Shown here piece after piece: positions 1 to 36,715 of a stretch of 36,715 nucleotides of DNA (positions within the stretch are counted from its first letter, which is position 1; each line of letters starts with the position of its first letter). Origin of the DNA: Clostridiales bacterium (GTDB taxonomy: Bacteria; Bacillota; Clostridia; Caldicoprobacterales; UBA3941); NCBI GenBank assembly GCA_012518075.1, contig JAAYTG010000011.1, positions 1 to 36,715 on the forward strand, written 5' to 3'. The position numbers and the translations under genes are program-made. The notes under the pieces were generated by a model. It was given only the letters and a program-made list of their open reading frames with translations. It had not been told where the DNA came from and did no database searches.

Positions 1-230
1 ACAAAAAAAGATAAGACTTTTATCTTATCTTTTTCCCAAAACTTATCACAAATATTAGCAATACTATAGGGTGATATCGTAAATTCTATAGTTTTACCAT
101 CTATGTGGATACCATTTGAGTCTATCTTCTCTTCATTTATATCAGTATAGTAATCTTTAGATGCTTCTTTAAATGAAATTAACAGCGGCCTCTGAATATT
201 ATATAATACAAATGCTGAGCAGCATAATAA
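1..230 (-). pseudogene. Decayed or truncated C-terminal fragment, possibly a GH38 alpha-mannosidase
   Basis: The minus strand is open from just after a TGA (231-233) to the window edge but has no credible start codon. Its translation contains KEASKDYYTDINEEKI followed by IHIDGKTIEFTISPYSI. This resembles the C-terminal end of family GH38 alpha-mannosidases, where a D-L-N-E motif is followed by a short beta-rich tail ending in P-F/Y-x-I. The frame then runs without a stop through a terminator hairpin at 3-34, which suggests the natural stop was lost by frameshift. Position fits the context, since it lies downstream of a sugar importer in the same direction. Only the tail is visible and the family assignment rests on a short motif, so it could be another glycosidase remnant or chance similarity. 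Confidence 0.35.
3..34 (-). terminator. Rho-independent terminator at the left edge
   Basis: A 9-bp stem, AAAGATAAG (7-15) with CTTATCTTT (24-32), has an 8-nt loop and is flanked by an A run and a T run, so it could work in either direction. On the minus strand it ends in TTTTTTT. It would close the decayed glycosidase fragment above. Confidence 0.55.
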
Positions 231-270
231 TCATAATACCAGATAACCACTATTTTTAGAAGTTGGTTTG

Positions 271-323
271 GTTAAAAAAGGGGATCCCGTTGGAATATTT
301 ATAAAATATTTCAACGGGATCCC
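271..323 (-). terminator. Terminator of the sugar-binding protein gene
   Basis: Arms at 281-300 and 304-323 form a 20-bp stem with one mismatch around a 3-nt loop; both arms carry GGGATCCCGTTG or its complement. On the minus strand the stem is followed by CTTTTTTAACC. It lies about 30 nt past the stop codon at 356, so it ends the importer operon before the left-edge fragment. Confidence 0.85.
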
Positions 324-355
324 ATCTCTATATCTTAGCTTCTCATCAGATTAAA

Positions 356-1990
356 TTAGTTACCCCGCAATTGATCCCACAATTCTGCTCTCTGATCCAT
401 TACATCTTGTCCGCCTGCTGTGAGATATTCTTCTATTAGAGAATCCCACACTTGATCGAAATCTTCAGGCTTTGCGGTGATTGATTTTGCATAGATTTCA
501 AGTTCTTTATCATCCAAGACTTTAGCATGCTTTGATTCAGCATCCGTAGGAATCAAGCCTGCACCTGGATTTACATAGCCATCTCTCATACCTAAATTAT
601 AGGCCTCTTCAAATAGATGCTCATTTTCTGGATATGAGAATGCATTTGCTCTTATAGTCTTATCCTTATCTGCCAAATCAATACCATTTACAATAAGGGT
701 ATAATCGATATTCTGTAGTGATGGCATCATTTTTTCTCCCTCAACCTGATTAAGTCTTGGCAGGCCATCTTCCATGGTGTGATGTAAATTTTCCTCACCA
801 AATTGTAGGAAGAACATCACATCAGGATCAGTCATCCAGTCTAGGTATTTAATAACAGCATCAACTTTTTCTTGACTTGTCTTTGGCACGATAATTCTAA
901 TTCCAGCTGGATCATATAATTCTTTTTGATGCTTGCCTGTATACTTGTTGGTAAAGGGATCACAAGCTACAAATTCAGCATCAGGGAAATTTTGCTTCAA
1001 GTTAACATTGTGTCCGGGTACATTTCTAAGGGCTAAATCATAGTTACCACCATATGACCCAACATATCCCCTAACTATATCTTCGTCAAGCATTTTTCCA
1101 TCCTTATCCAAGGGGAATTCAGGACTAATTAAGCCCTCATTGTATAGTTGGTTCAGGTATCTTGCCCCTTCTTTCCAACCTGGAAGGAATAATCGATATT
1201 TAACATAGTAATCCTTATCCGATACATCCTCTAAAAAGGCCTCGAAGAATCCATAAGCAACATAGTCCACGTCATGAGTCATACCGTAAGGAACAACTCT
1301 GTCAACATCTCCAGGATTTTCTTCCTTAAAAGCTTTTAGAGTTTGATAATATTCTTCTGTGGTCTCTGGGACAGGTAGATCTAATTTTTCCAGCCAATCC
1401 TTTCGGATAAATGTACCAGCTCTTGCTTGTATTACTCTCTTTGCGGGAATCGCAAATTGTTTTCCATCATATTGTCCATATGTTAGTAGCTCATCACCTA
1501 AATACTCTTTAAGCCGGCCGCCATGCTCATTAAGTGCATCTGTAAGATCTGCCAAACCTCCCTCATTATAATACTTATAAACAGTCGGTACATCATAGGT
1601 TAGACAGATATCTGGTGCATCTCCTGTTGCCATCCATACGTTCAAGGTGTCCACTTCCTGTGACCTGGGACATGGTACAAAGGTAACTTTAATGTTGTTT
1701 GGATCCCCGAACTCCTTCTGTACCCAGTCTGTCCAGAAGTTGTTATCAACAGGGGTTTGACCTGGAGTACCTCTATCGAATGTCTCTACCCTTAATTCAA
1801 TAGGTTCTCCCTTACTTTCAGAATCATCCTTCCCTGAATCATTTGCCTTGTCATCGGCCTTTTGAGTGTCTTCAGAGTTGGATGTCTTACCGGTATCGTC
1901 GCTATTACTTGAACCACATCCTGCAAATACTGCAATTATAAGCATAAAACAAAGTAGCAGACTGATAGTTCCTAGCAATTTCTTCCTCAC
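356..1990 (-). CDS. Extracellular solute-binding lipoprotein of a carbohydrate ABC importer (LplA family)
   Basis: A 544-residue binding protein that would capture a sugar or oligosaccharide outside the membrane and pass it to the two permeases encoded just upstream. The N-terminus has KK, a hydrophobic core and the lipobox FAGC (Cys25), so it should be a lipid-anchored protein. A Ser/Asp/Lys-rich linker to about residue 62 follows. The mature part is of the family-1 extracellular binding type, and the length fits the LplA/YtcQ subfamily (about 500-560 residues) rather than the shorter maltose-binding group. The start is GTG at 1988-1990, set by GGAGGTAATAAAA directly upstream. Third gene of the permease-permease-binding protein operon, closed by the terminator at 271-323. 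The substrate cannot be read from sequence. Confidence 0.95.
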   Translation of the reverse strand: MRKKLLGTISLLLCFMLIIAVFAGCGSSNSDDTGKTSNSEDTQKADDKANDSGKDDSESKGEPIELRVETFDRGTPGQTPVDNNFWTDWVQKEFGDPNNIKVTFVPCPRSQEVDTLNVWMATGDAPDICLTYDVPTVYKYYNEGGLADLTDALNEHGGRLKEYLGDELLTYGQYDGKQFAIPAKRVIQARAGTFIRKDWLEKLDLPVPETTEEYYQTLKAFKEENPGDVDRVVPYGMTHDVDYVAYGFFEAFLEDVSDKDYYVKYRLFLPGWKEGARYLNQLYNEGLISPEFPLDKDGKMLDEDIVRGYVGSYGGNYDLALRNVPGHNVNLKQNFPDAEFVACDPFTNKYTGKHQKELYDPAGIRIIVPKTSQEKVDAVIKYLDWMTDPDVMFFLQFGEENLHHTMEDGLPRLNQVEGEKMMPSLQNIDYTLIVNGIDLADKDKTIRANAFSYPENEHLFEEAYNLGMRDGYVNPGAGLIPTDAESKHAKVLDDKELEIYAKSITAKPEDFDQVWDSLIEEYLTAGGQDVMDQRAELWDQLRGN

Positions 1991-2079
1991 TTTTATTACC
2001 TCCTTGTTTATTTTTTATAGTCAACAGTGCAATAATGCACTCCTGAGCTTACAGAAGAGTATTTTTATAGACCTGCCAT

Positions 2080-2952
2080 TCATCCCTTTATAGCACCAAT
2101 CATAATACCGGATATGAAATATCTCTGCAGCCATGGATATACAATAAGTATAGGAATGGTAGCAAACATTACGGAAGCTGCTTTTAAGCTTTCAGGCAAA
2201 AGATTTGACGCCATGGTTCCCTCAGCAGCAGAGATTTCCAACTGCATATTATTATAGATAATCTGATAAATCTTCAACTGTATGGGAAATAGTTTAGAGT
2301 CAGTTATATAAAGTAGGGAATCCATAAAGTAATTCCAGCGTCCTACTGCATAGAAAAGACTCAAAGTAGCTAAAACGGGCAAGGAAAGTGGTAATACTAT
2401 TCTCACCAGTATTGTCAAGTAAGAAGCACCATCTATCAAAGCTGATTCTTCAAGGCTGTCAGGTAAGTTAGAAAAAAATGTTTTAAGAACAATCATATTG
2501 AATGCACTGATTAAACCGGGCAAAACCAGTGCCCAGAAACTGTTCAAAAGATTCAAGTTTTTTATAAGTAGATAGTCAGGTATCATTCCGCCACTAAAAA
2601 ACATGGTTATTATAATTATTAAAAGGAAGAAGTTTCTCCCCTTTAAATTATTTTTTGAAAGAGGGTAGGCTGCAAGTATAGTCATAACCATACAAAGGAC
2701 TGTATGAACTAAAGTGAGTTGTACAGTAAATAGAAGAGACTTGGTCATAGAACTGTCTGATAAGACCACTTTATAGGCATCTAAATTAATTTCTACAGGC
2801 CATATAAAGACTCTCCTTGAAAGAATAGCCGCATTTGAGCTTAAGGAAATTGATGCTACATGCAGCATAGGTATAAGACATGCTAATACTGCTAATACTA
2901 TTATGACGTTTATTGTCATATCGAATATTTTATTTTTCATATTTGTATCCAT
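2080..2952 (-). CDS. Carbohydrate ABC transporter permease, MalG/YtcP type
   Basis: A 290-residue inner-membrane permease subunit with about six transmembrane segments, the first near residues 13-33. The cytoplasmic coupling loop that contacts the ATPase is visible as EESALIDGASYLTI (around residue 185), the EAA-G motif of this superfamily. It pairs with the LplB-type permease encoded upstream. The ATG at 2952 is preceded by AGGGGG at about 10 nt. It lies 89 nt from the following binding-protein gene and 38 nt from the preceding permease gene, consistent with one transcript. No ATP-binding subunit is encoded here; importers of this class usually use a shared MsmX-type ATPase encoded elsewhere. 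Confidence 0.95.
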   Translation of the reverse strand: MDTNMKNKIFDMTINVIIVLAVLACLIPMLHVASISLSSNAAILSRRVFIWPVEINLDAYKVVLSDSSMTKSLLFTVQLTLVHTVLCMVMTILAAYPLSKNNLKGRNFFLLIIIITMFFSGGMIPDYLLIKNLNLLNSFWALVLPGLISAFNMIVLKTFFSNLPDSLEESALIDGASYLTILVRIVLPLSLPVLATLSLFYAVGRWNYFMDSLLYITDSKLFPIQLKIYQIIYNNMQLEISAAEGTMASNLLPESLKAASVMFATIPILIVYPWLQRYFISGIMIGAIKG

Positions 2953-2990
2953 TACAATTTAACCCCCTGCTAAGCAATTTGGCCTACAAT

Positions 2991-3956
2991 TTACCATATA
3001 CCTTCTTCCCCAACTTTTTCCGCAATATAATTGGCCGCTAATAGAAATACCATTCCTATTACTGATTGGAAAAAACCCACTGCGGTTGCAGTTGAAAACC
3101 TACCTGAGCGAAGTCCAACTCTGTATACAAAAGTACTTATAACATCAGAAACATCGTTGACTAAATGGTTGCCCATGGCATAAGGTCTATCAAATCCAAT
3201 TTGGGTAATCCTTCCAACATTAAGGATCAACAGTATAATAATGGTGGGTTTAATACAGGGTAGGGTAATGTGCCATATCTTTCTTAGTCGCCCAGCGCCA
3301 TCCACAGTGGCAGCTTCAAATAGCTCTGGGTTTATTCCAGCTATGGCCGCTAAATATATTATTGCGTTCCAGCCTGCACTTTGCCAAACTCCAAATAGGG
3401 TATAGGTTATATACCAAGGTGTTTTCTCTGTCAAAAAATTTATAGGACCAATACCAAGCTTTTCAAGGAGTATATTGACCAGGCCTGATTGTGTTGAAAG
3501 AAGTTGTATAGCAAGACCTCCTATTACGATCCATGAAAGGAAGTGAGGAAGATATAGTATAGTTTGGGATACCTTCTTATAAGATTGGTTGCTTAATTCA
3601 CTCAGTATTATGGCAAGTATAATAGGTGCGGGGAAGCCTGCTATTAAGTCCAATGAATTTAGAATAAGGGTGTTTCTAACTGCCCTATAAAACTCATTCA
3701 TAGCAAATATCTCTTTAAATGTGGCAAAATTGTTCCATGGACTACGGAATATACCATCAAACATGTTATAATCTTTAAATGCGATTAGTAAACCATACAT
3801 TGGTACATACTTAAAAATTATAAAATAAGCAATTGGCAGTACTAGAAATAAGTAGAGAATGTAGTGATCACGCATATAGGATAAGAATTTACTTAGTCTA
3901 CTGGCCTTGGGCCCGGTTTTTACATCTGCTACTGTCTTAATATCAGTATTGTGCAT
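2991..3956 (-). CDS. Carbohydrate ABC transporter permease, LplB type
   Basis: A 321-residue permease, first gene of the sugar importer operon. About six hydrophobic segments are visible, beginning at HYILYLFLVLPIAYFIIF. The EAA coupling loop is EAATVDGAGRLRKIWHITLP. The reading frame extends upstream to a TTG at 3974, but that codon sits inside the ribosome site GAAAGGGGA. The ATG at 3954-3956, 8 nt after GGGG, is the likely start. The long N-terminal cytoplasmic lead (TDIKTVADVKTGPKASRLS) is typical of LplB relatives. The YtdP-like regulator encoded just upstream in the same direction is the obvious candidate to control it. Confidence 0.93.
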   Translation of the reverse strand: MHNTDIKTVADVKTGPKASRLSKFLSYMRDHYILYLFLVLPIAYFIIFKYVPMYGLLIAFKDYNMFDGIFRSPWNNFATFKEIFAMNEFYRAVRNTLILNSLDLIAGFPAPIILAIILSELSNQSYKKVSQTILYLPHFLSWIVIGGLAIQLLSTQSGLVNILLEKLGIGPINFLTEKTPWYITYTLFGVWQSAGWNAIIYLAAIAGINPELFEAATVDGAGRLRKIWHITLPCIKPTIIILLILNVGRITQIGFDRPYAMGNHLVNDVSDVISTFVYRVGLRSGRFSTATAVGFFQSVIGMVFLLAANYIAEKVGEEGIW

Positions 3957-4354
3957 TCGGATGTCCCCTTTCAAAGAGTTTTCATAACTCTCTTATTTTC
4001 TGCGCAGTATTAATCACTTATGATAGCTAGTTAATTACTTAATTGATTTGAGCGAAATTTCGGAATTTTCCAAACACAAAAGACAGGTAAACTCTGATGC
4101 TTAATACTTATTTTGAAATTTCATAGGCTATCTAGATATACCATATTTTGTCATGCGTGTTGGTGGTGTTACTTCCTTCTCACCAACATTATATGAAGCT
4201 GCCCATTCTAATTCAACAATTAATTTTGATTGTATACCCTTAATTTTAATTGTAAAAGGTCCCACAAAGGCCTTTTAAGCCTTATTATTAACTATCTGCC
4301 CTACAACAAGGCCAAAAATCAAGTAAAATTTCAACTTCTTTATGGTTTAGAATT
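3957..4354. other. Intergenic region between the regulator gene and the importer operon
   Basis: About 400 nt with no gene. It contains a 10-bp palindrome CGAAATTTCG (4053-4062) and an 8-bp inverted repeat TGTTGGTG / CACCAACA (4158-4165 and 4181-4188) around a 15-nt loop. There is no clear U-tract terminator after the regulator gene and no sigma-A promoter that I would call with confidence. The palindromes are candidate operators for the importer operon. Confidence 0.4.
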
Positions 4355-6658
4355 TTATTTAGTTTTTACCCTGTATTCCCCTGGAGTTACCCCCTCTAAT
4401 TTTTTAAATATCCTTGTAAATGTTTGATCGTTGTTGTATCCAACTAATAGGGCTAACTCTTTAATACATAGATCACTATTTGTTAGTAGGTTTTTAGCTT
4501 CTGTTATTCTCAAACTATTTATAAAATCAACTATATTTCTGCCTGTTTTATCTTTGAATATTTTTCTTACATGGGAATAGCTAAACCCTAAATAATCAGC
4601 TATATCCGTTATTCCTATATCTTTTTTGTAGTTCTTCTCTATATAGTCTACTATTTTTCCAACTTTGTCATCACCCATATTCCATCTAATATATTCAAGC
4701 ATTCTTCTGTATATATTAATAAGCCACTGCTCTATATCGTTCATGGTCTCCTTTTTTGAAAGCTCATTATATATATTGAAATTGCTGCCAAATATCTGAC
4801 TTATATCAATATTAATATCTGCAAGATATTTAATCACAGTATTTCCTACAAGTTGGTTAAAGATTTGTACAACGTTATCGCTAGATATACCAATCTTATT
4901 CTTTATCTTTTCTACCAATTCTTTTACTGTTTCCTCGACAGTACTGATATCCCCTGTTTCTATCTGATTTAAGATATACTTCTCTATAGTTGTAGGATAA
5001 TAATATTTGTGCTTACCAAAATCATTGCTCCACATAATGATACTGCCATATCCATATATTATTCTTAATTTCAACGCTTGACTTGCTTCTATATAGGAAA
5101 TGGATATTGAATCATCCCCTTTGTGGCATTTTCCTAGGCCTACAGAGATGGTGTAGTCAAAAATCTTCGCAGTTTCATTTTGTATTTTTTGGAAGCACTC
5201 TTGAAGAACAACCTGCAACTTTGGAATTTGCCAGCTGCTTACATTAATAATTAATCCTATTTCTCCCCTATCCATATTAACGCCTACACACTTGTAAAAT
5301 GAATTGATAACTTGCTCAGATATGTTGATTATTAGCATTTTCAAGTAATACTGTCTATCAACCTCAAATTTTTTTAAAAACTCATCATACTTATCAATAA
5401 GTATAGAAGCGCAGATAAAATGCTCATATTGAAAGTCGAATTGCCCAATAATTTGATCATCTATGGACTGATACATTGATTTACCTTCTAATAAATTAAT
5501 TAATTGATTTTGTGCAATTTTTCTTTGGTTCTTTTCCAGCTCATTGGAAAGTGACTTGAAAGCTTTTCTTAGGATTATCATCTCATCCCTGTCTTCTAGA
5601 ATATTGATTCCTTTATTGAACCTTATCTCCTGAATTAATTCCTTTACAGGACTACACAACTTTCTTGTAATTAAATAAATACCAATTATGCTAAGGATTG
5701 CAACCAGAATTGAAAGATAGATAGTGTTTGTACGGATGCCATTTACACTGCTTATTAATGGCTCCAAAGAAAAGACACCAATATATATCCAATCGTTATT
5801 TTGTGATTTATAATATGATACAAGAGATTTGTTGCTATTTACTTCATCCTTAATGTATCCTTCATCTAAATCGCTGCTTATTATGCTATTTATATAACCA
5901 ACATGAGAAACATTTGTACATAAATAACTCTTATCTAAATGAGATATTACATCTCCCTTGTTATTGATAACAAAAACATATTCTTCTCTATTTATATTAT
6001 TAGCATTAATTAACTTGGATAACACCTCTTCTCTTATATTTACTACCAATGCACCTTGCAAAGCAGTAGTATAGGGAGTTAGGGGATAAATATATGTTAT
6101 AATAGAATTGGGTGTATAGTAATCTATAAAGCTGTTACTGCCGTATGGTAATCGAGTATCTATCCAGCCCAGGGCTAATCCTCGATTTGTGTAATCATTA
6201 TAATATTTTAGCCACTGAGTATCCTTTAAATCTACATTTGATACAAAGCCTTGATTGGAAGTAATTGAATATCCTAAATCCTTCAGGTATAAGTAAATAG
6301 ATTCATACCTGATATTAGTGTTGAAGGCTTCTAATATAATATCCAATGCATCAGAAAGCTTCATTAAATCAGCAATTTGAAATGTCTGTCTATCATCGCT
6401 TTTATAGATATTCACTTCACTAAGAGCATTTATCTTGCTATTTGCAGAAAGTCTAATTGCATCCTTATGTATTGTACTTTTGAACTCCAGCACTGACATT
6501 TCCGCCATTTTTAGCCTCACTATGCAGTTTTTCCCGATCTCTCTTTCAGTGCTATTCAATACTGCGTGATCATACACTACAATATAAATAATGGTTACTA
6601 CAATCAATAGAATGGAGAATGTTATAAAGAATTTAATCGATAAAGAATGATTTTTCAT
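4355..6658 (-). CDS. Membrane-spanning AraC-family transcriptional regulator (YtdP-like, extracellular sensor domain)
   Basis: A 767-residue one-component regulator. A first transmembrane helix (roughly residues 8-29, ITFSILLIVVTIIYIVVY) is followed by a long extracellular region of Cache type, a second helix near residue 300 (TIYLSILVAILSIIGIYLI), a HAMP-like and coiled segment, a middle cytoplasmic region, and a C-terminal AraC double helix-turn-helix (IGITDIADYLGFSYSHVRKI, then ELALLVGYNNDQTFTRIFKK). The layout matches B. subtilis YtdP, which lies near lpl/ytc sugar transport genes. The frame is open to 6739, but AGGAGG lies 9 nt before the ATG at 6656-6658, so that is the start used here. 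It probably senses the imported sugar outside the cell and activates the downstream importer genes. Confidence 0.9.
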   Translation of the reverse strand: MKNHSLSIKFFITFSILLIVVTIIYIVVYDHAVLNSTEREIGKNCIVRLKMAEMSVLEFKSTIHKDAIRLSANSKINALSEVNIYKSDDRQTFQIADLMKLSDALDIILEAFNTNIRYESIYLYLKDLGYSITSNQGFVSNVDLKDTQWLKYYNDYTNRGLALGWIDTRLPYGSNSFIDYYTPNSIITYIYPLTPYTTALQGALVVNIREEVLSKLINANNINREEYVFVINNKGDVISHLDKSYLCTNVSHVGYINSIISSDLDEGYIKDEVNSNKSLVSYYKSQNNDWIYIGVFSLEPLISSVNGIRTNTIYLSILVAILSIIGIYLITRKLCSPVKELIQEIRFNKGINILEDRDEMIILRKAFKSLSNELEKNQRKIAQNQLINLLEGKSMYQSIDDQIIGQFDFQYEHFICASILIDKYDEFLKKFEVDRQYYLKMLIINISEQVINSFYKCVGVNMDRGEIGLIINVSSWQIPKLQVVLQECFQKIQNETAKIFDYTISVGLGKCHKGDDSISISYIEASQALKLRIIYGYGSIIMWSNDFGKHKYYYPTTIEKYILNQIETGDISTVEETVKELVEKIKNKIGISSDNVVQIFNQLVGNTVIKYLADINIDISQIFGSNFNIYNELSKKETMNDIEQWLINIYRRMLEYIRWNMGDDKVGKIVDYIEKNYKKDIGITDIADYLGFSYSHVRKIFKDKTGRNIVDFINSLRITEAKNLLTNSDLCIKELALLVGYNNDQTFTRIFKKLEGVTPGEYRVKTK

Positions 6659-7169
6659 TTTACAAATCCTCCTATATAGGGTTTGAATGTCCATAGCCTC
6701 ACTATATTTTATTAATAGAAATATTATCCATTTTAGCATTTTTATGACATATGAGTACTCCTATTTTACTTATTCTCATTAAAAGCATAGGATATCAGAG
6801 TTTTTCTAACTCAGCGTATAGGAACTGATTGTTTTATTCAAATCCCGGTGATAAGTACTTAAATTTCTATAGTCATAATTGACAGTAACCTACTAATGAA
6901 CTAAGTTCTATTTTTAGACAGGATAGTTAAAAGAGTCTTTATATAAAAACCATTAATTAATTCAAATAAACATGACAATTAATAAGTTATTTTGATCTGT
7001 AGTCTTCCTATAAACTATATCGACTTTTTAGGAATCAAAGTCGCACTAATTACCATAATTATAGCAATAGCCAAGACTAAAGTCAATTTACTGTACAAAA
7101 GTCTAGGACCATGGAATCTATGGTCCTAGACTTTTACTTTAACCCTATTGGCTATGATTATCTTCTTTC
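6659..7169. other. Intergenic region upstream of the YtdP-like regulator
   Basis: About 510 nt, very AT-rich. It holds the gnd terminator at its right end (7097-7135) and must hold the promoter of the regulator gene, but I see no convincing -35/-10 pair on the minus strand. No further gene, RNA motif or strong repeat is visible. Confidence 0.4.
7097..7135 (-). terminator. Terminator of gnd
   Basis: A perfect 12-bp stem GTCTAGGACCAT (7101-7112) with ATGGTCCTAGAC (7120-7131), 7-nt loop, flanked by AAAA and TTTT so that the stem can extend to 16 bp. It is about 40 nt downstream of the gnd stop on the minus strand and looks functional in both directions. Confidence 0.85.
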
Positions 7170-8591
7170 TTATTCATCTATCCAATCCGTATGGAAAACT
7201 CCTTCCTTGTCTATCCGCTGATAAGTATGGGCACCAAAATAGTCCCTTTGTGCCTGAACCATATTAGCAGATAAATTCTCGCTCCGATATCCGTCGTAGT
7301 ATGCCAGTGCTGAACTAAAGGACGACAGGGGAATTCCATTTTGGATTGCCAGGCTGACTACCCTTCTCCATCCATCTTGCGCTCTTTCTAAAACATCTTT
7401 GAAGTAGGAATCAAGCATTAAATTCTTTAAACCAGGATTTCTATCATAGGCCTCTTTAATCTTATTAAGGAACTGGGCACGAATAATACAACCTTCTCTC
7501 CACAATAGGGCTATATCCCCCAATTTTAAATTCCAATTGTAGGTCTGGGAAGCCTGGTCTAACAACTGAAAGCCCTGGGCATAGGAACATATCTTAGATG
7601 CATATAGGGCACTTCCTATATCATGGATTATGTCTTGTATTTGGCTAGCAGTCCCTTCAAATTTAGGCTGTGGACCTTTTAGAATTTTTGAAGCTTCCAC
7701 CCTTTCCTCCTTGATTGCCGATAGGTATCTTGCAAAAACTGCATCTACTATGGTGGGAGCTACTGCACCTAATTCTAAGGCTTCCTGGGATGTCCATTTG
7801 CCCGTTCCTTTGTTACCCGCCCTATCCAGTATTAGATCCACCAGGGGTAGGCCTGTCTCTTCATCTAACTTTCCCAATATATGAGCTGTGATTTCAATGA
7901 GATAGGAATTAAGCTCGCCCTCATTCCATTGTTTAAAGACCTCTTGTATTTGGTCAGCCGACATACCAAGCAATTCTCTCATTAAATAGTAGGCCTCGCT
8001 TATGAGCTGCATATCCCCATATTCGATACCATTGTGAGTCATTTTTACATAATGCCCCGCTCCATCAGGACCAACATAATCGCAGCATGGGATCTGTCCA
8101 TCGACCTTTGCAGAAATATCAACAAGGATATCTTTAACCTGCTCCCAGGCTTCTTTATTTCCCCCAGGCATAATGCTGGGGCCTTTTAGAGCGCCTTCCT
8201 CTCCACCTGAAATACCCACACCTAAATAGAAGAGTCCTTCCTCTTCAAGTTGCCCTGATCTTCTTATGGTATCCTTGAAAAAGGAATTACCTCCGTCAAT
8301 GATAATGTCCCCTTTATCTAACAGTGGCTTTAGGTCCTTAATAACTATATCCACCGGCTGCCCTGCCTTTATCATAAGAACTATCTTTCTGGGTTTTTCT
8401 AAAGATCCTACCAACTCCTCCAGTGAGTAGGTGGCTATAATCTTCTTGCCTTTAGCTCTTTTCCCCAAAAATTGCTCAGTAACCTCCTTGGTCCGATTAT
8501 AAACCGAAACCCTATATCCCTTGCTTTCCATATTAAGGACGAGGTTTTGTCCCATTACTGCAAGTCCAATTAATCCAATATTCGATTTCAT
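7170..8591 (-). CDS. gnd: 6-phosphogluconate dehydrogenase, decarboxylating
   Basis: Oxidises and decarboxylates 6-phosphogluconate to ribulose 5-phosphate, reducing NADP+, in the oxidative pentose phosphate pathway. At 473 residues it has the usual length. The N-terminal Rossmann fold shows GLAVMGQN (9-16) and the NADP-selecting NRT (32-34). DGGNSFF, ISGGEEGALKGPS and KMTHNGIEYGDMQ mark the substrate site and include the catalytic Lys, and GTGKWTSQEA lies in the helical C-terminal domain. The ATG at 8591 follows AAGGAGG at 10 nt. Its upstream neighbour, the transglycosylase gene, ends 56 nt away in the same direction and there is no terminator between them, so read-through is possible. No zwf or pgl gene is in the window. 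Confidence 0.97.
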   Translation of the reverse strand: MKSNIGLIGLAVMGQNLVLNMESKGYRVSVYNRTKEVTEQFLGKRAKGKKIIATYSLEELVGSLEKPRKIVLMIKAGQPVDIVIKDLKPLLDKGDIIIDGGNSFFKDTIRRSGQLEEEGLFYLGVGISGGEEGALKGPSIMPGGNKEAWEQVKDILVDISAKVDGQIPCCDYVGPDGAGHYVKMTHNGIEYGDMQLISEAYYLMRELLGMSADQIQEVFKQWNEGELNSYLIEITAHILGKLDEETGLPLVDLILDRAGNKGTGKWTSQEALELGAVAPTIVDAVFARYLSAIKEERVEASKILKGPQPKFEGTASQIQDIIHDIGSALYASKICSYAQGFQLLDQASQTYNWNLKLGDIALLWREGCIIRAQFLNKIKEAYDRNPGLKNLMLDSYFKDVLERAQDGWRRVVSLAIQNGIPLSSFSSALAYYDGYRSENLSANMVQAQRDYFGAHTYQRIDKEGVFHTDWIDE

Positions 8592-8647
8592 ATGCCTTTA
8601 TCCTCCTTATAGACATACAAACCCCTATACCCTTAAATCCAGTGATC

Positions 8648-9292
8648 TTATACCCTGTAGTCCTCCCTATATTCAATGACACGTCTGACATAATTTTGGG
8701 TCTCACCAGGTAATTCTGCCATTTGCTTTGGATCATCTAGATTTGATACACCTAGCCTTCTTACCCTTCCAGGTCCGCAGTTATAAGCAGCTAAGGCCAA
8801 TTTTACATCACCATTATAGCGGTCCAGCTGTTGCTTTAGGTATCTTACACCACCATCAATATTCTCAATAGGATCATAGGGTCTTTTAACCCCTAAACCT
8901 TCTGCTGTCCCTGGCATAAGCTGCATCAAACCCATAGCCCCACTGCGGGAAGTTGCCTGGGCATTAAAGCTGGATTCAGCTCTAATTACAGCCTTTACCA
9001 AAGCAGGATCTACACCATACCTTTTGCTTGTGCTTTCTATAATATGATCATATTGGGACTTGGGAGAATTGGTGTTTTCCATTTTATTAACCTGGTGATT
9101 ATGATTCACCATTAGAGGTAATATGCTATTATTTTCGGATAAGGTAGAAATTCCCTCAGCCCTTTGGTTAAGCTGAGCTCTGAGAACTGACAGAAAGATA
9201 TCTTCACTTCCGGCATTTCTATTAGTTGGAAAGCTCCCCTGTATTTGTGCCATCCTCGATTGCAGAATCAATAACATTATTCTACTTATCAT
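8648..9292 (-). CDS. Lytic transglycosylase (SLT domain)
   Basis: A 214-residue muramidase-type enzyme expected to cleave the MurNAc-GlcNAc bond in peptidoglycan with 1,6-anhydro product formation. The SLT domain occupies about residues 80-210: [18 protein letters not shown] carries the catalytic Glu, followed by [13 protein letters not shown], then [11 protein letters not shown] and the closing TQNYVRRV. The first 17 residues ([11 protein letters not shown]) are mildly hydrophobic but not a convincing signal peptide, as in B. subtilis CwlQ/YjbJ relatives. The start ATG at 9292 follows GAAGAGGTATAAGA. Not obviously linked in function to gnd downstream. Confidence 0.92.
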
Positions 9293-9449
9293 TCTTATAC
9301 CTCTTCCTCATATGTCTATTGTTTTGAAAAGACTAGTAAAAGATAAACTTATTTTAACATATTTATATGATCTATTTCTACATATTTGGCAATTAATTAA
9401 CCTTCTATTCTATTCTAGTAGTGATAGTAGCGGTCTCTTACTAAGGATC

Positions 9450-9971
9450 TTAGTACTTTCCTATATGAATTTTATCGTACAAGAGCCTGTCTTCATTATA
9501 AGCTTCCTTACTCTCGCCCGGATATCCTATGGCGATAATGTTGTCAACCCTATATCTTTTCGGTATATCAAGGACATCTTTTACATAATCTTCCGAGCTT
9601 CCATCATCAGCAGTTTTCCTTTTTCTAACCTGAATCCAACAAGAACCCAGGCCCAGTGATTGAGCAGTAAGCTGTATAATAGTTGAGGCAATGGAAACAT
9701 CCTCAATCCAAACATCGGATTTGTCAGGATCTCCAATTACTACAATGCCAAGGGCTGCCCCTTCTAAGAATTTAGAACCATGAGCCTTGCATTGGGAAAG
9801 CTTGTTTAACATTTCCTTCTCAGTAACAATAATAAACTTCCAAGGCCTTAAATTACGAGAAGAGGGCGACAAGAGTGCACTCTTTAATATTATATCCACT
9901 TTCTCCTTCTCTAGGGCTCTGGCCTCATATTTTCTAATACTTCTTCTTTCTTTTAATAAGTTCAACATCAT
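9450..9971 (-). CDS. Nitroreductase-family flavoprotein
   Basis: A 173-residue FMN-dependent NAD(P)H oxidoreductase-like protein. The N-terminal RRSIRKY is the FMN-phosphate binding signature, SPSSRNLRPWKFI is the second conserved stretch, and LTAQSLGLGSCWIQ and IAIGYPGE complete the fold. The length places it among the small nitroreductases of anaerobes. The substrate is unknown; members reduce nitroaromatics, quinones or free flavins, and some act in unrelated reactions. Two adjacent ATG codons are present; the first (9971) is 9 nt from GGAG and is used. It appears to be a single-gene unit. Confidence 0.9.
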   Translation of the reverse strand: MMLNLLKERRSIRKYEARALEKEKVDIILKSALLSPSSRNLRPWKFIIVTEKEMLNKLSQCKAHGSKFLEGAALGIVVIGDPDKSDVWIEDVSIASTIIQLTAQSLGLGSCWIQVRKRKTADDGSSEDYVKDVLDIPKRYRVDNIIAIGYPGESKEAYNEDRLLYDKIHIGKY

Positions 9972-10223
9972 ATACTATCACTCCCTAAGCTCCTTTTTCT
10001 TCTTAATCTTAGATTATAATGAATTTGTAGATTTTGGCAAAGAATATATGTTGAGTTGAATATCCTGATTTCTATAGCAGCAATTAAGCTATTATATATT
10101 ATCAAAAGATCCGGTGAAGCCTTGTTCTATATCCACAATATTGGAATAGATATTTAAATATAATCCAGACTTCTATCAAATAGAATCCTTTAGATTTTAT
10201 CAAGTAAACGAGGTGTATGAGTC

Positions 10224-10787
10224 TTGAATAAAAGGAAAAAACCAATAAACGGACTTCTTATCCTTACTATAATGGCGGCTGCCCTATGGTATAGCGGCTA
10301 TATAAATGAAAATCAGTATATCAATAAGCAAATAGAGGTATTTAGCCACATTGGTCAAAAAGCCAGTGAAAAAGATTATCAGGAAGTCAGTAGATCCGAC
10401 GGATTTGGATACATACAGCCCCAGGTAGTAGACGGGTTTAGCCAAGAGCCTATAGAAGGTGCTACCGTGGTCATTCCGGAAATGAACCAGACCTATATAA
10501 CCGATGAAAAGGGCTACACCCCCAATATCCGAATAAGGGTTTCTCCTGATCCCCATTTTCAAAGTATACATCCAAAAACTTGGGGAGAAACTACCCTAAT
10601 AGTATACAAGGATGGATACGTGGAGTATGTGCTCCTCCACCTAAATGTATGGGAAGAACAAAGTCGACAGGGTCCTAAAATTCTACTTTTCCCTCAAAAG
10701 AACAAACAGCTGGATCAACCTATGTCCATAGTGGAAGGTCCCAGTCAATTATGGATTAACTCCCTGGTAGAAAAGTATAGGCCCTAG
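10224..10787 (+). CDS. Membrane-anchored protein with a carboxypeptidase-regulatory-like beta domain, function unknown
   Basis: A 187-residue protein I do not recognise. An N-terminal KRKK stretch and a hydrophobic segment (GLLILTIMAAALWYSGYI, residues 10-27) indicate an uncleaved membrane anchor or signal peptide. The central part, VVDGFSQEPIEGATVVIPE followed by YITDEKGYTPNI and KDGYVEYVLLHLNV, looks like the beta-sandwich fold of carboxypeptidase-regulatory/transthyretin-like domains, which are usually extracellular. The start is TTG at 10224, chosen because GAGGTG lies 8 nt upstream and no in-frame ATG precedes the anchor. It is one of few plus-strand genes here and ends 4 nt from the convergent isomerase-like gene. 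Confidence 0.75.
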   Translation: MNKRKKPINGLLILTIMAAALWYSGYINENQYINKQIEVFSHIGQKASEKDYQEVSRSDGFGYIQPQVVDGFSQEPIEGATVVIPEMNQTYITDEKGYTPNIRIRVSPDPHFQSIHPKTWGETTLIVYKDGYVEYVLLHLNVWEEQSRQGPKILLFPQKNKQLDQPMSIVEGPSQLWINSLVEKYRP

Positions 10788-10791
10788 CCCA

Positions 10792-11601
10792 CTAGCCTGT
10801 AATATCTTCTCCAAATATCTTGTTTAAGAAATCTAGGGATTGGCCTAGTTCCTTGTAATGGCCATAATTGTTTCTATAAACCTCTAGTAATATAGGGCCA
10901 CTATATCCAATAGCTTTTAGCTCCTTGGATAAACTATTAAAATCAAAGATTCCTCTACCTGGAAGGGTCAATTGTCTGTCCTGGTCAAAATCTATAGCAT
11001 GTATGTTTATAAGTCTATTTCCCATATGCTTTAGAAAATCCATAGCGCTATATCCACTTTGCATGGCCTGTTTTATATCTAGGGTAAAATATATATTTTG
11101 GCTCTTTGTGTTCTCTATCAACCTAACTGCAAATTCGGGATAGGAATACCAGCACCAAGATACATTCTCCCAGGAAAACTTTATATCATGGTCTCCGGCT
11201 AGATTGGCCAGTTCATCGCTTAGGGGACCAACCCTACGGAAATCTACATTTGCTTTTGCATTCACCCGTACAGGCGGACCATGAAAGACATAGGTCTCTG
11301 CCCCTAAAATCTGAGCACACCTAAACACCTTGGTAAAAAGATTTCGAGAATCATTTCTCTGCCTTTGTGTTAGAGAGTAAAACTGTGGCTCAAATTGGGT
11401 GCTTAAAACATGGACCGAGTAAACTGATAGTCCATGTTCATCTATGATGTCTCGCAATTGCTTGCAAAATTCCTCTTCATACTCGCTAAAGCCTCCCAGA
11501 AAGACCTCTATTTTTCTAGCATCCAGATCCCCTATTAGAGGAATGGATTCTTCTGTCAAAGCGTCCGGATAAAAACTAGCAGTGGAAATCCCTACTTCCA
11601 T
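10792..11601 (-). CDS. Sugar phosphate isomerase/epimerase-like TIM barrel protein
   Basis: A 269-residue protein of the xylose isomerase-like TIM barrel family (AP endonuclease 2 superfamily). Candidate metal ligands fall at the expected strand ends: WENVSW, FTLDIKQA, NIHAIDFD and ILLEVYRN. The barrel starts with VGISTASFYPDAL and continues through VHVLSTQFEP. The reaction is unknown; relatives isomerise or epimerise sugars and inositol derivatives. The ATG at 11601 follows GAGGAG at 6 nt. It follows the polytopic membrane protein gene by 39 nt in the same direction, so the two may be co-transcribed. The gene is convergent with the plus-strand gene ending at 10787, and no separate terminator fits between the two stops. 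Confidence 0.85.
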   Translation of the reverse strand: MEVGISTASFYPDALTEESIPLIGDLDARKIEVFLGGFSEYEEEFCKQLRDIIDEHGLSVYSVHVLSTQFEPQFYSLTQRQRNDSRNLFTKVFRCAQILGAETYVFHGPPVRVNAKANVDFRRVGPLSDELANLAGDHDIKFSWENVSWCWYSYPEFAVRLIENTKSQNIYFTLDIKQAMQSGYSAMDFLKHMGNRLINIHAIDFDQDRQLTLPGRGIFDFNSLSKELKAIGYSGPILLEVYRNNYGHYKELGQSLDFLNKIFGEDITG

Positions 11602-11640
11602 TTGGCACTCCTCTTCTTTTTTCTATCAGTAAACCTTCCT

Positions 11641-12600
11641 TTAAACTACTATATCTCCTTGTATTCCTTCTGCCCTAGCTTTAACATCTATAAACAATAG
11701 GGTAGTAGCTATATGAATAATAGGTGCAATAAAAGCAGTGATGACAAAGCCAATCCCAAATTCCGCCATTAGTGGGCTAGGCGAAAGTAAAGAAGTAATA
11801 GCTGATATAAATGCCAATATTCCACTAATAATTGCAAAAATCAAAAATATCACCAAGCTTACACCCAGCACCCTCCAAAACCTTTTACTGACCAACTTAA
11901 AGCTTCTTCCTATTCCGGCAAAGCCATAGTTTCCTTCAATTACTGCCCCTTGATAGGTGAAGATAATAAATAATCCCGATAGTATGGCCAGTATTATCAA
12001 GAGAGCAACGGTTAAAATCATCATTACAATAAAGCCTGCAACCCTTCCTCCAGTAGGATCATTGGACATTGCGACCCCCGAAACAATAAGAGGAATTAAG
12101 AGCACCACAGCCAATATAATCATTACAATCCCCACCCCTATGTAGTAAGGTATCAGAGATAGACTGGTAAGAATCAGCTTCCAAAACTTCCCCAAGGTAT
12201 CCCTTATTCCTTCCCCTATGCTTAGCCTATGTCCTATAATATCCTTGTATGTAAGATTTATAATTCCGCCTTGAATAAACGGTTGGATGAAAACACCATT
12301 TATAATTGCCAGCAAGAACATTGCGCCCTGAAAGGCAAAAATTTTGGGCAGCATCTCTGTAATGGATTCAGGTCCAAATTGCGGTACACCATCAGGGTTT
12401 TCTAAAATTTGAGTCCAAGTATCCTGGGGCACAGGCATCATCTGCACACTTACCAGGTAAGTGACTAGGGTGTAAATTCCTCCAATTACAGCGCTAAAGA
12501 TCAGCACCGTCAAAAAATTCCTACCATAGATTTTAAAAGTGTTGTCCAGGATTTCTGTAGTGGACATGGGTTTTAGTAAATCGTTCCTTTCATCTACCAT
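11641..12600 (-). CDS. Polytopic membrane protein, GPDPase-membrane-domain-like, function unknown
   Basis: A 319-residue integral membrane protein with about six or seven hydrophobic helices. The region before the first helix (LLKPMSTTEILDNTFKIYG) and repeated R-S-F-x-L-V / K-R-F-W-R-V-L motifs resemble the membrane domain found next to glycerophosphodiester phosphodiesterases and in stand-alone Firmicutes proteins. No catalytic domain is attached. The frame opens at 12615, but those first codons are themselves the ribosome site GGGAGGG, so the ATG at 12598-12600 (MVDERND) is taken as start. It follows the YitT-family gene by 19 nt and is probably in its transcript. Confidence 0.75.
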   Translation of the reverse strand: MVDERNDLLKPMSTTEILDNTFKIYGRNFLTVLIFSAVIGGIYTLVTYLVSVQMMPVPQDTWTQILENPDGVPQFGPESITEMLPKIFAFQGAMFLLAIINGVFIQPFIQGGIINLTYKDIIGHRLSIGEGIRDTLGKFWKLILTSLSLIPYYIGVGIVMIILAVVLLIPLIVSGVAMSNDPTGGRVAGFIVMMILTVALLIILAILSGLFIIFTYQGAVIEGNYGFAGIGRSFKLVSKRFWRVLGVSLVIFLIFAIISGILAFISAITSLLSPSPLMAEFGIGFVITAFIAPIIHIATTLLFIDVKARAEGIQGDIVV

Positions 12601-12619
12601 TTTATTCCCTCCCATAATC

Positions 12620-13462
12620 TTATTCTAGGGAGAAGCCCTCTCCCATAACCTCTCTTACATCAGCCACAAACACAAAAGCTATAGGATCGATTTCATTAAT
12701 TATCTCCTTTAACTTAGCGGTCTGCATCCTATTTATAATGCAAAGTACCACATCCTTTTTTTTCATGGTATAAGCTCCCTTCCCATCTAGAAGAGTCACA
12801 CCCCTATCCAATTCTTTCATAACCCTCTGGGATATCTCAGTAGAATATTCTGAAACTACCATAAAAGCCTTGGCAGAGTGGATACCTTCCAATATGAGAT
12901 CGATGAGCTTGCTACCTAGGTATAGGGAAACCAGTGCATATAAAGCTAAGGTAGGCCCGAAAACCATAGCGGCAGTCAATACCACCAATGAATCTACTAC
13001 AAAGAGTACCCAACCTACCCCTATAAAATGAAAATGCTTATGTATTATTTTGGCGAATAGATCAGTTCCTCCGGTGGTGGCATTTCCCTTAAACACTATC
13101 CCAATACCTATCCCCATAATAACCCCTCCATATATAGAAGCCAATATGGGTTCATCCGTCACGGATGGGACCTTTAAAAGATCTATAAATAAAGATAGTA
13201 AGACCGTTGATAAAAGGGTCTTAAAACCAAATCCTCTCCCCAGTTCCTTAATACCTGCTATAAATAAAGGCACATTAAGAGCCAGCATGGTACCACCAAC
13301 CGGAACCCTTCCCTTAGTGATATAATAGATTACTGTAGCAATACCACTCAATCCACCAGGTGCAATCTTATGGGGAATCAAAAATAAGTTAAATGCCAAA
13401 CTAGTTAACAGAGTCCCCAGTATAATATAAATATAATCCCAATATACTGTCCTTTTCTTCAT
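12620..13462 (-). CDS. YitT-family membrane protein (DUF161 plus C-terminal DUF2179)
   Basis: A 280-residue protein with five or so membrane helices (starting IYIILGTLLTSLAFNLFLIP) and glycine-rich loops such as APGGLSGIATV and GNATTGGTDLFAKI that are diagnostic of the YitT family. A soluble C-terminal DUF2179 domain (GVTLLDGKGAYTMKKKDVV, then INEIDPIAFVFVADVREVMG) follows. Function of the family is not settled; transport or sensing roles have been proposed. The frame reaches back to a TTG at 13480 that lies within GGAGTGGAG, the apparent ribosome site, so the ATG at 13460-13462 is preferred. First gene of a probable three-gene unit with the two genes downstream. Confidence 0.88.
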   Translation of the reverse strand: MKKRTVYWDYIYIILGTLLTSLAFNLFLIPHKIAPGGLSGIATVIYYITKGRVPVGGTMLALNVPLFIAGIKELGRGFGFKTLLSTVLLSLFIDLLKVPSVTDEPILASIYGGVIMGIGIGIVFKGNATTGGTDLFAKIIHKHFHFIGVGWVLFVVDSLVVLTAAMVFGPTLALYALVSLYLGSKLIDLILEGIHSAKAFMVVSEYSTEISQRVMKELDRGVTLLDGKGAYTMKKKDVVLCIINRMQTAKLKEIINEIDPIAFVFVADVREVMGEGFSLE

Positions 13463-13547
13463 ATGTATACTCCACTCCAAGCAAAATATTGTCCATTTTT
13501 AGTTTCTAAATCAGTTTAAGTTTTTACATCAGTAAGTATTTCTATCC

Positions 13548-13575
13548 AAAAAAAGGATTGCAACAAATGCAATCC
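13548..13575 (-). terminator. Terminator of the ndoAI-ndoA operon
   Basis: An 8-bp stem GGATTGCA (13555-13562) with TGCAATCC (13568-13575), loop of 5 nt, followed on the minus strand by TTTTTTT. It begins 2 nt after the ndoA stop codon. Confidence 0.88.
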
Positions 13576-13577
13576 GA

Positions 13578-13925
13578 TTATATATCTATCAATCCAAAGC
13601 TTATTTGAAGGCCATCATCAACTTTACTCATGATTTCTGGAGCAAGATACCCGATTTTCTCCTTTATTCTTCTTTTGTCAATAGTCCTGATTTGTTCAAG
13701 AAGGATAACAGAGTCCTTGGGTAAACCATAATCAGAGGCACTAATTTCAATGTGTGTGGGTAATTTCCCCTTATGTATTTGGGACGTAATAGCAGCAACT
13801 ATTATGGTAGGGCTATACTTATTGCCGATATCATTTTGTATAACTAATACCGGCCTAATACCGCCCTGCTCAGACCCCACCACCGGACTCAAGTCTGCAT
13901 AATAAATATCGCCTCTTCTAATCAT
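13578..13925 (-). CDS. ndoA: Type II toxin, EndoA/MazF-family mRNA endoribonuclease
   Basis: A 115-residue PemK/MazF-fold ribonuclease that cleaves mRNA at short sequence motifs when free of antitoxin. It matches B. subtilis NdoA (116 residues) along its length: [20 protein letters not shown] at the N-terminus, [26 protein letters not shown] and the near-invariant [14 protein letters not shown]. The RGD with the GSEQGG loop and the T-S pair in AAITSQ mark the active site. The frame extends to a GTG at 13937 overlapping the antitoxin stop by 8 nt. The ATG at 13923-13925 gives the N-terminus seen in relatives and is preferred, with translation coupled to the antitoxin gene. Ends at the terminator 13548-13575. 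Confidence 0.95.
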
Positions 13926-13929
13926 AATG

Positions 13930-14205
13930 CTATTCACGTCCAGTCAGAATAGCTTCATATTTTTGCAAAGCCTCAATATCGGAATTAGCCCCTTCTTCAG
14001 TCAACTCCTTATTGATCCTAGCCATCTCCTCATAGCCTTTCTTCATCTTTTCACGTATTTCAATTTTCTGTCTCTCTCTAATATAGAGCCTCATGGCTTC
14101 TCGTATAAATTCACTTCTGTTCTTTTTTCCCATGGCCACAATTTCATCGACTTCACGCAGCAAACTGTCGGGCAAACTAACCAATATTTTTTTCAGCTCA
14201 GCCAA
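13930..14205 (-). CDS. ndoAI: Type II antitoxin, ribbon-helix-helix, EndoAI/MazE-like
   Basis: A 91-residue partner of the NdoA toxin. The N-terminal ribbon-helix-helix ([19 protein letters not shown], then [18 protein letters not shown]) binds DNA and dimerises, and the charged C-terminal tail ([15 protein letters not shown]) should wrap the toxin, as in B. subtilis NdoAI (93 residues). The frame is open to an ATG at 14247, but AGGAGG is 7 nt before a TTG at 14203-14205, giving [10 protein letters not shown], which matches the family N-terminus. The ATG reading would add 14 residues with no ribosome site. Own promoter at 14257-14285. Such pairs are usually autoregulated by the RHH domain. 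Confidence 0.92.
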
Positions 14206-14256
14206 GACAGCACCTCCTATATATATGGATAGGTTGATACTTACCATATATTCAGT

Positions 14257-14285
14257 ATTATATCCTAAAATATATATTTTGGCAA
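14257..14285 (-). promoter_or_regulatory. Sigma-A promoter of ndoAI-ndoA with an AT palindrome in the spacer
   Basis: On the minus strand TTGCCA (14280-14285) and TATAAT (14257-14262) are separated by exactly 17 nt. The spacer contains most of a 14-bp palindrome AAAATATATATTTT (14267-14280), a possible antitoxin operator. It separates toxin-antitoxin expression from the lolA-like gene upstream. Confidence 0.8.
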
Positions 14286-14302
14286 CGAGATTCTAAGCAA
14301 GA

Positions 14303-14938
14303 TCACTCGCCTATTTGAAAAAAATCCTGTCCTCCTTGCCAGCTATGGTCGAACTCCTCAAATAGGATTAGGCTAGTTACTTCATTATGTTCATTATAGG
14401 TTACCATTTTACTTGGAGTTATATTTGGGGCTCGTAGCCATAGCTCCTGAATACCCCCTAATACTCCAGCTTCCAAAGACGGACAGGTAAGAACAAGATA
14501 TTTCACCCCTTCATCTATATGGATTCTCTTACTTACATCTTCCGCCATCCAGAAAGACTTAAGAAAATCGCCTATAAACAAAGGTCTTCGCTGCTCCAAA
14601 TCCTCCACTTCAATCCTTAGGGAATCTCCTATTCTAGAGTGCTCTACTAAAATCTCTTTACCATCGCTGACAATGGTTTTACCTACCAGATTATCTGGCT
14701 CCATCAACTGGATTTTAAAGCAGGCAGGCATACTCACCCACTGCTTAAGCCGATATTCCCGCTCCTCTCCATCCTCCATTACCCTATAGCTAATAGTAGC
14801 GGAATAACTCTCCAGCTCATTTAGAGTATTTTGCGCTATAATAAAAATCTCCTCGTTAGTTTTTTCCCGGCACCCTGTTATGTTTATAATGCAAAAAATT
14901 AGCCCCAAGACCAAAGTAGTTCTATAGACTTTCAGCAT
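14303..14938 (-). CDS. LolA-like lipoprotein (YdcC-related)
   Basis: A 211-residue predicted lipoprotein: signal sequence with lipobox NITGC, then a beta-rich body (SYSATISYRVMEDGEEREY, FKIQLMEPDNLVGKTIVSDG) of the LolA/LppX-like half-barrel type. The family in Firmicutes includes B. subtilis YdcC, a spore-formation-associated lipoprotein located between acpS and alr. Here it sits between the NAD(P)HX repair gene (15-nt gap before the first ATG) and the toxin-antitoxin pair. AAGGAGG precedes two adjacent ATGs; the second (14938) gives better spacing. Its role in a single-membrane organism is unclear; a sporulation or envelope role is inferred from synteny only. Confidence 0.85.
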   Translation of the reverse strand: MLKVYRTTLVLGLIFCIINITGCREKTNEEIFIIAQNTLNELESYSATISYRVMEDGEEREYRLKQWVSMPACFKIQLMEPDNLVGKTIVSDGKEILVEHSRIGDSLRIEVEDLEQRRPLFIGDFLKSFWMAEDVSKRIHIDEGVKYLVLTCPSLEAGVLGGIQELWLRAPNITPSKMVTYNEHNEVTSLILFEEFDHSWQGGQDFFQIGE

Positions 14939-14956
14939 CATCCCTCCTTCGGATGG

Positions 14957-16525
14957 CTATAGTCCTTGCTTAAGACTATAAATATCCTTAAAGACCAATG
15001 GCAGCTCCTCCAATATATCCCCGGCAAGCATTCCGGTCTCTCCCCATTTTTCTTTAGCATAATCGCCAGCTCTCCCATGGATATAGCATCCATAAATGGC
15101 TGCATTATAAGGGGGATAACCTTGAGCTACAAGTGCAGCTATCAATCCCGTAAGAACATCACCGCTGCCTCCTGTCCCCATACCTGAATTTCCTGAAGGA
15201 TTCATATAAATCCAGCCATCGGGATTAGCTATTACCGTCACCGCCCCCTTGAGGACTACGGTAATCCTCATTTCCCTAGCAAAATCCACAGCCCTTTCTA
15301 TAGGGGAGGCCACAACTTCTTCAATGCTCAATCCTGTCAACCTGGCCATTTCGCCTGGGTGTGGGGTTATAACTATAGAGCCTCTATAGGATGAAAGCAA
15401 TTCTTTGTCTTTGGATATATTATTGAGTGCATCTGCATCCATTATTATGGATATATCAAATTCCTCTAAAATATACCTTAAAATTTCTAAACTACCACTT
15501 TTTAAGCCGAGCCCTGGTCCAATAGCCAAAACATCCTTGTCCCTTAAAAACTCATCCATCTGGGATATGGCATTCCTGTTCAAATGGCCTATTCCCCCAT
15601 CCTCTAGGGGATAGGTCATCACCTCAGTCATCTTGCTTTGAAATATAGGCACAAGGCTAGCAGGGCACCCTAAGGTTACAAGTCCGGCCCCTCCCCTAAG
15701 GGCAGCCATAGATGTCAAGGAGGCAGCACCGGTCATACCCAAGGAACCGGCTATAACACCTACTTTTCCAAAGGCTCCCTTATGTCCATCCCCCGGCCTC
15801 TTCTTTAGATGTAGAGCCATTTCCTTATCATTTATGGTAAAGGATTTTACCCCTATGGCCTGTGCACTATCCTGGGGCAGGCTTATAGGAACAGTATGAA
15901 GCTTACCGATATGCTCTCGACCGGGGTAGAGAAGGTGTCCTCTTTTGGCATATCCAAAGGAAACCGTGTGGTTGGCCCTAATGGCCGCCCCCATTGCCTT
16001 CCCATCCCTCCCATTTATCCCTGAAGGGATATCCACTGCTACTATGGGAATGCCGCTATGGTTTATCTTTTCCACGACCTCCATAATTAGACCTTCAATA
16101 TTCCTATCAATTCCAGTACCGAAGATACTATCCACTACTAGTTCCCCATAGCCTATAGTCTCCTCCAGCATCAGTAAGCTGCCTTCATCAGCAACCACCT
16201 GGATAGAGCCCCCCAACCTCGTATATATATCCAGATTCACCTTTGCATCCCCTGAGAATCTATCCTCAGGAAAGAGAAGAAAAGTCTCTACATCCACACC
16301 TTTTAGCATCAAGTGTCTGGCAATTGCCAGCCCATCTCCTCCATTATTCCCACATCCCACTAATACTAAGACCTTTCCTCCATTAAAGATGCTAAGGTAT
16401 TCTTTTTCTATAAGATCTACCGTTCTAATTGCTGCATTTTCCATAAGTACTATACCTGGAATCCCAAAATCCTCTATAGCCCTATTGTCTATTTCCCTCA
16501 TCTCTTGGGGTGTAACTATATACAT
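14957..16525 (-). CDS. nnr: Bifunctional NAD(P)H-hydrate epimerase / ADP-dependent NAD(P)H-hydrate dehydratase
   Basis: Repairs hydrated NADH and NADPH. The N-terminal YjeF_N epimerase domain (about residues 1-215) shows VLVGCGNNGGDGLAIARHL, VVDSIFGTG and IPSGINGRDG. The C-terminal ribokinase-like dehydratase domain (about 225-515) shows LAIGPGLGLKSG, VITPHPGEMARLTG, VVLKGAVTVIA and GNSGMGTGGSGDVLTG, the ATP/ADP-binding signature containing the catalytic Asp. The 522-residue length is that of the fused E. coli-type enzyme. Start ATG at 16525 follows AGAGGTGATTTT. It begins 10 nt after acpS, in the conserved Firmicutes block acpS - nnr - lolA-like. Confidence 0.96.
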   Translation of the reverse strand: MYIVTPQEMREIDNRAIEDFGIPGIVLMENAAIRTVDLIEKEYLSIFNGGKVLVLVGCGNNGGDGLAIARHLMLKGVDVETFLLFPEDRFSGDAKVNLDIYTRLGGSIQVVADEGSLLMLEETIGYGELVVDSIFGTGIDRNIEGLIMEVVEKINHSGIPIVAVDIPSGINGRDGKAMGAAIRANHTVSFGYAKRGHLLYPGREHIGKLHTVPISLPQDSAQAIGVKSFTINDKEMALHLKKRPGDGHKGAFGKVGVIAGSLGMTGAASLTSMAALRGGAGLVTLGCPASLVPIFQSKMTEVMTYPLEDGGIGHLNRNAISQMDEFLRDKDVLAIGPGLGLKSGSLEILRYILEEFDISIIMDADALNNISKDKELLSSYRGSIVITPHPGEMARLTGLSIEEVVASPIERAVDFAREMRITVVLKGAVTVIANPDGWIYMNPSGNSGMGTGGSGDVLTGLIAALVAQGYPPYNAAIYGCYIHGRAGDYAKEKWGETGMLAGDILEELPLVFKDIYSLKQGL

Positions 16526-16535
16526 AAAATCACCT

Positions 16536-16901
16536 CTAACAGATTATAACCTGGGCAATAGCATTATCTTTAGAATGGGAGATGGATAATAGAATACTGC
16601 TTCCTCCTATAATATCCATTAAATTTTTTGCATTTCCATGTAGTTTTATGCCAGGTTTACCATCTTTATTTCGCACCACTTGAATATCCGTCCACTTAAA
16701 CTTACCAAAACCTGTGCCCAAGGCCTTTGCTGCCGCTTCTTTTGCTGCAAAATAGCCAGCAGCGGTACTTGGATTGTTATTCCGGCCCTTTAAATATTCC
16801 TGCTCCTCTACAGTATACACTCTCTCCACAAATCTAGGATTCTTTATTGCCTTGTCCACCCTATGAATCTCAATAATGTCTATACCTATTCCTAAAACCA
16901 A
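16536..16901 (-). CDS. acpS: Holo-[acyl-carrier-protein] synthase
   Basis: Transfers 4'-phosphopantetheine from CoA to a serine of acyl carrier protein, activating it for fatty acid synthesis. 121 residues, the normal AcpS length. IGIDIIEIHRV carries the Mg2+-binding Asp, and YFAAKEAAAKALGTGF holds the second acidic ligand and the CoA-binding Lys. ILLSISHSKDNAIAQVI closes the fold. The start is TTG at 16899-16901 with GAGGTG 5 nt upstream. First gene of the acpS-nnr-lolA-like unit. Confidence 0.97.
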   Translation of the reverse strand: MVLGIGIDIIEIHRVDKAIKNPRFVERVYTVEEQEYLKGRNNNPSTAAGYFAAKEAAAKALGTGFGKFKWTDIQVVRNKDGKPGIKLHGNAKNLMDIIGGSSILLSISHSKDNAIAQVIIC

Positions 16902-17093
16902 ATCGTCACCTCATTTCATCAATATAATAATAGCATTTAACATATTCTAAATAAAGAGGCTGTTTCCTCGGATCTTAATTCCAGGGGTTTTCTTCCAATT
17001 TCCATATTTTTATGATAAAATTGTTATCCAAGCTCTTTTGCTAATTAGGTCTATATTCATAAAGGTATATAAATAAATTGTACTAGTGGCTAG

Positions 17094-17182
17094 TTTAACT
17101 CCTTTTACTAGTTAACCTATAATCATAATGTCTATTGAAGGTTCACATCATCACTGATTAGGAGAAACTAAGGATTATTATG
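17094..17182 (+). repeat. Diverged intergenic repeat, copy A
   Basis: Starts TTTAACTCCTTTTACTAG and continues through CCTATAATCATAATGTCTAT. The first 44 nt match copy B at 23697 at about three quarters of positions with a 1-nt indel, and weaker similarity continues to GGATTATTA. Boundaries are approximate. No coding potential. Confidence 0.55.
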
Positions 17183-17203
17183 TGTAGGCTGTAAGCAAGA
17201 GGG

Positions 17204-17253
17204 GTAAAGAATATTATGGAATTCACATTGGGAATTTAAGTAATATTCTTTAC
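17204..17253. repeat. 13-bp inverted repeat upstream of aroC
   Basis: GTAAAGAATATTA (17204-17216) and TAATATTCTTTAC (17241-17253) are perfectly complementary around a 24-nt centre. The right arm abuts TATAAT (17254-17259). It could be an operator or form a hairpin; there is no U-tract supporting a terminator. Confidence 0.7.
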
Positions 17254-17314
17254 TATAATTATTGAATAGGACAAAAGAGCAGTTCAAGACTATTCTATAT
17301 GGGCGGTGGTAAAT

Positions 17315-18418
17315 ATGTCAGGTTCCATATTTGGCAAGAATTTTGCTATATCTACATGGGGAGAGTCCCATGGTAGAGCACTGGGAGTAGTTGTAGATGG
17401 ATGTCCCGCCGGTATTCCGCTAGATGTAGAGGATATCCAGAAGGATCTGGATAGACGGAAGCCGGGACGTTCACCCTATGCAACTCCTCGCTCTGAAGAT
17501 GACAAGGTAGAAATACTTTCCGGAGTTTTTGATGGTAAGACAACGGGTACTCCCATATCCATGATTATATTCAACAAAGATCAGCGTTCTCGAGATTACA
17601 GTAATATAAGGGATACATACAGACCAGGTCATGGTGATTATGCTTATGATCAGAAGTATGGCTTTAGGGATTATAGGGGAGGGGGACGCTCCTCCGGGCG
17701 AGAAACTGCTGCTCGGGTAGCTGCCGGAGCTATAGCTAAAAAAATACTCTCCATGCTAGATATTGAGATTATGACCTATACCCTATCCATAGGACATATT
17801 AAGATCGAAAGCTCCAATTTTGATGGTCAAGAAATCTATAAAAATCCCCTGGCCATGCCCGACAAAGAAGCTGCCCTTAAAGCCGCTGAGTTTTTAGATA
17901 AACTTAAGGAAAAAGGAGATTCAGCTGGGGGAATCATAGAGTGTGTAGTAAAGGGCCTGCCTTCAGGGGTGGGAGAACCAGTCTTTGAAAAACTGGATGC
18001 AGTGCTAGCCCAAGCCATATTCTCCATTGGAGCTGTAAAGGGATTGGAATTTGGTAGCGGTTTCGAAGCCTCCAAGCTAACGGGCTCAGTGAATAATGAC
18101 CCCATGAGGGTGGACGACCAAGGCAAGGTTTTTAAGGAGACTAACAGGGCCGGTGGTATAACGGCTGGCATAAGCGATGGCTCACCTATAGTTTTTAGGG
18201 CTGCTATTAAACCCACCTCTTCTATCTCCACCCCACAAAAGAGCATTGACCGTACACAGAACCAGAACATAGAAATATTAGTAAAAGGACGTCATGATCC
18301 TATAATAGTTCCTCGAGCGATCATCGTGGTAGAAGCCATGACGGCTATAACTTTGGTAGACTACCTATTTCAAAGCATACTCTCACGGATGGATCTAATA
18401 AAAAGGGCCCTACAATAG
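17315..18418 (+). CDS. aroC: Chorismate synthase
   Basis: Catalyses the last shared step of aromatic amino acid synthesis, conversion of EPSP to chorismate using reduced FMN. Signatures are GESHGRALGVVVDGCPAG near the N-terminus, YRGGGRSSGRETAARVAAGA near residue 125 and HDPIIVPRAIIVVEAM near the C-terminus. 367 residues, the E. coli-like form with an N-terminal IFGKNF lead. The frame opens at a GTG (17306), but GGCGGTGG is the apparent ribosome site, so ATG at 17315 is used. It stands alone between repeats, with a terminator 35 nt downstream; no other shikimate genes are nearby. Confidence 0.97.
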   Translation: MSGSIFGKNFAISTWGESHGRALGVVVDGCPAGIPLDVEDIQKDLDRRKPGRSPYATPRSEDDKVEILSGVFDGKTTGTPISMIIFNKDQRSRDYSNIRDTYRPGHGDYAYDQKYGFRDYRGGGRSSGRETAARVAAGAIAKKILSMLDIEIMTYTLSIGHIKIESSNFDGQEIYKNPLAMPDKEAALKAAEFLDKLKEKGDSAGGIIECVVKGLPSGVGEPVFEKLDAVLAQAIFSIGAVKGLEFGSGFEASKLTGSVNNDPMRVDDQGKVFKETNRAGGITAGISDGSPIVFRAAIKPTSSISTPQKSIDRTQNQNIEILVKGRHDPIIVPRAIIVVEAMTAITLVDYLFQSILSRMDLIKRALQ

Positions 18419-18451
18419 AGAAGAAAAAGACTATAAAACAATACCGGAAAA

Positions 18452-18485
18452 GCAGGATTCACTATATAAGGATCCTGCCTTTTTC
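18452..18485 (+). terminator. Terminator of aroC
   Basis: Stem GCAGGAT (18452-18458) with ATCCTGC (18472-18478), 13-nt loop, followed by CTTTTTC. About 35 nt after the aroC stop. Confidence 0.75.
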
Positions 18486-18515
18486 TTTATCTTTTATGCA
18501 ATTATATACTATTTA

Positions 18516-18585
18516 CTTGTTTTTGCTGGCTGTCCTTATATCATATATGACCATCCAGCTAGCACAAAGAAGTTGGCTATGACTA
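18516..18585. repeat. Diverged intergenic repeat, copy C (hairpin form)
   Basis: CTTGTTTTTGCTGGCTG and CCAGCTAGCACAAAGAAG form an imperfect inverted repeat around TTATATCATATATGACC. The run TTATATCA...ATGACC...CCAGC...GCACAAAG aligns with the right half of copy B (23770-23810). AGTTGGCTATGAC follows, also related to AGTTTGGCCATGAC of copy B. Confidence 0.5.
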
Positions 18586-18638
18586 TACTTGCAATTTGAT
18601 CCCTAAAAGGTCCAATCAAATAGCCACAGGGCTATCTG

Positions 18639-18866
18639 CTATGGATATACTAGGTCAATTGCCGCCCAAGTTCTAGGTCCTACTATACCATCTGGTACTA
18701 ATCCATTGTCTAACTGAAATCTTACTACAGCACTTCGTGTTAAGGGCCCAAATATCCCATCGATTGGTCCTGGATCATAGCCTATACTATAAAGAATCCT
18801 CTGTAAGAACTCTACCTCTGGACCTACTGACCCCATAGCCAAAATCGGCCTATATTGTCCATTCAC
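18639..18866 (-). CDS. Small single-domain peptidoglycan-binding protein
   Basis: About 75 residues, consisting almost entirely of one PG_binding_1 domain: VGPEVEFLQRILYSIGYDPG, IDGIFGPLTRSAVVRFQ and DGIVGPRTWAAI are the three helices with the usual D-G-x-x-G turns. No signal peptide is visible, so export, if any, is unexplained; many such small proteins are spore-associated. The frame opens at GTG 18875, but AGGTG lies 6 nt before a second in-frame GTG at 18864-18866, which I take as start. It follows the larger four-repeat protein by about 75 nt on the same strand and may have arisen from it or share its transcript. Confidence 0.75.
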   Translation of the reverse strand: MNGQYRPILAMGSVGPEVEFLQRILYSIGYDPGPIDGIFGPLTRSAVVRFQLDNGLVPDGIVGPRTWAAIDLVYP

Positions 18867-18942
18867 CCATATCACCTACCCATTACATATAATCTTCTAT
18901 TATTATATGAAAGGGTAAAGTGTCGTGACACCAATATACTCT

Positions 18943-20496
18943 TTACTTGCCTGCCGCCCTCTTTATCTGGGCTTGGTGCTGGGAATCCACCCTATTGGTT
19001 CCATGGGTCTTACTGCCATAAAAATGTACGTCAAAGACTCCATCCATATCATTTCCCTTTACAGCATCCAGATTCTGACCGTAGCCATAGCCTCCGCTTC
19101 GATCGTGAACCATAGCCCTATTGGGCTTGTCATCCCGTCCTGCGTGGGGCATTCCTGCCATGCTGGCAGCTATAGATCTACCTGCCACCTCTACCACTAC
19201 TGCCCGTCTATTCCAAGAAAAACTCCCACCATATAAACCCTTAAGGATTGCGGTATCCGCCGCTGTTGCAGTCTCTACGTCTGCATGATTGTATCCCCCT
19301 GAGCGCATTACTTTAAAACTCTTGCCTGTATCGTAGTCAATGATAGTTGCATATGTACCTCTAGGCCATAACTTGTCCACATCCGACCAAGCTACCATCT
19401 CATTGCCAGTCTTGGTCTCAGGAGTAGCTGGTCTGCCCTTATTGTCTCCTCGGCTGCTGGTTGGATTGTTGAGTTTTGTTATAGTCTTAGCCCCAACTAT
19501 CCCATCAGCCGCCAAACCATTATCCTTTTGGAATGAAATAACAGCTTTTTGAGTTTGTGAACCGAAGATACCATCTACCTTGCCGGTTAAATAGCCCAGA
19601 CTCTTAAGCCTCTCTTGGAGATTGGATACTGCTGAGCCTCTACTCCCAACCTTCAACAAACTTCTGCTGTTTATATTATCACTTGCACCGGATCCTCTGG
19701 AGGAAGACGTTTCTGAACCAAGGGCTTGCCAAGTCTTGGAGCCCACTATTCCGTCCACAGCTAAGCCAGCATCCTTCTGAAAAGATCTAACAGCAGAATA
19801 AGTTTGGTCCCCAAAAATCCCGTCTACAGCTCCCTTTAGGTAGCCCTTATTCTTTAATTGCTGCTGAAGCTGAGTCACAGCAGAACCTCTGCTGCCTTTC
19901 TTTATCAGGCTTGTACTGATTTTATTATCCTGTTTGCTAGATCCTCTTGATGTAAAGCTAGCTGAACCAAGAGCTTCCCAGGTTTTGGAACCTACTATTC
20001 CATCTACGGTCAATCCTGATGTTTGTTGAAATGATGTGACAGCCAAGTAGGTCTGATTTCCAAATATGCCGTCTACCAAGCCCTTTAGATAACCTTTGTC
20101 CTTTAAAAGTTGTTGAAGTTGACTTACTGCTGATCCCCTACTACCTCTTTTTAATAGAGCATTTGACACCTGAATCGATGAATTGGATGTCGAAGTTTCG
20201 AATAAATGTTTTCGAGTATTGTTGCCCACAATTCCATCCTGGGCAATTCCTTTGCTAGCTTGAAAGTCCTTAACAGCATCACGGGTAATGTTACCATAGT
20301 ATCCTGTCAGGCTAGGATACTTGAAGTAACCTAAATCCTTAAGTCGACTTTGCACCTCACGGACCTCACTACCAGAACTGCCTAGCTTTAATAAGGATGC
20401 CGCTGAGGCAAGAGAAGATGTAGAAAATAGCATTACTGCAGACAAGCTCACTGCTGCACATGCTTTTGCACATTTTTTTGATTTCGGTATAAACAT
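18943..20496 (-). CDS. Secreted protein with four peptidoglycan-binding repeats and a conserved C-terminal domain of unknown function
   Basis: 517 residues. A signal peptide (lysine-rich start, hydrophobic core, SLASAAS) is followed by four PG_binding_1 repeats at roughly 34-98, 106-171, 188-253 and 272-337, joined by Ser-rich linkers. Repeats 2 and 3 are very similar (RGSAVxQLQQ, GYLKGxVDGIFG, VDGIVGSKTW), pointing to duplication. The C-terminal ~150 residues (WPRGTYATIIDYDTGKSFKV, GGYNHADVE, FDVHFYGSKTHGTN, HQAQIKRAAG) form a domain I have seen in Firmicutes cell-wall proteins, with conserved His/Asp that look catalytic or metal-binding, but I cannot name an activity. Probable cell-wall or spore-cortex role. 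ATG at 20496 with AGGGGGG upstream; promoter at 20552-20580. Confidence 0.88.
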   Translation of the reverse strand: MFIPKSKKCAKACAAVSLSAVMLFSTSSLASAASLLKLGSSGSEVREVQSRLKDLGYFKYPSLTGYYGNITRDAVKDFQASKGIAQDGIVGNNTRKHLFETSTSNSSIQVSNALLKRGSRGSAVSQLQQLLKDKGYLKGLVDGIFGNQTYLAVTSFQQTSGLTVDGIVGSKTWEALGSASFTSRGSSKQDNKISTSLIKKGSRGSAVTQLQQQLKNKGYLKGAVDGIFGDQTYSAVRSFQKDAGLAVDGIVGSKTWQALGSETSSSRGSGASDNINSRSLLKVGSRGSAVSNLQERLKSLGYLTGKVDGIFGSQTQKAVISFQKDNGLAADGIVGAKTITKLNNPTSSRGDNKGRPATPETKTGNEMVAWSDVDKLWPRGTYATIIDYDTGKSFKVMRSGGYNHADVETATAADTAILKGLYGGSFSWNRRAVVVEVAGRSIAASMAGMPHAGRDDKPNRAMVHDRSGGYGYGQNLDAVKGNDMDGVFDVHFYGSKTHGTNRVDSQHQAQIKRAAGK

Positions 20497-20551
20497 GATG
20501 AAGCAACCCCCCTACAAATTAAGTCAATATACCCTAAAATCAGCTACTTTT

Positions 20552-20580
20552 ATCATATAATAATTGTATCTCTTTTACAA
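20552..20580 (-). promoter_or_regulatory. Sigma-A promoter of the four-repeat peptidoglycan-binding protein
   Basis: On the minus strand TTGTAA (20575-20580) and TATGAT (20552-20557) are 17 nt apart, about 55 nt upstream of the start codon. Confidence 0.75.
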
Positions 20581-20687
20581 GGGGTTTTAAAATATTTTTA
20601 CGAGTTTGTTACAAATCTATTAAATTTAATCCCTGCAAAGGGTAGGATTTAGTACGGGACAAGCATCTGCTATCAGCTTACTCCTAT

Positions 20688-21791
20688 TTATGAAAGGCTC
20701 AAGATGTGATTTACCATATCCCGGGTAGCATTGGGTCGTCCCATAAGTTCCGCCATTTGAATCATAGATTCACGCCTGGATTCATTGCTCATCAACTGAT
20801 ATATGGCCTCATCTATGGGAAAGGTTTCGCTGGTCATTAGAGCCAATCCGTTATTTAGTAAAAATTCGGCATTTCTCTCTTCCTGACCCGGTATTGGGTT
20901 TATAATAATCATGGGAATTCTCTTGGCCAAGCTCTCAGATGTAGTTAAGCCCCCTGGTTTGGTAATAATGCAATCTGCAGCATCCATTATCACATCGACC
21001 ATATCAACAAATCCATAATTGTAAACTCTTTTTCTAGTGATCATCTGGTCTATCTTCTTTTTTAAGCCTTTATTATTGCCACAGATGGACACTATCTGAA
21101 AATTCATATCCATCTTATCCATACTACTGATAACGGATTCAATATTACCGTAACCCATGCTGCCGCTCATTACTAGTATGGTCCTTTCATCCTTAATATT
21201 TAATGTTTGCCTAGCCTTAGAAGTATCCATTTTTTGACCAAACTTGGGATCTATAGGTATCCCTATGGGCAATATTTTATTAGTATCAATACCTTTCTTG
21301 GCTGCCTGATAGTCTAAAAGCTCATTAGCCGTAACATAATAATCCAGGTCCGTGTCCTCCCAGAAAGGATGTATGGTGAAATCTGTAACAATCCCTACGG
21401 TCTTAGCATTAATAGTTCCCTTGTTTTGAAGATAGCTTATTATTTCAGCTGCGAAGATATGGGTACACACCACCACATCAGGTTGATACTCCTTCAGTAA
21501 GCTTATTAGCTTTTTTGATAGTATTCTATTCATTATCTGGGATATAGAAAACTTGCTTTCATCCCTATTCCTATTATCCACTAAATCGTATATCTTGCCA
21601 TAGACGTTAGGGGTAAATTTAGTAGAATAGAGATAACCCTTATCTACAGATTCACCTAATATGGGGTTTATGTATTCCAGTATATCCAATAAAGTACATT
21701 CAATCTTATGCTTCTGCAAATGGTTCATAATTACTTTGGCAGCCTGAGTATGACCATGACCTGCCGTCACCGTTAATAATAATACTTTCAT
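20688..21791 (-). CDS. UgtP/MGDG synthase-type glycosyltransferase (GT28)
   Basis: A 367-residue membrane-associated glycosyltransferase. The N-terminal MGDG-synthase domain begins LLLTVTAGHGHTQAAKVI, the glycine loop that contacts the acceptor lipid. The C-terminal domain has VMSGSMGYGNIESVI and KPGGLTTSESLAKRIPMI followed by PGQEERNAEFLLNNG, the UDP-sugar binding signature of GT28. Relatives transfer glucose or galactose from UDP-sugars to diacylglycerol, making glycolipids and lipoteichoic acid anchors. Donor and acceptor are not certain. ATG at 21791 follows GTGAGG. Single-gene unit behind a tandem repeat (21817-21850) that seems to contain its promoter. Confidence 0.9.
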   Translation of the reverse strand: MKVLLLTVTAGHGHTQAAKVIMNHLQKHKIECTLLDILEYINPILGESVDKGYLYSTKFTPNVYGKIYDLVDNRNRDESKFSISQIMNRILSKKLISLLKEYQPDVVVCTHIFAAEIISYLQNKGTINAKTVGIVTDFTIHPFWEDTDLDYYVTANELLDYQAAKKGIDTNKILPIGIPIDPKFGQKMDTSKARQTLNIKDERTILVMSGSMGYGNIESVISSMDKMDMNFQIVSICGNNKGLKKKIDQMITRKRVYNYGFVDMVDVIMDAADCIITKPGGLTTSESLAKRIPMIIINPIPGQEERNAEFLLNNGLALMTSETFPIDEAIYQLMSNESRRESMIQMAELMGRPNATRDMVNHILSLS

Positions 21792-21816
21792 AATAATACC
21801 TCACTCTAACTATTAT

Positions 21817-21850
21817 CTTTATCAATCAAGAACCTTTACCAATCAAGAAC
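21817..21850 (-). repeat. Tandem 17-bp direct repeat forming the promoter region of the glycosyltransferase gene
   Basis: On the minus strand GTTCTTGATTGGTAAAG (21834-21850) is followed directly by GTTCTTGATTGATAAAG (21817-21833), one mismatch. The TTGATT of the first unit and GATAAA of the second are 17 nt apart and could serve as -35 and -10, so a binding protein for the repeat would control the gene. Confidence 0.65.
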
Positions 21851-21961
21851 AGTCACTTAACTAGCAATTAAAATGGTTATATATCATCAAATAATATTAT
21901 ATCTAATTATATTGTATCAAATATATATTATACCAAAAAACTGGAATAAGCAATTTAGCAA

Positions 21962-21995
21962 TAAAAAAAGCCCCTCTCATAAAATGAAAGAGGCT
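21962..21995 (-). terminator. Terminator of the 54-residue small protein gene
   Basis: A 12-bp stem, AGCCTCTTTCAT with ATGAGAGGGGCT on the minus strand (two G-U pairs, 3-nt loop), followed by TTTTTTATT. It starts 17 nt after the stop at 22013 and supports that gene being transcribed. Confidence 0.88.
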
Positions 21996-22012
21996 TCTTC
22001 ACTGGCTCCCTA

Positions 22013-22177
22013 TCAGCGGCAACCGCAGATACTGTCTCCCATGAATAGTACAACCAGTAGCAGAAAGAAGAATAGTAATTCACTGCCATCTTCAAACAAT
22101 CCACAGTTACAGAAAATAATTACTAGTAGGAGGAAAAAGAATAGTAAACTATCATCAGAACCTCCGAAGGAAGACAT
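22013..22177 (-). CDS. Small hydrophobic protein with two tandem Leu/Phe-rich segments
   Basis: A 54-residue gene. The translation begins MSSFGGSDDS and contains two near-repeats, SLLFFFLLLVIIFCNCG and SELLFFFLLLVVLF, each preceded by an acidic D-D-S or D-G-S-E turn, and ends in DSICGCR. Each repeat is long enough for one short membrane or amyloid-like segment. Small proteins of this kind occur in spore-forming Clostridia, where a spore-coat or sporulation role has been suspected; I cannot assign a function. GGGGG lies 7 nt before the ATG at 22175-22177 (an ATG 6 nt further upstream is too close). A strong terminator follows, and a sigma-K-like promoter precedes it. It overlaps, on the opposite strand, a longer frame without any of these signals. 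Confidence 0.8.
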   Translation of the reverse strand: MSSFGGSDDSLLFFFLLLVIIFCNCGLFEDGSELLFFFLLLVVLFMGDSICGCR

Positions 22178-22236
22178 ACTCATACCCCCTTATAGTTTTC
22201 TCGGTGTCTTTACACTTATATACTGCATTACACTAT

Positions 22237-22264
22237 TATTATATGTTTACTAACTATAAAGGTG
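22237..22264 (-). promoter_or_regulatory. Possible sigma-K-type promoter of the small protein gene
   Basis: On the minus strand CACC (22261-22264) and CATATAATA (22237-22245) are 15 nt apart, matching the sigma-K pattern (mACm, then CATAnnnTA). The element is also AT-rich enough to be a chance match or a sigma-A -10. Confidence 0.35.
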
Positions 22265-22297
22265 AATGGTATGCTTCCAAAAAGCTCTCCCTGTCTC

Positions 22298-23617
22298 CTA
22301 TTTAAAATGAGGCAGCCAATCCTTATTCATTTCAAACATTTCATCCACCATATCCTGAATCTCCTGTAGACTCAATACTGCTGATGTCAATGGATCCATG
22401 CATATGGCATGAAATACCTTTCGTCTATCTCCTGTCAGGGAAGCTTCTACTACCAATTCTTCGCAACCTGCATTAATATTATTTAGGATTGCCAGCTGTG
22501 CCGGTAGTGGTCCTACATGGATTGGATCAAGACCGCGCTTGGAGGCGAGTACTGGTACTTCTACGCAGCAGCCCTCAGGCAGATTATCAATTAGGCCAAA
22601 GTTGCGAACATTTCCATTGAATTCAAACATGGTTCCATCACCGAAAATAGCATTGAAGATATAGGCTGCATACTCTTGACCTCTTTCAAGGTCAATTTTA
22701 TCTTGATCCAACCACTCTTTTATCTCATCTTTCCAGTTGTCCTCCCGTGCCAAATATTCCTTTAGGATATATGCATATTCTCCAGGATTCCAGCCAGTAC
22801 CATGAGTACAGTATTTCTCAATTAAATCGGGTCGCTTTCTAAACCAGGCATTGTATTCCGAATTATGGCCACTAGACTCGGTTACATAGTAGTCCAGATG
22901 CAAATACATCTCGTTCCGAACTTGTTCCTCATTATATATATCAGTATTTTCGGTAATAGCCTTATGGATAAGGGGATAAGCATCCTGCCCATTCCATTTA
23001 AAGTCCAAATAGAAAGCCTGATGGTTTATGCCAGCGCATTTATAGGTGATTTCCTCCATAGGCGCACCAATCCATTTGGCAAGCATGGCAGCAGTTCCCT
23101 GTACACTGTGACAGAGGCCGGTAATAGCTAGATGGGGATACTCGGCCTGCATAGCCCTGCATAGCATAGCCATAGGATTTGTATAGTTAAGTACTATAGC
23201 ATCGGGACAATACTGGTCTATATCTTTACAGATATCCAGCATGACTGGAATAGTCCTTAGGGCTCTGAATATACCTGCTGGTCCCCTAGTATCTCCAACA
23301 TTTATATCCACCCCATACTTTTTGGGAATCTCGATATCGTGGCGCCATACCTGTACTCCACCTTGTAGGATGGTAATAACTACACCATCAGCGTCCTTTA
23401 GTGCTTCTATCCTATCGGTGGTTGCAATAACCTTTGCTCCATAATTTCCGTCCTTGATAATCCTATTTACAGCCTCTTCTATATAGGATAGACGTTCTTC
23501 ATCAATGTCCATAAGGGCAATAGTAGCATCTTCAAGTGCTGGGAATGATAGAATATCCCTCACTAGGCTTCTAGTAAAGCCAAAACTACCTGCACCAATA
23601 AAAGCAATTTTCTTCAT
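22298..23617 (-). CDS. melA: Alpha-galactosidase, glycoside hydrolase family 4
   Basis: A 439-residue cytoplasmic GH4 enzyme, which hydrolyses alpha-galactosides such as melibiose by an unusual NAD+- and Mn2+-dependent oxidation-elimination route. The NAD site is [49 protein letters not shown] (the metal-binding Cys-His pair) and [11 protein letters not shown] are close to MelA of E. coli and Bacillus rather than to the 6-phospho-glucosidase branch. Other GH4 specificities such as galacturonidase cannot be excluded. ATG at 23617 follows AAGGAG at 9 nt. Divergent from the AraC-type regulator at 23914, which is the natural candidate to control it. No transporter gene is adjacent. Confidence 0.85.
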
Positions 23618-23697
23618 ATGATACCACTCCTTATATTGTTAATTATAGGGAAACTTTACTGATGGACTTATTATGACTTATCCTAAATAAGTTTTAT

Positions 23698-23816
23698 TTA
23701 ACTCCTTGTGCTAGGCCGTCCTACTATCATAATGTCCATTTCAGATTCGTCCGGTCACCCATCAATAGAGGATTATATCAGTTTGGCCATGACCTTGAAC
23801 CAGCACAAAAGGTTAA
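23698..23816. repeat. Diverged intergenic repeat, copy B (most complete, with terminal inverted repeats)
   Basis: A 119-bp segment bounded by TTAACTCCTTGTGCTAG (23698-23714) and CCAGCACAAAAGGTTAA (23800-23816), an imperfect inverted pair (14 of 17). The left half resembles copy A (17094), the right half copy C (18516). It sits between the divergent melA and araC-type genes. MITE-like or a structured RNA; no coding potential. Confidence 0.6.
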
Positions 23817-23881
23817 TTTCATCAGCACCTTTATTTTATCCATAACTACAAAAAAGTAAATGGTATAAAGTCCAAAGTTTA

Positions 23882-23890
23882 TGTTATAAT
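23882..23890 (+). promoter_or_regulatory. Extended -10 promoter of the AraC-family gene
   Basis: TGTTATAAT (23882-23890) is a perfect extended -10 element, 23 nt before the start codon. The -35 position is poor, as is common with extended -10 promoters. Confidence 0.7.
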
Positions 23891-23913
23891 GTCATACAAA
23901 TGGAGGTATTAGC

Positions 23914-24768
23914 ATGTATGAAAATAGCTGTGAAGTCCCATTAGTATATGGCAATTCGTGTGCTGGCCATAGTTATGACCTCATGGTTTATCATTACGGA
24001 TATGAAAAATGTAAGAGTCAGCATAATTGGACGGGAGTAAGAGACCATTACCTTATCCACTATATAGCATCGGGTAAGGGCACCTTTATCTATAATAACA
24101 AGACCTACCTTCTTAGAGCAGGACATGGTTTTTTGATATGCCCCAATATCTTATCCTACTATGAGGCTGATAAGGAAGAGCCCTGGGAATACTATTGGGT
24201 GGGGTTTCAGGGACGGAAAGCCCAGCATTATTTAAACCAGCTAAACTTAAGCAACCATCAACCTACCTTCGACTGCCAACCCAATGACTCAATAGCTATG
24301 GTAGTAAAAGAAATGATAGAATCAAAAAGTGTACTAGATGGCAGGGAACTGGTGCTCAGTGGCTTGCTCTACCATTTCTTTGCTAAAATAAAGCAAAATA
24401 AGCGTTCTTCTATTTCCCTCCACAATAAGAAAAACTATTCGGAAATCTATGTAAAGAAAGCCATTGACTTTGTGGAAAAAAACTATTCCCGCAAAATTAG
24501 TGTAGAGGATATAGCTGACTATGTGGGCATTAATAGAAAGTATTTAAGCAGCCTATTTAAGGAGATAATGCATACATCTCCACAAAGATTCTTAATAAAC
24601 TATCGTATGAATAAGGCCTGTGTCCTATTAGCACAAAATCTACTAGCCATATCCCATGTAGCCCATTCTGTAGGCTATGACGATCCCCTTCTATTTTCTA
24701 AGATGTTCAAAAAATATAAGGGGATGTCACCCACTCAATATCGAAGGAGACTTATGAGCCAACTATAA
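23914..24768 (+). CDS. AraC-family transcriptional regulator with cupin ligand domain
   Basis: A 284-residue regulator. The N-terminal AraC ligand-binding cupin (about residues 10-150) includes LIHYIASGKGTFIYNNKTY and GHGFLICPN; the C-terminal double helix-turn-helix (about 185-280) includes ISVEDIADYVGINRKYLSSL and HSVGYDDPLLFSKMFKKYKG, then MSPTQYRRR, the family end. Likely senses a sugar and activates the divergent alpha-galactosidase gene about 300 nt away. ATG at 23914 is preceded by GGAGG at 7 nt. Its terminator (24788-24823) lies within the end of the convergent FtsX-type gene, only 13 nt after its stop. Confidence 0.93.
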   Translation: MYENSCEVPLVYGNSCAGHSYDLMVYHYGYEKCKSQHNWTGVRDHYLIHYIASGKGTFIYNNKTYLLRAGHGFLICPNILSYYEADKEEPWEYYWVGFQGRKAQHYLNQLNLSNHQPTFDCQPNDSIAMVVKEMIESKSVLDGRELVLSGLLYHFFAKIKQNKRSSISLHNKKNYSEIYVKKAIDFVEKNYSRKISVEDIADYVGINRKYLSSLFKEIMHTSPQRFLINYRMNKACVLLAQNLLAISHVAHSVGYDDPLLFSKMFKKYKGMSPTQYRRRLMSQL

Positions 24769-24781
24769 AAAAGATTCTAAC

Positions 24782-27655
24782 TTAGTCTTCACCAAGCTTG
24801 ATAGCTTGGTGAATTTTTATTTTAGATATAATCATACTTAAAACCCCTATGCCTAGAGCTAGCATAGATGCTACCAGTGCATAAATCTTTATATAGTCCT
24901 GCCTGGAAGACACAACCTTAAAGGGCAGTACCTGTTCCGCTGCACTGTTTACCATTTGCAGTAGAGGAACAAATAGATCGCTGGTCAATCCACCTATTAC
25001 TATGCCTATTAGGATTGCGGTACCGGATATAAGGATCTGTTCACAGACTAAAAGTCCTATAATCTTTTTTACAGATAAGCCCATAGCCCTAAATATGCCA
25101 AATTGTAATACCCGTTGTCTAATGGAGAGTATCCAGTAGATTAAGAAGCCAATGGTACTTATGGACATGGTAACCACAAAGCCAAGGGTCAAGGCTCCAT
25201 TAGTGCCCTGCAGCATAGGATCATTTTTTGCCTTGATGATCTCCTGGCTAGTATCGGTAATAGATTCAATTTCAATTTCCTTATCTTCTATATCTTGATA
25301 CACCTCTTGACTAGTAGCCCCAGGTAGCTTCTTGAGCCATACCTCATAAGGTTCTAATGCAGTGTTGGATTGTATATAGTCAAACTGTGCCACTATGAGG
25401 TTAGATGATTTAGTGTCCCCTTCCTTCCTGTTTGGATTATAGCTGGGCCAGTAGTCAATAAATTCATATACGACTAGCTCCAGATAACCCTGGTTACCCC
25501 AGCTTATCCATATAGAATCACCTTTCTCTACCCCATAGTTCTCCTGTAAATCTTCAGTTACTAGGGCAGCTCTAGGATCCCCCTTAGACAATAGATTCAA
25601 ATAATGATACCAGTGGGTTTTTAAAAGACCTTCCCGAAACCATGCAGTTTTGCCAAACTCATCTGGGATAATGGCAAGGAGTTCCTTTCTCCCCTTGACT
25701 CCCTCCCGATTAGAGGTTTGTATCGTTATATCATTTTGTCTAAAGACCTTAGTAGCCATTTCTATGCCCTTTAGCTCTGTAAAGGGCATAAAGGGGGGTT
25801 CCTTATACTGTACTGGTGGCTCACTGAATACGCCTACAAAGGATTCAGTCCCTCCCATTTCTGGAGGATATCCTGCCCCTGTACTAAGAGTAGATTCATT
25901 ACTTTCCCAATAAGCCATAATGTTTAGATCGGCTCCATTTCTATACTTTATCTTCTCTTCCATGTTATTATTCAAGGTCCTGGCAGAATTGGCATTAAAG
26001 ATTCCAACAGAGAGGGAGAGGATTATAAATAGCATCAAAGACCGATCCTGCCCTCCAGCCCGACCTACCTGGATAAAAGATGCGTACAAAATCGGTGACC
26101 ATCTCTTTTTACCCGCTCCAAAAAGCAATCGAACCAGAAAGGGATATATTCTTAGTAATACTAGACCCACGCCCAATATAAATAAAGTGGATATAAGAAA
26201 CAGTATAGGATCGATGACTAGTTCGGTCCCGGCTACGCCAGTAATCTCTATGGTTTGCTGTCGCAAATTATAACTATAAAGCCCGTAAGCAGATACGGCT
26301 AGTAGCAAGATGTCTAAGAAATACTTTTCCCATAGGGCTTTACCTTTCGTCCTTGTCTTCTTTCTCTTATGCTCTACTATGGTGGTTTTGGAGGCATTAA
26401 ATGCAGGTATTAGCATAGTAATCATGGAAAAGACCACTGCGGCAAGGGAATAGAGATAAGCCTTAAGGCTTAAGGATAAGGGCAAAGCTGTCCTCTGAAC
26501 AAATTCTAAAAAACCGTTAGATGCACCTAAAAATTTGCATATGATTAATCCTAAAGGCGGCCCCGCTACTAAAGCGATAAAACCCAGAATTAAACTCTCT
26601 ATTAAATAGCCAAAAAACACCTGATAGCTACTGGCACCCCTGCTCTTCATAACGGCTATTTCATTTTGTTCCCCTTCTATTGTAAGGCGGGATACCATGA
26701 GTAGATAGAATCCCAGCATTATAAGAATAGGCACTTGGACCACCCAAAGGGTTGTCTTAAGCTGTTTTTCCCTCTCAGAATACTGCTCCAAGACCGGTAT
26801 GGATGGCATTGTAAACTCTACTGAATGATCACTAAACCATTGTTGATGATCCTTGTATGCATCGAGTATCTTGGGTGTATTATTCAAATTGATACTATGG
26901 TAGTCAAAGGCATAGTACCACTGGGCTCCGCTCAGCATAAATGACAATTCACCCTCAACAAAGTCCTCAAAAAACAGAGACTCAGCCATCAAAAAACTGC
27001 TGTTATAGGCACCGACACCCTGAAACCAATAGGGCTCATTGCTTTCCTTTATTGTAAATACCCCTACCAACCTGACCTTTAAGGGATCTTCAATTCGCTT
27101 AACGAAATCACTTAGCAAGTACACCTCATCTAGTCTGAGATCTAAATCCTGCATAGCCCGCTCATTTACAATAATCTCATAAATCCCATCCTGTTTTTCC
27201 GCGGAAAACATGCGGCCCTGCACTATTTTTGCATTCTCTTCTATACCATGAAGGGTCTGCAGTTTCACACTTCGCCTTATGGGCTCTTCTTCCCTCTGAA
27301 TTTCCGGCGCGGCCCTAAGATAATCAATGGTTACTGTGCGGGCCTGTGAGATAATTGGAAGACCAATGTCCTCTGGTACAGTTTTTGTCATCTGCCCATC
27401 AATGATATTAAAGGCCTTCAGTCTTTCATTTATGCGATAACTAGAATAAAGATTAGCAGATGTATAATATTTCCCCGGAAAATCCCTTGTAGTAAGCTGA
27501 TGGTTTTCCAAATCCCGAATAAGCATCCGTTGAAGGACTCCATCAGTATAGATAGGTATGCTACTAACCATAGCTACGGCCAAGATAAAGCCAATAAGCA
27601 TGCAGAGGACCATCCATTTATTGTTTATCATCTTTCTAAGTACCATAGTTAACAT
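24782..27655 (-). CDS. FtsX/MacB-type ABC transporter permease, large two-module form
   Basis: 957 residues, with an N-terminal helix (WMVLCMLIGFILAVAMV), a large extracellular part, a first FtsX module of three helices near residues 310-420 (ESLILGFIALVAGPPLGLII), a second extracellular part and a second FtsX module at the C-terminus (LTLGFVVTMSISTIGFLIYW, ISGTAILIGIVIGGL, ending KIKIHQAIKLGED). Both modules contain the A-V/F-M-K/R-S/A-M-G-x-S coupling loop: EIAVMKSRGAS and FGIFRAMGLS. Relatives export peptides or lipids, or transmit mechanical work, with an ATPase partner. None is encoded beside it. The gene begins 17 nt after the lipoprotein adaptor gene and should be in its operon. Confidence 0.9.
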   Translation of the reverse strand: MLTMVLRKMINNKWMVLCMLIGFILAVAMVSSIPIYTDGVLQRMLIRDLENHQLTTRDFPGKYYTSANLYSSYRINERLKAFNIIDGQMTKTVPEDIGLPIISQARTVTIDYLRAAPEIQREEEPIRRSVKLQTLHGIEENAKIVQGRMFSAEKQDGIYEIIVNERAMQDLDLRLDEVYLLSDFVKRIEDPLKVRLVGVFTIKESNEPYWFQGVGAYNSSFLMAESLFFEDFVEGELSFMLSGAQWYYAFDYHSINLNNTPKILDAYKDHQQWFSDHSVEFTMPSIPVLEQYSEREKQLKTTLWVVQVPILIMLGFYLLMVSRLTIEGEQNEIAVMKSRGASSYQVFFGYLIESLILGFIALVAGPPLGLIICKFLGASNGFLEFVQRTALPLSLSLKAYLYSLAAVVFSMITMLIPAFNASKTTIVEHKRKKTRTKGKALWEKYFLDILLLAVSAYGLYSYNLRQQTIEITGVAGTELVIDPILFLISTLFILGVGLVLLRIYPFLVRLLFGAGKKRWSPILYASFIQVGRAGGQDRSLMLFIILSLSVGIFNANSARTLNNNMEEKIKYRNGADLNIMAYWESNESTLSTGAGYPPEMGGTESFVGVFSEPPVQYKEPPFMPFTELKGIEMATKVFRQNDITIQTSNREGVKGRKELLAIIPDEFGKTAWFREGLLKTHWYHYLNLLSKGDPRAALVTEDLQENYGVEKGDSIWISWGNQGYLELVVYEFIDYWPSYNPNRKEGDTKSSNLIVAQFDYIQSNTALEPYEVWLKKLPGATSQEVYQDIEDKEIEIESITDTSQEIIKAKNDPMLQGTNGALTLGFVVTMSISTIGFLIYWILSIRQRVLQFGIFRAMGLSVKKIIGLLVCEQILISGTAILIGIVIGGLTSDLFVPLLQMVNSAAEQVLPFKVVSSRQDYIKIYALVASMLALGIGVLSMIISKIKIHQAIKLGED
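24788..24823 (+). terminator. Terminator of the AraC-family gene, inside the convergent permease coding end
   Basis: An 11-bp perfect stem TTCACCAAGCT (24788-24798) with AGCTTGGTGAA (24803-24813), 4-nt loop, then TTTTTATTTT. It begins 20 nt after the AraC gene stop and encodes the last residues of the convergent FtsX-type protein on the other strand. Confidence 0.92.
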
Positions 27656-27672
27656 ATCTAAAAGGCCTCCCC

Positions 27673-28677
27673 TTATCGAATAACAATTTGTTCTCCTTCT
27701 TCCAAACCTTTTATTATTTCACTCTCAGTTGGAGTCTCTAGGCCAACCTCTACATCTTTTTCCTTTTTAAGTCCGTCATCTAGTACCAAAACATACTTCC
27801 TTCCCATATAATTCCTTACTAGATTTCTGGGAACAACAATTACATCCTCACGTCTATCCAGAATAAGATTTACCTGCCCCATGGCTCCAACCTTAACATC
27901 TTCGGACAAATCCTCCACATCAATCCTGACAATATTCCTTTGGTCTTCCGGTACATCAAGAGGTACATCTGCCGGAGTCATAACCACTTTCCCCGTGTAA
28001 GCCTTTTTATTGACCGTTACTTCTGCTTCCATACCCAGGCTATATTCAGATGTATTAGAACCACTAACCTGTAATTGTAGCTGAGTAGGGTCCGCTATGC
28101 GAACCATTGGCTGGTAGGCATCTACATAATCCCCTATATTAGCATTATAATTAATATAGACAACATTTCCGCTCATATCGGCCACCAACTTACATTCATC
28201 CAGCTGACGCTGAAGATTGTTTAAAGCCAATTTTGCTAACTCTACATCATATTGGGCCATGCTTAGCTCATACTTATCGCCAGAGTGGGCCCTTACTTGA
28301 CTAAGCCTAGTTTCAGCCTTTTTAAGATGAATCTTTTGCTGCGAAATTTGATTCTCTAGGTCTTCAGTATCTAATTCTGCTATTACTTGTCCTCTTTCTA
28401 CATAATCACCTACCGAGACATGTATATCCTTTAACCGGCCACCCCGATGTTTGAAAAACATATTGGCCTGCTCAACGGATACAAATGTTCCAGAATCTGT
28501 GATCTTCTTCTCTATTACTCCCTTTTTAACCTCTGCTGTCTCATATGTAATCTCGGGAGGCTCGACTAGTGGTGGTGCTAATACTTCTTCTTCTTTGGGA
28601 AACAAATAGCACCCCGAAAAGCTTATCATCAGTAGTAACATCATTACAAAAAACAAAACTGCCCTTGTTTTTGCCAC
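27673..28677 (-). CDS. HlyD/RND-type efflux adaptor, lipoprotein
   Basis: A 334-residue membrane-fusion (adaptor) protein. The signal ends in the lipobox SFSGC, then a proline/glutamate-rich stretch. A lipoyl/barrel-sandwich half (FVSVEQANMFFKHRGGRLKD, VGDYVERGQVIAELDTEDL), a coiled-coil hairpin (about residues 100-160), the second half of the sandwich (VVYINYNANIGDYVDAYQPM) and beta-barrel regions (GQVNLILDRREDVIVVPRNL) follow. Start is GTG at 28677 with GGAGG 7 nt upstream. Adaptors of this type normally join an FtsX/MacB permease and its ATPase. Here the permease gene follows at 17 nt and the ATPase is missing. Confidence 0.92.
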   Translation of the reverse strand: MAKTRAVLFFVMMLLLMISFSGCYLFPKEEEVLAPPLVEPPEITYETAEVKKGVIEKKITDSGTFVSVEQANMFFKHRGGRLKDIHVSVGDYVERGQVIAELDTEDLENQISQQKIHLKKAETRLSQVRAHSGDKYELSMAQYDVELAKLALNNLQRQLDECKLVADMSGNVVYINYNANIGDYVDAYQPMVRIADPTQLQLQVSGSNTSEYSLGMEAEVTVNKKAYTGKVVMTPADVPLDVPEDQRNIVRIDVEDLSEDVKVGAMGQVNLILDRREDVIVVPRNLVRNYMGRKYVLVLDDGLKKEKDVEVGLETPTESEIIKGLEEGEQIVIR

Positions 28678-28996
28678 ATTACCGCCTCCATATAGAAAAT
28701 GTTATTAGAATTGCTGTTATGAATACACTAAAACATCATATAAATTCAATTATACTATATACTTGTCAACAATTAAAGATTTATACAGTATAAAGCAGCT
28801 TAAAGAAAAGGAATTTAAGGAAATCATCTAATATCCTTCAATTGTTTAGAAGGTATTCTCCTTCCTCCCATTTTTATAGTCTACTAGAATCAAAAAGCTC
28901 CATCATTTGAGATGATGGAGCTTATAATAAGGCAATCTTTAGTTTTTGTCACTATATCTTCTGTTAAACTATAGAAAACTCATATTATACTATTTC
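28678..28996. other. Intergenic region upstream of the adaptor operon
   Basis: About 320 nt. It holds the MATE gene terminator (28890-28923) and, on the minus strand, TTGACA-like (28764-28769) and TATAAT (28749-28754) hexamers that are too close together to form one promoter; the adaptor operon promoter is probably here but I cannot fix its boxes. No gene seen. Confidence 0.45.
28890..28923 (-). terminator. Terminator of the MATE exporter gene
   Basis: A perfect 12-bp stem AAGCTCCATCAT (28895-28906) with ATGATGGAGCTT (28912-28923), 5-nt loop, followed on the minus strand by TTTGATTC. About 74 nt after the stop at 28997. Confidence 0.85.
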
Positions 28997-30394
28997 TTAT
29001 GCAGCCCTCTGTCTTTTGGCACGGGAAATAGCCTTTTCTTTCCATGGTCCTTTTAGGTAATATGTTCCCGCTATAATAAGGCCTATCAGCCATCCTATAG
29101 GATAGCTAAAGTATAGATTATGCCCTCCAAAGAAATGGGCTAAAGCATAAGCCGTAGGTACCCTGGCCAGCCACATAGCAACCAGCGATCCGATCATAGG
29201 AACAAAGCTTTCGCCTGCGCCTCTTAGGGCACCGTTTAGGATAAATGAAGCACCAAGTATAGAATAGAAGGGCAATACCCTTTTTAAAAATTCGATTCCT
29301 GCTTGAATTACCTCAGGTTCCTGGCTAAAGAGCTTCATAAACATTTCACCAAGGGGCATTATTATAATCCAGGTAGCAATTGATATGGTAGTAGATATCA
29401 AAAGCGTTGTCCTTACCCCCCTATTAACCCTATCCATTCGTCCTGCCCCAACGTTTTGCCCTACGTAAGTGGTAATGGCGGCAGAGAAACTAACTAATGG
29501 GAGGAAAGCAAAGGCATCGATCTTGGTAGCTCCATTGAATCCCGCCATAAAGGCAGGCCCATAGCTATTAATAAGCCCTTGCAGAGCCATCATGGCCACG
29601 GAGAATAATAGATTTTGAATTCCTGTCGGCAAACCAATCCTAATAGACTCTTTTAGAATCTCTCCATCAAACTCTAGGTCCTTAATGGATATTTTAAATT
29701 GGCCTCCCTTTCTATTGATATAATAGGTCCCAAATAAAAAAGAGAATAGCTGAGCTATTATGGTAGCCCATGCTACACCAGCTACATCCCAATGGAACCC
29801 TATAACAAAGACTAAATCCAAAACAATATTTATTACTGCTGAAATAGCCAAAAACAATAAGGGTCGCTTGCTATCACCCAATCCTTGAAGGATGCCACTG
29901 TTTATATTGTATCCAAAGCTGGCTATAGTACCTAGAAAAATAATTTGCATATAGACCACAGCCATGGGAAGGATACCTGGAGGCGTCTTCATAAGTATTA
30001 ACATGGGACGACTGACTAAAACACCTATTATTGTTATGGGAATTGAAACCACAAAAAGAAATATATAGATAGTATCAACGGCCCGCTTGACTCCATTCAT
30101 ATTGTTGGCACCATAGTACTGAGATATTACGATAGTTGCACCTTGAGCCACTCCATTGAATAGGGAGGTTATCATAAAGATAACAGGGAAGGCGGTGCCC
30201 ACAGCAGCTAGGGCCTCCGTTCCCTTTGCTGCAAAGTTACCTACTATCATACTATCTACCATATTATATAATTGCTGAAGTATATTGCCTGCTAATAAGG
30301 GCAGTGCAAAATATAGTATAAGGCGAGTAGGATTACCAGTAGTCATATCTATACCTGATGAATTCTTATTTTTACTTGTATTGGCCTGGGACAT
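28997..30394 (-). CDS. MATE-family multidrug/sodium antiporter
   Basis: A 465-residue exporter with two MatE halves and about twelve transmembrane helices. Near the N-terminus, NPTRLILYFALPLLAGNILQ is the family opening. The first half shows NMVDSMIVGNF and AAVGTAFPV. The second half shows NGATKIDAFAFLPLVSF, YVGQNVGAGRMDRVNRGVRT and LNGALRGAGESFVPMIGS. It belongs to the DinF/NorM-like group common in Clostridia, which expels cationic drugs or metabolites in exchange for Na+ or H+. Substrate unknown. ATG at 30394 with AAAGGAG 6 nt upstream. Monocistronic, terminator at 28890-28923. Confidence 0.95.
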   Translation of the reverse strand: MSQANTSKNKNSSGIDMTTGNPTRLILYFALPLLAGNILQQLYNMVDSMIVGNFAAKGTEALAAVGTAFPVIFMITSLFNGVAQGATIVISQYYGANNMNGVKRAVDTIYIFLFVVSIPITIIGVLVSRPMLILMKTPPGILPMAVVYMQIIFLGTIASFGYNINSGILQGLGDSKRPLLFLAISAVINIVLDLVFVIGFHWDVAGVAWATIIAQLFSFLFGTYYINRKGGQFKISIKDLEFDGEILKESIRIGLPTGIQNLLFSVAMMALQGLINSYGPAFMAGFNGATKIDAFAFLPLVSFSAAITTYVGQNVGAGRMDRVNRGVRTTLLISTTISIATWIIIMPLGEMFMKLFSQEPEVIQAGIEFLKRVLPFYSILGASFILNGALRGAGESFVPMIGSLVAMWLARVPTAYALAHFFGGHNLYFSYPIGWLIGLIIAGTYYLKGPWKEKAISRAKRQRAA

Positions 30395-30566
30395 TTTTTA
30401 CTCCTTTCTTATTAAGACATATAAATCATTTTTATTATAAAGCCAGTAGACTTAAGTTTCCTAACTATAACTACTAAGCTAAGATAGGAAGATAATTATA
30501 TTAAAACCATGCTATTTACTATCCTTCAACTATATATCATAGGTACATATCGTTTTTATAGGCACT

Positions 30567-30593
30567 AAAAAAGAGAGTATAACCTCTCTTTTT
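30567..30593 (-). terminator. Terminator of tRNA-Ala
   Basis: A 10-bp stem AAAAAGAGAG (30568-30577) with CTCTCTTTTT (30584-30593) and 6-nt loop; T run on the minus strand. Only 4 nt from the CCA end of the tRNA. Confidence 0.85.
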
Positions 30594-30597
30594 CATC

Positions 30598-30723
<126 letters not shown>

Positions 30724-30768
30724 CTATTTGTAAAGAGGTATTTTCTTAAAGGGTAGTTTCCCTTATCT

Positions 30769-32214
30769 TTAGTAAGCTCTGGCAAAGAAAACTAGGTGCT
30801 CAGCCTTTTCCCCGCAGCAAACACAGTGTTCATCTAAGTATTCTTGCTCAAAGGGCATACACCTAGCAGTAGCTCCGGTTTCTTCCTTTATACTATCCTC
30901 GCAAGTATCTCGCCCACACCACATAGCTTTTATAAAGCCTTTTTTGTTTTCTAGGGCGTCCTTGAACTCATCCATATTGTGAGCTTCATGGGTATGAGCC
31001 TCTCTCATGGCCAAGGCTTTCTCATAAAGACCCTTATGAACATCGTCTAACATAGACTTTATAGTATCTGCCAGGTTCTCCATGGGTACAAAGATCTTTT
31101 CATGAGTATCCCTGCGCACCAATACAACCTGATTTTTTTCTATATCCTTGGGTCCAATCTCCAATCTCACTGGAACCCCTTTCATCTCCCATTCGTTAAA
31201 CTTCCAGCCCGTACTTTGAGTATCCCTATCATCCAACTCTACTCTAAGTCCAGCAGCCTTTAACTCCTCAAATAAGGCCTCCGCCTTAGCCAATACACCT
31301 TCTTTATGGAAAGCAATAGGTACCATAACTACCTGAACAGGAGCTACCTTGGGAGGCAGTACAAGTCCTCTCTCGTCTCCATGAACCATAATGATAGCAC
31401 CAATAAGCCTGGTAGTTACTCCCCATGAACTTTGCCATACATACTTTTGTTCTCCATCTCTATCTAAAAACTGGATATCAAAGACCTTGGCAAAATGCTG
31501 TCCTAAGTTGTGAGAAGTTCCTGCCTGCAGTGCCTGACCATCCTGCATTAGGGCTTCAATGGTATAGGTACTAACAGCTCCTGCAAACTTCTCCTTCTCC
31601 GTCTTTTTACCAGCTACCATGGGAATAGCAAGGACATTCTCAGAAAACTCCCTGTAGACCCCTAGCATCTTCATGGTTTCCTCCTGGGCTTCCTCCTCAG
31701 TTGCATGGGCTGTATGTCCTTCCTGCCATAAAAACTCCAAGGTCCTTAAAAATGGCCGGGTTGTCTTTTCCCAGCGGACTACATTACACCATTGATTATA
31801 CAAAAGGGGAAGATCCCTGTAGGACTGAATCCATTTTGAATACATTGCACAGATAATAGTTTCTGAAGTAGGACGTACAACCAAGCGCTCTGCCAGTTTT
31901 TCATCTCCTCCATGGGTAACCCAAGCAACCTCTGGCGCAAAGCCTTCCACATGGTCTGCTTCTTTTTGAAGAAGGCTCTCTGGAATAAATAGAGGAAAAT
32001 AGGCATTCTTATGGCCAGTAGCCTTAAACCTTTCATCCAGCTCCTTTTGAATATTCTCCCAAATTTCATACCCATAGGGTTTAATCACCATAGAACCTCT
32101 GACTGGAGAATAGTCTACCAGGTCGGTTTTTAAAATAATATCCGTATACCATCTAGAAAAATCTTCTTCCTTAGAGGTAATATGAGCTACAAATTCCTGC
32201 TTCTTCTTGCTCAT
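30769..32214 (-). CDS. proS: Prolyl-tRNA synthetase, archaeal/eukaryotic-like short form
   Basis: A 481-residue class II synthetase that charges tRNA-Pro. [18 protein letters not shown] (motif 2 region), [27 protein letters not shown] and [17 protein letters not shown] (motif 3) are visible, and the protein ends in a zinc-type module with CGRDTCE and [11 protein letters not shown] followed by a terminal ARAY. The editing INS domain of the long bacterial ProS is absent. This form is found in many Clostridia. The frame opens at an ATG (32220), but AAAGGAGA directly precedes it, too close; the ATG at 32212-32214 (MSKKKQEF) has 7-nt spacing and is chosen. Regulated by the T-box leader immediately upstream. 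Confidence 0.96.
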
Positions 32215-32239
32215 TTCCATTCTCCTTTCTAAATTTTGA

Positions 32240-32410
32240 ATAAAATAAATCCTCCGTCCCTAAAGGACGGAGGTAATCCGCGGTACCACCTTTTTTAGCA
32301 TATAGCTCTCTCAATAACATAACGGCGTTTTACCGGCAAGGACTACTGATTTTCATCCCTGCTGCTCTGGGGCGGGTTCGGAAAAAGTCCTACTATTCCC
32401 CTTCATTGCT
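32240..32410 (-). promoter_or_regulatory. T-box riboswitch of proS with an ultrashort Stem I
   Basis: Minus-strand leader sensing uncharged tRNA-Pro. The T-box motif GGTGGTACCGCGG covers 32278-32290, with the variable base T able to pair with discriminator A of tRNA-Pro. The terminator is a 9-bp hairpin CCTCCGTCC/GGACGGAGG (32251-32273) then ATTTATTTTATT. Stem I is 32369-32401: GGGG pairs with CCCC, AATAGTA faces GAACCCG, and GGA-CTTTT-TCC closes it. CCC (32374-32376) preceded by GAA is the proline specifier, opposite the AGTA loop E strand. Stem II is GCAGGGA (32356-32362) with TCCTTGC (32336-32342), carrying TGAA and AGTAG. The long apical part of Stem I is absent. Confidence 0.92.
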
Positions 32411-32483
32411 CATGATATTTATTTTCACTATTTTATCATCAATAAAGCTATTATGCAAGCTAAAAACTCTGAGTTTTAGCATC

Positions 32484-32657
32484 TTAGTTCTTTGCCTTGA
32501 CGAGTTTACATATCTTCGTATAATACTCTACCAATAACTCATCCAGTTGCTGACTAACCAATAAAAGTTCAGCTTGATTTTCATCATTTTCTATGAGTTC
32601 ATTTAGATAACCCCGCAAGCTTTCTATATCTTGGGTTAATCCGTCCACTTTTCCCAT
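32484..32657 (-). CDS. Spo0E-like aspartyl-phosphate phosphatase
   Basis: A 57-residue two-helix protein of the Spo0E family, whose members remove phosphate from Spo0A~P and so hold back sporulation. The signature LLLVSQQLDELLVEYY contains the S-Q-x-L-D core with the catalytic Asp, and the preceding helix (LTQDIESLRGYLNELIEN) completes the hairpin. The frame opens at 32693, but AAGGGTG lies 5 nt before the ATG at 32655-32657 (MGKVDG), giving the usual short N-terminus; the longer form with AAGG at 7 nt is possible. The gene lies between the proS leader and the polyprenyl synthase gene. It shows that the organism is, or recently was, a spore former. Confidence 0.88.
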   Translation of the reverse strand: MGKVDGLTQDIESLRGYLNELIENDENQAELLLVSQQLDELLVEYYTKICKLVKAKN

Positions 32658-32738
32658 ATGATCACCCTTATTTAAAATGTTTTCTAGTACCATAACATTG
32701 CCTTAATTACCAAATAAATAGTTAATAATTCTCCAAGC

Positions 32739-32756
32739 TATACTATATATAGTATA
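32739..32756. promoter_or_regulatory. 18-bp perfect palindrome upstream of the Spo0E-like gene
   Basis: TATACTATATATAGTATA is a perfect palindrome 82 nt upstream of the Spo0E-like start. It may be an operator or supply a -10 (TATAGT/TATACT), but being so AT-rich it could be fortuitous. Confidence 0.35.
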
Positions 32757-32843
32757 CGACATTTTCTAGTAAATTCCTCCTATTTACCAAAATATTTGTT
32801 GATTTAGCAAATAATTCATAACTTATTGCAAGGTTATAAAATT

Positions 32844-33812
32844 TTAATACTGTCTTTCTTCCAAGCCGACTGTTAGATTTTCAAGATAATCCCTTGCAGG
32901 TATGGCCGGTAAGGCTTCAAGATTCTTTACGGCCTTCTTTATAAATCTATCAGCCAGTTCCTTTGACTTATCCAAAGCTCCCTCCTCATGCACCCATCTT
33001 TGTACAGATTCTAACTCATCTCTGGTGAACTGACCTTCATCTACTATTTCTTTTAATTTATTCCTATACTTTGGATTTCCTACCATATAGATAATAGGTA
33101 GGGTAAACACTCCGTTAGCAAAGTCAGCTAGAAGGGGCTTACCTACTACCTGGACATCTCCGGAAAAATCCAACAAGTCATCCACTATCTGGAATGCCAT
33201 TCCTAAATTTTTACCCAACTTCCAAAGGTTCCAGATATCTCGGGGAGAGCATTTTGCTTCTTCTGCCCCCACTCGGCAGCTCAGGGCGAATAAGAGTGCA
33301 GTCTTTCTGGCTATACGCTTTAGATAGTCGTTTATGCTAATACTCAAATCATATTGGGACTGGTGTTGATCAACTTCACCTTCACATATAGCTTTCATTG
33401 CATTGGACAATTTATGCATATTTTCTAATGAAACATTTTGCGTTATTAAGGAAAAGCATCTGGTTAACAAAAAATCTCCTGTAAATACAGCTATATCCTT
33501 ACCCCACTTTGCCTGAACAGTGGGAGCACCTCGGCGGATATGAGCATCGTCTATAATATCATCATGAACCAATGTAGCCATATGTAAGATTTCGATACCC
33601 GCTGCAATGGACACAAGTTTTTTCCTGTCATATTGGCCAAATTGACCTGAAAGCAATACCAATGCTGGTCTAAGCCTTTTTCCTCCAGCCTTTAATAGCT
33701 CCTCTATTCCCTTTGATAGGATAGTTTGTCTGGTCTTTAAGGCTTTGCTAATAGTTTCTTCTACTTCCATTAGCTCATTGTAGATATCCGTGCCCTCTGT
33801 CCAAATTCCCAT
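32844..33812 (-). CDS. Polyprenyl diphosphate synthase (HepT/DmkB-like)
   Basis: A 322-residue all-trans prenyltransferase that builds the polyprenyl tail of quinones. The first aspartate-rich motif is LVHDDIIDDAHIRRG, the second FQIVDDLLDFSGD; GKRLRPALVLL binds the pyrophosphate. Chain length cannot be stated with certainty; the family is that of heptaprenyl synthase component II and of DmkB in flavin-based electron transfer loci. ATG at 33812 follows GGGAGGAAGG. It is the last gene of the cluster that includes the Gx transporter-like, NusG-II and ApbE genes (33 nt after the Gx gene), which links demethylmenaquinone-type quinone synthesis to extracellular flavoproteins. Confidence 0.9.
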   Translation of the reverse strand: MGIWTEGTDIYNELMEVEETISKALKTRQTILSKGIEELLKAGGKRLRPALVLLSGQFGQYDRKKLVSIAAGIEILHMATLVHDDIIDDAHIRRGAPTVQAKWGKDIAVFTGDFLLTRCFSLITQNVSLENMHKLSNAMKAICEGEVDQHQSQYDLSISINDYLKRIARKTALLFALSCRVGAEEAKCSPRDIWNLWKLGKNLGMAFQIVDDLLDFSGDVQVVGKPLLADFANGVFTLPIIYMVGNPKYRNKLKEIVDEGQFTRDELESVQRWVHEEGALDKSKELADRFIKKAVKNLEALPAIPARDYLENLTVGLEERQY

Positions 33813-33845
33813 TTCTTATATCCTTCCTCCCGTCTTCCATATCTC

Positions 33846-34355
33846 TCATCCGCCTTGCCGCAGCCTATCCTTCAGGTAACCTAATATATAGTGTGTGACT
33901 AAACCATTGAAGTTACCAGTAATAATAGCTGCCAGCATAAGGACCGGCAAATAGGTGTATAGAATACCTATAGAGCCAAATATCCAAGAGGCTGTTAGTA
34001 ATTGACCTATATTGTGAAATACCGCCCCTGCGGTACTAATACCCATAAGAGAAAAATAAGTTTCAAACTTCAGATAAAGAATAGACATAATTATTCCGCT
34101 TAAAATACCACCTGATAAACTGTATACGATCCCCGTTATGCTCCCGCCAAGCAAAGGCCCTAGTACCGACCTAATAATGACCACTAGCACTGCTTCCCTA
34201 AAGCCAAACAAAACCAAAGTAACCATGGTCATTATATTAGCCAGGCCTAACTTGGCTCCTGGTGCCAAGACTGGAATAAAGCTCTCAATATAGTGCAGCA
34301 CCAGTGCCTGAGAAACTATTAGTGCCATCAAAGTTAACTTCCGCGTTTTTCTCAT
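33846..34355 (-). CDS. Gx transporter-family membrane protein (Hpre_diP_synt_I; EetB-like)
   Basis: A 169-residue polytopic membrane protein with about five helices. KLTLMALIVSQALVLHYIES, APGAKLGLANIMTMVTLVLF and GSITGIVYSLSGGILSGIIM are the family signatures. It is usually annotated as heptaprenyl diphosphate synthase component I or Gx transporter, and has the look of an ECF-type S component. To my knowledge the EetB protein of Listeria extracellular electron transfer belongs to this family. ATG at 34355 follows GGCGAGG 8 nt away, 15 nt after the NusG-II gene stop. Annotation as a synthase subunit is probably historical; it has no prenyltransferase motif. Confidence 0.88.
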   Translation of the reverse strand: MRKTRKLTLMALIVSQALVLHYIESFIPVLAPGAKLGLANIMTMVTLVLFGFREAVLVVIIRSVLGPLLGGSITGIVYSLSGGILSGIIMSILYLKFETYFSLMGISTAGAVFHNIGQLLTASWIFGSIGILYTYLPVLMLAAIITGNFNGLVTHYILGYLKDRLRQGG

Positions 34356-34370
34356 AACCCAATCCTCGCC

Positions 34371-34790
34371 TTATGATGCAGTATCATCAACAGCATTATC
34401 CACTTGACTATTACCTATAATTCTTACCATCAATTTATGGGGAATGCATACTATTGACTGTCCGGGAACTTTTATGGTAGGAGAATGGACACAAAGCTTA
34501 TCGGGACAATTAGCGTCCACTATATCTACACCCTCAGAAGAAATCCTTATAGTATTATATCCACCCTGCCCTGTATCAACCCTAATCTCCCTAAAATCTT
34601 CTGCCCAATTTTGCCGCATTTTGATGGACTCTAGGGCTCTTCCATTTAGCTCTATCTGGACAAGAACCTCATCTCCCTGACCAGCCATAATCTTTAGACC
34701 CATAAAACTAAGTCCTGTTAACAGCACAATAAAAATATAGACCAAAACATCCCCTATTTTTAGTTTCTTTCCCTTGATTCCAATACCCAT
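34371..34790 (-). CDS. NusG-domain-II membrane-anchored protein (EetA-like)
   Basis: A 139-residue protein with an N-terminal helix (IGDVLVYIFIVLLTGLSFMG) and an extracellular NusG-domain-II-like beta domain. VDANCPDKLCVHSPTI and PGQSIVCIPHKLMVRI contain the C-x4-C-x-H and C-I-P-H pattern typical of this group, suggesting a metal- or redox-related site. The family co-occurs with Gx transporter proteins and ApbE in Firmicutes, and to my knowledge includes EetA of Listeria. Its ATG is one base past the apbE stop, so the two are translationally coupled. Exact function is unknown. Confidence 0.88.
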   Translation of the reverse strand: MGIGIKGKKLKIGDVLVYIFIVLLTGLSFMGLKIMAGQGDEVLVQIELNGRALESIKMRQNWAEDFREIRVDTGQGGYNTIRISSEGVDIVDANCPDKLCVHSPTIKVPGQSIVCIPHKLMVRIIGNSQVDNAVDDTAS

Positions 34791-34791
34791 A

Positions 34792-35853
34792 TCAATCCAC
34801 TATCCTATAATAATCATTGGAAGAAATGATACTGTCCCTTAGCCCCTCCGTTGTATAAATCTCTTTATTGCTAGTGACTACAATAGCCTCCGCACTACCC
34901 AGCTGATCAATTAATTCAAAGCCTTGCTCATGGCCCATTATAAAGAGTATGGTAGATAGGGCATCGGCATCAATAGATGAACTGGTGATAATGCTGCAAG
35001 CTATAAGCCCCTTTTGAGCCGGAAAGCCACTTCTTGGATCAAAAATATGATGATACCTCTCTCCTGTTTTCTTATAAACATCCTTAATATATCTTTCATA
35101 ATCCCCAGAACTAACAACGGTAGCATCGGCAACGTCTATTATACCAAAATGGTCTTGTCCTGTTTCTTCAGTCCTAGGATCCTGCAGGCCTATCCTCCAC
35201 GAATTACCATCAGGTCTTCTACCTATGGTAATTACATTGCCCCCTAGATTAAGAAGGGCATGTTCTACCCCTGCCTCCTTAAGAATCCTAACGGCTTCAT
35301 CGGCTGCATATCCTTTAGCAATAGCGCCTAAATCTATTCCCATCCCCTTTTCTTCTAGAAAAATCGTTCTTTTTTCCTCATTCATTCTAACCTTCCGGTA
35401 ATCCACCAGTGCAATTTTTTCCTCTATCTCTTCCTCAGAAGGTATCTTGGCATGCTCTGTATTAATTCCCCATAGCTCTACTATAGGCTGAATGGTAATA
35501 TCAAATACACCCTCGGTCAATCTTCCATATTCTAAGGCCTTTTTAATTACATAAAATGTATCCTCATGAACCTGAGCAGGTTCTACTCCTGCAGCTTGGT
35601 TGATCTTTATCACATCACTGCCCTCAAGGCTCGGACTCATATGCCTCTCTATCTCCTTGATCCGATCTGCAACCCTATCCATAGCCTTTTTTGCCGACCT
35701 ATCTCCAAACACTCTAAGGGTTACTATGGTATCCAAAGCAAAGATATTCTTATCGTATTGACGTGTAGGTTGGGATATACAAGCAGTCATCAGAGAAATA
35801 AGCATTATCCCCATGGTGATTATAAAAAATACTTTTTTTATCTTTTTTGTCAA
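34792..35853 (-). CDS. apbE: FAD:protein FMN transferase (ApbE/FmnB), lipoprotein
   Basis: A 353-residue lipid-anchored enzyme (lipobox LMTAC) that links FMN to a threonine of secreted flavoproteins through a phosphoester bond, using FAD and Mg2+. GIDLGAIAKGYAADEAV, HHIFDPRSGFPAQKG and SIDADALSTILFIMG are the canonical ApbE motifs, and NIFALDTIVTLRVFG begins the domain. The frame opens at TTG 35859; a second TTG at 35853 has GGTG at 7 nt, so I use it, with low certainty between the two. It begins the apbE - NusG-II - Gx - polyprenyl synthase unit. The FMN-binding lipoprotein at 36006-36527 is its likely substrate. Confidence 0.95.
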   Translation of the reverse strand: MTKKIKKVFFIITMGIMLISLMTACISQPTRQYDKNIFALDTIVTLRVFGDRSAKKAMDRVADRIKEIERHMSPSLEGSDVIKINQAAGVEPAQVHEDTFYVIKKALEYGRLTEGVFDITIQPIVELWGINTEHAKIPSEEEIEEKIALVDYRKVRMNEEKRTIFLEEKGMGIDLGAIAKGYAADEAVRILKEAGVEHALLNLGGNVITIGRRPDGNSWRIGLQDPRTEETGQDHFGIIDVADATVVSSGDYERYIKDVYKKTGERYHHIFDPRSGFPAQKGLIACSIITSSSIDADALSTILFIMGHEQGFELIDQLGSAEAIVVTSNKEIYTTEGLRDSIISSNDYYRIVD

Positions 35854-35884
35854 AAACAAACACCAACTTTATAAAATTTCATTT

Positions 35885-35945
35885 CCTGAAAAATACTATT
35901 TTATAATTTTATCATAGCTTAACCTTTTGTGCCAGGTATTTTTCA
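35885..35945. repeat. Short inverted repeat enclosing a fragment like the end of repeat copy B
   Basis: TGAAAAATAC (35887-35896) and GTATTTTTCA (35936-35945) are a perfect 10-bp pair. Between them TTAACCTTTTGTGCCAGG (35919-35936) matches the terminal arm of copy B read on the minus strand (TTAACCTTTTGTGCTGG). Possibly a deleted copy. Confidence 0.4.
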
Positions 35946-35947
35946 TA

Positions 35948-35977
35948 TGAAAAGACCCGCCTAAAGAGGCAGGTCTT
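35948..35977 (-). terminator. Terminator after the FMN-binding lipoprotein gene
   Basis: An 11-bp stem on the minus strand, AAGACCTGCCT with AGGCGGGTCTT (35952-35962 and 35967-35977; one mismatch), 4-nt loop, followed by TTCATATG. The U-tract is short, so some read-through into apbE is plausible. Confidence 0.75.
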
Positions 35978-36005
35978 AAACTGAAATTTCTAGATTTCAA
36001 ACCCC

Positions 36006-36527
36006 TTATTTCGCATTACTTAGGGCATCTTTCACCATATCAACAAATCCATTAACGTTAATGGTAACACCGGCAATAGCATCGGTCTTGCCATCATCTT
36101 TTACTTGAATTGCATTCACGTCTTGCTTCTCCACCAGGAAAGCTTCCACTTTTTCAGCCTGCTCATGCCATTCTGCTATAGCACCGCCGTTTGCAACCAT
36201 TCCATAACTCCCATCTTTGGAAGCAGTCTTTTTATCCTTATCTTGCTCCTTATGGGTACTGTTCCAGTCAACACTGGTGATTTCTCCATCTTTGACCTCT
36301 ATGGTTACATTGTCCTTCCAGCCACTATCAGCAAAATCTGCTTCTTCTGCTGTATAGATACCATCTTTTAGTACAACATCTCTATCATCTGCGCCCTCAT
36401 TGCTTTCATTATTTGCAGGTGCGCCCGTTGCTCCATCATTGCTAGCATTCTTATCCCCACCAGCACATGCGGTAAAGATTGAAACAACTAATACCAGCAT
36501 AAGTAGAACACTAAATAATTTCTTCAT
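36006..36527 (-). CDS. FMN-binding lipoprotein (PplA-like), probable covalent flavoprotein
   Basis: A 173-residue lipoprotein: signal with lipobox IFTAC, an Asn/Gly-rich linker to about residue 48, then one FMN-binding domain (DGIYTAEEADFADSGWKDNV, IEVKDGEITSVDWNS, DAIAGVTINVNGFVDMVKDA). The Thr in A-G-V-T is the expected site for FMN attachment by ApbE; the usual motif is S/T-G-A-T, so the first and third positions differ. Listeria PplA has two such domains; this has one. Likely an extracellular flavoprotein that receives electrons from the quinone pool. ATG at 36527 follows AGGAGG at 9 nt. Own promoter (36578-36606) and terminator (35948-35977). Confidence 0.9.
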   Translation of the reverse strand: MKKLFSVLLMLVLVVSIFTACAGGDKNASNDGATGAPANNESNEGADDRDVVLKDGIYTAEEADFADSGWKDNVTIEVKDGEITSVDWNSTHKEQDKDKKTASKDGSYGMVANGGAIAEWHEQAEKVEAFLVEKQDVNAIQVKDDGKTDAIAGVTINVNGFVDMVKDALSNAK

Positions 36528-36557
36528 TTTGTAAAACCTCCTATAGACTAATCTTGT

Positions 36558-36606
36558 ATGGTTATAATTACATGATCATTATTGTAACCACCATACTATA
36601 TTGCAA
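36558..36606 (-). promoter_or_regulatory. Promoter and overlapping dyad of the FMN-binding lipoprotein gene
   Basis: On the minus strand TTGCAA (36601-36606) and AATAAT (36578-36583) are 17 nt apart. A dyad GGTTATAAT...ATTGTAACC (36560-36589, one mismatch, centre ATGATCAT) covers the -10 and start region and is a candidate operator. Confidence 0.6.
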
Positions 36607-36715
36607 ATAGCATCTTAATGATACTACTTGTTTATGACTTAAAATACCAAAACACATTAATATAAGTCACAGCAAACACTATATCTATGTATAAACAAAT
36701 TTATAAAACTAAAAC

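Follow-up and report, generated by a model that had tools for sequence, protein, structure and literature searches.

A cluster of five minus-strand genes, reaching almost to the end of a clostridial contig, raises the question of whether the cell uses a compact and distinct pathway for flavin-based extracellular electron transfer (EET) or a known system of which only part is in view. The window analyzed here is a stretch of 36,715 nucleotides that constitutes the entire contig C186 and breaks off 188 bp upstream of the start of a lipoprotein gene; the genome to which it belongs has been assembled to 2.11 Mb in 217 contigs and is 92.8% complete. We favor, with a probability of roughly 0.8, the reading that most of a Listeria-type flavin-based EET system is encoded at this locus, in an organism that is related to Caldicoprobacter and has not been cultured. 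Judged from sequence, the gene set of such a system is nearly complete at the level of the genome and is not that of a new pathway, and the compact, distinct appearance of the locus is mostly an artefact of the contig end.

The Gene Cluster and Its Conservation

The ORF list and Pfam searches of the window confirm the five adjacent genes of the first-pass annotation, all of them intact and above their Pfam cut-offs:

36006-36527, minus strand: FMN_bind lipoprotein, PplA-like (PF04205, 32.5 bits against a cut-off of 22)
34792-35859, minus strand: ApbE / FmnB-like FAD:protein FMN transferase (PF02424, 300.5 bits)
34371-34790, minus strand: EetA-like protein, NusG_II (PF07009, 83.3 bits)
33846-34355, minus strand: EetB-like ECF S-component (PF07456, 148.5 bits)
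32844-33812, minus strand: HepT/DmkB-like long-chain polyprenyl diphosphate synthase (PF00348, 228.3 bits)
36528-36715, no strand: upstream half of the lipoprotein-ndh2 intergenic region, running to the contig end, assigned by comparison with relatives

For comparison, wide neighborhoods of PF07456 genes were collected at three levels: within the family, within the order and within the class. Further genomes of the family and the order keep the arrangement lipoprotein-ApbE-EetA-EetB-HepT(-ProS), which is therefore not a matter of chance. The closest loci come from clostridial MAGs; family f2 of the order includes Caldicoprobacter oshimai DSM 21659 (L139) and C. algeriensis TH7C1 (L145), both of which have the complete arrangement Ndh2 / lipoprotein-ApbE-EetA-EetB-HepT-ProS, and the same gene order is found in a Halothermothrix MAG (L166). 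Five papers, among them PMC10572741, name Caldicoprobacter together with extracellular electron transfer, and by title and abstract none of them examines a Caldicoprobacter mechanism.

Between HepT and ProS there is a Spo0E-like sporulation regulator (window 32484-32693, minus strand), and a T-box leader (window 32260-32415, minus strand; Rfam) precedes the prolyl-tRNA synthetase gene. T-box and tRNA were the sole Rfam matches on the window, C69, C66 and C105, with no flavin riboswitch among them. A promoter and terminator scan placed terminators near chance level and was left out of the argument.

Lipoprotein and Flavin Transferase

The lipoprotein has a single FMN_bind domain and a lipobox, FTAC, near residue 21, read from the sequence by eye. 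Against the PplA family NF041941 it scores 49.6 bits, far under the cut-off of 325, which rules it out as a true PplA; on sequence grounds it is classed as a relative of PplA that is not a member of NF041941. The Thr of its motif DAIAGVT is retained in full-length orthologues and is the probable site of flavinylation. Its one-domain form had been proposed to set the locus apart. The single domain is real, and Listeria PplA has two; however, the number varies by lineage, two-domain lipoproteins being present in other clostridial-type loci (L079 and L166). The same genome encodes a second PplA-like one-domain FMN_bind lipoprotein, unlinked to the locus (L009:1606-2154, contig C64).

For ApbE, found in one copy in the genome, the best match among solved structures is Listeria FmnB (7ESA, 248 bits; PMC8906456). 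A published operational definition of EET has two elements: a cluster of ApbE or FMN-bind genes that includes a signal peptide or a lipidation site, and, within this flavinylation cluster, an NADH dehydrogenase (K03885) that has a transmembrane helix (PMC8238504). The first of these elements is in the window, where the lipoprotein and ApbE genes adjoin and the lipoprotein carries a lipidation site.

EetA, EetB and the Polyprenyl Synthase

The EetA model (pLDDT 88) consists of one N-terminal transmembrane helix and a NusG-II domain, the fold of which matches NusG-II; together with the PF07009 assignment this gives the membrane-anchored NusG-II domain of a Listeria-type EetA. In alignment A3 both Cys95 and Cys115 are found in 53/53 sequences, Cys100 in 44 of the 53 (Asp in the other 9) and His118 in 36/53 (Asn in 17/53). 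A Rieske-type motif, suggested by the pattern C-x-H...C-x-x-H in the window protein, was ruled out, as the His after Cys100 varies. From the sequence pattern the extracytosolic Cys site may be a metal site. Deletion of eetA in Listeria is reported to have no effect on EET (PMC9973259).

EetB belongs to PF07456, the family by which eetB has been defined in a study that describes EetB as an FAD-exporting ECF S-component (PMC9973259). The window protein was modeled with a mean pLDDT of 94, and among solved structures ECF S-components match it best, RibU first (TM 0.71-0.73, E about 1e-3), so that both the family and the S-component fold of a Listeria-type EetB are present. The RibU-like model agrees with the published role, and the window EetB is probably an FAD exporter. 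In contrast to Listeria FLEET, no gene for FmnA was found in the window locus; FmnA itself, described as RibU-type in the first-pass annotation, is an ECF-T subunit (PMC9973259).

The closest NCBIfam model for the polyprenyl synthase is TIGR02748 HepT (296 bits, under its cut-off), and its best solved match is 9KP1, component 2 of heptaprenyl diphosphate synthase.

An NADH Dehydrogenase Probably beyond the Contig End

In seven relatives (L056, L057, L059, L060, L062, L064 and L065) the gene upstream of the lipoprotein, divergently oriented, is Ndh2, a protein of ∼600 amino acids that starts M..K...ILGAGYGG; the L056 copy appears as two overlapping frames owing to masked bases. The intergenic distance between the lipoprotein and ndh2 in these relatives is 309-382 bp. 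The corresponding gene of the window's genome opens another contig:

L097:113-1912, plus strand: ndh2, first gene of contig C69, start at base 113

This leaves 188 bp upstream of the lipoprotein start on the window side and 112 bp ahead of ndh2 on the C69 side. The protein is 80% identical to the Ndh2 of genome G002. Downstream of its gene on C69 are PflA, PFL and a PspC-like gene, the same neighbors as in L057, the closest relative. Comparison of the ends of C186 and C69 gave no shared overlap; synteny and orientation nonetheless argue strongly that ndh2 adjoins the lipoprotein gene. The NADH dehydrogenase noted as missing is the first gene of C69, and the gap in the locus is the end of a contig, which can lend a known pathway a novel look.

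Residues 1-398 of Ndh2 match 4NWZ, a type II NADH dehydrogenase, with 239 bits, and the C-terminus carries an extra membrane domain of the DoxX/DoxD type. The second element of the operational definition (PMC8238504), the NADH dehydrogenase within the cluster, is observed directly in the relatives and would be supplied by synteny in the window's genome.

An Unlinked Prenyltransferase

The prenyltransferase had also been listed as missing, but the genome has a UbiA on contig C105, the only one found. Both genes are absent from the window when it is taken alone, as would be expected of the distinct, reduced pathway, dispensing with NADH dehydrogenase and prenyltransferase, that the first-pass annotation allowed for. 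Since both are present in the genome, and Ndh2 is adjacent to the lipoprotein in relatives, such a pathway has next to no chance of being the correct description, and the Listeria-type system is preferred.

The C105 UbiA shares 61% identity with the UbiA of G050, a genome that belongs to another family within the class. There, UbiA and Ndh2 are back-to-back neighbors in the company of a two-domain PplA-like lipoprotein, EetB and HepT (L079, L105). In G053 (L095) the genes form a single run, Ndh2-HepT-UbiA-EetA-EetB-lipoprotein-ApbE. Across 61 genomes UbiA exceeds its cut-off in 26/28 of those with Ndh2 and in 6/33 of those without, figures that are inflated by kinship within the order; less affected is the comparison outside the order, where each genome comes from a different family and UbiA is found in 7 of 8 genomes with Ndh2 and in 2 of 23 without (Fisher p = 1e-4).

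UbiA in the window's family, like Ndh2 in the Caldicoprobacter family, has an ArsR regulator, a heavy-metal P-type ATPase or both beside it. G050 has two heavy-metal P-type ATPases ahead of UbiA and Ndh2, with EET genes alongside. These flanks are found at L008:3048-6644, L060:3617-8068 and L079:3-8292, and also at L062, L064, L065, L103, L106, L107 and L108. Because they are common to UbiA, Ndh2 and the G050 cluster, the arrangement suggests a single ancestral cluster that later split. The ATPase is of the Zn/Cd/Pb class, and an ArsR/SmtB regulator is present wherever the examined stretch reaches its position.

Source of the Quinone

The first-pass annotation held that the cell makes a dedicated quinone. 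That holds for the prenylation genes, which are present, and finds no support for the head group: neither MenB (TIGR01929) nor the futalosine-pathway family PF02621 gave a match in the window's genome. In an assembly that is 92.8% complete, the absence of one gene says little; for MenB alone the search extends to the other 29 genomes of the order, again with no match, and absence from 30 genomes is stronger. Matches to TIGR01929 in relatives outside the order were rejected as MenB, all being under the MenB cut-off. With prenylation genes present and no MenB or futalosine family, the head group may be taken up from outside or may arise by a route not seen here.

The same absences would also be accounted for if the product of HepT and UbiA were not a naphthoquinone but some other prenylated lipid or head group, with Ndh2 reducing that product or free flavin, and it is in keeping with this that UbiA scores under the DHNA polyprenyltransferase cut-offs. 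We consider this unlikely, since the best families of UbiA are all DHNA polyprenyltransferases and since Lactiplantibacillus-type precedent exists: L. plantarum, with the same gene set and scavenged DHNA, contains MK-6 and MK-7 (PMC10746273). That organism is a quinone auxotroph in which MK-6 and MK-7 appear only when DHNA is given, and it uses such DHNA-derived quinones in EET (PMC10746273). On the naphthoquinone reading, which we retain, the present lineage seems unable to make the quinone it needs and may borrow it from neighbors.

Flavinylation and Rnf

A complete RnfCDGEAB operon is located on contig C66 (L007:1-5008), with SGAT motifs in RnfD and RnfG. Given this operon and a single ApbE, the ApbE of the genome probably serves Rnf as well. 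One may then ask whether the ApbE-EetA-EetB core mainly flavinylates Rnf, with Rnf (ferredoxin/NADH), and not a quinone, as the electron donor of the lipoprotein. Linkage of eetB to Rnf has been reported in 572 Clostridia genomes (PMC9973259), Rnf adjoins EetA-EetB in several of the loci examined here, and family f3 of the order retains ApbE-EetA-EetB in G007, G010 and G013, the three loci read, with no HepT or lipoprotein at the locus and no match to Ndh2 or UbiA in the four genomes of the family. At the present locus, however, the neighbors that are conserved include Ndh2, HepT and the lipoprotein but not Rnf, and Ndh2 and UbiA co-occur, which leaves the Rnf-centered explanation distinctly improbable. 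Two modules can be told apart in the f3 pattern, one for flavinylation (ApbE, EetA, EetB) and one for quinone/EET (Ndh2, HepT, UbiA, lipoprotein).

In family f4 of the order (L066, L067, L071, L074, L075, L088, L093, L096) the cluster is EetA-EetB-HepT without ApbE or lipoprotein, ApbE having a separate place in the genome; most have Ndh2 in the vicinity, and none was detected in G008 and G017.

Proposed Mechanism and Relation to Known Systems

Starting from what is directly observed, namely gene identities, their conserved order, and the presence and co-occurrence of Ndh2 and UbiA, we infer a mechanism from homology and gene order, including the UbiA substrate, the electron path, the flavinylation steps and the physiological acceptor. 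Ndh2 would oxidize cytosolic NADH and reduce a prenylated naphthoquinone, the prenyl tail of which would be made by the HepT/DmkB-like enzyme and joined to the head group by the unlinked UbiA/DmkA-like enzyme. From the quinol, electrons would pass to covalent FMN on the surface-exposed PplA-like lipoprotein and on to acceptors outside the cell. EetB, the ECF S-component, would export FAD, which ApbE would cleave so as to fix FMN on the lipoprotein and presumably, as the only ApbE found, also on RnfG and RnfD; EetA is assigned a putative accessory role.

The flavin-based EET reading of the first-pass annotation is supported by an ApbE closest to Listeria FmnB, a RibU-like EetB, and the Ndh2 and DmkA-like UbiA of the genome. 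Listeria FLEET has family counterparts here for Ndh2, PplA, FmnB (ApbE), EetA, EetB and DmkB, with the unlinked UbiA as a DmkA-like candidate. Apart from the lipoprotein and FmnA differences given above, the system differs from that of Listeria in that the DmkA-like gene is unlinked, MenB was not found, and Rnf is encoded in the same genome and shares the only ApbE found. Iron reduction by L. plantarum requires both ndh2 and pplA, and the two genes have an intergenic promoter region in common (PMC8837199). The present system resembles that one in what is probably a common intergenic region of ndh2 and the lipoprotein gene and in the retention of prenylation genes without head-group synthesis, the host here, in contrast, being a clostridial anaerobe with Rnf. 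The Rnf-linked clusters of Clostridia (PMC9973259) likewise have adjoining ApbE, EetA and EetB and Rnf in the genome, whereas Rnf here is on another contig and the conserved neighbors are Ndh2, HepT and the lipoprotein.

Implications

The locus is of interest for its one-domain lipoprotein, for a prenyltransferase gene that lies apart from it, and for the auxotrophy for quinone that is likely here. It adds, to an order of anaerobic fermenters, a Listeria-type set of EET genes that is nearly complete; the order includes two named species with the complete locus, so that EET can be tested in C. oshimai and C. algeriensis themselves. More tentatively, and at a little under even odds, we suggest that Caldicoprobacter's order consists of quinone-auxotrophic fermenters in which Ndh2, the polyprenyl synthase and the prenyltransferase serve only to capture DHNA-type head groups from neighbors, with EET operating beside Rnf. 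If true, quinone cross-feeding of the L. plantarum type would be fixed across an order of biomass degraders. Because prenyltransferase, polyprenyl synthase and Ndh2 are retained while MenB is missing throughout the order, the exchange of quinones within anaerobic communities is open to direct test.
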